The notes below the pieces were generated by a model. That model had not been told where the DNA came from. It worked only from the letters and a program-made list of their open reading frames with translations, and ran no database searches. Shown in pieces: positions 1 to 35,408 of a stretch of 35,408 nt of DNA. The position numbers were made by a program, and so were the translations under genes. Numbering within the stretch: position 1 is the first letter of the stretch; every line of letters starts with the position of its first letter. Source of the DNA: an uncultured Erysipelotrichaceae bacterium (GTDB lineage Bacteria; Bacillota_I; Bacilli_A; RFN20; CAG-826); NCBI GenBank assembly GCA_902763555.1, contig CACWSI010000023.1, forward strand, positions 1-35,408, written 5' to 3'.

Positions 1-732
1 GGGCCTAACAAATTACCAGAGAAAAAGAAAACCCCGCTTTTTTTAGTGTTCTTAGGTCAGTTCAATGACCCAATGATCTTCATCCTTTTAGCGGCCGCTC
101 TTTTAAGTGTTGCCATCTCAATCTTTAACTCAGTTAAAAAGGGTGAACCATTTGACTTTGCAGATCCTGTTATTATCTTAGGTGTCTGTGTACTCAATGC
201 AATTATTGGTACAGTTCAAGAGAATAAAGCGGAAAAATCATTGGAAGCTCTTAAAAAGATGTCTTCACCAACATGTGTTGTTAGACGTGATGGTAAGCTC
301 ATTGAATTAAAAGCTGAAGAACTAGTGGTTGGTGATATCGTCATCTTAGAAGAAGGTAGAACCGTTCCGGCGGATCTCCGTTTAACTGAGGCTATTAACT
401 TAAAAACTGATGAATCATCTTTAACTGGTGAATCTTTACCAGTCGAAAAAGACGCTAACATCGTCTTCAGTGATGAAGTTGGTGTTGGTGATAGAGTCAA
501 TATGGTCTATATGTCCACACCTGTCGTATACGGTCGTGGTGAAGGTATTGTTGTTAGAACTGGCATTGATACCGAAACAGGTAAGATTGCTAAATTACTC
601 TCCGAAGGAGACGATGATACAACTCCACTTCAAAAACAACTTGCTAAGTTATCTAAGTTCTTAGGTATCTTAACAATTGTTATTGTTGTTTTGATGGCAT
701 TATTGATAACTTCATGTTTGCTATCTCTTTAG
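1..732 (+). pseudogene. Ca2+-type P-type ATPase, N-terminal part (5' cut by window edge, 3' frameshifted)
   Basis: The reading frame is open from base 1, so the true start lies upstream of the window; the GTG at 46 is internal. The fragment covers the end of the N-terminal cytoplasmic region, the M1-M2 hairpin (QFNDPMIFILLAAALLS), the actuator domain with the TGES dephosphorylation motif (SSLTGESLPVEKD, about 415-450) and M3 (LGILTIVIVVLMALL). Just after M3 the frame runs into TAG at 730-732, while the rest of the protein continues in another frame from about 705. Type IIA/PMCA-like P-type ATPases export Ca2+ or related cations using an aspartyl phosphate. About 7-10 residues expected between M3 and M4 are missing at the junction, so I read this as a small deletion that also shifts the frame. 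The gene is either inactivated or wrongly assembled. Confidence 0.85.
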
Positions 733-2570
733 CGGTTGCCGCTGTTCCAGAAGGTTTACCTGCTGTTGTCACTATTGTCTTAGCTTTAGGCGTCCAAAAG
801 ATGGTCAAAGCCAATACCATTGTGCGTAAATTACCATCTGTTGAAACATTAGGCGCTGTTAGTGTGGTCTGCTCTGATAAGACTGGTACATTAACACAAA
901 ACAAGATGACAGTAGTGCGTGCTTACTTAAATGAGAAGTTAGTGGGTGGAGATGAAATCTTCACCGATGATTATAAATTCTTATCCATGGGTTTATCCCT
1001 TTGTTCTAACGCCTCTGTTGATGACGGGGTGTACGGCGATCCAACTGAAATCGCTTTAGTGGAATACGCTAATAAGATGAATCAACATAAAGGTGATTTA
1101 GAAAAGATTGCTCCACGTATTAATGAATACCCATTTGATTCAGTGCGTAAGATGATGTCCACTCAACACGCTTATGAAGGTAAAAAGATTATCTTCACCA
1201 AAGGTGCGATTGACTCAATCTTAAAAGTGGCTGATCGAATTTTAATCAATGGTAAAGAAAGAAAAATTACCAAAGAAGATAAAGAAAATATTATGAAAGC
1301 CTCTGACACAATGGCAGTGGATGCCCTTCGTGTTTTAGGCCTTGCTTATACATATGCTGATGAATTAAAAGAAGAAGACTTAGTCTTTGTTGGTTTAGTG
1401 GGTATGATTGACCCACCAAGACCAGAATGTAAGAACGCTGTTTCTATCTTCAAAAAAGCGGGTATTACAACCATTATGATTACTGGTGACCATAAGACAA
1501 CCGCTTTAGCGATTGCTAAAGAATTAGGCATCGCTGATGAAAATGGCGAAGCCTTAAGTGGTGATGAAATTGACGAATTAACACTAGAACAATTACAAGA
1601 AAAGGTCAAGACAGTGCACGTCTTTGCCCGTGTTTCTCCTGAAAATAAAGTCCAAATCGTGACTGCTATTAAAGCAAATGGCAATATCGCTGCGATGACT
1701 GGTGATGGTGTTAATGACGCACCAAGCTTAAAAGCCGCTGATATCGGTATTGCTATGGGTATCACTGGTACTGACGTTGCTAAAGGTGCCGCTGATATGG
1801 TCTTAACTGATGATAACTTTGCTTCCATTGAAAAAGCGGTGGAAGAAGGTCGTGGCATTTATACCAACATCAAGAAAACAGTCTTATTCTTATTATCCAC
1901 AAATATTGCGGAAGTTTTAGCGATGTTCGCTGTTGTTATTATGTCTCTCTTCTTAATGGAACATAATTTACCAACGCCATTACTCGCTATCCATATCTTA
2001 TGGGTTAACTTAATTACCGACTCCTTACCAGCGGTAGCCCTCGGTGCCGATGAAAAAGAAAGTGGCATCATGGATGATAAACCACGTAATCCTAAAGAAT
2101 CATTATTCTCTAGAGGTGGTTATTGGGTGACATTTGGTTATGGCTTACTAATTACTATTACCACAGTCTTTGCCTTCTTAATGATTCCAATCTTTGAAGG
2201 TCATGCTCAATCATTAGAACAAATCGCTGAAGTACTAACAAATAACGATGCTATCCGTATGCAATCACAAACTGCAGCGTTCTGTGTCTTATCCTTATCA
2301 GAACTCTTCCATATGTTAGGTATGACTTCCATTAAGAAGTCCTTTGTCCATAACTTCTGGAGCAAGAACTGGTTATTATGGTTATCCTTCGCTTTAGGCG
2401 TTGGCTTACAAGTCGCAGTGGTCAATATTCCTGGCTTAAATGGCTTCTTCTCATGCGCGCCATTAGATATTGCGCACTGGGGTATCGTGCTCGCATTAAG
2501 CGTCGCGCCTGTCATTGTTCACGAGATTGTTGCCCTTGTTCTCTTTATAAAGAGAAAAGTTAGTAGATAA
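714..2570 (+). pseudogene. Ca2+-type P-type ATPase, C-terminal part (M4 to C-terminus)
   Basis: This is the continuation of the upstream ATPase fragment in a different frame; upstream of the ATG the same frame reads DNF, which fits the lumenal end of M4. It holds the M4 cation site (AVAAVPEGLPAV), the phosphorylation motif DKTGTLTQNK (about 877-906), the nucleotide-binding domain, the hinge motifs TGDGVNDAPS and MITGDHKT, and the M5-M10 block with NLITDSLPAVALG, typical of M6 in Ca2+-type pumps. All catalytic motifs are intact, so the damage is confined to the M3-M4 junction. No Shine-Dalgarno precedes the ATG at 714, which argues against independent translation. A product starting there would lack the actuator domain and could not complete the pump cycle. 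Confidence 0.85.
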
Positions 2571-2646
2571 TATTCTCTCCTCTCAGTAGAGTTAGATATT
2601 TTTATAGTAGTGTGCTTAAATATTGATTAACCATTATCATTTAAGC

Positions 2647-4167
2647 ATGCAAAACGAAAAACGCATTGTTATTATCGGTGCCGGTGTGGCTGGTTTATCT
2701 GCAGGCATTTATGCAGAACAGCACGGTTTTCACGCTATCTTATTAGAAAAGAATCCATCAGTTGGTGGTATGTGCACAGGCTGGTATAGAAAAGGTTTTT
2801 ATCTTGATGGCTGTGTTCACTGGTTAACAGGCACTAAAGAAGGCACATTCTTAAACGAGATGTGGAAGAATGTTGATGCCTTCAGAACACAAGATGATAT
2901 TTTATATCTTCCATCTTGGGGTACTTTTGAATACGAAGGTCAAAAGGTTATCTTATGGAGAGATTTAGACCGCGCTGAAAAAGAGTGGAAAGAAATCTCA
3001 CCAGTTGACTCCAAGATGATTCATAAATTCTTTAAGATGGTCAAAGACTTCACTAAAGTGGAACTTCCTTTAGACTTACCATTAAGCATGATTCCATTAA
3101 ATCGTAAGATTGGCTTAGGTATGAAAGTCTTATCAGTCTGGCCATCCTATTTAAAGACCATGTTTATTTCATGCGAAGAATTCGCCGCTAAATTTAAATC
3201 ACCTGCCATTAGATTTGCTTTAACCAAAGCTCAAATCGGTGAAGGTAACTTATTCTCCATGATTTATAGCTACGCTACTGTAGTTATGGGTGATGGTGGT
3301 ATCCCAGTTGGTGCTTCTAAACCAATGGTGGAACGTATGAAAGAAAAATTCATCGCTTTAGGTGGTACTTTAAAATTGAACGCTAATGTCGACAGCGTCA
3401 TTATCGATAATGGTGTGGCTAAGGGTGTCAAACTTATCAATGGTGAAGAATATCAAGCGGACTATGTTGTTTCTTGCTTAGATACAAACTACACCTTAAA
3501 GAGATTATTAAGAGACCAATATAAGTTCCCAGCTTTCCAAAAACGCTTCGATGATCCAGTCAGACATCAAGCTCCAAGCTGCATGTTAATGCACTTCTCT
3601 GTTAAAAAGAACAATAACTTACCAATTCCATATACTTTTGAATGCGAACCATTTAACGTCGCTGGTAATGATATTAATCACTTAACTATTCGTAGTTATG
3701 CCTACGATGAAACATTCACTAGAGGCGATAAAACAGTCCTTTCTGTCATGGTTGATCAAAGTAATGTTGATTATCCATATTGGAGAAAGTTATCTAAGAA
3801 TAGAGCAATGTATCTAAAGATTAAACAAGAAATCGCCGAAGAAGTGAAATCTAGAATTCTTAAGAAACTTCCAGATATCGGCGAATTAGAAACATTAGAT
3901 GTTTCCACTCCATACACATTTAACCATTATGTGAATACCTCTAATGGTGTTTATATGAGTTTCTTATTCTCCAAAAGAGATGCGATGTTCGCCCATAGTG
4001 GTCTTCTTAGAGGTTTAAAGAACTTCTACTTATCTGGACAATGGTTACAAGGTCCTGGTGGTTTACCAATCGCCATGACACAAGGTAAATTTGCTATTCA
4101 AAGAATATGCAAAAAAGAAAAATTATCTTTTGTCTTCTCTCCAGTTCCACAAAAGAAAAAGGCTTAA
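2647..4167 (+). CDS. FAD-dependent oxidoreductase, phytoene desaturase (CrtI)-like family
   Basis: A protein of about 506 residues. The N-terminus carries a Rossmann dinucleotide-binding motif (IVIIGAGVAGLSAGIYAEQHG) followed by an acidic residue in LLEKNPSVGGMC, the usual FAD-binding layout. The C-terminus has the second flavin signature of this family (SGQWLQGPGGLPIAMTQGK). CrtI-like enzymes desaturate or isomerise carotenoids, but many gut Firmicutes have members of unknown substrate and no carotenoid cluster is visible here. The first possible start is TTG at 2623, but the ATG at 2647 begins right before the Rossmann strand and is preferred; neither has a clear Shine-Dalgarno. The family assignment is good; the substrate is unknown. 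Confidence 0.85.
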   Translation: MQNEKRIVIIGAGVAGLSAGIYAEQHGFHAILLEKNPSVGGMCTGWYRKGFYLDGCVHWLTGTKEGTFLNEMWKNVDAFRTQDDILYLPSWGTFEYEGQKVILWRDLDRAEKEWKEISPVDSKMIHKFFKMVKDFTKVELPLDLPLSMIPLNRKIGLGMKVLSVWPSYLKTMFISCEEFAAKFKSPAIRFALTKAQIGEGNLFSMIYSYATVVMGDGGIPVGASKPMVERMKEKFIALGGTLKLNANVDSVIIDNGVAKGVKLINGEEYQADYVVSCLDTNYTLKRLLRDQYKFPAFQKRFDDPVRHQAPSCMLMHFSVKKNNNLPIPYTFECEPFNVAGNDINHLTIRSYAYDETFTRGDKTVLSVMVDQSNVDYPYWRKLSKNRAMYLKIKQEIAEEVKSRILKKLPDIGELETLDVSTPYTFNHYVNTSNGVYMSFLFSKRDAMFAHSGLLRGLKNFYLSGQWLQGPGGLPIAMTQGKFAIQRICKKEKLSFVFSPVPQKKKA

Positions 4168-4201
4168 TCAATCTCACATAAATTAAAAAGATAATTTATT
4201 G

Positions 4202-4230
4202 TTGCAACTTATTTTAATTTTTACTATTAT
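4202..4230 (+). promoter_or_regulatory. Promoter of the tRNA cluster
   Basis: TTGCAA (4202-4207), a 17-nt spacer and TATTAT (4225-4230) form a good vegetative promoter. The expected start is near 4237, about 23 nt before the first tRNA. Confidence 0.65.
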
Positions 4231-4259
4231 ATTTAAGCGACTTAAAGCGAATTAGACCT

Positions 4260-4320
4260 GCCGACTTAGCTCAATTGGTAGAGCAACTGAATCGTAATCA
4301 GTAGGTTGCGGGTTCAATTC
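4260..4320 (+). tRNA. tRNA-Thr(CGU), 3'-truncated
   Basis: The acceptor 5' strand GCCGACT, D arm, anticodon arm ACTGA-ATCGTAA-TCAGT with anticodon CGT, variable loop and the 5' half of the T arm (GCGGG TTCAATT C) are all present. The sequence then stops at tRNA position 61. The 3' side of the T stem, the pairing acceptor strand AGTCGGC, the discriminator base and CCA are all absent, and the next base already belongs to a tRNA-Val. As written it cannot fold into a mature tRNA. A deletion of at least 17 nt, or an assembly collapse, is the simplest reading. Confidence 0.8.
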
Positions 4321-4394
4321 GTATTTAGCTCAGCTGGGAGAGCATCTGTTTGACGTACAGAAGGTCGGCGGTTCGATCCCGTCAGTACCCACCA
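4321..4394 (+). tRNA. tRNA-Val(GAC), missing its first two bases
   Basis: The D arm, anticodon arm TCTGT-TTGACGT-ACAGA (anticodon GAC), T arm GGCGG-TTCGATC-CCGTC and acceptor 3' strand AGTACCC plus ACCA are all present. The acceptor 5' strand should read GGGTATT to pair with AGTACCC, but the sequence starts at GTATT directly after the truncated tRNA-Thr, so two G residues and any spacer are lost. A 5-bp acceptor stem would be left. Confidence 0.8.
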
Positions 4395-4405
4395 AATTAG
4401 TGAAT

Positions 4406-4428
4406 AAGCCCTGACAAAGGGCTTTTTT
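4406..4428 (+). terminator. Intrinsic terminator after tRNA-Val
   Basis: The stem AAGCCC / GGGCTT with loop TGACAAA is followed directly by a T run. Confidence 0.75.
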
Positions 4429-4435
4429 ACAAGAA

Positions 4436-4509
4436 GCACGCGTAGTTTAGTGGTAGAACTTTAGCTTCCCAAGCTAATCGTGCGGGTTCGATTCCCGTCG
4501 CGTGCTCCA
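4436..4509 (+). tRNA. tRNA-Gly(CCC)
   Basis: The complete cloverleaf has acceptor GCACGCG / CGCGTGC, anticodon arm TTAGC-TTCCCAA-GCTAA with anticodon CCC, T arm GCGGG-TTCGATT-CCCGT and an encoded TCCA 3' end. It follows the Val terminator by 8 nt. A second Gly tRNA (GCC) lies on the other strand at 14.7 kb. Confidence 0.92.
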
Positions 4510-4523
4510 TATAATATTAATAG

Positions 4524-4546
4524 CGCTCTTACAAGGAGCGTTTTTT
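4524..4546 (+). terminator. Intrinsic terminator after tRNA-Gly(CCC)
   Basis: The stem CGCTC / GAGCG with a 7-nt loop is followed by six T. Confidence 0.75.
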
Positions 4547-4647
4547 GTTAATAATACTTTTAAAAACTTTGATTTATCCTAGAAAAACTTTGATATATAA
4601 TGGTGGCAATAATTACAAAAGATATTTTTAAATAAGGAGTTAAAAGT

Positions 4648-5247
4648 ATGAAAAAATTAGTCTTCCTTAGTGCCTCGTTGTTATGCTTAACTGCCTGTAA
4701 TTTTTTTGGTTACCAATATGGTTTCAAAAATACTCCACCTAATGATTTTAAAGCCGAATTAAGTCTTGGCTTCTCAACTAAAGAAAAAGGCCTTATTGAA
4801 ATAAGTGATAATGATGTTTATATCAACATTTATCAAAAAGATAATTACAATACTTCCTATTTTGCGCATTTTGATAATGATAGTTATGTATATTATCGTA
4901 AAGATGTTATGAATAACGGTGATTGGGAGTCTTATGCTCCTACGACCACTAATACTAAGAACATGACCACTCTTGATGCCATTAGATCATTAGAGGGCGC
5001 AATCAATGGTTTATATGCTGACATTTTCGATGTTGAACTTATTAATGGTGCTAAATATTCTGGTAAGGCTACCACAGTTCTTAAAATCGAAACTGACACT
5101 TATAAAGTCAAAAGCAAAACATATTATTATCGTGAAGAGCTCAATATGTTTTTAAGAATATCTGATGAATCGGAGCAAGAAAAGACTTGCACAGTAAAAG
5201 AATATCAATCTTGGAAACACTTTGATGATTCACCAAGCTTTAATTAA
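4648..5247 (+). CDS. Lipoprotein of unknown function
   Basis: A 199-residue protein that starts with a lipoprotein signal peptide: positive N-terminus, hydrophobic core and lipobox LTAC with the lipidated Cys at 17. The start has a clear Shine-Dalgarno (AAGGAG) at proper spacing. The mature part is Asp/Asn/Tyr-rich, looks like a soluble beta-rich domain and resembles no family I recognise. It is expected on the outer face of the membrane. It resembles the lipoprotein at 20.3 kb in overall plan (short signal, single globular domain, no repeats), but I see no clear sequence identity. The following NUDIX gene starts 16 nt after its stop and may be co-transcribed. Confidence 0.8.
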   Translation: MKKLVFLSASLLCLTACNFFGYQYGFKNTPPNDFKAELSLGFSTKEKGLIEISDNDVYINIYQKDNYNTSYFAHFDNDSYVYYRKDVMNNGDWESYAPTTTNTKNMTTLDAIRSLEGAINGLYADIFDVELINGAKYSGKATTVLKIETDTYKVKSKTYYYREELNMFLRISDESEQEKTCTVKEYQSWKHFDDSPSFN

Positions 5248-5263
5248 AATAAGACTTAGGTAT

Positions 5264-5671
5264 ATGAAATACGAAAAGTCCTGTGGTGTAATCACCTACA
5301 TACTTATTAATAACGAAATACATTACTTATTGGTAAAACAAACCAATGGTTTTGTGTCATTTCCTAAAGGACATGTCGAAAACAACGAAACAGAAGAAGA
5401 AACCGCTTTACGTGAATGTTTAGAAGAAACAGGACTTAAAGTTAATATCAAGAAAGGTTTTAGAGAAGTAGTGAACTATTACATCCCTGAAATCGATGTT
5501 GATAAAGATGTTGTCCTCTTTGTCGGGGAGATTGATAATCTCGATTATCATAGACAAGAAAAAGAGATTGATGACATCAAGGTATGCAAATACCAAGAAG
5601 CTTACAATCTCTTAGAATTCGATAACTGGAAGAACGCTCTTAAAAAGGCTAACGACTTCTTAAAACTATAA
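5264..5671 (+). CDS. NUDIX hydrolase, dinucleoside tetraphosphate hydrolase-like
   Basis: A small NUDIX protein of about 135 residues with a perfect NUDIX box (consensus GX5EX7REUXEEXGU): it begins GHVENNETEEE and ends RECLEETGL. The preceding FPKGH and the small size fit the asymmetrical Ap4A hydrolase group, which splits Ap4A to ATP and AMP. The substrate is inferred from the family, not shown. The frame is open from 5222 inside the upstream lipoprotein gene, but the ATG at 5264 gives the usual N-terminus (MKYEKSCGVITY). The 3' end overlaps the convergent HAD gene by 6 nt. Confidence 0.85.
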   Translation: MKYEKSCGVITYILINNEIHYLLVKQTNGFVSFPKGHVENNETEEETALRECLEETGLKVNIKKGFREVVNYYIPEIDVDKDVVLFVGEIDNLDYHRQEKEIDDIKVCKYQEAYNLLEFDNWKNALKKANDFLKL

Positions 5672-6379
5672 TCTAGCAAGCACGAGATCCATAATTTCCT
5701 TAAAGGTTCCGTGCTTGTATTTATTTATATCCTCGTTATCTAGATTTAATAAACAATCAGTAATGAGATAGGAATCAATACCTAACTTATTAACAACCAT
5801 ATCTTCTCTCACATCATTACCAATCATAATGACTTCTTCAGGTTTTAGATTGTTTCTCTCTAAGATCATTTCATAGTATTTAAGATTTGGCTTAGCAAAT
5901 GAAGAATTCTCATAAGCGGTAATATCTTTAAAATCATCAGGATTAAGACCCGCCCAAACCATACGTGCTTTCGTGGCCACAATTGGGAAGATTGGATTAG
6001 AAGCAATAATAACTTCATAGCCTCTATTTTTAAGCTCTTTAATAAAAGGTGCTGCTAATGGTTGAATAGGTAAAGCGCAAGCAAAAGCTAATTTAGGAAA
6101 ATCATTATTGTAGAAATCATTGAATTCCTTTTCATCTCTTTGCCTACTATCTGGATAAATAGTGGAAAAAGCTTGCCAAAATCTTTCCTCGTTTGGCATA
6201 GTACCATCGTTTTTAACCATGGCTTTAGTACCGAACCAAATAGCGTTCACTAAGTCTTCAGGCTTATAACCAAAATGTTTGACTTTTTGATAGACTGCAC
6301 CGAAATAAACTTTCTTAAATTCATCTTCGTTCATTGGAAGCAATGTACCATCTAAATCAAATAAAACTGCTCTAATCAT
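5666..6379 (-). CDS. HAD-superfamily hydrolase (phosphatase-like)
   Basis: A 237-residue protein with all four HAD motifs: motif I DLDGTLLP near the N-terminus (nucleophile Asp9, acid/base Asp11), motif II in IASNP, motif III Lys in AKPNLKYYE, and motif IV GNDVREDMVV. A helical cap sits between motifs I and II, as in C1-cap phosphatases. These enzymes dephosphorylate small metabolites; the substrate cannot be read from sequence. It is convergent with the NUDIX gene, overlapping 6 nt, and divergent from the exporter gene at 6451. Confidence 0.85.
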   Translation of the reverse strand: MIRAVLFDLDGTLLPMNEDEFKKVYFGAVYQKVKHFGYKPEDLVNAIWFGTKAMVKNDGTMPNEERFWQAFSTIYPDSRQRDEKEFNDFYNNDFPKLAFACALPIQPLAAPFIKELKNRGYEVIIASNPIFPIVATKARMVWAGLNPDDFKDITAYENSSFAKPNLKYYEMILERNNLKPEEVIMIGNDVREDMVVNKLGIDSYLITDCLLNLDNEDINKYKHGTFKEIMDLVLARL

Positions 6380-6431
6380 GAGAAGATTATTTCATTATTC
6401 TTATCGTTTGTCATTACAAAATTTTATTTTG

Positions 6432-6440
6432 TGTTACAAT
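6432..6440 (+). promoter_or_regulatory. Extended -10 promoter for the ArsP_2-like gene
   Basis: TGTTACAAT is an extended -10 (TGnTACAAT) ending 10 nt before the ATG at 6451, so the transcript would carry only about 3 nt of leader. A possible weak -35 is TTACAA at 6414-6419 with a short spacer. No Shine-Dalgarno is present. Confidence 0.5.
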
Positions 6441-6450
6441 AGTTACCCGT

Positions 6451-7314
6451 ATGACTTGGGAATTATTCTTAGACATCTTATTAGACGCATTAAAAGACAG
6501 TGGAATTGTCTTTGCTTTTGTGTTTTTGTTTCATGTCATTCTCTCTTTTATAGAAACGCCTGTTTCTAACTTCTTGGTAAAAAGAAAGAAAACTTCCCCA
6601 ATCTTTGGTGCTTTATTTGGTTTGGTCCCACAGTGTGGCACATCTGTTATTGCAGCGGACTTATATATTAAAAAATTCATTACCATCGGCACAGTCATTG
6701 CTGTTTTCTTAAGTTGCTCTGATGAAGCCTTATTAGTGCTTTTAGGCGCTTGGAATGAAAAGACCTTAATGATCTTCCCATTATTAGGCTTAAAACTTGT
6801 CAGTGGTATCATCGTGGGTCTTCTTATTGATTTATTTGTTAGAAAACAAAAGATTATTGATGTTGACCATGTTGAAGAAGAACATGAATGTCACACACAT
6901 CATCATGAAAATACACCTGCGCATGCGCATTTAGTGCATCCATTAATTCACTCCGCGAAAATCTTTGCCTATGTCTTTATTATTAACTTAGCAATGGGCA
7001 CTCTTATTGGTTTTGTCGGTGAAGAAAACTTCTCTAACTTCATGATGACAAACCGCTATTTAGCGCCTTTATTTGCCTCTATTATTGGTCTTATTCCTAA
7101 CTGTGCTTCATCTATTTTAATTACTGAATTATTCATTTCTGGTAACTTATCATTTGGGGCATTATTTGCGGGCTTATTAGTTAACTCTGGCTTAGGTTTA
7201 ATGGTCTTATTAAAAGATAAAAAGACAATTGGAAAAGCATTCATTATCTTAGCAATTTGCTTTGTTATCGCTAATATATTTGGTTATTTGACTTGTTTGG
7301 TAGCGGGTTTTTAG
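6451..7314 (+). CDS. ArsP_2-type putative heavy-metal exporter (membrane permease)
   Basis: A 287-residue polytopic membrane protein. Two internally related halves each carry a signature: FGLVPQCGTSVIAADLYI in the first and IGLIPNCASSILITELFI in the second, the pseudo-twofold pattern of the ArsP_2 / putative 10TM heavy-metal exporter family. Between the halves, about residues 138-165, is a cytosolic-type loop rich in Glu and His, including CHTHHHEN and AHAHLVH, a likely metal-binding segment. Its position next to a metal-sensing ArsR gene and a P1B ATPase supports a role in metal efflux or homeostasis. The metal is unknown; some relatives are annotated as manganese transporters. The start lacks a Shine-Dalgarno and appears leaderless. 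Confidence 0.8.
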   Translation: MTWELFLDILLDALKDSGIVFAFVFLFHVILSFIETPVSNFLVKRKKTSPIFGALFGLVPQCGTSVIAADLYIKKFITIGTVIAVFLSCSDEALLVLLGAWNEKTLMIFPLLGLKLVSGIIVGLLIDLFVRKQKIIDVDHVEEEHECHTHHHENTPAHAHLVHPLIHSAKIFAYVFIINLAMGTLIGFVGEENFSNFMMTNRYLAPLFASIIGLIPNCASSILITELFISGNLSFGALFAGLLVNSGLGLMVLLKDKKTIGKAFIILAICFVIANIFGYLTCLVAGF

Positions 7315-7334
7315 CCTTTGGCTAATTATCAACT

Positions 7335-7352
7335 ATATGAACAGTCATTCAT
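7335..7352 (+). promoter_or_regulatory. Upstream operator-like half copy for ArsR
   Basis: ATATGAA-N6-TTCAT, the same architecture as the site inside the promoter 31 bp downstream, about three helical turns away. The right arm is shorter than in the second site. Confidence 0.5.
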
Positions 7353-7359
7353 TTTTTAA

Positions 7360-7388
7360 TTGCAAATATGAACGAACATTCATATAAT
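7360..7388 (+). promoter_or_regulatory. arsR-P-type ATPase promoter with operator in the spacer
   Basis: TTGCAA (7360-7365), 17 nt and TATAAT (7383-7388) form a near-consensus promoter. The inverted repeat ATATGAA-N6-TTCATAT occupies 7366-7385, filling the spacer and overlapping the -10. This is the position where an ArsR/SmtB repressor would block RNA polymerase, so autoregulation with release by metal is likely. Confidence 0.7.
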
Positions 7389-7405
7389 AATCACGGTGAT
7401 GAAAT

Positions 7406-7777
7406 ATGAAAGGTGTTCAAAACTCAACAATTAAGAAAATGGAAAGCTTGCTCGAAACAGCTTCCGACGCAACAAGATTAAAGATCATGTTAGCGTTACT
7501 CGATGATGATAGATGTGTCTGTGAAGGTGACTGCAATTGTGGCGCCTGTTTAGATATGGACTGCATGATTGAAAAATGCGTTAACGATATCGCAGCAGAA
7601 ATAGGGGCTTCTCAATCCTTAGTATCACATCAACTTAGAGTGCTTAAGGATGCTGACTTAGTGAGAACGCGTAAAGAAAAGACAAAAGTGTATTACTCAT
7701 TATCGGATAAACATGTCCGCTTACTGTTAGGCGTTGCTTATGAACACGTAATGGAGGAGGAAGAAGAAAATGATTAA
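7406..7777 (+). CDS. ArsR/SmtB-family metal-responsive repressor with Cys cluster
   Basis: A 123-residue winged-helix protein. The ArsR core is visible: helix around residues 17-32 (ASDATRLKIMLALL), recognition helix ASQSLVSHQLRVLKD at about 68-82, and wing RTRKEKTKVYYSL. Most family members have a short ELCVCD-type metal site at the start of helix 3. Here the segment at residues 37-58 is expanded and holds seven cysteines (37, 39, 43, 45, 48, 53, 58), so the sensor probably binds a thiophilic or multi-atom metal site. The C-terminus is acidic (MEEEEEND). The gene overlaps the downstream ATPase by 8 nt and shares its promoter, so it most likely represses that operon. Confidence 0.9.
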   Translation: MKGVQNSTIKKMESLLETASDATRLKIMLALLDDDRCVCEGDCNCGACLDMDCMIEKCVNDIAAEIGASQSLVSHQLRVLKDADLVRTRKEKTKVYYSLSDKHVRLLLGVAYEHVMEEEEEND

Positions 7778-10163
7778 GAAAACTTATCACATTTCTGGAT
7801 TCGATTGCCCAAACTGTGCGCATAAGAGCGAAGCCCATTTAGGCAAACATGAAAAAGTCGATAGTTGTCATATCGATTTTTCTACGAATAAGATGTATAT
7901 CACTTATAAAGAAGAAGAATTAGAAGTCGAAGAAATCAAAAAAGTTATCGCTCAAGTTGAAAGTGATCCATTAGATATTTATGACTTAGATAAGAAAGTG
8001 GTGAAAAAAACTTACCATATCTCTGGTTTTGATTGTCCTAACTGTGCTCATAAATCAGAAGCCCATCTTGCAAATCAAGAAGGCATTCAAGATGCCCATA
8101 TCGACTTCTCCACTAATAAGATGTATATTACATACACCAATAAGGCTTTCAGTATTGAACAAATCAAAAAGATTATTGCTCAAGTGGAAAGTGATCCTTT
8201 AGATATTAGTGAAATTGAAGGTAAAGTCGAACATAAAGAGAGACTCTTTACCCCAAGCATGTGGTTCTTATTAGCAAGAATTCTTATTGCCGTAATTGTC
8301 TTAATTATTAACCTTACTGTTTTAGAAAGATTTGATAATAGTGGTTGGATTAGATTTGCGATTTATACCGCGACAACAGTCTTATTAACATATGATGTTA
8401 CTTGGCGTGTTATTAAACACATTAAGAATCTTAGAAACATCATTGACCATAACTTATTAATTACTATCGCTGTCTTAGGCGCAACCGCTCTAGCGGTTAT
8501 CCACCTCTTAAGAGAAGGTCAAACCGAACATGGTGTTCACTTCGCAATGGAAGCGATGATGGTTGTTGGTTTATTCCAAGTTGGTCAAATCGTTGAAAGA
8601 ATCGCCACTAATAGAAGCAAATTAGCAGTTATGAACGCCATTCAATTAAGAGTGGAATACGCTAACTTATTAAAAGATGGTGAAATCAGAAAGGTTGATC
8701 CAGAAGAATTAGAAATCGGTGATAACGTTGTTATCAGTGCGGGTGAAATGATCCCAGTTGATGGTGAAGTTGTTTCTGGCTCAGCTTATGTTGATAAATC
8801 ATCTTTAACTGGCGAATTTGTCCCAGTGTTAACTGATGAAGATAATAAAGAAGTATTTGCCGGCTGCTTAGTTAAAACAGGTTCTATTACCATTAAGGTA
8901 AATAAGAAATATGAAGATAGTGCAGTCGCTAAGATTATTGAATTAATCTCTAATAGTGGTGAAAAGAAATCCAAAGCAGATGAATTCATCGCTAAGTTTG
9001 CTAAATGGTATACACCTGCTATCGTTATTATCTCTGCTTTAGTGTTACTCATCGGTGGTTTAATTACTAAAGATTGGTCTGAATTTGTGGTCAGAGGATT
9101 AGAAATCCTCGTTACAGGTTGTCCATGTGCGATTGTTATCTCTGTCCCACTTGCTTACTTCGCTAGTGTCGGTTTAGCCAGTAAAAGAGGTATTGTCATT
9201 AAAGGCACAAACTATTTAGATCAATTAAATAACGTTGATAAGATTGTCACTGATAAAACAGGCACTTTAACTCATGGTGTGTTCACCATCACAAAAATCG
9301 CTAATGAGGATGGTGTTAGTGAAGAAGAATTATTAAATGCTTTATATGCAGCAGAATGCTTATCCACTCATCCAATTGCTAAAGCAATTACCCATGATGT
9401 TGATGTTAAAGCTTTAGCGGCTAAGCAAGTTGATTATCAAGAAATCGCTGGCTTTGGTGTTAAGACCACTTATGAAGGTGAAACCATCTATGCTGGTAAC
9501 GCTCAATTCATGAGAAATAATGGTGTAGAACACATTAATGAAGAAGCGATTGGCACAATCGTTCACTGTAAGAAAGGTGACAAATACTTAGGCTACATCG
9601 TCTTATACGATGAAGTGAAAAAAGAAGCCTATGAAATGGTCAAACTCTTACACAAAGAAAAGAAAGGCGTTGTTCTTTTAACTGGCGATAAGAAAGAGAA
9701 TGCTGATTATATCAAAGATGAATTGGGTCTCGACCGTGTCTATAGTGAATTAACCCCAGATCAAAAAACTGAGATTCTCGAAAAAGAAATGGTAGCCACT
9801 AATAAGGCAGTTGCCTTCGTTGGTGATGGCATCAATGATGCCCCAAGCATCATGAGAGCGGATGTTGGTATCGCTATGGGTGCTATCGGTAGTGATATCG
9901 CTGTTGAGAATGCCGATGTCGTGATTATGAACGATGATCCTGCTAAGGTCTATGAAGCCGTGAAGATTGCTCGAATTGCTAGACATACCGCTATCTTCAA
10001 TATTGTCTTCGCCTTACTTGTGAAGTTCGTTGTGGCTATCTTAGTATTAATCCTTGGTAGCCAATATATCCCAATGATTGTTCCAGTCCTTGCGGATACC
10101 GGTTTAACCGTTGTATTAGTTATTAATTCCTTATTAATCTTATATAGAAAATTAAGGAAATAA
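7770..10163 (+). CDS. Heavy-metal P1B-type ATPase (Zn/Cd/Pb class) with two tandem HMA domains
   Basis: A 797-residue metal pump. Two almost identical N-terminal HMA-like domains lie at about residues 3-78 and 79-154, each with FDCPNCAH giving a CxxC pair (Cys13/16 and Cys89/92). The ATPase core follows with actuator motif SLTGEFVP, the transmembrane metal site GCPCAIVIS (about residue 451), DKTGT (Asp near 494), the P1B HP motif STHPIAKA, and GDGINDAPS. An Asp in the last membrane segment (ADTGLTVVL) matches the Zn2+/Cd2+/Pb2+ class, as in ZntA and CadA. A strong Shine-Dalgarno (GGAGGAGG) within the end of arsR drives translation. The operon layout indicates metal-induced export. Confidence 0.93.
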   Translation: MIKKTYHISGFDCPNCAHKSEAHLGKHEKVDSCHIDFSTNKMYITYKEEELEVEEIKKVIAQVESDPLDIYDLDKKVVKKTYHISGFDCPNCAHKSEAHLANQEGIQDAHIDFSTNKMYITYTNKAFSIEQIKKIIAQVESDPLDISEIEGKVEHKERLFTPSMWFLLARILIAVIVLIINLTVLERFDNSGWIRFAIYTATTVLLTYDVTWRVIKHIKNLRNIIDHNLLITIAVLGATALAVIHLLREGQTEHGVHFAMEAMMVVGLFQVGQIVERIATNRSKLAVMNAIQLRVEYANLLKDGEIRKVDPEELEIGDNVVISAGEMIPVDGEVVSGSAYVDKSSLTGEFVPVLTDEDNKEVFAGCLVKTGSITIKVNKKYEDSAVAKIIELISNSGEKKSKADEFIAKFAKWYTPAIVIISALVLLIGGLITKDWSEFVVRGLEILVTGCPCAIVISVPLAYFASVGLASKRGIVIKGTNYLDQLNNVDKIVTDKTGTLTHGVFTITKIANEDGVSEEELLNALYAAECLSTHPIAKAITHDVDVKALAAKQVDYQEIAGFGVKTTYEGETIYAGNAQFMRNNGVEHINEEAIGTIVHCKKGDKYLGYIVLYDEVKKEAYEMVKLLHKEKKGVVLLTGDKKENADYIKDELGLDRVYSELTPDQKTEILEKEMVATNKAVAFVGDGINDAPSIMRADVGIAMGAIGSDIAVENADVVIMNDDPAKVYEAVKIARIARHTAIFNIVFALLVKFVVAILVLILGSQYIPMIVPVLADTGLTVVLVINSLLILYRKLRK
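7776..8231 (+). repeat. Tandem duplication encoding two HMA metal-binding domains
   Basis: Two 228-bp units (7776-8003 and 8004-8231) encode near-identical 76-residue domains. Over the first 22 codons of each unit there is no amino-acid change, but 12 codons differ synonymously. The duplication is therefore not recent and the protein sequence has been held by selection. Confidence 0.85.
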
Positions 10164-10175
10164 GCGACACGTGTA

Positions 10176-10213
10176 TATAAAAAGCACGCACCCCCTCTAG
10201 CAAAAGGATGCGT
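10176..10213 (-). terminator. Intrinsic terminator of deoD
   Basis: Read on the minus strand, ACGCATCC and GGGTGCGT form an 8-bp stem (one G-U pair) followed by a short T run. Confidence 0.65.
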
Positions 10214-10237
10214 ACCATTGAGATTAATTTTGTTAAC

Positions 10238-10957
10238 TTATTTAGCGAATTTCTCAGCGGCTTCAACGCCAATTTCAATCATTCTTAATAAGCCATTTTG
10301 TCTTTGTTCTGGTGTGAGTTCTTCTTTGATTAAGAAAGAGTCACTGACAGTTAAGAGACAAAGGGCTTTTTTCTTTAATTTTGCGGCATTGCAGTATAAG
10401 GAGAAAGCTTCCATTTCAACGGCTAAGACGTTCATATCAGCCCATTTCTTCCAACCTTCTTTATCAGAGTTATAGAAGACATCACTTGATAAGACGTTAC
10501 CGACGTGAACAGGAATACCTTTCTTTCTTGCAGCGCTAACTGCGGCTTCCATAACATCGAAGTCCGCACTCGCGGAGTAATGACCATTTAAGTTATATTG
10601 ATGTGCCCAGTTACTATCTGTACTAGCAGCGCTACCGACGATAATATCAAATAAATTGATATTTTCTTGATAGGCACCACATGTACCGACACGGATAATC
10701 ACATCAACGTTATAACGTGAATATAATTCGTAGGAGTAAATACCAATGGATGGCATACCCATACCTGAAGCCATAACGCTAATCTTTTTGCCGTTTTTGG
10801 TGTAACCAGTATAGCCATAGATGTTACGAACGCTAGTCACTAGTTTGACATCATGTAGATATGTATCGGCAATCAATTTAGCTCTTAATGGATCACCAGG
10901 CATTAAAACAACGTTAGCAAAATCGCCAGGATTGGCACTATTATGAGGTGTAGACAT
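10238..10957 (-). CDS. deoD: Purine-nucleoside phosphorylase, DeoD type
   Basis: A 239-residue enzyme of the hexameric low-molecular-mass type, cleaving purine (deoxy)nucleosides with phosphate to the base and (deoxy)ribose-1-phosphate in nucleoside salvage. Family motifs are clear: MPGDPLRAKLIA (phosphate site), SGMGMPSIGIYSYEL, IRVGTCGAYQ, VEMEAFSLY (ribose site Glu) and TVSDSF (catalytic Asp). The frame extends upstream to 11014, but the ATG at 10957 gives the standard N-terminus MSTPHNSANPGDFA and has a Shine-Dalgarno (GGAG) at good spacing. It is monocistronic, with its own promoter and terminator, and divergent from the gene at 11064. Confidence 0.96.
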   Translation of the reverse strand: MSTPHNSANPGDFANVVLMPGDPLRAKLIADTYLHDVKLVTSVRNIYGYTGYTKNGKKISVMASGMGMPSIGIYSYELYSRYNVDVIIRVGTCGAYQENINLFDIIVGSAASTDSNWAHQYNLNGHYSASADFDVMEAAVSAARKKGIPVHVGNVLSSDVFYNSDKEGWKKWADMNVLAVEMEAFSLYCNAAKLKKKALCLLTVSDSFLIKEELTPEQRQNGLLRMIEIGVEAAEKFAK

Positions 10958-10985
10958 ATTATAAATTCTCCATTTCCCGAAAACT

Positions 10986-11014
10986 ATTCTACAAAACTTA
11001 GCAATGTTTCTCAA
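10986..11014 (-). promoter_or_regulatory. deoD promoter
   Basis: On the minus strand TTGAGA, 17 nt and TAGAAT form a good promoter. It is divergent from the one at 11029, only 15 bp apart. Confidence 0.7.
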
Positions 11015-11028
11015 TAGAGAATAATGTT

Positions 11029-11057
11029 TTGACCTTCTACTTATAAATCGTTAGAAT
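11029..11057 (+). promoter_or_regulatory. Strong promoter giving a leaderless transcript
   Basis: TTGACC (11029-11034), 17 nt and TAGAAT (11052-11057). Only six bases separate the -10 from the ATG at 11064, so the expected transcription start is the A of the start codon. Confidence 0.75.
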
Positions 11058-11063
11058 ATCACC

Positions 11064-11444
11064 ATGAAAGAAGTTAAGCTCAATCAAACTTACTACAAAG
11101 TTCTTATTACTATCAAAGCTCTAAACGACTTACATTACTACCCTCTTAACGAAGGTATCTATAAGATTCTTGTTGGTGTGGTGGATGAAGATACTAAGCC
11201 ATTCGTTGATTTAGATTGTTTTGGTACACTCATATCTTTTACCAGTAAAAAAGTGTGTCGTTTAACAATGATGCTATATCGTTATGGCTATATTGGAAGA
11301 ATCTTTGATACACAAACTAAAAAGTTATATTTCTCTTTAACCGACAAAGGTATTGAAGCCACTGAAGCGTTCCTAAAAACTCATAAAAAACCTTTTGCAA
11401 GAAGAAGCAAAAACGTCACACCGACAATTGTTAAAATTGACTAA
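11064..11444 (+). CDS. Small winged-helix-like protein (possibly RQC-minor type)
   Basis: A 126-residue basic protein with alternating helices and a beta hairpin (KKLYFSLTDKGIEATEAFL), typical of a winged helix: a helix pair, then a wing, then a closing helix with the TDKG turn often seen in HTH proteins. The first half (YPLNEGIYKILVGVVDED) resembles RQC-minor DNA-binding domains as I remember them, but this is a weak call. The C-terminus is basic (KKPFARRSK) and may be disordered and nucleic-acid binding. There is no Shine-Dalgarno, and the promoter places transcription start at the ATG. It is a single gene, 92 nt from cdaA, with no obvious terminator between. Confidence 0.55.
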   Translation: MKEVKLNQTYYKVLITIKALNDLHYYPLNEGIYKILVGVVDEDTKPFVDLDCFGTLISFTSKKVCRLTMMLYRYGYIGRIFDTQTKKLYFSLTDKGIEATEAFLKTHKKPFARRSKNVTPTIVKID

Positions 11445-11477
11445 ATAACCTATTTTTTAGCCATTTTTGTTATCTTT

Positions 11478-11505
11478 TGTGGAAATATATTCCTGAATAT
11501 ATTAT
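11478..11505 (+). promoter_or_regulatory. Putative cdaA promoter with palindromic operator
   Basis: A perfect 9-bp inverted repeat AATATATTC-CT-GAATATATT lies at 11484-11503. It fills the space between a possible -35 TTGTGG (11478-11483) and -10 TATTAT (11500-11505). The position suggests repressor control of the diadenylate cyclase operon. The -35 is weak, so the promoter call is tentative; the palindrome itself is certain. Confidence 0.5.
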
Positions 11506-11536
11506 GATTATTTTGCACGCTTTAGGGGGTAAATGT

Positions 11537-12322
11537 ATGAATTTTATTTGGGAAGCCATGCCTCTTGGCAACTTTATTTTAAATCTTGCATTAGTGGTTA
11601 TTATTCACGCTTTTATTTTGTTTTTCCTTTTTAAAGTTTCTAAACGCCGCTTAACAATTGTTATTTTTGGCGTTGGTACCGCTCTTTTCCTTACAGCTTT
11701 TTTATTCAACCTTACATACGTGTGCATTTTACTTGCGGTTATCGGTACCGCCGGATTATCCGCTGTTTGCTTTGCAAACCTCGGTGATTTAAGAAAATTC
11801 ATCGCTAACCCATTCTCCAGACAAACCGCTAAAGCGGTCAACTTTGGTATTGAAAGAATTTACGATACTCAACAATTATATAAAAACATCGAATCAGCTG
11901 TTATCTCATTAAGTAACGCTCGTATCGGTGCCATTATGACATTTGAAAAGAACACAAGTTTGAAAGATATTATGAAGAACGGTGTCCCAATTAATGCACC
12001 AGTTACTCCAGAAATCCTCATGACAATCTTCTACCCAGGTACACGTTTACACGATGGTGCGGTTGTTATTCATGGTAATGAAATCGTTGCGGCTAGTGTC
12101 TTCTTCACACCAACTACAAAACCATTTGCTGGTAAATATGGTTCAAGACATAGAGCAGCGATTGGTATCTCTGAAGTATCAGATGCAGTGACAGTTGTTG
12201 TTTCTGAAGAAACAGGACGTATCTCCTTTGCGGTTAATGGTGATTTAGAAGCCGTGACACAACAAAACTTCCTCCGTGTTTTTGAAAACTATATGGCGGA
12301 TCAATCCTCCTCTGAAGAATAA
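11537..12322 (+). CDS. cdaA: Membrane diadenylate cyclase, CdaA (DacA) family
   Basis: A 261-residue protein with about three N-terminal membrane helices (residues 10-90) and a C-terminal DAC domain that condenses two ATP to cyclic di-AMP. The two catalytic signatures are intact: LHDGAVVI (DGA) and GSRHRAAIGISE (RHR). c-di-AMP controls potassium transport and wall homeostasis in Firmicutes. The ATG at 11537, with Shine-Dalgarno AGGGGG, is chosen over the open frame from 11477. The usual partners cdaR and glmM do not follow; instead the stop TAA overlaps the ATG of a NUDIX-type gene, so the two are translationally coupled. Confidence 0.93.
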   Translation: MNFIWEAMPLGNFILNLALVVIIHAFILFFLFKVSKRRLTIVIFGVGTALFLTAFLFNLTYVCILLAVIGTAGLSAVCFANLGDLRKFIANPFSRQTAKAVNFGIERIYDTQQLYKNIESAVISLSNARIGAIMTFEKNTSLKDIMKNGVPINAPVTPEILMTIFYPGTRLHDGAVVIHGNEIVAASVFFTPTTKPFAGKYGSRHRAAIGISEVSDAVTVVVSEETGRISFAVNGDLEAVTQQNFLRVFENYMADQSSSEE

Positions 12323-12930
12323 TGGACAGTAAAGAGCTTTACGACTATATATTGAAAATCCAATCCATCGCCAAAATAGGATTGGTTTTTTCTAAAGACC
12401 CATACGCCATTACTAACTATCAACAGATCAATGATTTGACTTTAGAGATGTTAGAAAAGCTCATGGAAATTGAATTCCATAGACCTAATTATTTCTCCAG
12501 AGATATTTATCCTACACCAAGTGTATCTGTTCGTGCGGTTATTTTAAATGAAAATCGTAGCAAAGTATTGATGGTAAGAGAAGCCAATAGTGGGACTTAT
12601 TCTTTCCCTGGCGGTTGGGCGGATCTTTATGATTCTGCTGGTCAAACAGCGATTAATGAATCAAGTCAAGAAGCAGGCGCAGACATTGAACTTGTACGCC
12701 TTGTGGGTGTACTCAATCGTACGCCATTTAAAACAAGTGTTTCCACTCCAGAATATCTTGTAGTTTTTGAAGCTAAACTTAAGGGTGAACTTCATGAACA
12801 TGAATATGAAACCGATGATGTTGCCTGGTTTGAATTAGATAATCTCCCTCCATTATCTAGGAAAGTGATGAAGGAAGAAATTGACCGCATTATAAATGCG
12901 ATAAAGACAAACAAAACTATATTTGATTAA
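12322..12930 (+). CDS. NUDIX-family protein with degenerate NUDIX box and N-terminal NUDIX-associated domain
   Basis: A 202-residue protein with a helical N-terminal domain (1-65), like the Nudix_hydro_N domain, and a NUDIX fold (68-175) marked by FPGGWADLYDS. The catalytic box deviates: the GX5E glutamate is Asp, and REUXEEXGU reads NESSQEAGA, so the Arg is Asn and the first of the paired metal-binding glutamates is Gln. The last Glu is kept. Activity may be altered or lost, leaving nucleotide binding. The start codon overlaps the cdaA stop (TAATG), which suggests a link to c-di-AMP metabolism; that role is inference from coupling only. Confidence 0.8.
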   Translation: MDSKELYDYILKIQSIAKIGLVFSKDPYAITNYQQINDLTLEMLEKLMEIEFHRPNYFSRDIYPTPSVSVRAVILNENRSKVLMVREANSGTYSFPGGWADLYDSAGQTAINESSQEAGADIELVRLVGVLNRTPFKTSVSTPEYLVVFEAKLKGELHEHEYETDDVAWFELDNLPPLSRKVMKEEIDRIINAIKTNKTIFD

Positions 12931-12944
12931 ATAGATTATGCAAA

Positions 12945-12971
12945 ATGTCCTTAATAAATAAGGTCATTTTT
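12945..12971 (+). terminator. Terminator after the cdaA-NUDIX unit
   Basis: ATGTCCTTA and TAAGGTCAT form a stem with one T-T mismatch and loop ATAAA, followed by five T. Its T run directly abuts the next promoter. Confidence 0.6.
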
Positions 12972-12979
12972 GTTATGAT
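12971..12979 (+). promoter_or_regulatory. Extended -10 promoter giving a leaderless transcript
   Basis: TGTTATGAT is an extended -10 (TGnTATGAT) ending 7 nt before the ATG at 12987. Transcription should start at or one base before the start codon. Confidence 0.6.
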
Positions 12980-12986
12980 ATTTTAT

Positions 12987-13628
12987 ATGGTCGAGTTTAA
13001 AGCCTTAACATCGTTAACAACTGTGCAATTAGCATTCGTCATTATTGTCCCAATAGTGGTGATTTTATTCTTTGCTATTGTCTTATATTTTCCAATCTCT
13101 GCGGCCTATCGTCGTAAGAGATTCCAAGTTATCTTTTATAAACGCGTTTATAAAGTGGCTTTAGAAAATGACTATTATTTAATCAATCAATTCTATTTCA
13201 AGGTTGATTCAAATAAACTCGCAAAAGTGGATCACATCCTTTTTGGTGAGAAATACATCTATGTTATCTTAACCAAATACTATGAAGGTGATTTAGTGGG
13301 TAAGTCCACTGATAAATCTTTGATTTTTATCTCTCATAAAGGTAAAAAGTGCTATACCGATAACCCAATTATCCAAGCTAAGAGTTTGGCGAGTAAATTA
13401 TCATCATCAACAGGTTTAGATACATCCATGTTAATCGGTATCACTTTAATTAACGATGACTGCAAAGTCGAAGTCCAAAGCGATTCCAAACAGTTCTATA
13501 TTATCCAAAGAAAGAAATTCGCCGCTTTGATTAAAGCGATTGAATCTCGTCCAGTGGAAAACATCAATGATGCACAGCTTGCAAAAGCAGTGCAATCAAT
13601 TGCTAAGGAAAACAAGAAGAAAAAGTAA
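12987..13628 (+). CDS. Membrane-anchored protein with a NERD-like domain
   Basis: A 213-residue protein with one N-terminal membrane helix (residues 12-36) and a basic C-terminus (KENKKKK). The middle (about 75-160) resembles the NERD nuclease-related fold: KVDHILFGEKYIYVILTK, then G-x3-G, then DNPIIQAKSLASKL, which matches the family pattern DHI...VIExK...NP..Q. The acidic residue expected in VIExK is Leu here, so it may be catalytically dead. The upstream in-frame ATG at 12945 lies in the terminator, and the ATG at 12987 matches the promoter. Its stop overlaps the next start (TAATG), so the two are coupled. The domain call is tentative. Confidence 0.55.
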   Translation: MVEFKALTSLTTVQLAFVIIVPIVVILFFAIVLYFPISAAYRRKRFQVIFYKRVYKVALENDYYLINQFYFKVDSNKLAKVDHILFGEKYIYVILTKYYEGDLVGKSTDKSLIFISHKGKKCYTDNPIIQAKSLASKLSSSTGLDTSMLIGITLINDDCKVEVQSDSKQFYIIQRKKFAALIKAIESRPVENINDAQLAKAVQSIAKENKKKK

Positions 13629-14629
13629 TGAAAGACTCACTCAGAAGCATTTCTTTTAACAAGTTCAAAGCCAATCCATCTTCCTACATTGCTGTAGGAA
13701 TTATGTGTGGTTTGTTTTTACTTTTAGTAACAATCCTTGCTTTTATCGGTCCATCATTATTAATAATTGCGGTACCGCTTCTAGCGTTACCTTTCTTATT
13801 TGCTTCTCATGTAGCTTGTTATTATCTACAGATAAATCAACAAATTTCCTTATCCGCTTATGCGAGATATTTTATGGGTTTCTTCCGTTCCCAGTTTAGA
13901 GGAAGCTTTAGAGGTTTAATCTCTTTCTTAAAGTCTTTAGGTTTCTATTTTGCCACTGTGATAGTCGCTGGAATCATCTTCTATTTGATCTTCAAAGCGC
14001 AGTATGGTGAGACCTTCGTTAATTCATTTAATACCTTAGCGTTCCAATATGTGAATAACGTCGAATTTACCTATGAAGAATTAACAGCGTTATTAGAGGA
14101 TAACAACAATATGTTATTAACCTTCATCGTTTATATATCCGCAGTGGGAATTCCTCTATCAATGCTCGCTTTTATTTACTATATTTCCTTCTCATCTTTA
14201 TCCATTTATTACCGCGCTAATGTAGCCTTTGGTGCCGCAGCCTTATTAAAGATGAGTGTCGGTAACACTTATGCTCGTCACCGTAATGAAATGCGTAAAG
14301 ACTGGCCAATGTTAGTTTTATCCTTTGTGGGTATGCTAGCCTTTGGTGCTCTTGATTTCTTCTTAATTAAGAGAATCGATTTATTACCAACCTTCGTATT
14401 AGTGGGTGGTGTGGCCTTATTAATGTTTTATCTTCCATTCTATTTTGCCAACATGGAAACGATATATAAGAAATATGAAATGAATTTCAAAGAAGGTAAT
14501 CAAGAAGCAATCGAGACCATCCTTAGAAGAATTCAAAATAGTATTGATCTAAGTGAAGAAGAAAAGAAGAACTTAGAAGCATCGTTACGTGGTCAAGATC
14601 ATCAAGACGATGAGGATGGAGATAAATAA
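13628..14629 (+). CDS. Polytopic membrane protein of unknown function
   Basis: A 333-residue protein with about six predicted membrane helices (near residues 20-43, 44-66, 108-130, 165-192, 230-250, 254-275) and a cytoplasmic, strongly charged C-terminal tail ending in an Asp/Glu-rich stretch (HQDDEDGDK). A long extracytoplasmic segment with YEELTALLEDNNN lies between helices 3 and 4. I recognise no family. It is translationally coupled to the upstream NERD-like membrane protein through a TAATG overlap, so the two probably work together in the membrane. A shared hairpin follows, which terminates the opposing tRNA-Gly and may also end this unit. Confidence 0.75.
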   Translation: MKDSLRSISFNKFKANPSSYIAVGIMCGLFLLLVTILAFIGPSLLIIAVPLLALPFLFASHVACYYLQINQQISLSAYARYFMGFFRSQFRGSFRGLISFLKSLGFYFATVIVAGIIFYLIFKAQYGETFVNSFNTLAFQYVNNVEFTYEELTALLEDNNNMLLTFIVYISAVGIPLSMLAFIYYISFSSLSIYYRANVAFGAAALLKMSVGNTYARHRNEMRKDWPMLVLSFVGMLAFGALDFFLIKRIDLLPTFVLVGGVALLMFYLPFYFANMETIYKKYEMNFKEGNQEAIETILRRIQNSIDLSEEEKKNLEASLRGQDHQDDEDGDK

Positions 14630-14632
14630 AAA

Positions 14633-14653
14633 ACCCAGATTTTGCATCTGGGT
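14633..14653 (-). terminator. Terminator of tRNA-Gly(GCC)
   Basis: A perfect 8-bp stem ACCCAGAT / ATCTGGGT is followed on the minus strand by a run of T. It has no T run on the plus strand. Confidence 0.75.
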
Positions 14654-14664
14654 ATTAAGCTGTC

Positions 14665-14738
14665 TGGAGCAAGTGACGGGAATCGAACCCGCATATTAAC
14701 CTTGGCAAGGTTACGTTCTACCACTGAACTACACCTGC
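14665..14738 (-). tRNA. tRNA-Gly(GCC)
   Basis: The minus-strand cloverleaf has acceptor GCAGGTG / CACTTGC, anticodon arm with loop TTGCCAA (anticodon GCC), T arm GCGGG-TTCGATT-CCCGT and encoded TCCA. It is intact. Confidence 0.93.
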
Positions 14739-14750
14739 ATTTGGGATTTC

Positions 14751-14779
14751 CAAATAAGTAAAACAAAAATATCTTGCAA
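14751..14779 (-). promoter_or_regulatory. Promoter of tRNA-Gly(GCC) with palindromic -35
   Basis: On the minus strand TTGCAA (14774-14779), 17 nt and TATTTG. Because TTGCAA is its own reverse complement, the same hexamer can also act as a -35 toward gltX, where TTAAAA sits 17 nt downstream. Confidence 0.45.
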
Positions 14780-14814
14780 CAACATTTAGAAAAAAATTAA
14801 AAGAGGCAGAAAAC

Positions 14815-16485
14815 ATGATTACAAACAAGCAATTAGCAGACCTAATTTTCCCAGATATTACTGAGACAATCGAAGACTTAGAAAAAAGATATCCAGTTAG
14901 AGATCTACCAGAAGGCGCTCAAGTCACTAGATTCGCTCCTTCCCCAACAGGTTTCTTACACACTGGTTCTTTATTCACATCTTTAGTGTGTCGTAAAGTC
15001 GCTAGCCAATCTAAAGGTGTCTTTTATGTTAGACTTGAAGATACAGATACCAAAAGAGAAATCGCCGGCAGTGGTGAACAACTCTTAGAACAATTACATA
15101 CCTTTGGTATTGATCCAGATGAAGGCTATTTAGGTGACCATGAAGAAGGTAACTATGGTCCATATGTGCAATCTAAGCGTGCGCGCATATACTGCATTGT
15201 TATTAAACATTTATTAGAAGAAGGCAAAGCCTATCCATGTTTCTGCACCGCTCAAGACTTAGAAGAACTTCGTAAAGAACAAGAAGCGAAGAAATTAAAT
15301 CCTGGCTATTATGGTGAATTCGCTAAATGTAGAAATCTTTCTAACGAAGAAAAATATGAAAAGATTAAAAATGGTGAACACTTCGTCATCCGTTTCAGAA
15401 GTGAGGGAAATCACGAAAATAAGATTAAAGTCTCCGATTTAGTGAGAGGCGAATTTGAAATCGCGGAAAACGATCAAGACATCGTTATCTATAAGAGTGA
15501 TGGTTTACCAACATATCACTTCGCTCACGCAGTCGATGATCACTTCATGAGAACAACCACTGTTATCCGTGGTGAAGAATGGGTGGCATCTTTACCAATC
15601 CACGTCCAACTCTTTAGAGCGTTAGGCTGGAAAGCCCCTAAATACGCCCACTTACCAGTTATCATGAAAGTGGATGAAGAAACAGGTAATAAACGTAAAC
15701 TTTCTAAAAGAAAAGACCGTGAAGCCGCTTGTTCATACTTCATTGAAGATGGTTATTTACCACAATCTCTCATTATGTATTTAATGACCATCGCTAACTC
15801 TAACTTTGAAGAATGGATTTTAGCGAATAAATTCGAAGGTATGGAAAACTTCCAATTCTCCTTCAAGAAGATGTCCTTAGAAGGTGCCTTATTCGATATG
15901 GGTAAATTAAACTTCTTTGCCCGTGAATTACTTGTTAAATATAACAAAGACCAATTCACAGAACTCGCCTATGAGTACGCAAAGAAATATAATCCAGAAC
16001 TTCAAAAAGCTATCGAATACGATAGAGAGTTGTTCGCTAATATCATGAACATCGATAGAGAAAAAGCCAACCCAAGAAAAGACTATGAAAAGTTTGGTAA
16101 TATCCTAGATATTATTGGCTTCTTCTATCAAGATAGATATAACGAAGTCTTAAAAGAACCATTACCATTTAATGAAAAGTTCTCTAAAGAAGATTTAATC
16201 GAAGCGTTAGAAGCCATTAAAGCTAACTTAAAGACCAACACAGATGAACAAGCTTGGTTCAATGATTTAAAAGAAATCGGTACAAGTTTGAACTACGCTG
16301 CTAACAACAAAGACTACAAAGCTAATCCAGAAGCCTATAAAGGTAATATCGGTGATCTCGCGGAAATTCTTCGTATCACTTTAACAGGTAGAAAGAACGC
16401 TCCTAACTTATGCGTTGTCATGTACCTCTTAGGATTAGAAGAAACACATAGACGTATCGACGCTGTTATTTCTTTACTTAAATAA
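14815..16485 (+). CDS. gltX: Glutamate--tRNA ligase
   Basis: A 556-residue class I synthetase that charges tRNA-Glu, and in many Firmicutes also tRNA-Gln. The HIGH signature appears as FAPSPTGFLHTGSL after an N-terminal extension of about 40 residues, followed by RLEDTDTKRE; the KMSKS loop is KRKLSKRKD. The protein is longer than the usual 470-500 residues because of the N-terminal extension and extra helices in the anticodon-binding part, a form known in Clostridia and Bacilli. The start has a Shine-Dalgarno (AGAGG). The cognate tRNA-Glu(CTC) gene lies 27 nt downstream. Confidence 0.95.
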   Translation: MITNKQLADLIFPDITETIEDLEKRYPVRDLPEGAQVTRFAPSPTGFLHTGSLFTSLVCRKVASQSKGVFYVRLEDTDTKREIAGSGEQLLEQLHTFGIDPDEGYLGDHEEGNYGPYVQSKRARIYCIVIKHLLEEGKAYPCFCTAQDLEELRKEQEAKKLNPGYYGEFAKCRNLSNEEKYEKIKNGEHFVIRFRSEGNHENKIKVSDLVRGEFEIAENDQDIVIYKSDGLPTYHFAHAVDDHFMRTTTVIRGEEWVASLPIHVQLFRALGWKAPKYAHLPVIMKVDEETGNKRKLSKRKDREAACSYFIEDGYLPQSLIMYLMTIANSNFEEWILANKFEGMENFQFSFKKMSLEGALFDMGKLNFFARELLVKYNKDQFTELAYEYAKKYNPELQKAIEYDRELFANIMNIDREKANPRKDYEKFGNILDIIGFFYQDRYNEVLKEPLPFNEKFSKEDLIEALEAIKANLKTNTDEQAWFNDLKEIGTSLNYAANNKDYKANPEAYKGNIGDLAEILRITLTGRKNAPNLCVVMYLLGLEETHRRIDAVISLLK

Positions 16486-16512
16486 AAACACGGGAGTATA
16501 ATTACTCCTGCT

Positions 16513-16589
16513 GGTCCTATGGAGAAGTGGCTTAACTCATCGCCCTCTCAAGGCGACATTCACGGGTTCGAATCCCGTTGGGATCACCA
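16513..16589 (+). tRNA. tRNA-Glu(CTC)
   Basis: Acceptor GGTCCTA / TGGGATC, anticodon arm TCGCC-CTCTCAA-GGCGA with anticodon CTC, T arm ACGGG-TTCGAAT-CCCGT and encoded ACCA. A TATAAT at 16497-16502 may serve as a local -10. It sits directly after gltX, which charges it. Confidence 0.9.
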
Positions 16590-16601
16590 AATTGATTAAT
16601 T

Positions 16602-16627
16602 GGACTGATAATTATCAGTCCTTTTTT
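16602..16627 (+). terminator. Strong intrinsic terminator after tRNA-Glu
   Basis: The perfect self-complementary arms GGACTGATAA / TTATCAGTCC are followed by six T. Confidence 0.85.
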
Positions 16628-16633
16628 CATTTC

Positions 16634-16662
16634 TTTAACTAGAATTAAAAAATCATTAAAAT
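16634..16662 (+). promoter_or_regulatory. Promoter giving a leaderless transcript
   Basis: A weak -35 TTTAAC (16634-16639), 17 nt and TAAAAT (16657-16662); six bases separate the -10 from the ATG at 16669, so the expected start is the A of the codon. No Shine-Dalgarno. Confidence 0.5.
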
Positions 16663-16668
16663 GAAGTC

Positions 16669-17811
16669 ATGAATGAAGAAGTGTTACCAGAAAAGAAGAA
16701 GCATTTAACTCGTTCTGAAAAAAGGGAAATTCGAAAGCAAAAACTTAAAAACAGGTTGATTCGTCCTGACGATATCAAATACCAAGGCCCGATTTCTTAT
16801 CGTGTTTTAAGAATTATCGCCTGGGTTCTTATCGCTATTGGGCAACTCGCATTCCTTAATGGTGTTTCAGATTCTTTAATCCAATGGAATCCATTAGGAG
16901 ATACTTTAGAGGGCTTATTTAGTTTCCTAGCTTCAATTGCCACACCTTTATTTATCGTGGCTTCTTTTGGTTTAGTCCTTAATCGCAAACGTAGTTATTC
17001 CGCTTTTATAACTATCTATGGTGCGGGTTTCTTTGCTATAGGCCTAGGCGTATGTCTTTTCTACCTTAGATATATAAACGGCCTATTTGTTCAACTTGGT
17101 ATTGACCAAACTCAGATGTCTGAACTTACTACAGATTTATTAGCAAAACGTGTCCAAGTTAACGTTTTTGCCGATTTATTTGCCTTCTCTTTATTTAATT
17201 TCTTCCTCAATTATTCACCGAATAAAGTGTTTACTGGTAAGAAGTTAATTATCTTCCGTTTATTCATGATATTCCCACTTGCCTATGTTACTACTTCTTA
17301 TGTCTTAAAAGTTATGGCGAGCTTTGGTAGTCTCACATTGCCTTTCTATTTCTATCCATTCTTTGCCACACGTAATCCAATTATCTTCTTAGTGTTTGCA
17401 TTAGCCTCATTATGGATTAAAAACCGTGAAAGATTATTCTTAAAGTTAGGCGCTAGTAAGGAAGACTATCAAAAGTATTTATTAACTAAACGTAATTCAT
17501 TATCTTTCTCAATCAATCTTTCGTTATTTGTGATATTAGCCGCAGTATTAGAAGCAATAATAATCCTAGTAGTGGGCTTCATCTATATTGCTGAATTCGA
17601 TAATATCGTCCCAATTCTTGATAACTATCAATTAGGACAAGCCATATCTATGATCGTGGCTATTCCTATCTTATTCTTATATTCATATACACGTGAACAT
17701 AAGAACACATTACTTGATATTTTCATTCCTATTGGTGGTATTGCCTTATGTGGTTTTGTCTACATTGAATATATTTTCCAACTCATCCTTAAGCTTTCAT
17801 CTAAACAATAA
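16669..17811 (+). CDS. Polytopic membrane protein of unknown function
   Basis: A 380-residue protein with a 40-residue, strongly basic cytoplasmic N-terminus (KKKHLTRSEKREIRKQKLK) followed by about eight or nine hydrophobic helices spread from residue 45 to the C-terminus. A short soluble loop (KNRERLFLKLGASKEDYQK) lies mid-protein. I recognise no transporter signature or family. The basic tail could bind nucleic acid, ribosomes or acidic lipids, but this is only suggested by charge. The gene stands alone between the tRNA-Glu terminator and its own terminator, and its start lacks a Shine-Dalgarno, consistent with a leaderless message. Confidence 0.75.
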   Translation: MNEEVLPEKKKHLTRSEKREIRKQKLKNRLIRPDDIKYQGPISYRVLRIIAWVLIAIGQLAFLNGVSDSLIQWNPLGDTLEGLFSFLASIATPLFIVASFGLVLNRKRSYSAFITIYGAGFFAIGLGVCLFYLRYINGLFVQLGIDQTQMSELTTDLLAKRVQVNVFADLFAFSLFNFFLNYSPNKVFTGKKLIIFRLFMIFPLAYVTTSYVLKVMASFGSLTLPFYFYPFFATRNPIIFLVFALASLWIKNRERLFLKLGASKEDYQKYLLTKRNSLSFSINLSLFVILAAVLEAIIILVVGFIYIAEFDNIVPILDNYQLGQAISMIVAIPILFLYSYTREHKNTLLDIFIPIGGIALCGFVYIEYIFQLILKLSSKQ

Positions 17812-17835
17812 GGAAATTAATACACACGCACATCC

Positions 17836-18025
17836 GTGGGGGTTGATATATAAAAAGTGGGGGTTGATATAATCAATTATCCCCATTTTTTAAAAGAAAA
17901 ATAATCAACCCCATAATAGTGATATCAACCCCTAACGCTATTCTTTTAAAGAATTTTTATCGCTTTATCTAGATTTTTTTGACATAAAAATAAATATCAA
18001 CCCTGAAATTTTTAGGGGGATGATG
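17836..18025 (+). repeat. Array of GGGGTTGAT motifs in both orientations
   Basis: Two direct copies of GTGGGGGTTGATATA lie at 17836-17850 and 17857-17871 (21-bp period). Two inverted copies of ATCAACCCC lie at 17904-17912 and 17924-17932 (20-bp period). A further inverted copy ATCAACCC at 17996-18003 pairs with a degenerate AGGGGGATGAT at 18014-18024. The array fills the 254-bp gap before the membrane-anchored LuxR-type gene, and the last pair overlaps the expected -35 region upstream of the TATAAT at 18035-18040. It may be a set of operator sites. Confidence 0.75.
17857..17891 (+). terminator. Probable terminator of the 16669 gene built from the repeat
   Basis: GTGGGG pairs with CCCCAT, and inside it TTGAT pairs with ATCAA, followed by six T. 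One of the GGGGTTGAT copies is part of this stem. Confidence 0.55.
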
Positions 18026-18034
18026 TTATTTATT

Positions 18035-18040
18035 ATTTAT
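18035..18040 (+). promoter_or_regulatory. -10 box of the membrane LuxR-type regulator
   Basis: A perfect TATAAT with the expected start near 18047, giving a leader of about 19 nt without a Shine-Dalgarno. The region where a -35 would lie (18012-18017) is inside the last GGGGTTGAT-type inverted pair. Confidence 0.45.
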
Positions 18041-18065
18041 AATGTAAAATAAGAACATCAAATTT

Positions 18066-20180
18066 ATGATATTTAAACTATTATCACTTTTAATTATTGC
18101 ACCGACTTTGGCCAATGTTTCTCCTATTGATAACAAGGCTAGTTCTTTAATATCCTCAAGAGAAGATCTTAAAGTAGCAATAAGCGCCGCTAAAGACGGG
18201 GATGTGATTTTAGTAGATGATATTGATTTCACCAGTGGTGTTACTGGTCTATATAACGTTTATGAAAGAATCGAAATCAAAAAGAGCATTACTATCAAAG
18301 GTAAGGATTCAGGCTCTACCTTTAAACGTGGTAGCTTTGATATCTTTGGTGGTAAGACTTACGCTGACTTATTAAACGTAAAATTTGAAAACATCAATTT
18401 CTCACTTTACGAGAATAATAAAAATTTGACCAGTGAAGAATGGAAAGATGAAACTAAGTTACAATATGCTTCCTTCTTCTCCGGGAATGTCAATGCCTCA
18501 TATCGTGGTTGTTCTTTTAAAGGCTACATGAATTATGAAGGTGGCGCTTTATATGGTATGTATGGCAATTATCAAGAAAACCCAGATTATTTAACTCTAT
18601 ATGGCGATCAAACTTCATCTAAACTAAATATCAATCTTGATAAGTGCACATTCACTGATAACGCTGCTTATCACGCTGGTGGAGCGTTGTTCTTTGATGG
18701 CTATCAAGATAATATCTCGATTAATATCAACGAATCAGTTTTTGATAATAACATTTCTGGTACCTTTGATAAAAAGGGCTGGGGAGGTGGCGCGATTTAC
18801 GCTAACGATATTGCCTTAAAAGCGGTGGACGCTAAATTCACTAATAACTTAGCTAACTTTGTTTATCAAGGTGATACTAGTACGCAAGATTCTAGCCAAG
18901 GTGGTGCTATCTGTTTATTCAATTCAGAGTTTGATTTCGATAGTGTTTTAATCGCTAATAACCGCGCTTCCTATGGTGGTGGTCTCTATTTTGGTAACAC
19001 TAATGGTCGTATTATTTCTTCCACGATTGAAAGTAATACCGCTCAAAGAAGCAGCAATGAAGAGATCTTCTATGGCAAGATGGCCAATAGTGAATTAGGT
19101 GGCGCTATTTATTTCACGGGTAGTGGTCATTCTTTAAAAGTTTTAAATTCCAAAATCATCAATAACTTATCTCATAATGTCTATTCAGGTATTGCCCATC
19201 CAATGATTTATGGACAAAACGATATTAATAACATTGAGTTATTCTATTCGTTATACGCTAATAAGCCATTCCTCGCAGAAGAATTTGAATTTGATTTTGA
19301 TAAGCCTGATGACGTTTTAGCGTATGAATCATTCAATATCAAAGGCTCTGTCATCTTTGATGAAATCTATAAAGAAACATTTGTTAGAGATGAGACGCCT
19401 TCTACTGAAAACGGTTATAACCGCTTAACAAGCATTTCAAAAGCCTTAGAAACAGGCTTACTAAGCCTTGATAAAGATAATAACTATCAATTCAATTCCT
19501 CTTCCCTAAAGGACTTTGTGGTGCCTGAACAAATACTTAACGAAATATTTGGTGAAAACGCTAAATATATGAGTGGTTTATCTTTAGGCTCAACCCGTAA
19601 TCCATCATGTAAGCTCAACATCTATAATGGCAAAGATCTCATTGAATCAAGAACTGTTCATTTCCTTGAAGAAATAGCCTTAAGACAATTAGAAAGTACA
19701 AAGCTAAAGAAATTCATCGGCTATAAGGATGAAAACGGTCAATTACTCAATAACAAATTCATCTTTGATGGAAAAGATAATATCGCTTCAATCAATATCT
19801 ACGCTAAATATGAGAATACACCTTTGTTCTATTTCTTAGTAATTGGAGTGCCAATCATCAGTGTTATTCTTATCGCTGGAGTAGTGCTTATCACTCTTCT
19901 TATCATCAAAAAGAAGAAAACTGCTAAACAACCTAAACCATCATTTAGTTTCAGTGATGAAGAAATTAATAAGTTCTTAGCCTGTTATGACAAAGTTCTT
20001 ACCAACAAAGAAAAAGATATTGCTATGGCTATCTTAAAAGGTAAAACCAGAGATGAAATCGCTAGTAAATATTTCATCAGTAAGGCCACAGTTAAGACGC
20101 ATATCAATCACATATACACTAAATTGAATGTTTTTAGCCGTAATGAGTTCATTGATTTGGTGAAAGATAAAATCAAATAA
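18066..20180 (+). CDS. Membrane-anchored regulator: beta-helix-like ectodomain, one TM helix, cytoplasmic LuxR-type HTH
   Basis: A 704-residue protein. A signal peptide (residues 1-17) leads to a long extracellular region. Residues about 30-390 contain repeated short strands with GGALY, GGALFF, GGAIYA, GGAICL and GGLYFG turns followed by NN or TDN, the pattern of right-handed beta-helix and Pmp-like proteins. Residues 390-585 form a further domain. One membrane helix lies at 587-612 (IISVILIAGVVLITLLIIKKKK), and the cytoplasmic tail (about 640-704) is a LuxR/GerE-type HTH: LTNKEKDIAMAILKGKT, then ISKATVKTHINHIYTKL. I infer that it senses something outside and binds DNA directly as a one-component regulator, possibly at the flanking GGGGTTGAT motifs. 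Alternatively the HTH is released by proteolysis. Confidence 0.85.
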   Translation: MIFKLLSLLIIAPTLANVSPIDNKASSLISSREDLKVAISAAKDGDVILVDDIDFTSGVTGLYNVYERIEIKKSITIKGKDSGSTFKRGSFDIFGGKTYADLLNVKFENINFSLYENNKNLTSEEWKDETKLQYASFFSGNVNASYRGCSFKGYMNYEGGALYGMYGNYQENPDYLTLYGDQTSSKLNINLDKCTFTDNAAYHAGGALFFDGYQDNISININESVFDNNISGTFDKKGWGGGAIYANDIALKAVDAKFTNNLANFVYQGDTSTQDSSQGGAICLFNSEFDFDSVLIANNRASYGGGLYFGNTNGRIISSTIESNTAQRSSNEEIFYGKMANSELGGAIYFTGSGHSLKVLNSKIINNLSHNVYSGIAHPMIYGQNDINNIELFYSLYANKPFLAEEFEFDFDKPDDVLAYESFNIKGSVIFDEIYKETFVRDETPSTENGYNRLTSISKALETGLLSLDKDNNYQFNSSSLKDFVVPEQILNEIFGENAKYMSGLSLGSTRNPSCKLNIYNGKDLIESRTVHFLEEIALRQLESTKLKKFIGYKDENGQLLNNKFIFDGKDNIASINIYAKYENTPLFYFLVIGVPIISVILIAGVVLITLLIIKKKKTAKQPKPSFSFSDEEINKFLACYDKVLTNKEKDIAMAILKGKTRDEIASKYFISKATVKTHINHIYTKLNVFSRNEFIDLVKDKIK

Positions 20181-20186
20181 AGATTA

Positions 20187-20224
20187 AAAATCAACCCCAA
20201 AAATAATCATGGGTTGATTTTTTT
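20187..20224 (+). terminator. Terminator of the LuxR-type gene, containing the GGGTTGAT motif
   Basis: AAAATCAACCC pairs with GGGTTGATTTT, with the T run continuing. The stem is an inverted pair of the same motif seen upstream of the gene. Confidence 0.8.
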
Positions 20225-20276
20225 AATGCATTTTTTGGTTATATTTTGGGCAGATTTAATGAAAAGGAGTTCGTAT

Positions 20277-21002
20277 ATGAAAAAGAAACTTTTTGTTTTG
20301 TTACCACTTTTAATGGTATCTCTGAGTGCGTGCAATCTTAGTGATTTGATGAACCAATTAAGTGGTGATAATGAAAGCGCTGATAATGATAATGACAATT
20401 CAAGCGGTAATGCCAATAATCAAAACAGCGTCGATGATTCTATTTTTGATAAACCAGAATCACTCAAAAAACTCATGGCCTTTGGTAAAAACACTGGCTT
20501 TGAAATTACAACAGTAGCTTCTGAAAACGAAGGCGGTGGTGGCACGATTGTCATTGGTATGAAAGGCAATGTCTGGTGGGAAATTGACGAAGAAGGCAGT
20601 GGCACAGGTTACCGTTTAGAAAATGGTGTTTGTTCAATTCTCACTTATGATAATGACACTAAAACATGGTCAGTATTAATCGCTAATGCAGGTGAAACAC
20701 AATATGCCACTATGTTTGAAAGCGTTACTAATTATCTTTATGTCGCGAATAACTACTTTGCTAATGAAGGCTTTGCGAGCGATGGCACAGGTAAATACGC
20801 TGGTAGAGATGTTTTGAAATATAAATATCACCGCGCAGTTGCCACTGTTTCTATTGATCACGAATACTATATCGACAAAGATTTAGGCATCAGCCTTTAT
20901 CAATATGCCGGCACCACAAATGAAGATGGTACTTCTTGGGCCAAAATTGAAACAACTTCATTTAAAACTGGTAATGATGTTACCGCTATTTCAGTTGCTT
21001 AA
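20277..21002 (+). CDS. Lipoprotein of unknown function
   Basis: A 241-residue lipoprotein. The signal peptide ends in lipobox LSAC with Cys19. An Asp/Asn/Ser-rich linker (residues 29-52) tethers a globular domain that contains a glycine run (ENEGGGGTIVIGMKG) and many Tyr and Trp residues. I recognise no family; such lipoproteins often act as surface binding or signalling partners. The ATG at 20277 has a clear Shine-Dalgarno (AAAAGGAG), so the open frame from 20214 is not used. It lies 52 nt after the terminator of the membrane regulator and 26 nt before the InlB-repeat surface protein, probably in one transcript with it. Confidence 0.82.
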   Translation: MKKKLFVLLPLLMVSLSACNLSDLMNQLSGDNESADNDNDNSSGNANNQNSVDDSIFDKPESLKKLMAFGKNTGFEITTVASENEGGGGTIVIGMKGNVWWEIDEEGSGTGYRLENGVCSILTYDNDTKTWSVLIANAGETQYATMFESVTNYLYVANNYFANEGFASDGTGKYAGRDVLKYKYHRAVATVSIDHEYYIDKDLGISLYQYAGTTNEDGTSWAKIETTSFKTGNDVTAISVA

Positions 21003-21028
21003 TGGTTAAATAACGAGAGGTCATTAAT

Positions 21029-22816
21029 ATGAAAAATATTTTTAGATTAGGCATATTTGCCTTGGCCTTATCGCTTTGTATTGGAAGTAGTGCTTTAGCA
21101 TTTAAAGAAGCTAAAGGACCAACAAGAGTGGAAGCTGCTAATGAACCTTGGCAGGCAATGTTTATAAATAATACATATTACGCCACTTCCAAAGACGCTC
21201 TTAACCAAAAACCAGTCACACCTCATATTGGTATAAAACTTCTTCGAGACGTAACTGAAACTGACTGTAATATTTGGCTTACTACAGCTCAAGTAACGAT
21301 TGATTTAAATGGTCATACACTTACTGTTGGTAGCCAAAATTCTCCAGTGGATTGGTTTATCGCCTATGGTTTAGGTAGTGTTACTGAAAATCTCAATCTA
21401 ACTATCCAAAGTTCAGTTGCAGGAGGCAAAATAAATGTCTATTGTACGAATGCTGCCTTATTTATCAATCCAACACAAGCGAATGGTAGTTATTCTTGCA
21501 CAACCAGTATTCAATCGGGTGTCCAGATTAAAAACTTTTCTTCGGGAAGAACCATTTATATGCACGAAAGAACTAATTTAACAGTGCAAGATGGAGCTTC
21601 AGTAATTGCTACAAATGCTAACCAGCCAGCAATTACTGCAAATGGTGGCGTGATTAACAATTATGGAACAATACAAGGCGCCAATAATGGTGTTCTTCTA
21701 GAGCCAGTGTCATCTTCGTCACCGCAAATAAATTTAAATGGAGCAAATGCAAGAGTCACCCCACGCATCTATAGTAAACGTATTGGTGGTATTACCTTAA
21801 GTAACTATAGCTATAGCGAAAATAATGCATCGGTATATCCAGTTGATGTCGCTTTTGATGAAAGTAGTGTTGCTTTGCCTGATAACTTTAATGTCTTTAG
21901 TTCTATCCATTGGAAATACAAAGATAACTTTAGTAACTATATTACTATTTCCGCAGCAGGTAGTAATCATCACACATTAACCTGGGCTCAACAAACATAT
22001 AATCAAACAGGCTATTTACGTTGGGTTAGAAACACTTACACAATTAGATACGATATCAATGGTGGAAAGTCTGGCAATACAAGTAGCCAGTCCGCTGATG
22101 CGGAACAGGTTGTTACCTTAAGGAATAATGGCTTTGTACCACAAGATTACTATGTGTTTAAGGAATGGAATACTAGGGCTGATGGTACAGGGGTTCATTT
22201 ACAACCGGGCACAAACTATACGGTTTTAGGAAACATCACCTTATATGCCATTTGGGAATCAAAAGTAATTGAAACTATTGAGGCAATTGAAACACGTTCC
22301 TCATTAGCGTATCACTATTCCAAAGATGGTGAAGGTCACTTCACATTCACTAATCTATATGTCAGATTTGGTGGCATCATCACTGAAAGTTTATGGAATG
22401 CATTAGAAGAAGAATCACATATCATCGGCTTTGGTGAACTATATTCCACAGCGGATTATTTAGGCGCTAATGAGTTAAAGAGTTACTACGCAACCGCGGA
22501 ATCTAATCCTAACATTGAGATTCATTCTTACGAAGTGACATCTAATCCAGAATCATATCCAGCCTTATTTAATGATGCCGAATATAAGGGAGTTACTGAT
22601 GATTATTATGTTTGGAACATTAGAAGAAGTGTTTTAGAAGAAAATTATACTGAGGTATATGCTTCAGTAGCGTTCATCATTACACAAGATGATGGTGTAG
22701 TATTCTTTGAAGAAACAAGAAAATCAGTTAAGAGCCTTGCTCAAGACTTACTTGATGGTCCTAACTATAATGAAGAATCTTTAAATGGATCGCTCAGTTA
22801 TTTAGCAAATTTATAG
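21029..22816 (+). CDS. Secreted surface protein with beta-helix-like N-terminus and an InlB B-repeat
   Basis: A 595-residue secreted protein. A signal peptide (1-25, ending SSALAFKEA) is followed by a beta-helix-like region (about 40-300) with IDLNGHTLTVG, typical of gut Firmicute adhesin-like proteins. An InlB B-repeat (Listeria-Bacteroides repeat) spans about 336-411, from YTIRYDINGGKSG to FKEWNTRADGTG and ITLYAIWE. The C-terminal third is a separate domain without a sortase LPxTG signal or membrane anchor, so attachment is unknown. The Shine-Dalgarno (GAGAGG) is good. It is followed after 12 nt by a 41-residue peptide gene. The role is probably adhesion or surface binding. Confidence 0.85.
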   Translation: MKNIFRLGIFALALSLCIGSSALAFKEAKGPTRVEAANEPWQAMFINNTYYATSKDALNQKPVTPHIGIKLLRDVTETDCNIWLTTAQVTIDLNGHTLTVGSQNSPVDWFIAYGLGSVTENLNLTIQSSVAGGKINVYCTNAALFINPTQANGSYSCTTSIQSGVQIKNFSSGRTIYMHERTNLTVQDGASVIATNANQPAITANGGVINNYGTIQGANNGVLLEPVSSSSPQINLNGANARVTPRIYSKRIGGITLSNYSYSENNASVYPVDVAFDESSVALPDNFNVFSSIHWKYKDNFSNYITISAAGSNHHTLTWAQQTYNQTGYLRWVRNTYTIRYDINGGKSGNTSSQSADAEQVVTLRNNGFVPQDYYVFKEWNTRADGTGVHLQPGTNYTVLGNITLYAIWESKVIETIEAIETRSSLAYHYSKDGEGHFTFTNLYVRFGGIITESLWNALEEESHIIGFGELYSTADYLGANELKSYYATAESNPNIEIHSYEVTSNPESYPALFNDAEYKGVTDDYYVWNIRRSVLEENYTEVYASVAFIITQDDGVVFFEETRKSVKSLAQDLLDGPNYNEESLNGSLSYLANL

Positions 22817-22828
22817 GAGTGTTTATTT

Positions 22829-22954
22829 ATGAAAAAGATATTTGAAAAACCAGAATTAGAAATTATCTATTTTGAAGGCGATTTAGCCACTGACGATATC
22901 ATCACAGCATCAGGTGAATTGCTAGATCCATTCCCTGGTGGCGACCAAAATTAG
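22829..22954 (+). CDS. 41-residue peptide of the ITASG-type small-protein class
   Basis: A short gene with a strong Shine-Dalgarno (TAGGAG) beginning 12 nt after the surface-protein stop and ending just before a terminator, so it belongs to that operon. The product starts MKKIFEKPELEIIYFEGD, then DDIITASGELLDPFPGGDQN. Small proteins with the plan basic start, KPELEI, Phe-Glu, DIITASG and a polar tail recur widely in gut Firmicutes as I recall, always short and without known function. It has no membrane helix or signal peptide, and its acidic C-terminus suggests a cytosolic or exported leaderless peptide. The coding call is strong; the function is unknown. Confidence 0.75.
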   Translation: MKKIFEKPELEIIYFEGDLATDDIITASGELLDPFPGGDQN

Positions 22955-22978
22955 CGAATCTTTACACCATATTCAACT

Positions 22979-23002
22979 CACGGCCTCAAAAGCCGTGTTT
23001 TT
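22979..23002 (+). terminator. Intrinsic terminator of the surface-protein operon
   Basis: Stem CACGGC / GCCGTG with loop CTCAAAA and a T run. Confidence 0.8.
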
Positions 23003-23061
23003 CTTTATAGAAAAGTGTATAATGTTATATACAATCATTTATGTTTGAAAGGGAGACATAT

Positions 23062-24648
23062 ATGAAAAATAAAAAACTATTGCCAATTTTATTTATTCTT
23101 TCGGCATTCACTATTAGTGGTTGTGGAAGTTCTAAGCCATCTTCCTCGCCAATTTCTTCTAGTGAAGAGCCATCCACTAGTGAACCAGCAAGTTCATCTT
23201 CTGAAGAATCAAAACCTTCGAGCTCAAGTAGCAGTGCAAAGCCATCTTCAAGTAGCAACAGTGCAAAGCCATCTTCAAGCAGCAGCCAACCTTCTAGTAG
23301 TAGCAGTTCATCTAGTTCATCTTCTAGACCTGAATCACAATACTTTGTGAAGGATATTGCTGTGCAACTAGATCCAGGTATTAAGAAAGCTGAAGAAGGT
23401 CAAACACTAGAACCATATAACTTATCATTCACATTTGATGATGAATTATTCTTAGGTAATCCAAAAGAATATAACAATGATTTATCAATGTTATCATTAG
23501 GCGCCTCTTTAGCGACAATGAATAAGACTAAAGGTACTGCATTCTTCACTGAAGCAGAATTTGAAGATATCACTTCTCATGATTACGATGGTGACCCAAC
23601 TAAGGACACTATGGCCTACTTCATGGCGCATAAAACCATTGGCGATTATGAATTAGTGACTGTTTCATTCCGTGGCTTTGATTATGGCTTAGAATGGGCT
23701 AATAACTTCACTATTGGTAAGACTGGTGACCATGAAGGTTTTGCCGCTAGAGGCGCAGAGACTTACGAAGCCTTAAAAACATACCTAAATACTTACGCAA
23801 AAGATAAGTCATTAAAGGTCTGGATTAATGGTTATTCACGTGCTGGTGCATTGTCTAATATGCTCGCAAGTTTAATCTTAAGAAATAACGAATTAGCTAT
23901 CACTCAAGATAACTTATTCGTCTACACATTTGAAGCTCCAGCTTCCTTAACTGATGAGCACGCAATTGCGTATCCAAACGTCCATAACATCATTAATGAC
24001 GCTGATTTAATTACCTTTATTCCACCAGCTCAATATGAACTTTATAGATGTGGTAAAGATTATCAAATTTATGATCCAAATGTTGCTACATTAATGAATC
24101 AATTTGATGAAGGTATGAACTTCCCTGAATTTGAAGAAATCGATGAAAATACCACTAATGATTTCGAGTATCGTGACTATCTTTTGAAATCAATTTTCGA
24201 GCACGAAATCACTGATGAAGAAGATGAAAAGAGATATGCCAACAACAGAGAACAATATGTTAACAATTACCAAACTGGCTTAAGTAACGCTATTGGTTAT
24301 ATCTTTGCTTTAAGTGGTGATACACGTTCTCAACTTCTTGCTGATTTAAAGGGTCTTGGTTTAGGTGCAATAACTATTATCGGTGATGAAACTGGTGCCA
24401 AGATGGCCGAGTTCATAAAACCATATTTAGACAAAGATAACGTTTCTTATACTGAAGAAGGTTTATTATCCGATTGTGCTGTTTTAGTTAAAGGTATTGG
24501 TAATCTATTCCTTGCTGTTCTTTTGTCCTTGGCAGCTGATGGAGCACCTTCTAATGACCTAGGAAGATTGCTCGATATGCATTATCCAGAAACAACCTAT
24601 GTGTTATTACAAAATGCACACGCAAAAGCGGAAGCTGACCCAAAATAA
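23062..24648 (+). CDS. Lipase-like alpha/beta-hydrolase lipoprotein with Ser-rich linker
   Basis: A 528-residue lipoprotein. Signal peptide and lipobox ISGC (Cys21) are followed by a Ser/Pro/Lys linker of about 75 residues, then an alpha/beta-hydrolase. The nucleophile elbow is VWINGYSRAGALSNML (GYSRAG, a GxSxG), as in the class-3 lipase-like proteins of Firmicutes; a likely acid is in IINDADLITFIPP and the His in LLDMHYPE near the C-terminus. It would act on lipids or acyl esters outside the cell. The ATG at 23062 has Shine-Dalgarno GGGAG. The linker is encoded by imperfect tandem repeats whose number could vary. The substrate is unknown. Confidence 0.82.
   Translation: MKNKKLLPILFILSAFTISGCGSSKPSSSPISSSEEPSTSEPASSSSEESKPSSSSSSAKPSSSSNSAKPSSSSSQPSSSSSSSSSSSRPESQYFVKDIAVQLDPGIKKAEEGQTLEPYNLSFTFDDELFLGNPKEYNNDLSMLSLGASLATMNKTKGTAFFTEAEFEDITSHDYDGDPTKDTMAYFMAHKTIGDYELVTVSFRGFDYGLEWANNFTIGKTGDHEGFAARGAETYEALKTYLNTYAKDKSLKVWINGYSRAGALSNMLASLILRNNELAITQDNLFVYTFEAPASLTDEHAIAYPNVHNIINDADLITFIPPAQYELYRCGKDYQIYDPNVATLMNQFDEGMNFPEFEEIDENTTNDFEYRDYLLKSIFEHEITDEEDEKRYANNREQYVNNYQTGLSNAIGYIFALSGDTRSQLLADLKGLGLGAITIIGDETGAKMAEFIKPYLDKDNVSYTEEGLLSDCAVLVKGIGNLFLAVLLSLAADGAPSNDLGRLLDMHYPETTYVLLQNAHAKAEADPK
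23227..23277 (+). repeat. Tandem repeat in the Ser-rich linker
   Basis: Unit 1 (24 bp, 23227-23250) and unit 2 (27 bp, 23251-23277) share AGTGCAAAGCCATCTTCA, and a degenerate third unit follows. Units are multiples of three, so copy-number change alters linker length without frameshift. Confidence 0.8.
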
Positions 24649-24797
24649 GAAAAACTAATTAAAAAGCAAAAAGTCTGCAATTCGGAAGAAAAACAAACAA
24701 AAAAATGCCGTTTTGCAGGCTTTTTAATAATTTTTTATTGCTATGCGTAGCGTGTGCGCTATATAGTAAAGTAGAACTGACAGGTAAGGAGAAGCCT

Positions 24798-26246
24798 ATG
24801 TACAGAACAGAAAAAGAAACCTCAAAAGGGCTAAAAATCCTTTTAGTTATATCGTTTATTTTCCTCGCTATTTTTATTCTCGGATTGCTTATTTTTGGTG
24901 CTAATGCGAGTAAAACTGGCGATGCTGATTTAAAAGATTTTGGAAAAGTTTTCTCATATCACTTTGGTAATTTTGGAGATTTATTTACCTTCAAATTAAA
25001 TGAAGCTTCTAATATTTTCTATGTTGCTTTAAGTGGCTTATTATATGGTCTCATTACTATCGTTGTGATTTTCTTAATCGTCGGTATTTTCATTGCCGTT
25101 AAAAAGAAAAGAGCCATCATGGCTTTTGGTATCGTCTTAGCGGTTCTCTCCTTATTCATCTACATGTTAGGCGCTTCTGGTTTACCAAAATATTGGGCTA
25201 TCTTAAATAAGCGCGGTGTCTTTGAAACTAACCAACAATTACTAGGACCAACAGTTGTTCTTATCGTCGCTGGAAGTTTATTCGCTATTCTTTCTTATAT
25301 CACATATTTTGCCTGTGTTGTTGAAGCCTTCAAAAACCCAGGTGTGGAAGATAAAGATGCTCCAAGAAAAGGTGAACAACCTGTGATGTTTGAAGCCATC
25401 AAAAACGAAAAACTAAAAGAAGAAAAACCAGTCATTCAAGAGTCCGCTCCTTTTGAAGAAGAACCTGCTCAAGAAGAGAACGAAAAAGAAGAAGAAACAT
25501 TCTCCAAAAAAGATCTTGCTGAACTCATTAGAGGTATCGTTAGAGATGAGATGTCTCGTAATGCTTCTAATAATCAAAATGGTCCATTAATTGTGCAATA
25601 CTTTGGTACAGTTCCAACTCAACAAGTAGAACAACCAGTGAAGAAGGAAGAACCTGCTCCAGCACCTGCAAAAGAACCTGAAACAGAGCCACAACCTGAA
25701 CCAGTAGAAGAGCCACAACCTGAACCTGTTCCACAAGAAGAAGTTGTCGTGGAACCAGAACCAGTCGTGGAGGCTCCAGTTGAAGAAGCTCCAGCGGAAA
25801 AGAAGCCAATCATCCGTATCCCATTCCAAGTCAGAATGATGAATGCTGATGAAGAAATGAAGAGAAACTATAACGAACTCAAAAACGAGATTCTCTCTTA
25901 TGGTGTAAATTCAAGAGTGTCTAATTCTGGTGATGCCTTCCGTTTACATAGAAAGACATATGTGAAATTAACAATCGCGGGATTAAGCTTAAAACTCTAC
26001 TTTGCCTTAAACCCAGAAGACTATAAAGATTCACCAATCCCAGTCCAAGACGCTGGTCATAAAGGCATCTATGCTGAAATCCCATTAGTGTTCAAAGTTA
26101 AATCAGGTTTATCAATGAGAAGATGTAAAGAACTCATTCAAACAGTGATGGAAAAAGATGGCTTAGAACAAGGACCAATTGCCGATACCGATTGGGTTGA
26201 GAAACTTAAAGAACAGCCAGTGGATGAAAATCCAGAAGAAGACTAA
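24798..26246 (+). CDS. Membrane protein with Glu/Pro-rich linker and a conserved C-terminal domain
   Basis: A 482-residue protein. Four membrane helices lie at about residues 12-36, 73-101, 105-127 and 150-178. A cytoplasmic acidic region follows, with KDLAELIRGIVRDEMSR possibly coiled, and a Pro-Glu repeat (PQPEPVEEPQPEPVPQEE). The last 125 residues form a domain starting IPFQVRMMNADEEMKRNYNE and including LKLYFALNPEDYKDS and MRRCKELIQTVMEK. I remember this C-terminal module from other low-GC Firmicute proteins of unknown function but cannot name it. The ATG at 24798 with Shine-Dalgarno AAGGAG is chosen over the open frame from 24705. The linker probably extends the domain away from the membrane. 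Confidence 0.75.
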   Translation: MYRTEKETSKGLKILLVISFIFLAIFILGLLIFGANASKTGDADLKDFGKVFSYHFGNFGDLFTFKLNEASNIFYVALSGLLYGLITIVVIFLIVGIFIAVKKKRAIMAFGIVLAVLSLFIYMLGASGLPKYWAILNKRGVFETNQQLLGPTVVLIVAGSLFAILSYITYFACVVEAFKNPGVEDKDAPRKGEQPVMFEAIKNEKLKEEKPVIQESAPFEEEPAQEENEKEEETFSKKDLAELIRGIVRDEMSRNASNNQNGPLIVQYFGTVPTQQVEQPVKKEEPAPAPAKEPETEPQPEPVEEPQPEPVPQEEVVVEPEPVVEAPVEEAPAEKKPIIRIPFQVRMMNADEEMKRNYNELKNEILSYGVNSRVSNSGDAFRLHRKTYVKLTIAGLSLKLYFALNPEDYKDSPIPVQDAGHKGIYAEIPLVFKVKSGLSMRRCKELIQTVMEKDGLEQGPIADTDWVEKLKEQPVDENPEED

Positions 26247-26260
26247 AAATCATAAATATT

Positions 26261-26284
26261 AAGGTATGCTTGCATACCTTTTTA
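26261..26284 (+). terminator. Intrinsic terminator
   Basis: AAGGTATG-CTTG-CATACCTT with a CTTG loop and a T run. Confidence 0.8.
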
Positions 26285-26292
26285 TTTATACA

Positions 26293-26321
26293 TTGAATGT
26301 AGGACAAAATATTGATATATT
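26293..26321 (+). promoter_or_regulatory. Promoter of the CNNM-hflX unit
   Basis: TTGAAT (26293-26298), 17 nt and TATATT (26316-26321), followed by a leader of about 34 nt with a purine-rich Shine-Dalgarno (AAGGAAG). Confidence 0.6.
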
Positions 26322-26361
26322 CATATACTGCAGCCAGCAAAGAAAGGAAGTGGGCGCATTA

Positions 26362-27372
26362 ATGGATGTACCTCTGTCGTGGGTAATCATTAGTATTTGT
26401 GTATTAGCACATTTTTTCTTTTCTGCTGGTGAAACCGCACTTGCGTGTGCAAACCGCTTCAAGATGCAAGTCGAAGCGGATGAAGGTAAAAGATCTGCCA
26501 AATTAGTGCTCAAGGTGCAAGAAAAATATGACCGAGCATTAATCACGGTTTTAATAGGAAGTAATATTGTGGCTATCGCTGCTTCAGTTATCTGTACAGC
26601 GCTTTTTACTCGTACATTAACTAATTACACAAGCGATTTAATCGCTTTCCTTGCTTCCGTAGTTATTTCTTTACTCATTTATATCTTTGGTGACGCTCTT
26701 CCAAAAACAATTGCTAGAAGTATTCCAGATACTGTTAGTAAGATATTTGTCTTCCCTGTATTCGGTTTAATGATGCTTTTATACCCAATAACTTTGTTAT
26801 TTGAATTAATGACTAAAGGTATTGAAAAAGCCTTCAAAGTTAAAGAACAAGTCGACTTTGATGAAGATGACTTTGAAAACGTCGTGGAAAAGGTTTCTGA
26901 TGAAGGTGTTTTAGAAGAAGAACAAAGTGATATTATTCAATCCGCTTTAGAGTTCGCAGACACTAATGTTAAAGAAGTCTTAACTCCAAGAAATAAAATC
27001 TTTGCTCTTAACATTAGAGAATTAGATAAAGAAAAACTCCATAAGATTATTATCAACACCAATTATTCTAGAATTCCTATCTATGATGGGAATTTCGATA
27101 ACATCATTGGTGTGCTTCATATTAAGACATATTTAAGCGCTTATTTAAGAAATCCAAACATTTCTATTAAAAGCAAGCTTCAAAAGCCATATTTCGTTTC
27201 ATCAAACATTATGATTGATGATTTATTTAATGGTTTTAAAAAGCATCATACACATATCGCTATTGTTAGAGACAAAAACAAGAAAGTCATCGGTATGGTT
27301 ACTATGGATGATGTCTTAGAAGAACTTGTCAGTGATATCTCTGAACCAAACAGCATGAAAGGAAATAGATAG
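26362..27372 (+). CDS. CNNM/CorC-family membrane protein (DUF21 plus CBS pair)
   Basis: A 336-residue protein. The N-terminal CNNM membrane domain (1-165) carries the family start FFSAGETALACANRFKM and IGSNIV, then DALPKTIAR. A CBS domain pair follows (about 195-325), with TPRNKIFAL, IPIYDGNFDNIIGVLHIKT and IGMVTMDDVLEELV. The C-terminal CorC_HlyC domain found in many relatives is absent. CNNM proteins are implicated in Mg2+ transport or export, with CBS domains sensing nucleotides. The chosen ATG at 26362 has an upstream purine-rich Shine-Dalgarno. One base separates its stop from the start of the paralogue, so the pair is co-expressed. Confidence 0.88.
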   Translation: MDVPLSWVIISICVLAHFFFSAGETALACANRFKMQVEADEGKRSAKLVLKVQEKYDRALITVLIGSNIVAIAASVICTALFTRTLTNYTSDLIAFLASVVISLLIYIFGDALPKTIARSIPDTVSKIFVFPVFGLMMLLYPITLLFELMTKGIEKAFKVKEQVDFDEDDFENVVEKVSDEGVLEEEQSDIIQSALEFADTNVKEVLTPRNKIFALNIRELDKEKLHKIIINTNYSRIPIYDGNFDNIIGVLHIKTYLSAYLRNPNISIKSKLQKPYFVSSNIMIDDLFNGFKKHHTHIAIVRDKNKKVIGMVTMDDVLEELVSDISEPNSMKGNR

Positions 27373-27373
27373 T

Positions 27374-28582
27374 ATGGCCTGGTATTATTGGTTGATCGTT
27401 GCTATCTGTGCATTGTTCTCAATGTTCTTTTCCGCTGCTGACATGGTTAAATTGGCCATCAAGATTGCGGATGACTATGAGTTATCTATTTCCGCTATCC
27501 TATTAGGTAACAACATTGTTAATGTTGCAGCGGCTTCTCTTGTGACTATTATCGCGATTGCTTTAGCCCCACAAAATCAAGAACTAGCAGAAACAATTGG
27601 TACAATTGTCTTAACAATATTCATTATTATCTTCTGCGAATTCATTCCTAAGGCTTTTGCTAAGAGATTTAATTATCCTTTAGCTTTAGTGTTTGCGTAT
27701 CCAGTAACGTTCTTTAAGTACCTCTTCTTTATCATTGTTTGGCCAATCGCTAAAGTATTTAAGTTATTTGGCAAACTCTTCGCGAAAAAGAGTAAAGAAG
27801 AAGATCAAATTGATGAAGATGTTTTAACTGAAATGGCGGACTCTTTAGAAGAAGAAGGCATTTTAGAAGAAAACGAAGCTGAATTATTAAGAAGTGCGAT
27901 TGATTTAAATGATATTGAAGCTTTCGAAATCATGACACCAAGAGTGGATGTTTTCGCTATTGATAAAGATGAAGACATCAACGAACTTATTAAAGATAAA
28001 GAGTTCTTCAAACACTCCCGTGTTCCTGTCTATGATGAAACAATTGATAACATTATTGGTATCCTACCAATTAAAGCCTTAGCGAAGAAGATTCTCGCTG
28101 GTGTTAAAGACATCGACATCTTATCACTTTGCTATAAACCTTTAATCGTTCCTAGAAACCATCAAATTCTTGATGTTTTAAAAGAATTTAAAGAAAAGAA
28201 AGTTCACGTTGCTGTCGTCATTGATGAATATGGTGGTACCGAAGGTATTATCACTATGGAAGATATCTTAGAAGAAATCGTTGGTGATATCTTTGATGAG
28301 TTTGATGAAATCGAAGAAGAATATGTTGATAAAGGTAATGGTACCTATATTGTCGATGGCACGATGAACATCGATGACTTCTTTGAATTAATTGGCTATG
28401 AAGAAGAAGTGGAAACTGACTACACAACAGTGGGTGGTTTCTGCCAAGACATCTTAGATAGATTCGCGAAAAAAGGCGATGAATTTGACTTTGCACATTA
28501 TCACTTTATCGTCCTTGAAGCGGATGAATTTACCGTTGAAAAACTCAAAGTAATTGATAACGCATTTGAAAAAGAAGAGTAG
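27374..28582 (+). CDS. CNNM/CorC-family membrane protein with CorC_HlyC domain, shortened N-terminus
   Basis: A 402-residue paralogue of the preceding gene, with CNNM membrane domain, CBS pair (TPRVDVFAI to VVIDEYGGTEGIITMEDILEEIVGDI) and a C-terminal CorC_HlyC domain (YIVDGTMNIDDFFEL to FAHYHFIVLE). Aligned with its neighbour, the first membrane region reads FFSAADMVKLAIKIADDYE where FFSAGET should be followed by about 20 more residues before AKLVLKVQEKY. The frame is kept. The lost part carries conserved polar residues of the transport domain, so transport may be impaired while regulatory domains are intact. The proteins may form a heterodimer, but this is conjecture. Confidence 0.87.
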   Translation: MAWYYWLIVAICALFSMFFSAADMVKLAIKIADDYELSISAILLGNNIVNVAAASLVTIIAIALAPQNQELAETIGTIVLTIFIIIFCEFIPKAFAKRFNYPLALVFAYPVTFFKYLFFIIVWPIAKVFKLFGKLFAKKSKEEDQIDEDVLTEMADSLEEEGILEENEAELLRSAIDLNDIEAFEIMTPRVDVFAIDKDEDINELIKDKEFFKHSRVPVYDETIDNIIGILPIKALAKKILAGVKDIDILSLCYKPLIVPRNHQILDVLKEFKEKKVHVAVVIDEYGGTEGIITMEDILEEIVGDIFDEFDEIEEEYVDKGNGTYIVDGTMNIDDFFELIGYEEEVETDYTTVGGFCQDILDRFAKKGDEFDFAHYHFIVLEADEFTVEKLKVIDNAFEKEE

Positions 28583-28593
28583 GGTAAGTAATT

Positions 28594-29850
28594 ATGGAAG
28601 AAAAGAAAGCCCTAGTTATCTCAAGAGGTAAGACAAAATCCCTCGAATTAAATCACGATCAAAGTGAATTCGCTTTGTTATTAAAGGAAACTGGTTATTC
28701 CGTTATTTCCTATTTTTCACAAGACATTGAGAGTATTGATAAGAATACATATTTAGGTTCTGGTAAGATTGCGGAAATCGCTTATTACTATCATCAATAC
28801 AATGAACAAAACCCAGAAGAACCAATTGATATCATTGCCTGTAATTTCGAATTAACTGGCTTACAAAAGAAAGCTATTGAGGCTATCACAAAAGCGGAAA
28901 TAATTGATAGGACATTTGTTATCCTTAACATTTTTGAAAAGAACGCTAAAACAAAAGAAGCTAAACTTCAAGTGGAAATTGCACGCTTAGAATATTTAAA
29001 GAATCACCTTGTTGATGAAAAAGCATCTTACTCACAAGTCACATCAGGAAGTGGCCATAACAAAGGTAAAGGTGAAAAGCAAATCGAATTATCAAAAAGA
29101 CAAATTTCTAAAGCTGTTTTACAAAAGAAGAAAGAACTAGAGGCTATTAAACTCTCACGTAGAAACATGCGTAATAAGAGGATTAATAATCCTTCACCAA
29201 AGATTTGCATTGTGGGTTATACAAACGCTGGAAAATCCACCTTAATGAATCGCTTAGTCAAGCTCTCTAAAGAAGATAAAACAGTCTTAGAAAAGAATGC
29301 CTTATTTGCGACTTTAGAAACTTCCACAAGAAACATTTCTATATTTGGCTATCCAACATTCTTCTTAACTGATACAGTTGGCTTTATTTCTCATTTACCA
29401 ATCTATCTCGTGGATGCTTTCCGTTCCACATTAGAGGAAATCAAAGAAGCGGATTTATTAGTCCAAGTCGTTGACCTTTCTGATCCATTCAAAGAAGAAG
29501 AAATTGAAACCACTAAAGGTATCATTAAATCTTTAGAAGCGGATAATATCCCAATGATTAATATTTATAACAAATATGATTTATTAGGCGGATTTGCTAA
29601 CTTCATTCCTAAAGAAGATGAACTCTTAGTGTCTCTTTTAGACGAAAATGATGTTTTAGATGCCTTAAAGTTCATTGTTAGTAACGCCACTAAGAATTGG
29701 TTAAGAAAAGAACTTCTTGTGCCTTATAGTGTGGATTTTGCCACTTTTAGCAAAGAAAACTATGTTCTAAGTCACAAAGAAAAAGAAGACGGCTATTTAT
29801 GCGACGTCCTCTTAAATCCTGCTTACGCTTATAAATATCTTAAGAACTAA
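28594..29850 (+). CDS. hflX: GTPase HflX
   Basis: A 418-residue protein of the HflX family, a ribosome-associated GTPase that splits stalled or hibernating ribosomes. The N-terminal nucleotide-binding-like domain and basic helical region (KKKELEAIKLSRRNMRNKR) are followed by the G domain: G1 GYTNAGKST, G2 in FATLETSTR, G3 DTVGF, and G4 NKYD. The C-terminal region is complete. It lies 11 nt after the second CNNM gene on the same strand and probably shares its transcript. The stop overlaps the convergent kinase gene by 4 nt. Confidence 0.93.
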   Translation: MEEKKALVISRGKTKSLELNHDQSEFALLLKETGYSVISYFSQDIESIDKNTYLGSGKIAEIAYYYHQYNEQNPEEPIDIIACNFELTGLQKKAIEAITKAEIIDRTFVILNIFEKNAKTKEAKLQVEIARLEYLKNHLVDEKASYSQVTSGSGHNKGKGEKQIELSKRQISKAVLQKKKELEAIKLSRRNMRNKRINNPSPKICIVGYTNAGKSTLMNRLVKLSKEDKTVLEKNALFATLETSTRNISIFGYPTFFLTDTVGFISHLPIYLVDAFRSTLEEIKEADLLVQVVDLSDPFKEEEIETTKGIIKSLEADNIPMINIYNKYDLLGGFANFIPKEDELLVSLLDENDVLDALKFIVSNATKNWLRKELLVPYSVDFATFSKENYVLSHKEKEDGYLCDVLLNPAYAYKYLKN

Positions 29851-30383
29851 AGTCCTAAGTGTTTTGTATATAACTGATAAACTAGATCAGCGACTTCTTC
29901 GATTGATCTATTTTCTGAATCAATCTTATAGTCAACATCTGGAATTTGATCGCGATCAAAAACTTTACGGTCATTTTCAATACGTCTTTTAGCGTCTTCT
30001 TCTTTATCGCCACGTTCTAACATTCTCTTATAACGAATCTCTTCACATGTTGATAAATAAAAAGTCACAATCCTTTTGTCATTAAGACGAGAATATGACT
30101 TCAAACCTTCTAAATCAATAACCACGACACGGTCATTAGCAATTTGGTCCTTAGTGGAACCATAGTAGTTACCGTTATAATGGGTATATTCGACGAATTT
30201 ATCTTCTTTAATTAATTGATCAAATTTTTCTTTTGAAACGAAAAAATAGTCCCTACCGTCGACTTCATGAACGCGCATTGGACGAGTGGTGGTGGTTATG
30301 GCCTTTTGAATGCCATACTTCGCCATCAGCATTTTTGCTGCTTCTGTTTTTCCTGATGCACTTGCGCCGCTTAGAACTATCAT
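29847..30383 (-). CDS. Guanylate kinase-like protein
   Basis: A 178-residue P-loop kinase. The Walker A is GASASGKTE at the N-terminus, followed by the GMP-site signature TTTRPMRVHEVDGRDYFFVS and then FVEYTHYNGNYYGS, both diagnostic of guanylate kinases, which convert GMP to GDP. An Arg-rich lid (YKRMLERGDKEEDAKRRIEND) is present. It is shorter than typical Gmk (about 200 residues) and has Ala/Ser where most have PSGVGK, so it may be a second, divergent paralogue rather than the housekeeping enzyme. The start MIVLSGAS is directly before the P-loop. It is convergent with hflX. Confidence 0.8.
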   Translation of the reverse strand: MIVLSGASASGKTEAAKMLMAKYGIQKAITTTTRPMRVHEVDGRDYFFVSKEKFDQLIKEDKFVEYTHYNGNYYGSTKDQIANDRVVVIDLEGLKSYSRLNDKRIVTFYLSTCEEIRYKRMLERGDKEEDAKRRIENDRKVFDRDQIPDVDYKIDSENRSIEEVADLVYQLYTKHLGL

Positions 30384-30457
30384 AATAATTACTAATACTA
30401 TATCACTTTTGAAAAAAAGCGCATTTTCTTTTTTTATTGCAATTTTTTTGAAAAAAG

Positions 30458-30474
30458 TTAATTCAAAGAATTAA
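30458..30474 (+). promoter_or_regulatory. Palindrome between the kinase gene and the pilus operon
   Basis: TTAATTC-AAA-GAATTAA, a perfect 7-bp inverted repeat about 83 bp before the pilus operon start and 75 bp before the kinase start. It could be an operator for either side; nothing more can be said. Confidence 0.35.
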
Positions 30475-30556
30475 AGAAAAAACCGCGAAAAAAATATTCA
30501 ACTTTTTTGGACAAAATCGAAAAAACGCCCCTATTTCATCTATAGGAGGCTTTGTT

Positions 30557-30880
30557 ATGAGTCTATGCGAAAAAAGCTTCAAACAATTAAACGAAATGAT
30601 TGAAGAAGTGGCTTATCGATTCTTCATCGCTAAAAGGCTAATCACTATGAGGCAAAGAGGCGAAATACTTGAAGAAGATAATCCTCCTTATCAAGTTTAT
30701 TTGTTACGCGTTGAAAAGGCTTATCGTTCACTAGATGAAAGAGAAAGAAATCTCATCAATAATGAATTCTTTTTCCAAAATTATCAAAACTGGTGGATAG
30801 GCATTTATTCAAAAACAAGTTTTTATCGTTTTAAGAAAAGAGCAATGCTTCGTTTCTTGGAGGCTTTTTATCATGGTTAA
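30557..30880 (+). CDS. Small sigma-region-4/HTH-like regulator at the head of the pilus operon
   Basis: A 107-residue protein. The C-terminal part, LDERERNLINNEFFFQ, then an amphipathic stretch, then YSKTSFYRFKKRAMLRFLEAF, has the layout of a sigma-70 region 4 or ArpU-type helix-turn-helix, in which a serine-rich recognition helix precedes a basic helix. No region 2 is present, so it is not a complete sigma factor. The N-terminal helix is amphipathic (QLNEMIEEVAYRFFIAKRL). Shine-Dalgarno ATAGGAGG is strong. Its stop overlaps the next start by 8 nt, so it is the first gene of the pilus operon and a plausible regulator of it. The function is inferred. Confidence 0.55.
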   Translation: MSLCEKSFKQLNEMIEEVAYRFFIAKRLITMRQRGEILEEDNPPYQVYLLRVEKAYRSLDERERNLINNEFFFQNYQNWWIGIYSKTSFYRFKKRAMLRFLEAFYHG

Positions 30881-31982
30881 AAGGTTTTTATTAGTTAGTT
30901 CACTTTTTATTTCTGGAATCATGGGCTTCACCCCTAAAGAAGGGATTGATAAACCAATCATTTCCGGACCAGCAGGCACAAGCACTAGTAAGCCATCCTT
31001 TAACTTGTCGACTGGCTTAAGCCAAGATAAGCCCGCGCCTGGAACAGGGCACATTGGTAAAATCGCTGTGGATTATTTTGTTAGTCCAATCTATGGACCT
31101 TTCAAAGTGGGGGATCCTGACTTTAACGCAACGTTTACCTATCGCGCCGATATTGATAATCAACAAATATTAGAAAGATTAAGAATATTTACCGCAAGTG
31201 GTGAACTATTAAACGCCAATACAATGCCCGCTAAAACATATGAAGATAATGCTTTAGAAGAAGTAACTTTTCTCGTGCCTATTAGAAACTGTTTATCAGT
31301 TAAAGGAATTACCCTCAAATTTGAAATATTAGCAAAGAGCAATCGCACTATCTTAAAGACCTACAGTGTAACAATATATCCAGTCTCTACTCCGAACAAC
31401 ACTTATCAATATTATAGAAACAATATCTATCAGTCTTTACCAATTGGTTTTTATGGTGATGGACATGAGATGAAATCCATTAAAGAAACCATCAGTTTTT
31501 CTAATTTAGGGGACTATTTAGAAAGTGATTATTATTATCGTTTAGATGTTAAAGATAAAGGTTTTAGTTATGAATCAGATTTCCCGTTAACTTATAAAAG
31601 TCTAAACCTGAGATTTGAAGATCACGAAAACCTCTTTCCTTACTATACACATGACGCTAATGATAACGTCATCATCCCTTTAGATATCCAAAATAATAGA
31701 GGTAGGCTATCTTTTAAATATAAAACCAATTTTTATACAAATAAAAGAACACTAGAAACAGGCGATATATATCGTGAAGGCTTTATCTTTTCACCTAGCT
31801 TTTATCTTCCAATAAATGGTAAAGAACGCTTTGATAACAAGATTCTTTATCTAGATTTTGTGGAGTTTTCTAAAAGCAAAATCACCTTCTCATATCCTCT
31901 TAGATATATCTCAGGAAAAGCCATAGTAGGAACCGCTCCAGAAGGAGAATATTACGTCAGTGGAGGTATTGCTAATGATTAA
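30873..31982 (+). CDS. Secreted protein of unknown function in the pilus operon
   Basis: A 369-residue protein with an N-terminal signal peptide (VKRFLLVSSLFISGIMGF) and no other membrane helix. After a low-complexity Pro/Gly/Ser/Lys linker (about 25-60) it contains a beta-rich extracellular part with many aromatic residues (YYRNNIYQSLPIGFYGDG; IYREGFIFSPSFYLP). I recognise no family. The position between the regulator and the pseudopilin, with overlapping starts and a Shine-Dalgarno TGGAGG, suggests an accessory or tip component of the pilus. The lack of a secretin in a single-membrane cell fits its direct export. Confidence 0.65.
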   Translation: MVKRFLLVSSLFISGIMGFTPKEGIDKPIISGPAGTSTSKPSFNLSTGLSQDKPAPGTGHIGKIAVDYFVSPIYGPFKVGDPDFNATFTYRADIDNQQILERLRIFTASGELLNANTMPAKTYEDNALEEVTFLVPIRNCLSVKGITLKFEILAKSNRTILKTYSVTIYPVSTPNNTYQYYRNNIYQSLPIGFYGDGHEMKSIKETISFSNLGDYLESDYYYRLDVKDKGFSYESDFPLTYKSLNLRFEDHENLFPYYTHDANDNVIIPLDIQNNRGRLSFKYKTNFYTNKRTLETGDIYREGFIFSPSFYLPINGKERFDNKILYLDFVEFSKSKITFSYPLRYISGKAIVGTAPEGEYYVSGGIAND

Positions 31983-32361
31983 TATGATTATCTCCTTTAT
32001 GGTGGTCGTTCTTTCTTTCAATTTCTTTATGATGTCTTATCAAGTTAACGGCCTAAATCGATTAGTGATGAATGCACCTATTTCCTTATTTGAAACCGCG
32101 ATTGAACTGATGGATATAAGTGAAGAAAACGGCCCAATATTTAATAAGGAAACATTAGAAAGAAACTTAACCTCTTATTTTGATTTTTCTTTGCCGCATT
32201 ATACGGATGAATATGAAGTGGGATTTTATTATTACAATCCTAGTGATCATTCAGTTTGCATTGATGAAAACGCTAAAGCGGTGGAGGTCACAGTTTCTGC
32301 TTCATTTATCTTTATGTATCAATATCAAAAGACAATGTTTTATGAAATCAGGAGTAACTAA
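31975..32361 (+). CDS. TadE-like pseudopilin
   Basis: A protein of about 128 residues with one N-terminal hydrophobic helix (MINMIISFMVVVLSFNFFMM) and a small extracellular domain, the plan of TadE/TadF and other minor pilins. The ATG at 31975 has Shine-Dalgarno GGAGG, whereas the in-frame ATG at 31960 lies on the Shine-Dalgarno itself. It overlaps the upstream stop by 8 nt, and the next ATG directly follows its stop. The family call rests on size, topology and context. Confidence 0.6.
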   Translation: MINMIISFMVVVLSFNFFMMSYQVNGLNRLVMNAPISLFETAIELMDISEENGPIFNKETLERNLTSYFDFSLPHYTDEYEVGFYYYNPSDHSVCIDENAKAVEVTVSASFIFMYQYQKTMFYEIRSN

Positions 32362-33420
32362 ATGGACGTTAATAAGTTAATCACATTTATCGAAAATTCT
32401 TTTCTCTCTGATTTATTAGAAAAAGACAGTGTTACTGATATCTCTTATAACGGAGAAAGCATTTTCTATCTAGATAACAATCTAGGGAGACAGAAAAGAG
32501 ACACACTAGTGGAACCTCAACTAGTGAAAGATTTCATTAGACAAATATCTAATCTTTCAGAAAAGCAGTTCTCTTATCAAGAGCCAGAACTAGATGTTTC
32601 TTTTGGAAGATACCGTTTAACCGCTCTTCACCAAACAGTGTGCCGTAAGCAAAATAACGAATGTATTTGCTTCTCTCTTCGTATCGCTTCTAAAAAGCTC
32701 AGAATCAAAGAGAATGAGCAATACTTTCCAAAGGAAATATGCGACTTATTAGATGTTTTAATCGATTCTAATGTTTCGATAGTTATCGGAGGTTTAACCG
32801 GAAGTGGTAAAACTGAACTGCAAAAATATCTCATTAGTCGCATGAAAGATAACACCAGGGCGATTGTCATAGATAACATCCTGGAATTAGATCAACTTGA
32901 AATCGAGAAGAACCTCGACCTCAATATTTGGCAGGTGGATGATAACAGACAAAATGCATCCATCCAAAGTCTAGTAAAAACCGCACTTAGAAGTAATCCC
33001 GATTGGCTTATTGTAGCCGAATCTCGTGGTAAAGAAATGTTAGACGTTCTAAACTCATCGCTAACAGGCCATCCAATTATCACCACCTGCCACGCTTTCG
33101 ACATTAACAGCATGCCATATCGTATGGTGAGAATGGTGATGATGAACGAACAAAAGATGGATTTTGATGACGTTTATCAAGACATCGCCTATCATATGCG
33201 CTTTTACATTTATTTAGAAAGGAGATACCACCATAACGGTGAACCCTTAAGATACATTTCATCCATTGCTTACCTCAATGGTAAAGAGATGGAAGAAATA
33301 TATGGTAACGACGGGAAGAATAAAAAGTATAGACCATTGCCAAAACCCGCTTTAAATTTGCTCAACATATCTATCGGTAGTGATCTATTCAAAAGAACTT
33401 TTATAGGAGGAAATAAATGA
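32362..33420 (+). CDS. tadA: Type II/IV secretion ATPase, TadA/CpaF family
   Basis: A 352-residue cytoplasmic ATPase that powers assembly of Tad/Flp pili. The N-terminal domain shows the family start LLEKDSVTDISYNGES. Walker A is GGLTGSGKTE (about 142-151); the Walker B/Glu region is NPDWLIVAESRGKEMLDVL, and the His box is TTCHAF, with TGH before it. This gene sits between the TadE-like pseudopilin and the two TadB/TadC-type membrane proteins. Its stop TGA overlaps the next ATG (ATGA), so the pair is translationally coupled. It is slightly shorter than average for the family but has all motifs. Confidence 0.9.
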   Translation: MDVNKLITFIENSFLSDLLEKDSVTDISYNGESIFYLDNNLGRQKRDTLVEPQLVKDFIRQISNLSEKQFSYQEPELDVSFGRYRLTALHQTVCRKQNNECICFSLRIASKKLRIKENEQYFPKEICDLLDVLIDSNVSIVIGGLTGSGKTELQKYLISRMKDNTRAIVIDNILELDQLEIEKNLDLNIWQVDDNRQNASIQSLVKTALRSNPDWLIVAESRGKEMLDVLNSSLTGHPIITTCHAFDINSMPYRMVRMVMMNEQKMDFDDVYQDIAYHMRFYIYLERRYHHNGEPLRYISSIAYLNGKEMEEIYGNDGKNKKYRPLPKPALNLLNISIGSDLFKRTFIGGNK

Positions 33421-34124
33421 ACTTTTTATTAATTGGTGTTCTTGTTTCATTAGCCTTCGCCGGTTTAATATTCATTGCAAGCGAAAACATCTTCTCAACC
33501 TTATTAATATTATTAATTACCTTCCTATTTTTTGTTTTCCTTATTAAAAGGCAATTAGACAAGTACCAAAAGAAAACCCGTCGTTACCACCAGTGCTATC
33601 AGTTTATTAATTCCTATCTTATCTCTTTAAGCATTAAAGGTTCATTAAGCGCTGCAAGAGAAAGCAGCTATGGAACCGCTGATAAAGAGGTGAGAGAAGT
33701 AATAGACTCTATTAAAGATTTAGATGAGGAAGAAAAACTATCTTACCTATGTAAGTACTTTAAATTTGATTTATATCACTTATTTCTCGATACCATCAAA
33801 GTCTGGAGAGAACAAGGTGGAGATATCCTCTTAATGAGTCAATATCTTATCAATCAAGTCAGACTTAAAGAAGAATATCTATTACACTGTGAATCTGTGC
33901 ATCGTTCTAAGCTCATTGAATTCTTTGTTCTTTGGGGCATTACTTTAGCAATTCTTTCTTCCTTAAGATTTGCTTTATCACAGTTTTATACCCGTATCAT
34001 TCAAGCTGTATTTTTCCAAGTCTCAGTAGTGGTCCTTTTCTTATTCGTTCTTCTTTCTATTTATATCATGGTCACTCGTATCACTAATGTCTCGTTGGAG
34101 GGCTATAAAGATGATGAAAAATAA
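33417..34124 (+). CDS. tadB: TadB-like pilus assembly membrane protein (T2SSF type)
   Basis: A 235-residue protein with two N-terminal hydrophobic segments (4-25, 27-45), a cytoplasmic helical part that contains the T2SSF-like core (residues 50-150, with VWREQGGDILLMSQYL) and two C-terminal membrane helices (165-190, 195-220). This is the layout of TadB/TadC inner-membrane platforms, which connect the ATPase to the pilin pool. It is coupled to tadA by an ATGA overlap. The name TadB is chosen by order; TadB and TadC cannot be told apart securely by sequence reading alone. Confidence 0.7.
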   Translation: MNFLLIGVLVSLAFAGLIFIASENIFSTLLILLITFLFFVFLIKRQLDKYQKKTRRYHQCYQFINSYLISLSIKGSLSAARESSYGTADKEVREVIDSIKDLDEEEKLSYLCKYFKFDLYHLFLDTIKVWREQGGDILLMSQYLINQVRLKEEYLLHCESVHRSKLIEFFVLWGITLAILSSLRFALSQFYTRIIQAVFFQVSVVVLFLFVLLSIYIMVTRITNVSLEGYKDDEK

Positions 34125-34785
34125 ACTAAAAGACACAATTGAATTTGTCGGTCTTTCTTATAGAAAAGAAATATTAAAGATAGTGCTAATCTCTTTAGCA
34201 TTATTAATATGCGCCGCTTTAATGCTCTATTTCCTTAAAAATATTATTTATACCATTATGATTCTTATCGCTCTAGTGGTCGTTGATTACATGTTATTAA
34301 CCCGTTATAACGATAAGAAAAAGATGCTTATTAAAGCACGTGAAAATGAACTCATTACACTCATCACTTATTTTGAGGTTTATATCAGAAATAAAAATAA
34401 CGTCTATCAATCTTTTAATTTATTAATTCCTTATTGTTCTTCCTGGATGAAAGATAAGATTGAAACCTTATTAAAAGAAATAGATAGCGACAAATCAGTC
34501 CAACCATTTGTGAACTTCGCAAATAACTTTGAACAACTATCAAGCCATAGTTTATTACTTTCTATATATCAAATGGTGGATCAAGGTGAAAGCAGTGAGC
34601 AACTGGCCCAGTTTGATGTCATCTTTGATGAAATTGCCAGAAATAGGCATAAAGAGATGAAAGAACAAAAGGAGAAGTCTTTAAGTAATATGTCGACTTT
34701 TCCTTTAATAGGAGCAGGGGCGATAACAGTAGTGCTCACTATATCCATCATTTCCGTATTGGGGGATTTAATGAATGTCTTATAA
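34111..34785 (+). CDS. tadC: TadC-like pilus assembly membrane protein (T2SSF type)
   Basis: A protein of about 224 residues, similar in plan to its upstream neighbour: two N-terminal helices (20-40, 45-62), a helical cytoplasmic part with NVYQSFNLLIPYCSSWMKDK and YQMVDQGESSEQLAQFDVIF, and a C-terminal helix (ITVVLTISIISVLGDLM). The GxSSEQL element corresponds to the T2SSF-type signature. The ATG at 34111 is preferred because of Shine-Dalgarno TTGGAGGG; a second ATG follows at 34114. It overlaps the end of tadB by 14 nt and the next gene by 11 nt. The two together would form the membrane platform. Confidence 0.68.
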   Translation: MMKNKLKDTIEFVGLSYRKEILKIVLISLALLICAALMLYFLKNIIYTIMILIALVVVDYMLLTRYNDKKKMLIKARENELITLITYFEVYIRNKNNVYQSFNLLIPYCSSWMKDKIETLLKEIDSDKSVQPFVNFANNFEQLSSHSLLLSIYQMVDQGESSEQLAQFDVIFDEIARNRHKEMKEQKEKSLSNMSTFPLIGAGAITVVLTISIISVLGDLMNVL

Positions 34786-35116
34786 AGTCGGCCTTATTTT
34801 ATCCATGATTTTTATTTCAATGTTCTTCCTCTTTGGAGCGGATCTTATTTCCATCCAAAGTGTCTATAGTTCATTAGATTCAAAAGCCAATAATATTTCA
34901 TATTTAATATCACGTTCTGGTGTGATTGATGAGGAATTCATTAACTATGTTGAATCATACTACTATGTAGATTTTGATTGCCCACTTAATCTAACACCAA
35001 CATTTGGGGAAGAAATCATTTATTCGATATCCACGAAGTATCGACCAATGATTATTGATAAACAAGAAATGACCATCGTTATTTCGCGCATGACAGTCGT
35101 GGGATTCTATGGTTAG
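34775..35116 (+). CDS. Pseudopilin-like protein
   Basis: A 113-residue protein with an N-terminal membrane helix (VGLILSMIFISMFFLFGAD) and a small extracellular domain with Tyr and Asp residues. It has the size and topology of a TadE/TadF-type minor pilin, although no clear prepilin cleavage motif can be seen. Shine-Dalgarno GGGGG precedes the start, which lies within the last codons of tadC. It is directly upstream of the Flp-like pilin gene. The call rests on context and topology. Confidence 0.55.
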   Translation: MSYKVGLILSMIFISMFFLFGADLISIQSVYSSLDSKANNISYLISRSGVIDEEFINYVESYYYVDFDCPLNLTPTFGEEIIYSISTKYRPMIIDKQEMTIVISRMTVVGFYG

Positions 35117-35130
35117 AAAGGAGGGTATTT

Positions 35131-35292
35131 ATGTCAGAGATTAAAGGACAACTATTAGGCATAATCTTAGTGATTATTGTCTTTGGCGCTGTTGCGGGTG
35201 CTTTAGCTACAGCCTTTACAAATATGGCGGGCTCAGTTTCCACCGAAATGGCTAAGGCAATTACCTCAAGACCTGCAATGCTAACTTTCTAA
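35131..35292 (+). CDS. Flp-like major pilin (53 residues)
   Basis: A short gene with a near-perfect Shine-Dalgarno (AAAGGAGG) 14 nt after the pseudopilin stop. The product begins MSEIKGQLLGIILVIIVFG, then AVAGALATAFTNMAGSVS, so a short hydrophilic leader, a single hydrophobic helix and a small polar tail: the plan of Flp/Tad major pilins. The Glu at position 5 of classic type IV pilins is not evident. A very strong ribosome-binding site fits a highly made structural subunit. An IS end begins 18 nt after its stop, so any following pilus genes are cut off or shifted downstream. Confidence 0.65.
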   Translation: MSEIKGQLLGIILVIIVFGAVAGALATAFTNMAGSVSTEMAKAITSRPAMLTF

Positions 35293-35342
35293 AAAATAAC
35301 GGCTTGAATATGAACTGAACCCCATTTAGTTCACAAGAAAAT

Positions 35343-35380
35343 AAAAACCCTCTTAGCGTACAATAAACGTTAGGAGGTTT
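35343..35380 (+). promoter_or_regulatory. Hairpin that buries the transposase Shine-Dalgarno
   Basis: AAAACCCTCTTAGCGT pairs with ACGTTAGGAGGTTTT (one bulged C, G-U pairs allowed), enclosing the AGGAGG ribosome-binding site of the ATG at 35386. Such hairpins limit transposase translation from read-through transcripts in several IS families; a transcript starting inside the stem would expose the site. Confidence 0.55.
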
Positions 35381-35385
35381 TTATT

Positions 35386-35408
35386 ATGGCTAGCAAAGGT
35401 CAAAAATT
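35386..35408 (+). CDS. Transposase OrfA start (partial, cut by window end)
   Basis: Only seven complete codons are visible, reading MASKGQK. I remember similar starts (M-x-K-K-G-Q-K-F) from IS3-family OrfA helix-turn-helix proteins. The Shine-Dalgarno AGGAGG lies 10 nt upstream within a hairpin. The call rests on this short N-terminus plus the terminal-repeat-like sequence upstream, and so is tentative. Confidence 0.45.

Follow-up and report, generated by a model that had tools for sequence, protein, structure and literature searches.

ToxR and CadC carry a winged-helix domain at the N terminus, inside the cell, and a C-terminal domain outside it. Membrane-bound one-component regulators are common and mostly single pass (PMC10269533). 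The regulator described here, encoded in the window (the whole stretch of 35,408 nucleotides that was analyzed, from an uncultured low-GC bacterium), is like the transmembrane transcription regulators (TTRs) ToxR, CadC, and TcpP in being one chain with neither kinase nor receiver and in having a DNA-binding domain that acts from the membrane (PMC10269533), an action which for the regulator is predicted. As in the TTRs, a DNA-binding domain and at least one transmembrane segment lie on the same chain. It departs from the ToxR/CadC layout in its reversed domain order, its GerE-type HTH, its N-terminal signal peptide, and its beta-helix ectodomain.

The LuxR regulators DadR, CadR, and HcdR of Coriobacteriia, genetically tested activators of neighboring genes (PMC9734109), likewise bear a C-terminal LuxR HTH on a membrane protein, but they have 10 to 12 transmembrane helices, whereas the window regulator is predicted to have one, plus a large secreted ectodomain. 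With the chlamydial Pmp adhesins it shares the GGA/FxxN beta-helix coils; Pmps, however, are outer-membrane autotransporters, whereas the regulator has no barrel or Pmp_M domain (Pfam) and ends in a transmembrane helix and GerE. Among HTH sequences of known structure, those of VraR/LiaR-type response regulators are some of the nearest, but the window regulator, unlike those proteins, lacks a receiver domain, and its locus lacks a partner kinase. The RsgI biomass sensors of Clostridium thermocellum are likewise membrane proteins that sense outside the cell and control transcription (PMC12203970); RsgI, however, is an anti-sigma factor with proteolytic release and no HTH, whereas the window regulator carries one. 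No report of a beta-helix ectodomain on a membrane-bound one-component regulator was found in searches of an open-access library. What the locus adds is a beta-helix ectodomain on an otherwise known regulator type; it is not a new kind of system. The protein is probably a membrane-spanning one-component regulator, sensing at the cell surface and controlling its own promoter and that of a lipoprotein gene.

Domain architecture of the regulator

The regulator is encoded by a single uninterrupted ORF of 704 residues at 18066-20180, in the order signal peptide, beta-helix ectodomain, one transmembrane helix, and C-terminal GerE/LuxR HTH. This one-chain architecture had been proposed in the first-pass annotation, and it was borne out by the ATG and the stop codon at the ends of the ORF and by the Pfam matches. 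Its parts, in window positions, are as follows:

18066..20180, plus strand: regulator CDS, 704 aa (ATG, stop, Pfam domains, intact orthologues)
18066..18113, plus strand: predicted signal peptide, about residues 1-16 (hydrophobic stretch, residues 1-19)
18144..19316, plus strand: likely right-handed beta-helix ectodomain, residues 27-417, with Pmp-type coils at about 159-367 (Chlam_PMP, motif spacing, AF2, Foldseek)
19317..19820, plus strand: membrane-proximal region, residues 418-585, for which no family was found
19836..19892, plus strand: predicted transmembrane helix core, residues 591-609, then KKKK (hydropathy 3.05; AF2 helix 586-617)
19995..20159, plus strand: GerE/LuxR HTH, residues 644-698 (PF00196)

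The GerE match (PF00196, residues 644-698) had an E value of 5.2e-15 and scored 55.3 bits against a curated cutoff of 23.5. In the AlphaFold2 model, which was poor at full length (mean pLDDT 44) and was used for the HTH part alone, this region forms four confident helices (residues 647-657, 662-669, 673-686, and 692-703). The score above the cutoff and the four modeled helices make it, as had been claimed, a canonical LuxR/GerE domain. Its sequence matches in the PDB were VraR, GerE, NarL, and DesR. Pfam returned no receiver domain in the regulator protein, which, with no partner kinase at the locus, upholds the earlier distinction from two-component systems.

The turns and repeats of the ectodomain point to a beta-helix. 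Chlam_PMP (PF02415) repeats were matched with an E value of 1.1e-9, and a pectate-lyase-like adhesive domain was matched weakly by Pfam at residues 31-120 (E value of 0.0095, below its own cutoff). GGA[I/L] or GGGL turns occur six times (residues 159, 205, 241, 279, 304, and 345; shuffle mean, 0.16), and from residue 205 onward each turn is followed 17 to 21 residues later by F/IxxN. In a structural study of Chlamydia Pmps, the GGA(I,L,V)/FxxN alternation was assigned to single beta-helix coils (PMC11166332). Modeled alone from three sequences only, the ectodomain reached a pTM of 0.73 and a mean pLDDT of 61 (AF2). The 50 PDB matches listed by Foldseek were all beta-helix proteins judging by their names, with low TM-scores (0.2-0.4); among the matches listed were P22 tailspike, the pneumococcal adhesin PfbA, pectate lyases, AlgE epimerases, and a Lactobacillus SRRP adhesin. 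The model is not accurate, but a beta-helix is the likely fold class, so the Chlam_PMP score, the turn spacing, the model, and the PDB names sustain the proposed ectodomain at moderate confidence. A Pmp scan of whole genomes turned out to be uninformative, the 19-residue model being too short at the E value used, even for the window's own genome.

Residues 510-586 gave no match in Pfam, PDB, and HHalign tests, and the same tests lent no support to an InlB B-repeat (Flg_new), which had been suggested there by eye. Beyond the signal peptide, one strong hydrophobic helix (residues 591-609) was found, and the KKKK that follows it is positive-inside and so fits an outside-to-inside topology. A single pass and a large ectodomain would also suit regulated proteolysis, a variant of the main reading in which binding by the ectodomain would lead to cleavage in the membrane and free the HTH fragment as a soluble regulator, much as in Clostridium thermocellum, where RsgI factors signal through a cut that RseP makes in their transmembrane helix (PMC12203970). 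We regard this variant as unlikely, because no evidence of a cleavage site was found in the regulator, RsgI, an anti-sigma factor without an HTH, is oriented the other way round, and other membrane LuxR-type regulators have been described without cleavage (PMC9734109). Signaling by the uncleaved chain is the reading preferred here.

In the homologue from genome G267, a lipobox signal, LSSC, replaces the plain signal peptide at the N terminus; judging from its sequence, the ectodomain of this protein (L072, 2544-4583), which starts with the lipobox, may be tethered at both ends.

Homologues and the adjoining lipoprotein gene

The same domain order was found in seven other genomes, one of them distant. 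Within the window's own family, 7 of 224 genomes have members, and a phylum sample of 392 genomes yielded no further full-length member. Intact copies, in the numbering of their own sequences, are the following:

L020, 10001-12115: orthologue in an uncultured Bacillales MAG, 89% identical
L054, 6072-8186: orthologue in another genus of the same family, 55% identical
L072 (G267), 2544-4583: orthologue in another genus of the same family, 33% identical
L120, 2685-4505, minus strand: homologue in another family-level lineage of the same class, 29% identical

A partial orthologue in G007 (L021) is 99% identical over the part present, a member from another genus of the same family (L070; 53% identical) lacks its 5' end, and G235 (L073) has a shorter form. 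In L120, both the ectodomain (E value of 5e-13) and the HTH (E value of 6e-6) were matched, with a transmembrane helix between them. The same domain order in related genomes, which the first-pass annotation had proposed to look for, thus exists, and intact orthologues rule out the frameshift at 19.8-19.95 kb that it had considered as a possible fusion of two genes. Besides its main copy, genome G262 has a degenerate N-terminal remnant of the family (L071, about 8415-8672, minus strand). Such a remnant and the patchy distribution would be in keeping with a gene in decay or an ORF fused by accident, but homologues that are intact at 89, 55, 33, and 29% identity, with both ends homologous, refute fusion and decay and make this reading scarcely credible. 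By these sequence comparisons, the domain order is old and real, yet rare and patchy.

No plasmid or phage relative was found, except one GerE-only match. The order and class also contain further large GerE proteins, which were rejected: most are MalT-like, TPR, PAS-like, or multi-transmembrane proteins and do not have this architecture. A C-terminal GerE on multi-transmembrane proteins recurs in the class (L110, L113, L116, L117, L121, L122, L123, L125, and L059), and the class's proteins of this kind (L110, L113, and others) resemble the membrane LuxR regulators of Coriobacteriia.

The regulator gene is followed by

20277..21002, plus strand: partner lipoprotein, 241 aa, lipobox LSAC, Shine-Dalgarno sequence AAGGAG; adjoins the regulator in relatives

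for which 20277 was taken as the start, 20214 in the ORF list being too early. This lipoprotein had no match among solved structures. Its family adjoins the regulator in L020, L021, L054, and L070, and also, divergently transcribed, in L072; it is absent next door to the G411 and G235 homologues. L020 and L021 retain the regulator plus adjoining genes. The first-pass annotation had placed the regulator at the head of a surface-protein island, and of this the conserved next gene stood, while the island as a block did not, since the third gene varies between lineages. That gene encodes 819 residues in G007 (L021, 2035-4494) and 595 in the window, and the island is fast-changing. Between the third gene and a lipase gene lies a conserved peptide of 41 or 42 residues beginning MKKIFEKPELEIIYFEGDLATDDIITASG (window, 22829-22954; L020, 14762-14890), which was missed at the ORF size limit used.

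In the order sample, relatives of the lipoprotein lie directly downstream of a multi-transmembrane GerE protein in G055 (L053, 4361-6521, minus strand) and directly 3' of a histidine kinase/GerE response regulator pair in G123 (L090, 4293-5731). These are 2 of the 10 matches outside the query set, against about 0.03 expected on the rough assumption of about 2 GerE genes per about 1,200 genes. The remaining eight have no GerE gene beside them, so the lipoprotein is not tied to GerE regulators alone.

The conserved lipoprotein neighbor, divergently transcribed in L072, and the lipobox on the G267 homologue itself would agree with a different role for the ectodomain, namely, that the beta-helix is mainly an adhesin or a lipoprotein-binding anchor, that the HTH reports the protein's own secretion or assembly (self-surveillance), and that the lipoprotein is a co-sensor as ToxS is for ToxR. 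This reading seems doubtful to us, as no such lipoprotein lies next door in G411 and G235, and we retain sensing at the cell surface as the preferred one.

A DNA motif flanking the regulator gene

Across the 1.145-Mb assembly, which is about 85% complete, six exact copies of RGGGTTGAT were found, every one of them flanking the regulator gene, five upstream and one downstream; in genome G011, six of eight copies are at the regulator locus. The private flanking motif of the first-pass annotation is thereby confirmed. The elements in the window are as follows:

17839..17848, plus strand: motif copy 1, GGGGTTGATA, conserved in L020
17860..17869, plus strand: motif copy 2, GGGGTTGATA, 21 bp from copy 1, conserved in L020
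17903..17912, minus strand: motif copy 3, GGGGTTGATT, conserved in L020
17923..17932, minus strand: motif copy 4, GGGGTTGATA, 20 bp from copy 3, conserved in L020
17995..18004, minus strand: motif copy 5, AGGGTTGATA, left arm of the promoter-proximal dyad, conserved in L020
18017..18024, plus strand: degenerate half-site GGGATGAT, right arm of the promoter-proximal dyad, 13 nt between arms, identical in L020
18038..18043, plus strand: likely -10 element TATAAT with no good -35, identical in L020
20189..20218: downstream dyad AATCAACCC-N13-GGGTTGAT between the regulator and lipoprotein genes, also a terminator-like hairpin, left arm kept in L054 and L070

All 70 motif bases are the same in the window and in L020, versus 96 of the 120 remaining intergenic bases (Fisher P = 7e-6), in a comparison of two genomes whose mask was drawn with the motif known; fourfold sites of the regulator gene diverge by 42% between the same two. 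L020 lacks the upstream membrane-protein gene and has just a tRNA gene at that place; since the array persists without the membrane-protein gene, it belongs to the regulator. The motif recurs directly past the stop codon in L054 and L070, and in L054 also ahead of the start codon. Among the few genomes compared, those that keep the motif (window, L020, L054, and L070) have a near identical recognition helix throughout, ISK[A/S]TVKTHINHIY; L072, L073, and L120 have a different one, and the motif is absent from them. L073 has instead, upstream of the start, a perfect 10-bp dyad of its own, ATGTCGCAGT-N13-ACTGCGACAT, with the same 13-nt gap as the window dyads. This is the one paired occurrence among five ACTGCGACAT copies in the G235 genome; the remaining sites are single, two of them within genes, and no further target gene was found at them.

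In these comparative tests, the motif behaves like a private operator, which the HTH would bind. Away from the locus, RGGGTTGAT occurs 3 times in 3.4 Mb in genomes with the regulator (G000, G007, and G011) and 64 times in 8.0 Mb in same-genus genomes in which no regulator was found (G003, G004, G008, G010, G012, and G013), and a reversed control pattern gave no such gap between genomes with and without it. The counts suggest a purging of stray sites in the three regulator genomes, which are close relatives.

A consensus promoter scan of the region upstream of the regulator gave no match, and the half-site GGGATGAT (18017-18024) covers the expected -35 position. Because the TATAAT stands without a -35 element and the half-site lies over the -35 position, activation is favored over repression, and the regulator promoter looks activator-dependent as judged from its layout. 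The start codon of the regulator has no Shine-Dalgarno sequence, and the lipoprotein gene has a good one.

For part of the motif, chiefly on the downstream side, a serious competing reading is that these repeats form RNA hairpins. Upstream, folding is better than in shuffled sequences (z = -3.7 and -4.7), and downstream the two arms make a perfect stem with U7 after it (z = -3.3 and -4.8), terminator-like in the window lineage. The repeats might then work as terminators or attenuators, with the HTH not bound to them and its DNA target elsewhere, but we consider this quite improbable. L054 and L070 kept the downstream left half-site, ATCAACCCC, and lost the hairpin; the promoter-proximal dyad is upstream of the TATAAT; a terminator has no need of direct repeats 20 to 21 bp apart; and Rfam gave no family match at the flanking repeats. 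An operator bound by the HTH is the reading we carry forward.

Proposed mechanism and significance

The ectodomain, which we infer to lie at the surface, would be a secreted beta-helix of the adhesin or polysaccharide-binding-protein type that senses something on the cell surface. Binding there would alter the pairing of the single-pass chains, and the putative signal would cross the single transmembrane helix, most likely by dimerization. For Pmps, oligomers built by stacking of the beta-helices have been predicted (PMC11166332), and stacking like theirs fits the pairing step by analogy, although it is not evidence for the window regulator. The paired GerE domains, next to the membrane, would then hold the phased GGGGTTGAT half-sites, which form outward dyads with about 13 nt between arms, plus direct repeats 20 to 21 bp apart. 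As such sites lie in the regulator's promoter and also ahead of the neighboring lipoprotein gene, the module would control itself, presumably by activation, and the lipoprotein.

More tentatively, and with rather less confidence than even, one may see here a family of sensors for surface contact that couple a beta-helix of the adhesin type directly to a LuxR HTH. A lipoprotein family would then be shared by GerE regulators with beta-helix, multi-transmembrane, and two-component sensors, and the private operator would be specific enough for its stray copies to have been purged from the genome.

If the proposed mechanism is true, it would provide a minimal, kinase-free route from cell-surface contact to gene control in small-genome uncultured Bacillota, whose signaling is poorly known, and the beta-helix would join the known ectodomains of membrane-bound regulators. 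A single private operator and one conserved candidate target gene would allow the regulon to be tested directly in a heterologous host.
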